Source: Bryobacterales bacterium
GTDB lineage: Bacteria; Acidobacteriota; Terriglobia; Bryobacterales; Bryobacteraceae
Reading direction: 5' to 3'
DNA length: 5,567 nucleotides
NCBI GenBank assembly: GCA_003132865.1
Contig: PKYZ01000935.1
Location: 14,975 to 20,541, forward strand
A program made the position numbers and the translations under genes. The notes below the pieces were generated by a model that was not told the origin of the DNA, did not search any database, and worked only from the letters and a program-made list of their open reading frames with translations. Shown piece after piece: positions 1 to 5,567 of this stretch (position 1 is the first letter of the stretch; the number at the start of each line of letters is the position of its first letter).

Positions 1-46
1 TGCGTCATCCGCTGTGAAACAACCCCGGCCCCCGACGCCAGGCCCC

Positions 47-63
47 GGCGAGCGAAGCTCGCC
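47..63. repeat. Perfect 7-bp hairpin downstream of the propeller gene
   Basis: GGCGAGC and GCTCGCC pair perfectly around a GAA triloop (TTC on the minus strand). The hairpin lies 38 bases past the stop codon of the minus-strand propeller gene, where a transcription terminator could be expected. No T-tract follows it on the minus strand (the next bases are GGGGCC), so it is not a standard intrinsic terminator; it may protect the mRNA 3' end. The rest of positions 1-101 shows no gene. Confidence 0.35.
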
Positions 64-101
64 TTGCACGGGACTTTTCACGCCCACAAAGCTGTCAGAC
101 A

Positions 102-1679
102 CTACGGCAGCAGGCCGTAGACATCCAGCTCGCTCCGCGTGCCCACGTAGACGCGCCCGCCGGCCACCAGCGGAATGGTGAATCGCAGAGCCTCGCCGGC
201 ACGGTCCCGGGCGCTGTTCTGGTCGCTGTTGTATAGCTCCTCCCGCACGTTCGCTGCATTGTAGGCGTGCAGCACGGCCGGAGGGCCGGCGCGCTGCCAA
301 TTGTAAGTGGAAATGGCCCACACAATGCCTTCCTGGGTTCCATTCGACGACACAGCCGGAGTGGCGCCCGCGTCCGGATACTTGGGAAGACCCGCCGCGT
401 GCGCCAGCGCCAGTTGACCGTTGCGGAGCGCAAAGTCTCTGAGGACGTCGTTTCCGGCGATGACATAGACATGACCGCCCCAAAACGCGGGCGCGCCGAA
501 CAAGGCCAGCTTCGGGAACTGCACAGTCTGTATGGCGTGCGCGTCCGAACCCGGATGATATCCGCCCATGTGATCGCGATCGATAATATACAGCGTTCCA
601 CCTTTGCCGCCGGCCAGCAGCAGATGTGGGTGAGAACCGGGCTGGTCCGGGAGCAACACCGGCCCTCCGGATCCCAGGTCCTCATCGTTGGCATCCAACA
701 CGCCTTGGTTGAAAGGTGTGAAGTAATCCGCGACGGCCAGCCCCTTGGAATCCGCATGAAGCTTGAGAACGCTATCGCCGTAGTCGCGTCCGCCATTCGC
801 CGCATCGAAGCGGCCGTTGCCGGTCGCCACGAAGATGTTTCCGGCGCTGTCGGACGCCGGACCGGTATCGCTGAGCCAGATGCCGCTGTCGTTTGCATCC
901 GGCGAGGTGTTGAGCACGGCAAGCTGCTTCAGGGTATGCGAGTCGTAAGCCATCACCCAGCCATGGTAGGGGCCTGCATCGCAGGAGGATGCCCAGGTCA
1001 GATAGATGCGCCCTTGGGAAAACAGCAGCGCGGCCCGCGGATTCTGGCGCCGCGGATCGAATAAGATGACGCCATGGGAATTTCCAACGCCGCGGCCACG
1101 CGTCCGCGCGCGGATCGCCACGGGACCGCCGAACTTTTCCGTCCCATTGGTAATAGCCAGGGCATGCAGCTTTTGCGCATATTCGTCGCCGAGTGCGCCT
1201 TTGTGCTCCTTCGTGCGCGCCAGCACGTATAAGGTGCCGGTTCGAAGGTCGATAACCGGAGTGGACGTGATACCCAATTCCGGCGAGATGAGGGGACATT
1301 CCACATCGTGGGCGGGAACCGGAGTGACGCTCGCAGATGTGAAGTTCACGTGCCACAACGGAGCCGCCGCGGAACTGGCTTGGGCATCGAAAGCGTAGAC
1401 GCTGTCATGTTCCGTGGCAACCAGAACGATATCGTATGCACCCTTGCCAGGCAGGTTCACCGCTGGCAGATACAGGGGCTGCGCGTAAATCGGGCCATCC
1501 ACGGGATAGGCGCCCAGCTTCCCAAAGTGGCTCACATTGACATTGCGTGGCGAGAGTATGGACTCGTTTGCGTTGGCTCCAGTGCGGGCAGACCCGTATT
1601 GCGAGGTCGTCACCGGCCGGGGAGCAGTCGCGATCACCCCCGCCAGCACCACTGGAGCGCTAAGCAGGATCAGGCGCAA
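102..1679 (-). CDS. Secreted quinoprotein-like beta-propeller protein
   Basis: From the TTG at 1679 this encodes 525 residues. Residues 1-18 form a compact signal peptide (MRLILLSAPVVLAGVIA), so the product is exported. The rest is a beta-propeller of the PQQ-dependent dehydrogenase-like (quinoprotein, BamB-like) superfamily. Seen motifs are YGSARTGANANESIL (28-42), GPIYAQPLYLP (62-72), VATEHDSVYAFDA (87-99), GITSTPV (136-142), PYHGWVMAYD (237-246) and a blade with NIFVATGNG (281-289). Related proteins are frequent in Acidobacteriota and usually lack a proven enzyme activity; I see no cytochrome c CxxCH motif, and PQQ binding or catalysis cannot be claimed. The frame stays open to 1973, but that extension overlaps the metallothionein gene in another frame. 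TTG 1679 gives the cleanest signal peptide and lies 19 bases after the metallothionein stop. An ATG at 1739, overlapping the metallothionein, is the alternative; neither has a strong ribosome binding site, which suggests translational coupling. Confidence 0.85.
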   Translation of the reverse strand: MRLILLSAPVVLAGVIATAPRPVTTSQYGSARTGANANESILSPRNVNVSHFGKLGAYPVDGPIYAQPLYLPAVNLPGKGAYDIVLVATEHDSVYAFDAQASSAAAPLWHVNFTSASVTPVPAHDVECPLISPELGITSTPVIDLRTGTLYVLARTKEHKGALGDEYAQKLHALAITNGTEKFGGPVAIRARTRGRGVGNSHGVILFDPRRQNPRAALLFSQGRIYLTWASSCDAGPYHGWVMAYDSHTLKQLAVLNTSPDANDSGIWLSDTGPASDSAGNIFVATGNGRFDAANGGRDYGDSVLKLHADSKGLAVADYFTPFNQGVLDANDEDLGSGGPVLLPDQPGSHPHLLLAGGKGGTLYIIDRDHMGGYHPGSDAHAIQTVQFPKLALFGAPAFWGGHVYVIAGNDVLRDFALRNGQLALAHAAGLPKYPDAGATPAVSSNGTQEGIVWAISTYNWQRAGPPAVLHAYNAANVREELYNSDQNSARDRAGEALRFTIPLVAGGRVYVGTRSELDVYGLLP

Positions 1680-1698
1680 ATTGACTTCAACTCTGCGG

Positions 1699-1866
1699 CT
1701 ACACGACCGGCCGGCTCTCGCTGAGTGCGCAGCCGTCATGGCCGCAGTTGCACGAAATCTCCGTTGTGCCGCTCGCATCTTCGCAATATTGACTGCAATA
1801 CTTGCTGTCTCGCCCGGCTGGGCAGTTGCAAGCCGGGTGAGCACACTTGCTGGTTTCTTGAGGCAT
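1699..1866 (-). CDS. Small bacterial metallothionein (SmtA/BmtA-like)
   Basis: This 55-residue protein starts MPQETSKCAHPACNCPAG. It has eight cysteines (C8, C13, C15, C24, C28, C39, C41, C46) and two histidines (H10, H43). The layout is CxHxxCxC, then YCSQYCED (CxxxC), then CNCGHDGC. The central CxxxC and the terminal GHxGC block match the zinc-finger-like core of bacterial metallothioneins such as cyanobacterial SmtA, which bind Zn(II), Cd(II) and Cu(I) through Cys thiolates and a few His in the cytoplasm. The expected role is buffering or detoxifying metals. ATG 1866 is preceded by AAGGAG with 9-base spacing, a near-ideal start. The gene lies in a different frame from the long open frame that covers it. 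The tail after C46 (ALSESRPVV) has no Cys, unlike SmtA, which ends in more ligands. I read every codon of this gene from the sequence. The family assignment rests on the Cys/His pattern. Confidence 0.88.
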   Translation of the reverse strand: MPQETSKCAHPACNCPAGRDSKYCSQYCEDASGTTEISCNCGHDGCALSESRPVV

Positions 1867-1875
1867 GACCGTGTT

Positions 1876-1881
1876 CTCCTT
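1876..1881 (-). promoter_or_regulatory. Ribosome binding site of the metallothionein gene
   Basis: The minus strand reads AAGGAG, then 9 bases, then ATG at 1866. It is one of the strongest Shine-Dalgarno matches in the window, and it decides that the small frame beneath the long open frame is the real gene here. Confidence 0.8.
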
Positions 1882-1902
1882 GCGTAACAGCTTAGCAAGC
1901 GA

Positions 1903-1930
1903 AGAGCCACTAGGCTAGGTGCAGAGTCAA
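1903..1930 (-). promoter_or_regulatory. Candidate promoter/operator of the metallothionein operon
   Basis: On the minus strand a TTGACT hexamer (1925-1930) is followed by CTGCACCTAGCCTAGTGGCTCT. This holds a tandem CCTAG and an imperfect dyad (GCACCTAG against CTAGTGG). A consensus-like -35 followed by a dyad in the spacer is the layout of MerR-family metal-responsive promoters, which have long spacers. No convincing -10 hexamer is seen, and no regulator gene lies in the window. The metal-control reading is inference from the gene downstream. Confidence 0.3.
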
Positions 1931-2064
1931 GGGATTTGGCGATCAGTGAGTTTTCGCACCCTTCGGTTTCCACGGCTACTCAGATCGCAGAGCCACACTG
2001 AGGATGGTCCTTAAAGACGTCCTGAGGCTGCTCGCCTGGGGGACTGGCTGCGGGTCTGCCGGCC

Positions 2065-2093
2065 AGCGTGGATGCCCAGGATGGCGCCACGCT
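2065..2093. repeat. Inverted repeat at the inner breakpoint of the permease remnant
   Basis: AGCGTGG (2065-2071) and CCACGCT (2087-2093) are exact 7-base inverted repeats 15 bases apart. They sit where the minus-strand permease piece ends and the plus-strand C-terminal piece begins. A hairpin here could have helped an inversion by template switching. Confidence 0.45.
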
Positions 2094-2176
2094 CCGCTCC
2101 CAACGCCATTCGGATTCACCATCTCGCGCGTGCGCAGGCCGACCGTGCAGGAGATGACGCCATAGATGCCGGGCGC

Positions 2177-2203
2177 CACGTAGCCGTCCATCGGCTGCAC
2201 GTG
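2177..2203. repeat. Hairpin between two opposite-strand permease pieces
   Basis: CACGTAGCCG, loop TCCAT, then CGGCT-GC-ACGTG: a 10-bp stem with a two-base bulge. It lies at the change from the minus-strand IYGVIS piece to the plus-strand PWLAIVG piece. Its core TAGCCGTCCATCGGC (2181-2195) recurs with 13 of 15 bases at 2387-2401. Confidence 0.5.
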
Positions 2204-2386
2204 AAAAACCGGCGGCGTTCGCAGAAGGAACCCGGCCCTTGGTTGGCCATCGTGGGGATCGTCGGCGACGCGCGCCAGTACGGGTTGGACAGCGAACCGA
2301 ATCAGGCGGTCTACCTGCCGCAAGCGGCCGATCCTTTCCATTACTCCCGGCTGGGTCGATCTCCCGTATAGCGGCGCGCGACTCGT

Positions 2387-2401
2387 TAGCGGTCCATCCG
2401 C
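2387..2401. repeat. Second copy of the dyad repeat flanking the inverted permease piece
   Basis: TAGCGGTCCATCCGC matches 2181-2195 at 13 of 15 bases. Like that copy it forms a small hairpin (GCGG, loop TCCAT, CCGC). The two copies flank the inverted PWLAIVG segment almost exactly, at the boundary to the N-terminal piece. Confidence 0.5.
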
Positions 2402-2690
2402 CCACTCCCTGCGCAAGAGCGACCACTCTGTCCGGATTGCGATAGGGCAATTGATTCAACAGGACGGCTTTGACAACGCTGGAGGTCGCGGTGTTTGAGC
2501 CGACGCCCAGAGCGACGGTAAGAACCGCGATGGCTGTGAAGCCCGGATTTTTGCGCGACATCCGAAAGGCGTACCATGCGTCGCGAAGGACGTTTTCGAG
2601 CAAAATGGGAATGCGCACACTCCAGACATAACGCGGCCATGTATTGCACGCCATGCGTCTCGAAACCGTCTAAGCTAAATAGTGAACCGT

Positions 2691-2695
2691 GGAGG
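2691..2695 (+). promoter_or_regulatory. Ribosome binding site selecting GTG 2701
   Basis: GGAGG lies 5 bases before GTG 2701. An upstream in-frame GTG at 2689 overlaps this motif and has no site of its own, so 2701 is the preferred start. Confidence 0.65.
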
Positions 2696-2700
2696 CGCCC

Positions 2701-3288
2701 GTGAAACACAACTTCGTCGTCAATTTCGGATTGGCCTTACTCCTTTCAACCACACTGGGCCTGTTTTCGATCAAGGCCCAGGTACCGCCGATCCCTCCGC
2801 CTGACCAGGAGATGTTGGCGGAGTTGGTGCAAGCTACCCCGCCCACCGGAATCGAGCGGTTTTTGGCCTTGTCCCATCTGGCAAAAGCCGCGTTCGATGC
2901 GGCAGAGTTGAACAAAGCGGAAGACTATGCGAGGGAGTTGCTGTCAGCCGCGCACGAACATCCAAAGTGGAACCGCGGGAATGCCATTTTCTACGGCAAC
3001 ATGGTAATTGGGCGAGTTGCCCTGCGCCGCGATAGAAACGTTGCCCTGGCGAATAGTTCCCTGCTGGCATCCGCTCAAACGCCAGGATCGCCCACGTTGA
3101 ATACCTTTGGCCCGAACATGAGCCTTGCAAGGGATCTGTTGACCGTGGGCGAGCGTGACACCGTGTTGGAGTTCTTCACTCTGTGCCGCAGTTTTTGGAA
3201 GATGGATTTCGGGAAATTGGACGATTGGACGGCAATAGTGAAGGACGGCGGAATCCCGGATTTTGGCGGAAACCTAGTGTTTTATTAA
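2701..3288 (+). CDS. Exported TPR-like helical protein of unknown function
   Basis: This is a 195-residue protein starting with GTG 2701 behind GGAGG. Residues 7-26 form a hydrophobic signal sequence with a likely cut after IKA, followed by a proline-rich linker (PPIPPPD, 29-35). The body is helical. Residues 51-85 (ERFLALSHLAKAAFDAAEL, then NKAEDYARELLSAA) look like a TPR-type helix pair; then come GNAIFYGNMVIGRVAL (93-108), PGSPTLNTFGPNMSLA (128-143) and RDTVLEFFTLCRSFW (152-166). The PGSPxLNxFGPNMSLA block is familiar from uncharacterised exported proteins of Acidobacteriota and similar bacteria; I know no assigned role. The gene stands alone. It is divergent from the permease remnant and convergent with the membrane gene at 3323, with only 34 bases between the stops. 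That gap contains a 4-bp GGGC-GGC-GCCC hairpin, too weak to call a terminator. No clear promoter hexamers are seen upstream. Confidence 0.75.
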   Translation: MKHNFVVNFGLALLLSTTLGLFSIKAQVPPIPPPDQEMLAELVQATPPTGIERFLALSHLAKAAFDAAELNKAEDYARELLSAAHEHPKWNRGNAIFYGNMVIGRVALRRDRNVALANSSLLASAQTPGSPTLNTFGPNMSLARDLLTVGERDTVLEFFTLCRSFWKMDFGKLDDWTAIVKDGGIPDFGGNLVFY

Positions 3289-3322
3289 ACCGCGAAGGGC
3301 GGCGCCCCGATATCACAAAATT

Positions 3323-3823
3323 TCACAATATGTTGACCGCCCGCGCCGCCAACAACGCCAGCGTGGTCAGCGATATCGTGGACTGCACCATCATCATCCC
3401 TTTCGCCCATCGCGATAGAACCGGAACATCCGTAGGAGAAAAGGCCGTGCTGGTATTGAACGCCAGGAACAGGTAATCCACGAAGCCGGGCATCCACTCC
3501 CGGTCGCCCAGCGTCATCTGCGGGAACAGGAACGCGCCTTCGGTGTGCTCCCCGCGCAGCTCGCGTTGGTTGGGTCCGCCGGCATCCAATCGCCAGTACC
3601 ACGAGGCGAACACCAGGATGTTCGAGATCCACAGCGCGCCGGCGGAGCGCAGCAGGTCGCGCGGCGCTTCCTTGCGGTCCGGCAGAGCGGCGATGAGCAG
3701 CACCAGCGCGCTGATCATGGCGGCCGTGATAATGCTCAACATGGTGTATCCCACTATTTGATTGAGCGCAAACTTAGAACGCCGATGCAAGACCATGCCC
3801 ACGATGGAAAGCGGCGCCACCAC
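3323..3823 (-). CDS. 5'-truncated integral membrane protein with channel-like pore segment
   Basis: The 166 codons from GTG 3823 encode hydrophobic segments at about 3-12, 25-47 (MLSIITAAMISALVLLIAAL), 57-77 and 145-165. A semi-hydrophobic loop lies at 113-132 (GFVDYLFLAFNTSTAFSPTD). Conserved-looking landmarks are WISNILVFASWYWRLDAGGP, FLFPQM and LSRWAKGMMMVQS. Uncharacterised bacterial membrane proteins of about 200-230 residues share these. The loop plus last helix resembles a potassium-channel pore loop plus inner helix, but TVGYGD is replaced by TAFSPTD, so conduction is uncertain. The frame stays open upstream of 3823, and its translation back to about 3848 (VIVISGFAS) is still hydrophobic and membrane-like. 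A stop appears at 3875-3877. The original 5' end is therefore probably lost at the transposase boundary near 3846, with a few tens of residues missing. GTG 3823 has no visible ribosome binding site, so this is likely a pseudogene. Confidence 0.65.
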   Translation of the reverse strand: MVAPLSIVGMVLHRRSKFALNQIVGYTMLSIITAAMISALVLLIAALPDRKEAPRDLLRSAGALWISNILVFASWYWRLDAGGPNQRELRGEHTEGAFLFPQMTLGDREWMPGFVDYLFLAFNTSTAFSPTDVPVLSRWAKGMMMVQSTISLTTLALLAARAVNIL

Positions 3824-3845
3824 CGAAGCAAAGCCCGAAATTACA

Positions 3846-4787
3846 ATGACTTGCGCGGACTGCGAAGTGCGTTGTCAACGCTTCGGAACACATCGGAACG
3901 GCCTTCGCAGGTTTCGCTGCCCGCAGTGCAAAAAGACCTACACCGAACCGCACCGCCAGACGCTTGGCGAAATGTACGCCTCTGAGGAAAAGGTTCTGCT
4001 GGCCCTTCAACTCCTGATCGAGGGCAACTCGATCCGCTCTACGATGCGCACTACCGGCCTGGACGGGAACACGATTACGAAGGCCCTGATTCTCGCCGGG
4101 GAACGTTGCGACAAGGTCATGGCGCGGCTGATAGTCAATGTTCCGGTTAAGGACGTTCAGTGCGATGAAATCTGGGGATTCGTTCAGAAGAAAGAGGCGC
4201 ACAAATTCCCGTTCGAGAAGGATGACGATTCCAAGGGCGATGCCTACTGCTATGTGGCGATGGAAACGCATTCCAAGCTCGTTCTGAACTTCGCCCTAGG
4301 CCGTCGCAATCAGGCCACTACGGACGCCTTTATCGAAGGCTTGCGTCATGCGACCGCCACGCAGAGATTTCAAATCAGTACCGATGGCTTTCAGCCCTAC
4401 ATTTCGGCAATCACTACGACTCTTAGCGACCGCTGCGATTATGCCCAACAGATCAAGGTCTACGCGGTCCCTCAAGACGAACAGCGGCGCTACCCGCCCG
4501 CTGAAGTGGTTTCCGTGGAGGAAGTCCCAATCATGGGCAACCCGGACTCCAAGAGAATCTGTACCTCGCACATCGAACGCCAGAACCTCACGATTCGCAC
4601 GCAGATGCGCCGCATGACCCGACTCACGAACGCCTTCAGTAAGAAGTGGGACAACTTGTGGAGCGCCTACTGCCTGCACTTCGCCTACTACAACTTCTGC
4701 CGGACCCACAAAACGTTGCGCATCACGCCTGCTATGGAAGCGGGGATTGCGGACCATGTATGGGATCTGGCGGAACTGCTGGCGTAG
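3846..4787 (+). CDS. IS1-like DDE transposase
   Basis: From ATG 3846 this encodes 313 residues. An N-terminal zinc ribbon has C3, C6, C25 and C28 (MTCADC and FRCPQCKK). A helix-turn-helix follows at about 45-75 (LLIEGNSIRSTMRTTGL). The DDE catalytic domain has candidate acidic residues D107 (VQCDEIWGF), D180 (STDGFQPY) and E244 (SHIERQNLTIR), and ends with the helix YCLHFAYYNFCRTHKTLRIT. This is the single-frame architecture of IS1-family transposases, with InsA-like DNA binding and an InsB-like catalytic part in one protein; no frameshift is needed. The frame is open back to TTG 3762, with ATGs at 3795 and 3804, but that stretch encodes the membrane protein on the other strand, and homologous proteins begin near the first CxxC. 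No ribosome binding site is evident at any of these starts. All catalytic residues are present, so the enzyme could be active. Confidence 0.85.
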   Translation: MTCADCEVRCQRFGTHRNGLRRFRCPQCKKTYTEPHRQTLGEMYASEEKVLLALQLLIEGNSIRSTMRTTGLDGNTITKALILAGERCDKVMARLIVNVPVKDVQCDEIWGFVQKKEAHKFPFEKDDDSKGDAYCYVAMETHSKLVLNFALGRRNQATTDAFIEGLRHATATQRFQISTDGFQPYISAITTTLSDRCDYAQQIKVYAVPQDEQRRYPPAEVVSVEEVPIMGNPDSKRICTSHIERQNLTIRTQMRRMTRLTNAFSKKWDNLWSAYCLHFAYYNFCRTHKTLRITPAMEAGIADHVWDLAELLA

Positions 4788-4797
4788 CGGGTCCTAT
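3846..4797 (+). mobile_element. IS1-like element or solo transposase insertion (ends approximate)
   Basis: The span is deduced from its neighbours: membrane-protein coding on the left seems to continue to about 3846, and the Ntn-hydrolase frame on the right seems to stop being native near 4797. I found no convincing terminal inverted repeats. A 7-base direct repeat GAAGCAA (3825-3831 and 4816-4822) could be a target duplication, but joining the flanks there does not restore any gene. The element may have lost its ends. Confidence 0.4.
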
Positions 4798-5520
4798 CCT
4801 TTGAATCACTCGCATGAAGCAATCTTGCAAGCCGTGATGCCATTCATTCAACCATCCGTCAACGGCCGTGCTGTCGAAGGATTCACATTGGTGTGGCTTG
4901 TCGGCCTCCATGACACATATACTGATCGGGAACTTGCTCTCCAATCGCCCTATCCTGAGATCCATACAGGACACTTCCCAGATAGCGAAACATAGCAGCT
5001 TCTTTATCTCTTCTGTGCTTTGCGGGCAGCTCTGAAGCGCTCTTAGTATCCAATGACAGATCATACTGGGGCCTGGCGCCCCCAAAACTACATAACTGTC
5101 GGGCGATGGAAAAGATCCCCCTTTCGGGATGACAGATTGCAGAAGGTATGGCTTTTTGTTTATGTCGAAACCGGCGAGCACCGCTGGAGTGTCCATTAGC
5201 TTGGTGCCCGGTGCTGCTAAGGAACCTTCAAAAGCAAGGCCGTGCAACGCATTGAAATACAGAGGACCGCCGATTTCTATACGGGGATCAAAAGCAGCTC
5301 TCTGCCCGAGCTTAACCTCTGCTTCTATTCGCTTATGAAATCCACCGACTACATTTGAACCGGCAAATCCGAGAATCCAGCCCGTGTGTTCTACGCGGCA
5401 AAGCTTGTCTGTAGGAGAAGCGGAATTTAGGTCCGCCGCGTTGTTGTAATTCATAAGCAGGCCGTCCGATCCGACGATTATCTGATCGTTGTTTGTTTGA
5501 ACGGCCACTATGAGGGTCAT
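4732..5520 (-). CDS. Proteasome/HslV-like Ntn hydrolase with altered C-terminus
   Basis: This 262-residue frame starts MTLIVAVQTNNDQIIVGSDG. Removal of Met1 would expose Thr2, as in HslV and mature proteasome beta subunits, where the N-terminal Thr is the nucleophile. D19 (GSDG) and K39 (TDKLCRV) fall where the family's catalytic Asp17 and Lys33 lie, with small length differences, and GWILGFAGS (42-50) matches the beta-strand/Gly turn after them. The fold is therefore most likely that of the 20S proteasome A/B (Ntn hydrolase) superfamily; substrate and oligomeric state are unknown. No HslU-like or other AAA unfoldase gene is in view. The last ~20 residues (GPATPAVPPDPIHGPQSPLP) are encoded antisense to the transposase end and are unlike the rest, so the native C-terminus is probably replaced. 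Upstream of ATG 5520 no good ribosome binding site is seen. GC is near 50% here, far below the left-hand genes. Confidence 0.7.
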   Translation of the reverse strand: MTLIVAVQTNNDQIIVGSDGLLMNYNNAADLNSASPTDKLCRVEHTGWILGFAGSNVVGGFHKRIEAEVKLGQRAAFDPRIEIGGPLYFNALHGLAFEGSLAAPGTKLMDTPAVLAGFDINKKPYLLQSVIPKGGSFPSPDSYVVLGAPGPSMICHWILRALQSCPQSTEEIKKLLCFAIWEVSCMDLRIGRLESKFPISICVMEADKPHQCESFDSTAVDGWLNEWHHGLQDCFMRVIQRIGPATPAVPPDPIHGPQSPLP

Positions 5521-5567
5521 TGAATTGCCGCGCCTGATTCCGTTGTGGCGTGCAGCCTGCGAAACAC

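What the first reader, a model, noticed from the sequence alone, without database searches (positions are those of the whole stretch)
1699..1866. Metallothionein gene hidden beneath a longer false open frame
A 55-codon gene with 8 Cys and 2 His in a metallothionein pattern and a near-perfect AAGGAG site lies in another frame under the apparent 5' extension of the propeller gene. Gene callers favouring the longest frame would miss it and would also mis-start the propeller protein. Its Cys layout (CxHxxCxC, CxxxC, CxCGHxGC) and Cys-free tail differ from classical SmtA, so it may be a separate acidobacterial class.
Basis: partly seen in the sequence, partly recalled or inferred. Interest (0 to 1): 0.7.

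Follow-up and report, generated by a model that had tools for sequence, protein, structure and literature searches.

The report
Divergent bacterial metallothionein-like gene
A tiny, probably metal-binding protein gene really does sit in this stretch of probably acidobacterial DNA, overlapped by a misleading longer reading frame, and it belongs to a widespread, mostly unnamed cousin group of the known bacterial metallothioneins.

Summary
On the minus strand, 1866-1699, a 55-codon ORF with 8 Cys and 2 His lies behind AAGGAG, in another frame than the 98-codon extension of the neighbouring gene. It is a real gene: 25 relatives by phmmer, 1360 by profile; its own frame is conserved, the long frame is not. 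Propeller homologues mostly align from about residue 100, so the extension is very probably false. The protein is homologous to SmtA-type metallothioneins (hhalign score 37.5; at most 20.8 in 40 controls keeping Cys/His in place) but scores far below the PF02069 cut-off. In 297 genomes of the phylum the new profile matches 45, PF02069 over cut-off 1. So: a divergent, mainly acidobacterial subfamily of a known kind. His10 holds in the near subfamily only (25 of 40 wider loci). Not borne out: that gene callers miss it (relatives are in protein databases), and that a Cys-free tail is distinctive (Pseudomonas has one). Metal binding and expression are inferred. In passing: a recN-MT-ispH-squalene-hopene cyclase order in some relatives.

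The parts
1699..1866 (-). metallothionein-like gene, 55 aa, 8 Cys + 2 His
1876..1881 (-). AAGGAG ribosome-binding site, 9 nt before the ATG
   Evidence: similar purine-rich stretches before most relatives, judged by eye
1680..1973 (-). apparent, very probably false 5' extension (98 codons) of the propeller-type frame; +1 frame relative to the small gene

Best explanation
The ORF is a protein-coding gene for a small, probably cytosolic metal-thiolate protein, a divergent relative of SmtA-type bacterial metallothioneins. Shown: the reading frame is under protein selection, and ten Cys/His positions are almost invariant in the near subfamily. C8, C13, C24 and C28 align with SmtA C9, C14, C32 and C36 (that these four hold SmtA's zinc-finger-like site is recalled, not from a call). 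Inferred: with C15, C39, C41, C46, H10 and H43 it folds around about three Zn(II) or up to four Cd(II) ions, by analogy with the ten-ligand PflQ2 metallothionein (3 Zn or 4 Cd), and works as a high-affinity zinc buffer or sink, with thiols that can also take up cadmium or oxidants. No repressor gene was recognised beside it in the window, so control, if any, would come from elsewhere.
For: Relatives: 25 by phmmer, 1360 by profile at E <= 1e-3, 120 of them listed, 46 genome loci. Ligands: in the window protein aligned with 126 database proteins (the best-scoring ones, of 1360) eight of ten ligand positions are 127 of 127 and two are 126 of 127; all 46 rows of A2 keep all ten. Frame: over 12 relatives, differences by codon position are 163, 172, 358; against the nearest locus L001 identity is 80% in this frame and 39% in the long frame, which has 3 stops there; dN 0.12 with dS not estimable (saturated) in this frame, dN 0.40 and dS 0.13 in the long frame. 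Homology to SmtA: hhalign 93.4%, score 37.5, best of 40 controls with Cys/His kept in place 20.8; the two best of three PDB hits of the profile are bacterial metallothioneins 6gv7 and 1jjd; the A2 profile scores 12 SmtA-type sequences at 8.4-17.5 bits, best of 600 shuffled 7.4; bridging sequences L126 (PF02069 35.1 bits, over the cut-off) and L032 (27.3 bits). A source already names two listed members metallothionein (P0029, P0105).
Against: The window protein scores 8.2 bits against PF02069 (cut-off 33). Weak PF02069 matches alone mean little: at E <= 1 that search also rings in E. coli, B. subtilis and Methanosarcina controls. PDB matches are not significant singly (E 1.7 and 4.3). Both AlphaFold models (mean pLDDT 67.6 and 76.1, no metal) gave no significant fold match and did not find SmtA. 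No metal sensor or metal transporter was recognised among the seven window ORFs scanned or among the Pfam families matched by two or more of 90 adjacent genes of relatives; 61 of the 86 families there, ranked lower by number of genes, were not shown. Metal binding, expression and induction were not tested.
Confidence: 0.8

Rival explanations
1. The protein is a small structural zinc-finger (treble-clef or GATA-like) protein of SmtA descent that binds one or two zinc ions for protein or nucleic-acid contacts, not a metal buffer.
For: Strong conservation of non-ligand residues (P11, S25, Y27, D30, E36 invariant in 127 aligned proteins), which a mere metal sink would not need. 'SmtA-like zinc fingers' are a known kind (title of Blindauer 2002, seen only as a reference). 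One wider member, L043, weakly hits DUF2116 'probable treble clef' (E 0.084). In some relatives the gene stands in a housekeeping gene order.
Against: Ten Cys/His ligands within 39 residues and two CxC motifs are more than a finger needs and are typical of metal-thiolate clusters (established knowledge). Closest profile relatives are metallothioneins.
Confidence: 0.17
2. The long frame is the real gene and the Cys-rich ORF is a chance by-product.
For: The long frame is open for 98 codons upstream; it is also open over the small gene in 11 of 46 relatives.
Against: No propeller homologue was found in any of the 46 loci around the small gene (tblastn E <= 1e-3); none of 12 propeller loci, with short flanks, carries the small gene, and in 11 of these 12 the match begins at residue 95-123, in the twelfth at 162 at the edge of the locus; in L072 a stop codon directly precedes the codon aligned with residue 104. 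The long frame is closed over the small gene in 35 of 46 relatives. Of the matches without stops the lowest first residues are 67, 90, 91 and 95; the one at 67 (L078) begins at 106.
Confidence: 0.02
3. Both frames are used in part: the propeller gene starts at ATG 1739 inside the small gene, overlapping its last 41 bases.
For: MTAAHSARAGRSCSRRVEVNLRLILLSAPVVLAGVIA could serve as a signal peptide; the TTG at 1679 has no clear ribosome-binding site by eye.
Against: The frame of the closest homologue, L072, is closed before residue 104; no ribosome-binding site before 1739 by eye.
Confidence: 0.15

Closest known systems
SmtA, Synechococcus elongatus (PDB 1jjd; Pfam PF02069)
   Same: Size, three ligand blocks (CxxxxCxC, YCSxxC, CGHxGC), profile homology
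   Different: SmtA has 9 Cys and 2 His in its metal core (Zn4Cys9His2, PMC10119931 passages); here 8 Cys and 2 His. The SmtA Cys11 position is His10; the last CxC is lost and a new Cys39 makes a CxC before GH; the loop before YCS is 7 residues shorter; no smtB-like gene recognised beside it
PflQ2 MT, Pseudomonas fluorescens Q2-87 (PDB 6gv7)
   Same: Ten ligands, Cys-free C-terminal tail, no adjacent metal-responsive regulator (PMC7387436 introduction)
   Different: 9 Cys + 1 His as ligands; longer disordered tail (length recalled); classical CxCxxCxC start
NmtA, Anabaena PCC 7120
   Same: A metallothionein ORF lying within a larger annotated ORF and away from its regulator (PMC8790569 passages)
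   Different: There the larger ORF is on the opposite strand; NmtA is of the BmtA family according to that paper

Membership tests
PF02069 Metallothio_Pro | score at or over the curated cut-off (33 bits) | tested here: not met
   8.2 bits for the window protein; best E of the 46 rows of A2 4.2e-6, which is L032 at 27.3 bits
PF02069 Metallothio_Pro / SmtA type | detectable homology to the family | tested here: met
   hhalign 93.4%, score 37.5 against 20.8 at most in controls
SmtA type | 9 Cys with CxCxxCxC, CxxxC and CxHxxCxC | tested here: not met
   8 Cys; His at the second Cys, no final CxC, extra C39
SmtA type | four Cys of the zinc-finger-like site | tested here: met
   C8, C13, C24, C28 align with SmtA C9, C14, C32, C36; that these form the site is recalled
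metallothionein (function) | binds several metal ions in thiolate clusters | not testable with these tools
   needs purified protein
smt operon | divergent smtB repressor beside the gene | tested here: not met
   none among the seven window ORFs scanned against Pfam and/or NCBIfam; not defining, Pseudomonas lacks it too
NCBIfam | match to any metallothionein model | tested here: not met
   no such family at E <= 10 for any of 46 rows

The most novel reading that the evidence does not exclude
A phylum-typical class of bacterial metallothionein, unseen by standard family models, whose ancestral job is not metal detoxification but supply or protection of core metabolism: in about 15 of 86 loci it stands between recN and the Fe-S enzyme gene ispH, in front of squalene-hopene cyclase, and in six Acidobacteriaceae loci before transketolase or rpiB.
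Probability: 0.15. Interest if true: 0.65.

Novelty: new variant of a known kind. Interest (0 to 1): 0.42.

Why it matters
About one in seven sampled genomes of the phylum (45 of 297) carries a metallothionein-like gene that the standard Pfam model finds over its cut-off in one of 297. If these proteins do bind metal, metal handling in Acidobacteriota, a major soil phylum, is under-annotated, and a ligand set with His in place of one Cys gives a natural comparison for how zinc affinity is tuned in bacterial metallothioneins.

Tried and rejected
Viral contigs (10 stretches matched a pattern, none a relative) and plasmids (no match at E <= 0.1) gave no relative; SmtA itself matched 7 plasmid records, one of which, in Sphingomonas, has an ArsR/SmtB-family gene directly before it. 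Structure: two AlphaFold jobs gave middling models; Foldseek found only weak matches to yeast Spp1 (best E 2.0 and 3.7) and VIA-align none: uninformative. Promoter scan of 1500-2150 found no sigma-70-like site. I looked by eye for SmtB- or Zur-like inverted repeats in the 47 upstream stretches printed and saw none; no test was made.

Literature: eight full-text searches; in the titles and abstract beginnings listed I saw no paper on an acidobacterial metallothionein class. Several lists were cut (10 of 14, 20 of 28, 15 of 19, 10 of 42, 10 of 152), only open-licence papers are held, and three papers asked for by identifier, among them a 2018 survey of metallothionein diversity, are not held. 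So 'not described' is only as strong as that. Papers: PMC7387436 introduction read and passages; PMC8790569, PMC10612145, PMC10119931, PMC8692599 passages only.

Rows dropped: A2 used 32 of the 46 loci and 13 of the 25 proteins, plus the window's; L040 is cut by a contig end and L046 has an early stop. Of 56 places listed, 40 were fetched. The 46 loci were found with patterns covering positions 8-15 or 23-30, so their conservation there is biased; the 126 proteins are the best-scoring of 1360, biased to near relatives.

Full report
What is there. The minus-strand ORF 1866-1699 reads MPQETSKCAHPACNCPAGRDSKYCSQYCEDASGTTEISCNCGHDGCALSESRPVV. AAGGAG ends nine bases before its ATG. On the same strand a 623-codon frame starts at GTG 1973 and runs to 102; its first 98 codons cover the small ORF in the +1 frame. 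No whole genome is held for the window; that it is acidobacterial is inferred from its nearest relatives.

It is a gene. phmmer against 5.8 billion proteins gave 25 relatives, best E 3.3e-29; the profile of these gave 1360 at E <= 1e-3, of which the best 120 were listed, nearly all named 'hypothetical protein' or not named, two (P0029, P0105) 'metallothionein' and one (P0054) an unrelated name. In the window protein plus 126 listed relatives eight of the ten Cys/His positions are invariant and two vary once. One pattern scan of GTDB species genomes gave 46 loci: 41 carry titles of acidobacterial groups, four are Rhodanobacter or Frateuria, one Nitrospira (that groups such as Vicinamibacteria belong to the phylum is my knowledge).

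Which frame is selected. Over the 12 nearest loci, differences from the window by codon position of the small frame are 163, 172 and 358. Amino-acid identity is 53-80% in the small frame and 19-40% in the long one. The long frame is closed over the small gene in 35 of 46 loci, open in 11. For L001 the small frame has dN 0.12 with dS not estimable; the long frame has dN 0.40 and dS 0.13 (all).

The neighbour. The 623-residue protein has no Pfam or NCBIfam family (best E about 0.1). It has matches in 24 of 61 genomes of the L001 family, most of the strong ones aligned from about residue 98-122 on; among matches without stops the lowest first residues are 67, 90, 91 and 95, and matches reaching to 32, 43 or 75 are read through stops. 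In 12 loci compared again by tblastn the match begins at residue 95-123 in eleven and at 162, at the edge of the locus, in one; L072, the closest, has a stop directly before the codon aligned with residue 104; none of the 12, with short flanks, carries the small gene. No homologue of the propeller was found in the 46 loci. The likely start is TTG 1679, 19 bases after the small gene's stop; ATG 1739 inside the small gene cannot be excluded. Whether the two genes share a transcript is not known.

What it is. Against Pfam the window protein reaches only 8.2 bits with PF02069 (cut-off 33). 23 of 26 near relatives match PF02069 at E <= 10, and 21 of 46 wider ones at E <= 1, the best 27.3 bits; at such thresholds unrelated control genomes ring too, so this alone is weak. 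Profile against profile, the family matches 12 SmtA-type sequences with probability 93.4% and score 37.5; 40 controls with all columns permuted reached at most 20.0, and 40 with Cys and His kept in place and the other columns permuted at most 20.8. In PDB the two best hits are the Pseudomonas and Synechococcus metallothioneins, though singly not significant. A tree of 98 rows on 54 columns puts the 12 SmtA-type sequences and two bridging acidobacterial ones (L125, L126) on one side of a branch with support 98/90; few columns and long branches make this tentative. L126 passes the PF02069 cut-off (35.1 bits).

How widespread. In 297 genomes of the phylum of L001 the A2 profile matches 45 at E <= 1e-3 (43 at E <= 1e-6). 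PF02069 matches 3 of 297 at E <= 1e-3, 1 over its cut-off, and its control rings in Synechococcus elongatus. At E <= 1e-6 the profile matches 6 of 99 genomes of the phylum of the Nitrospira locus, the centre included, and 1 of 185 of the class of a Rhodanobacter locus, the centre itself. In the 40 acidobacterial loci fetched for a closer look position 10 is H in 25, M in 7, N in 5, T in 2, K in 1, so the His10 layout marks the near subfamily, not the whole.

How it most likely works. Four Cys correspond to the zinc-finger-like site of SmtA (recalled); two CxC motifs and two His supply the rest. With ten ligands, three Zn (four Cd) as in PflQ2 metallothionein is the natural guess (PMC7387436 introduction). 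Bacterial metallothioneins bind Zn with low picomolar to low femtomolar affinity (PMC10612145 passages), so buffering of cytosolic zinc is the likeliest role. All of this is inference from sequence.

Context in relatives. Of 86 loci, 15 have a RecN-like gene upstream, 14 an IspH/LytB gene downstream and 15 a squalene-hopene cyclase gene after that; the three sets overlap but are not identical (which prints at most 14 names of each; the families were named by Pfam in two loci, L089 and L103, and the rest joined to them by blastp). In the tree these genes fall mainly in two separate groups of rows. Others stand before transketolase (3 loci) or RpiB (4 loci), L031 before both. The window shows neither order. 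Co-transcription and function are untested.

Noticed in passing
L089, L103 and 13 further loci: The family's gene lies after a RecN-like gene and, in 14 loci, before ispH (lytB), with squalene-hopene cyclase next, on one strand in the rows printed: a recurring order in acidobacterial genomes.
   Followed up: partly
L019, L026, L027, L031, L032, L034: In these Acidobacteriaceae loci the gene is followed on the same strand by transketolase and/or ribose-5-phosphate isomerase B.
   Followed up: partly
window 3762-4787 (+): IS1-like transposase ORF (NF033558 E 1e-21, below its cut-off; PF03400 E 2.9e-6, over its cut-off) that overlaps the 5' end of a DUF1345-like ORF, 3323-3823 (-, E 2.6e-6, below cut-off); perhaps an insertion.
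   Followed up: no
window 1980-2654 (-): ORF with a weak MacB-like periplasmic-domain match (E 0.0048, below cut-off), just upstream of the small gene; by eye L001 also has a permease-like gene next to its copy.
   Followed up: no
e.g. G306 (three places), G040, G090, G145, G212 (two each): Ten of the 45 genomes with a match have two or three matching places, some of them partial.
   Followed up: no
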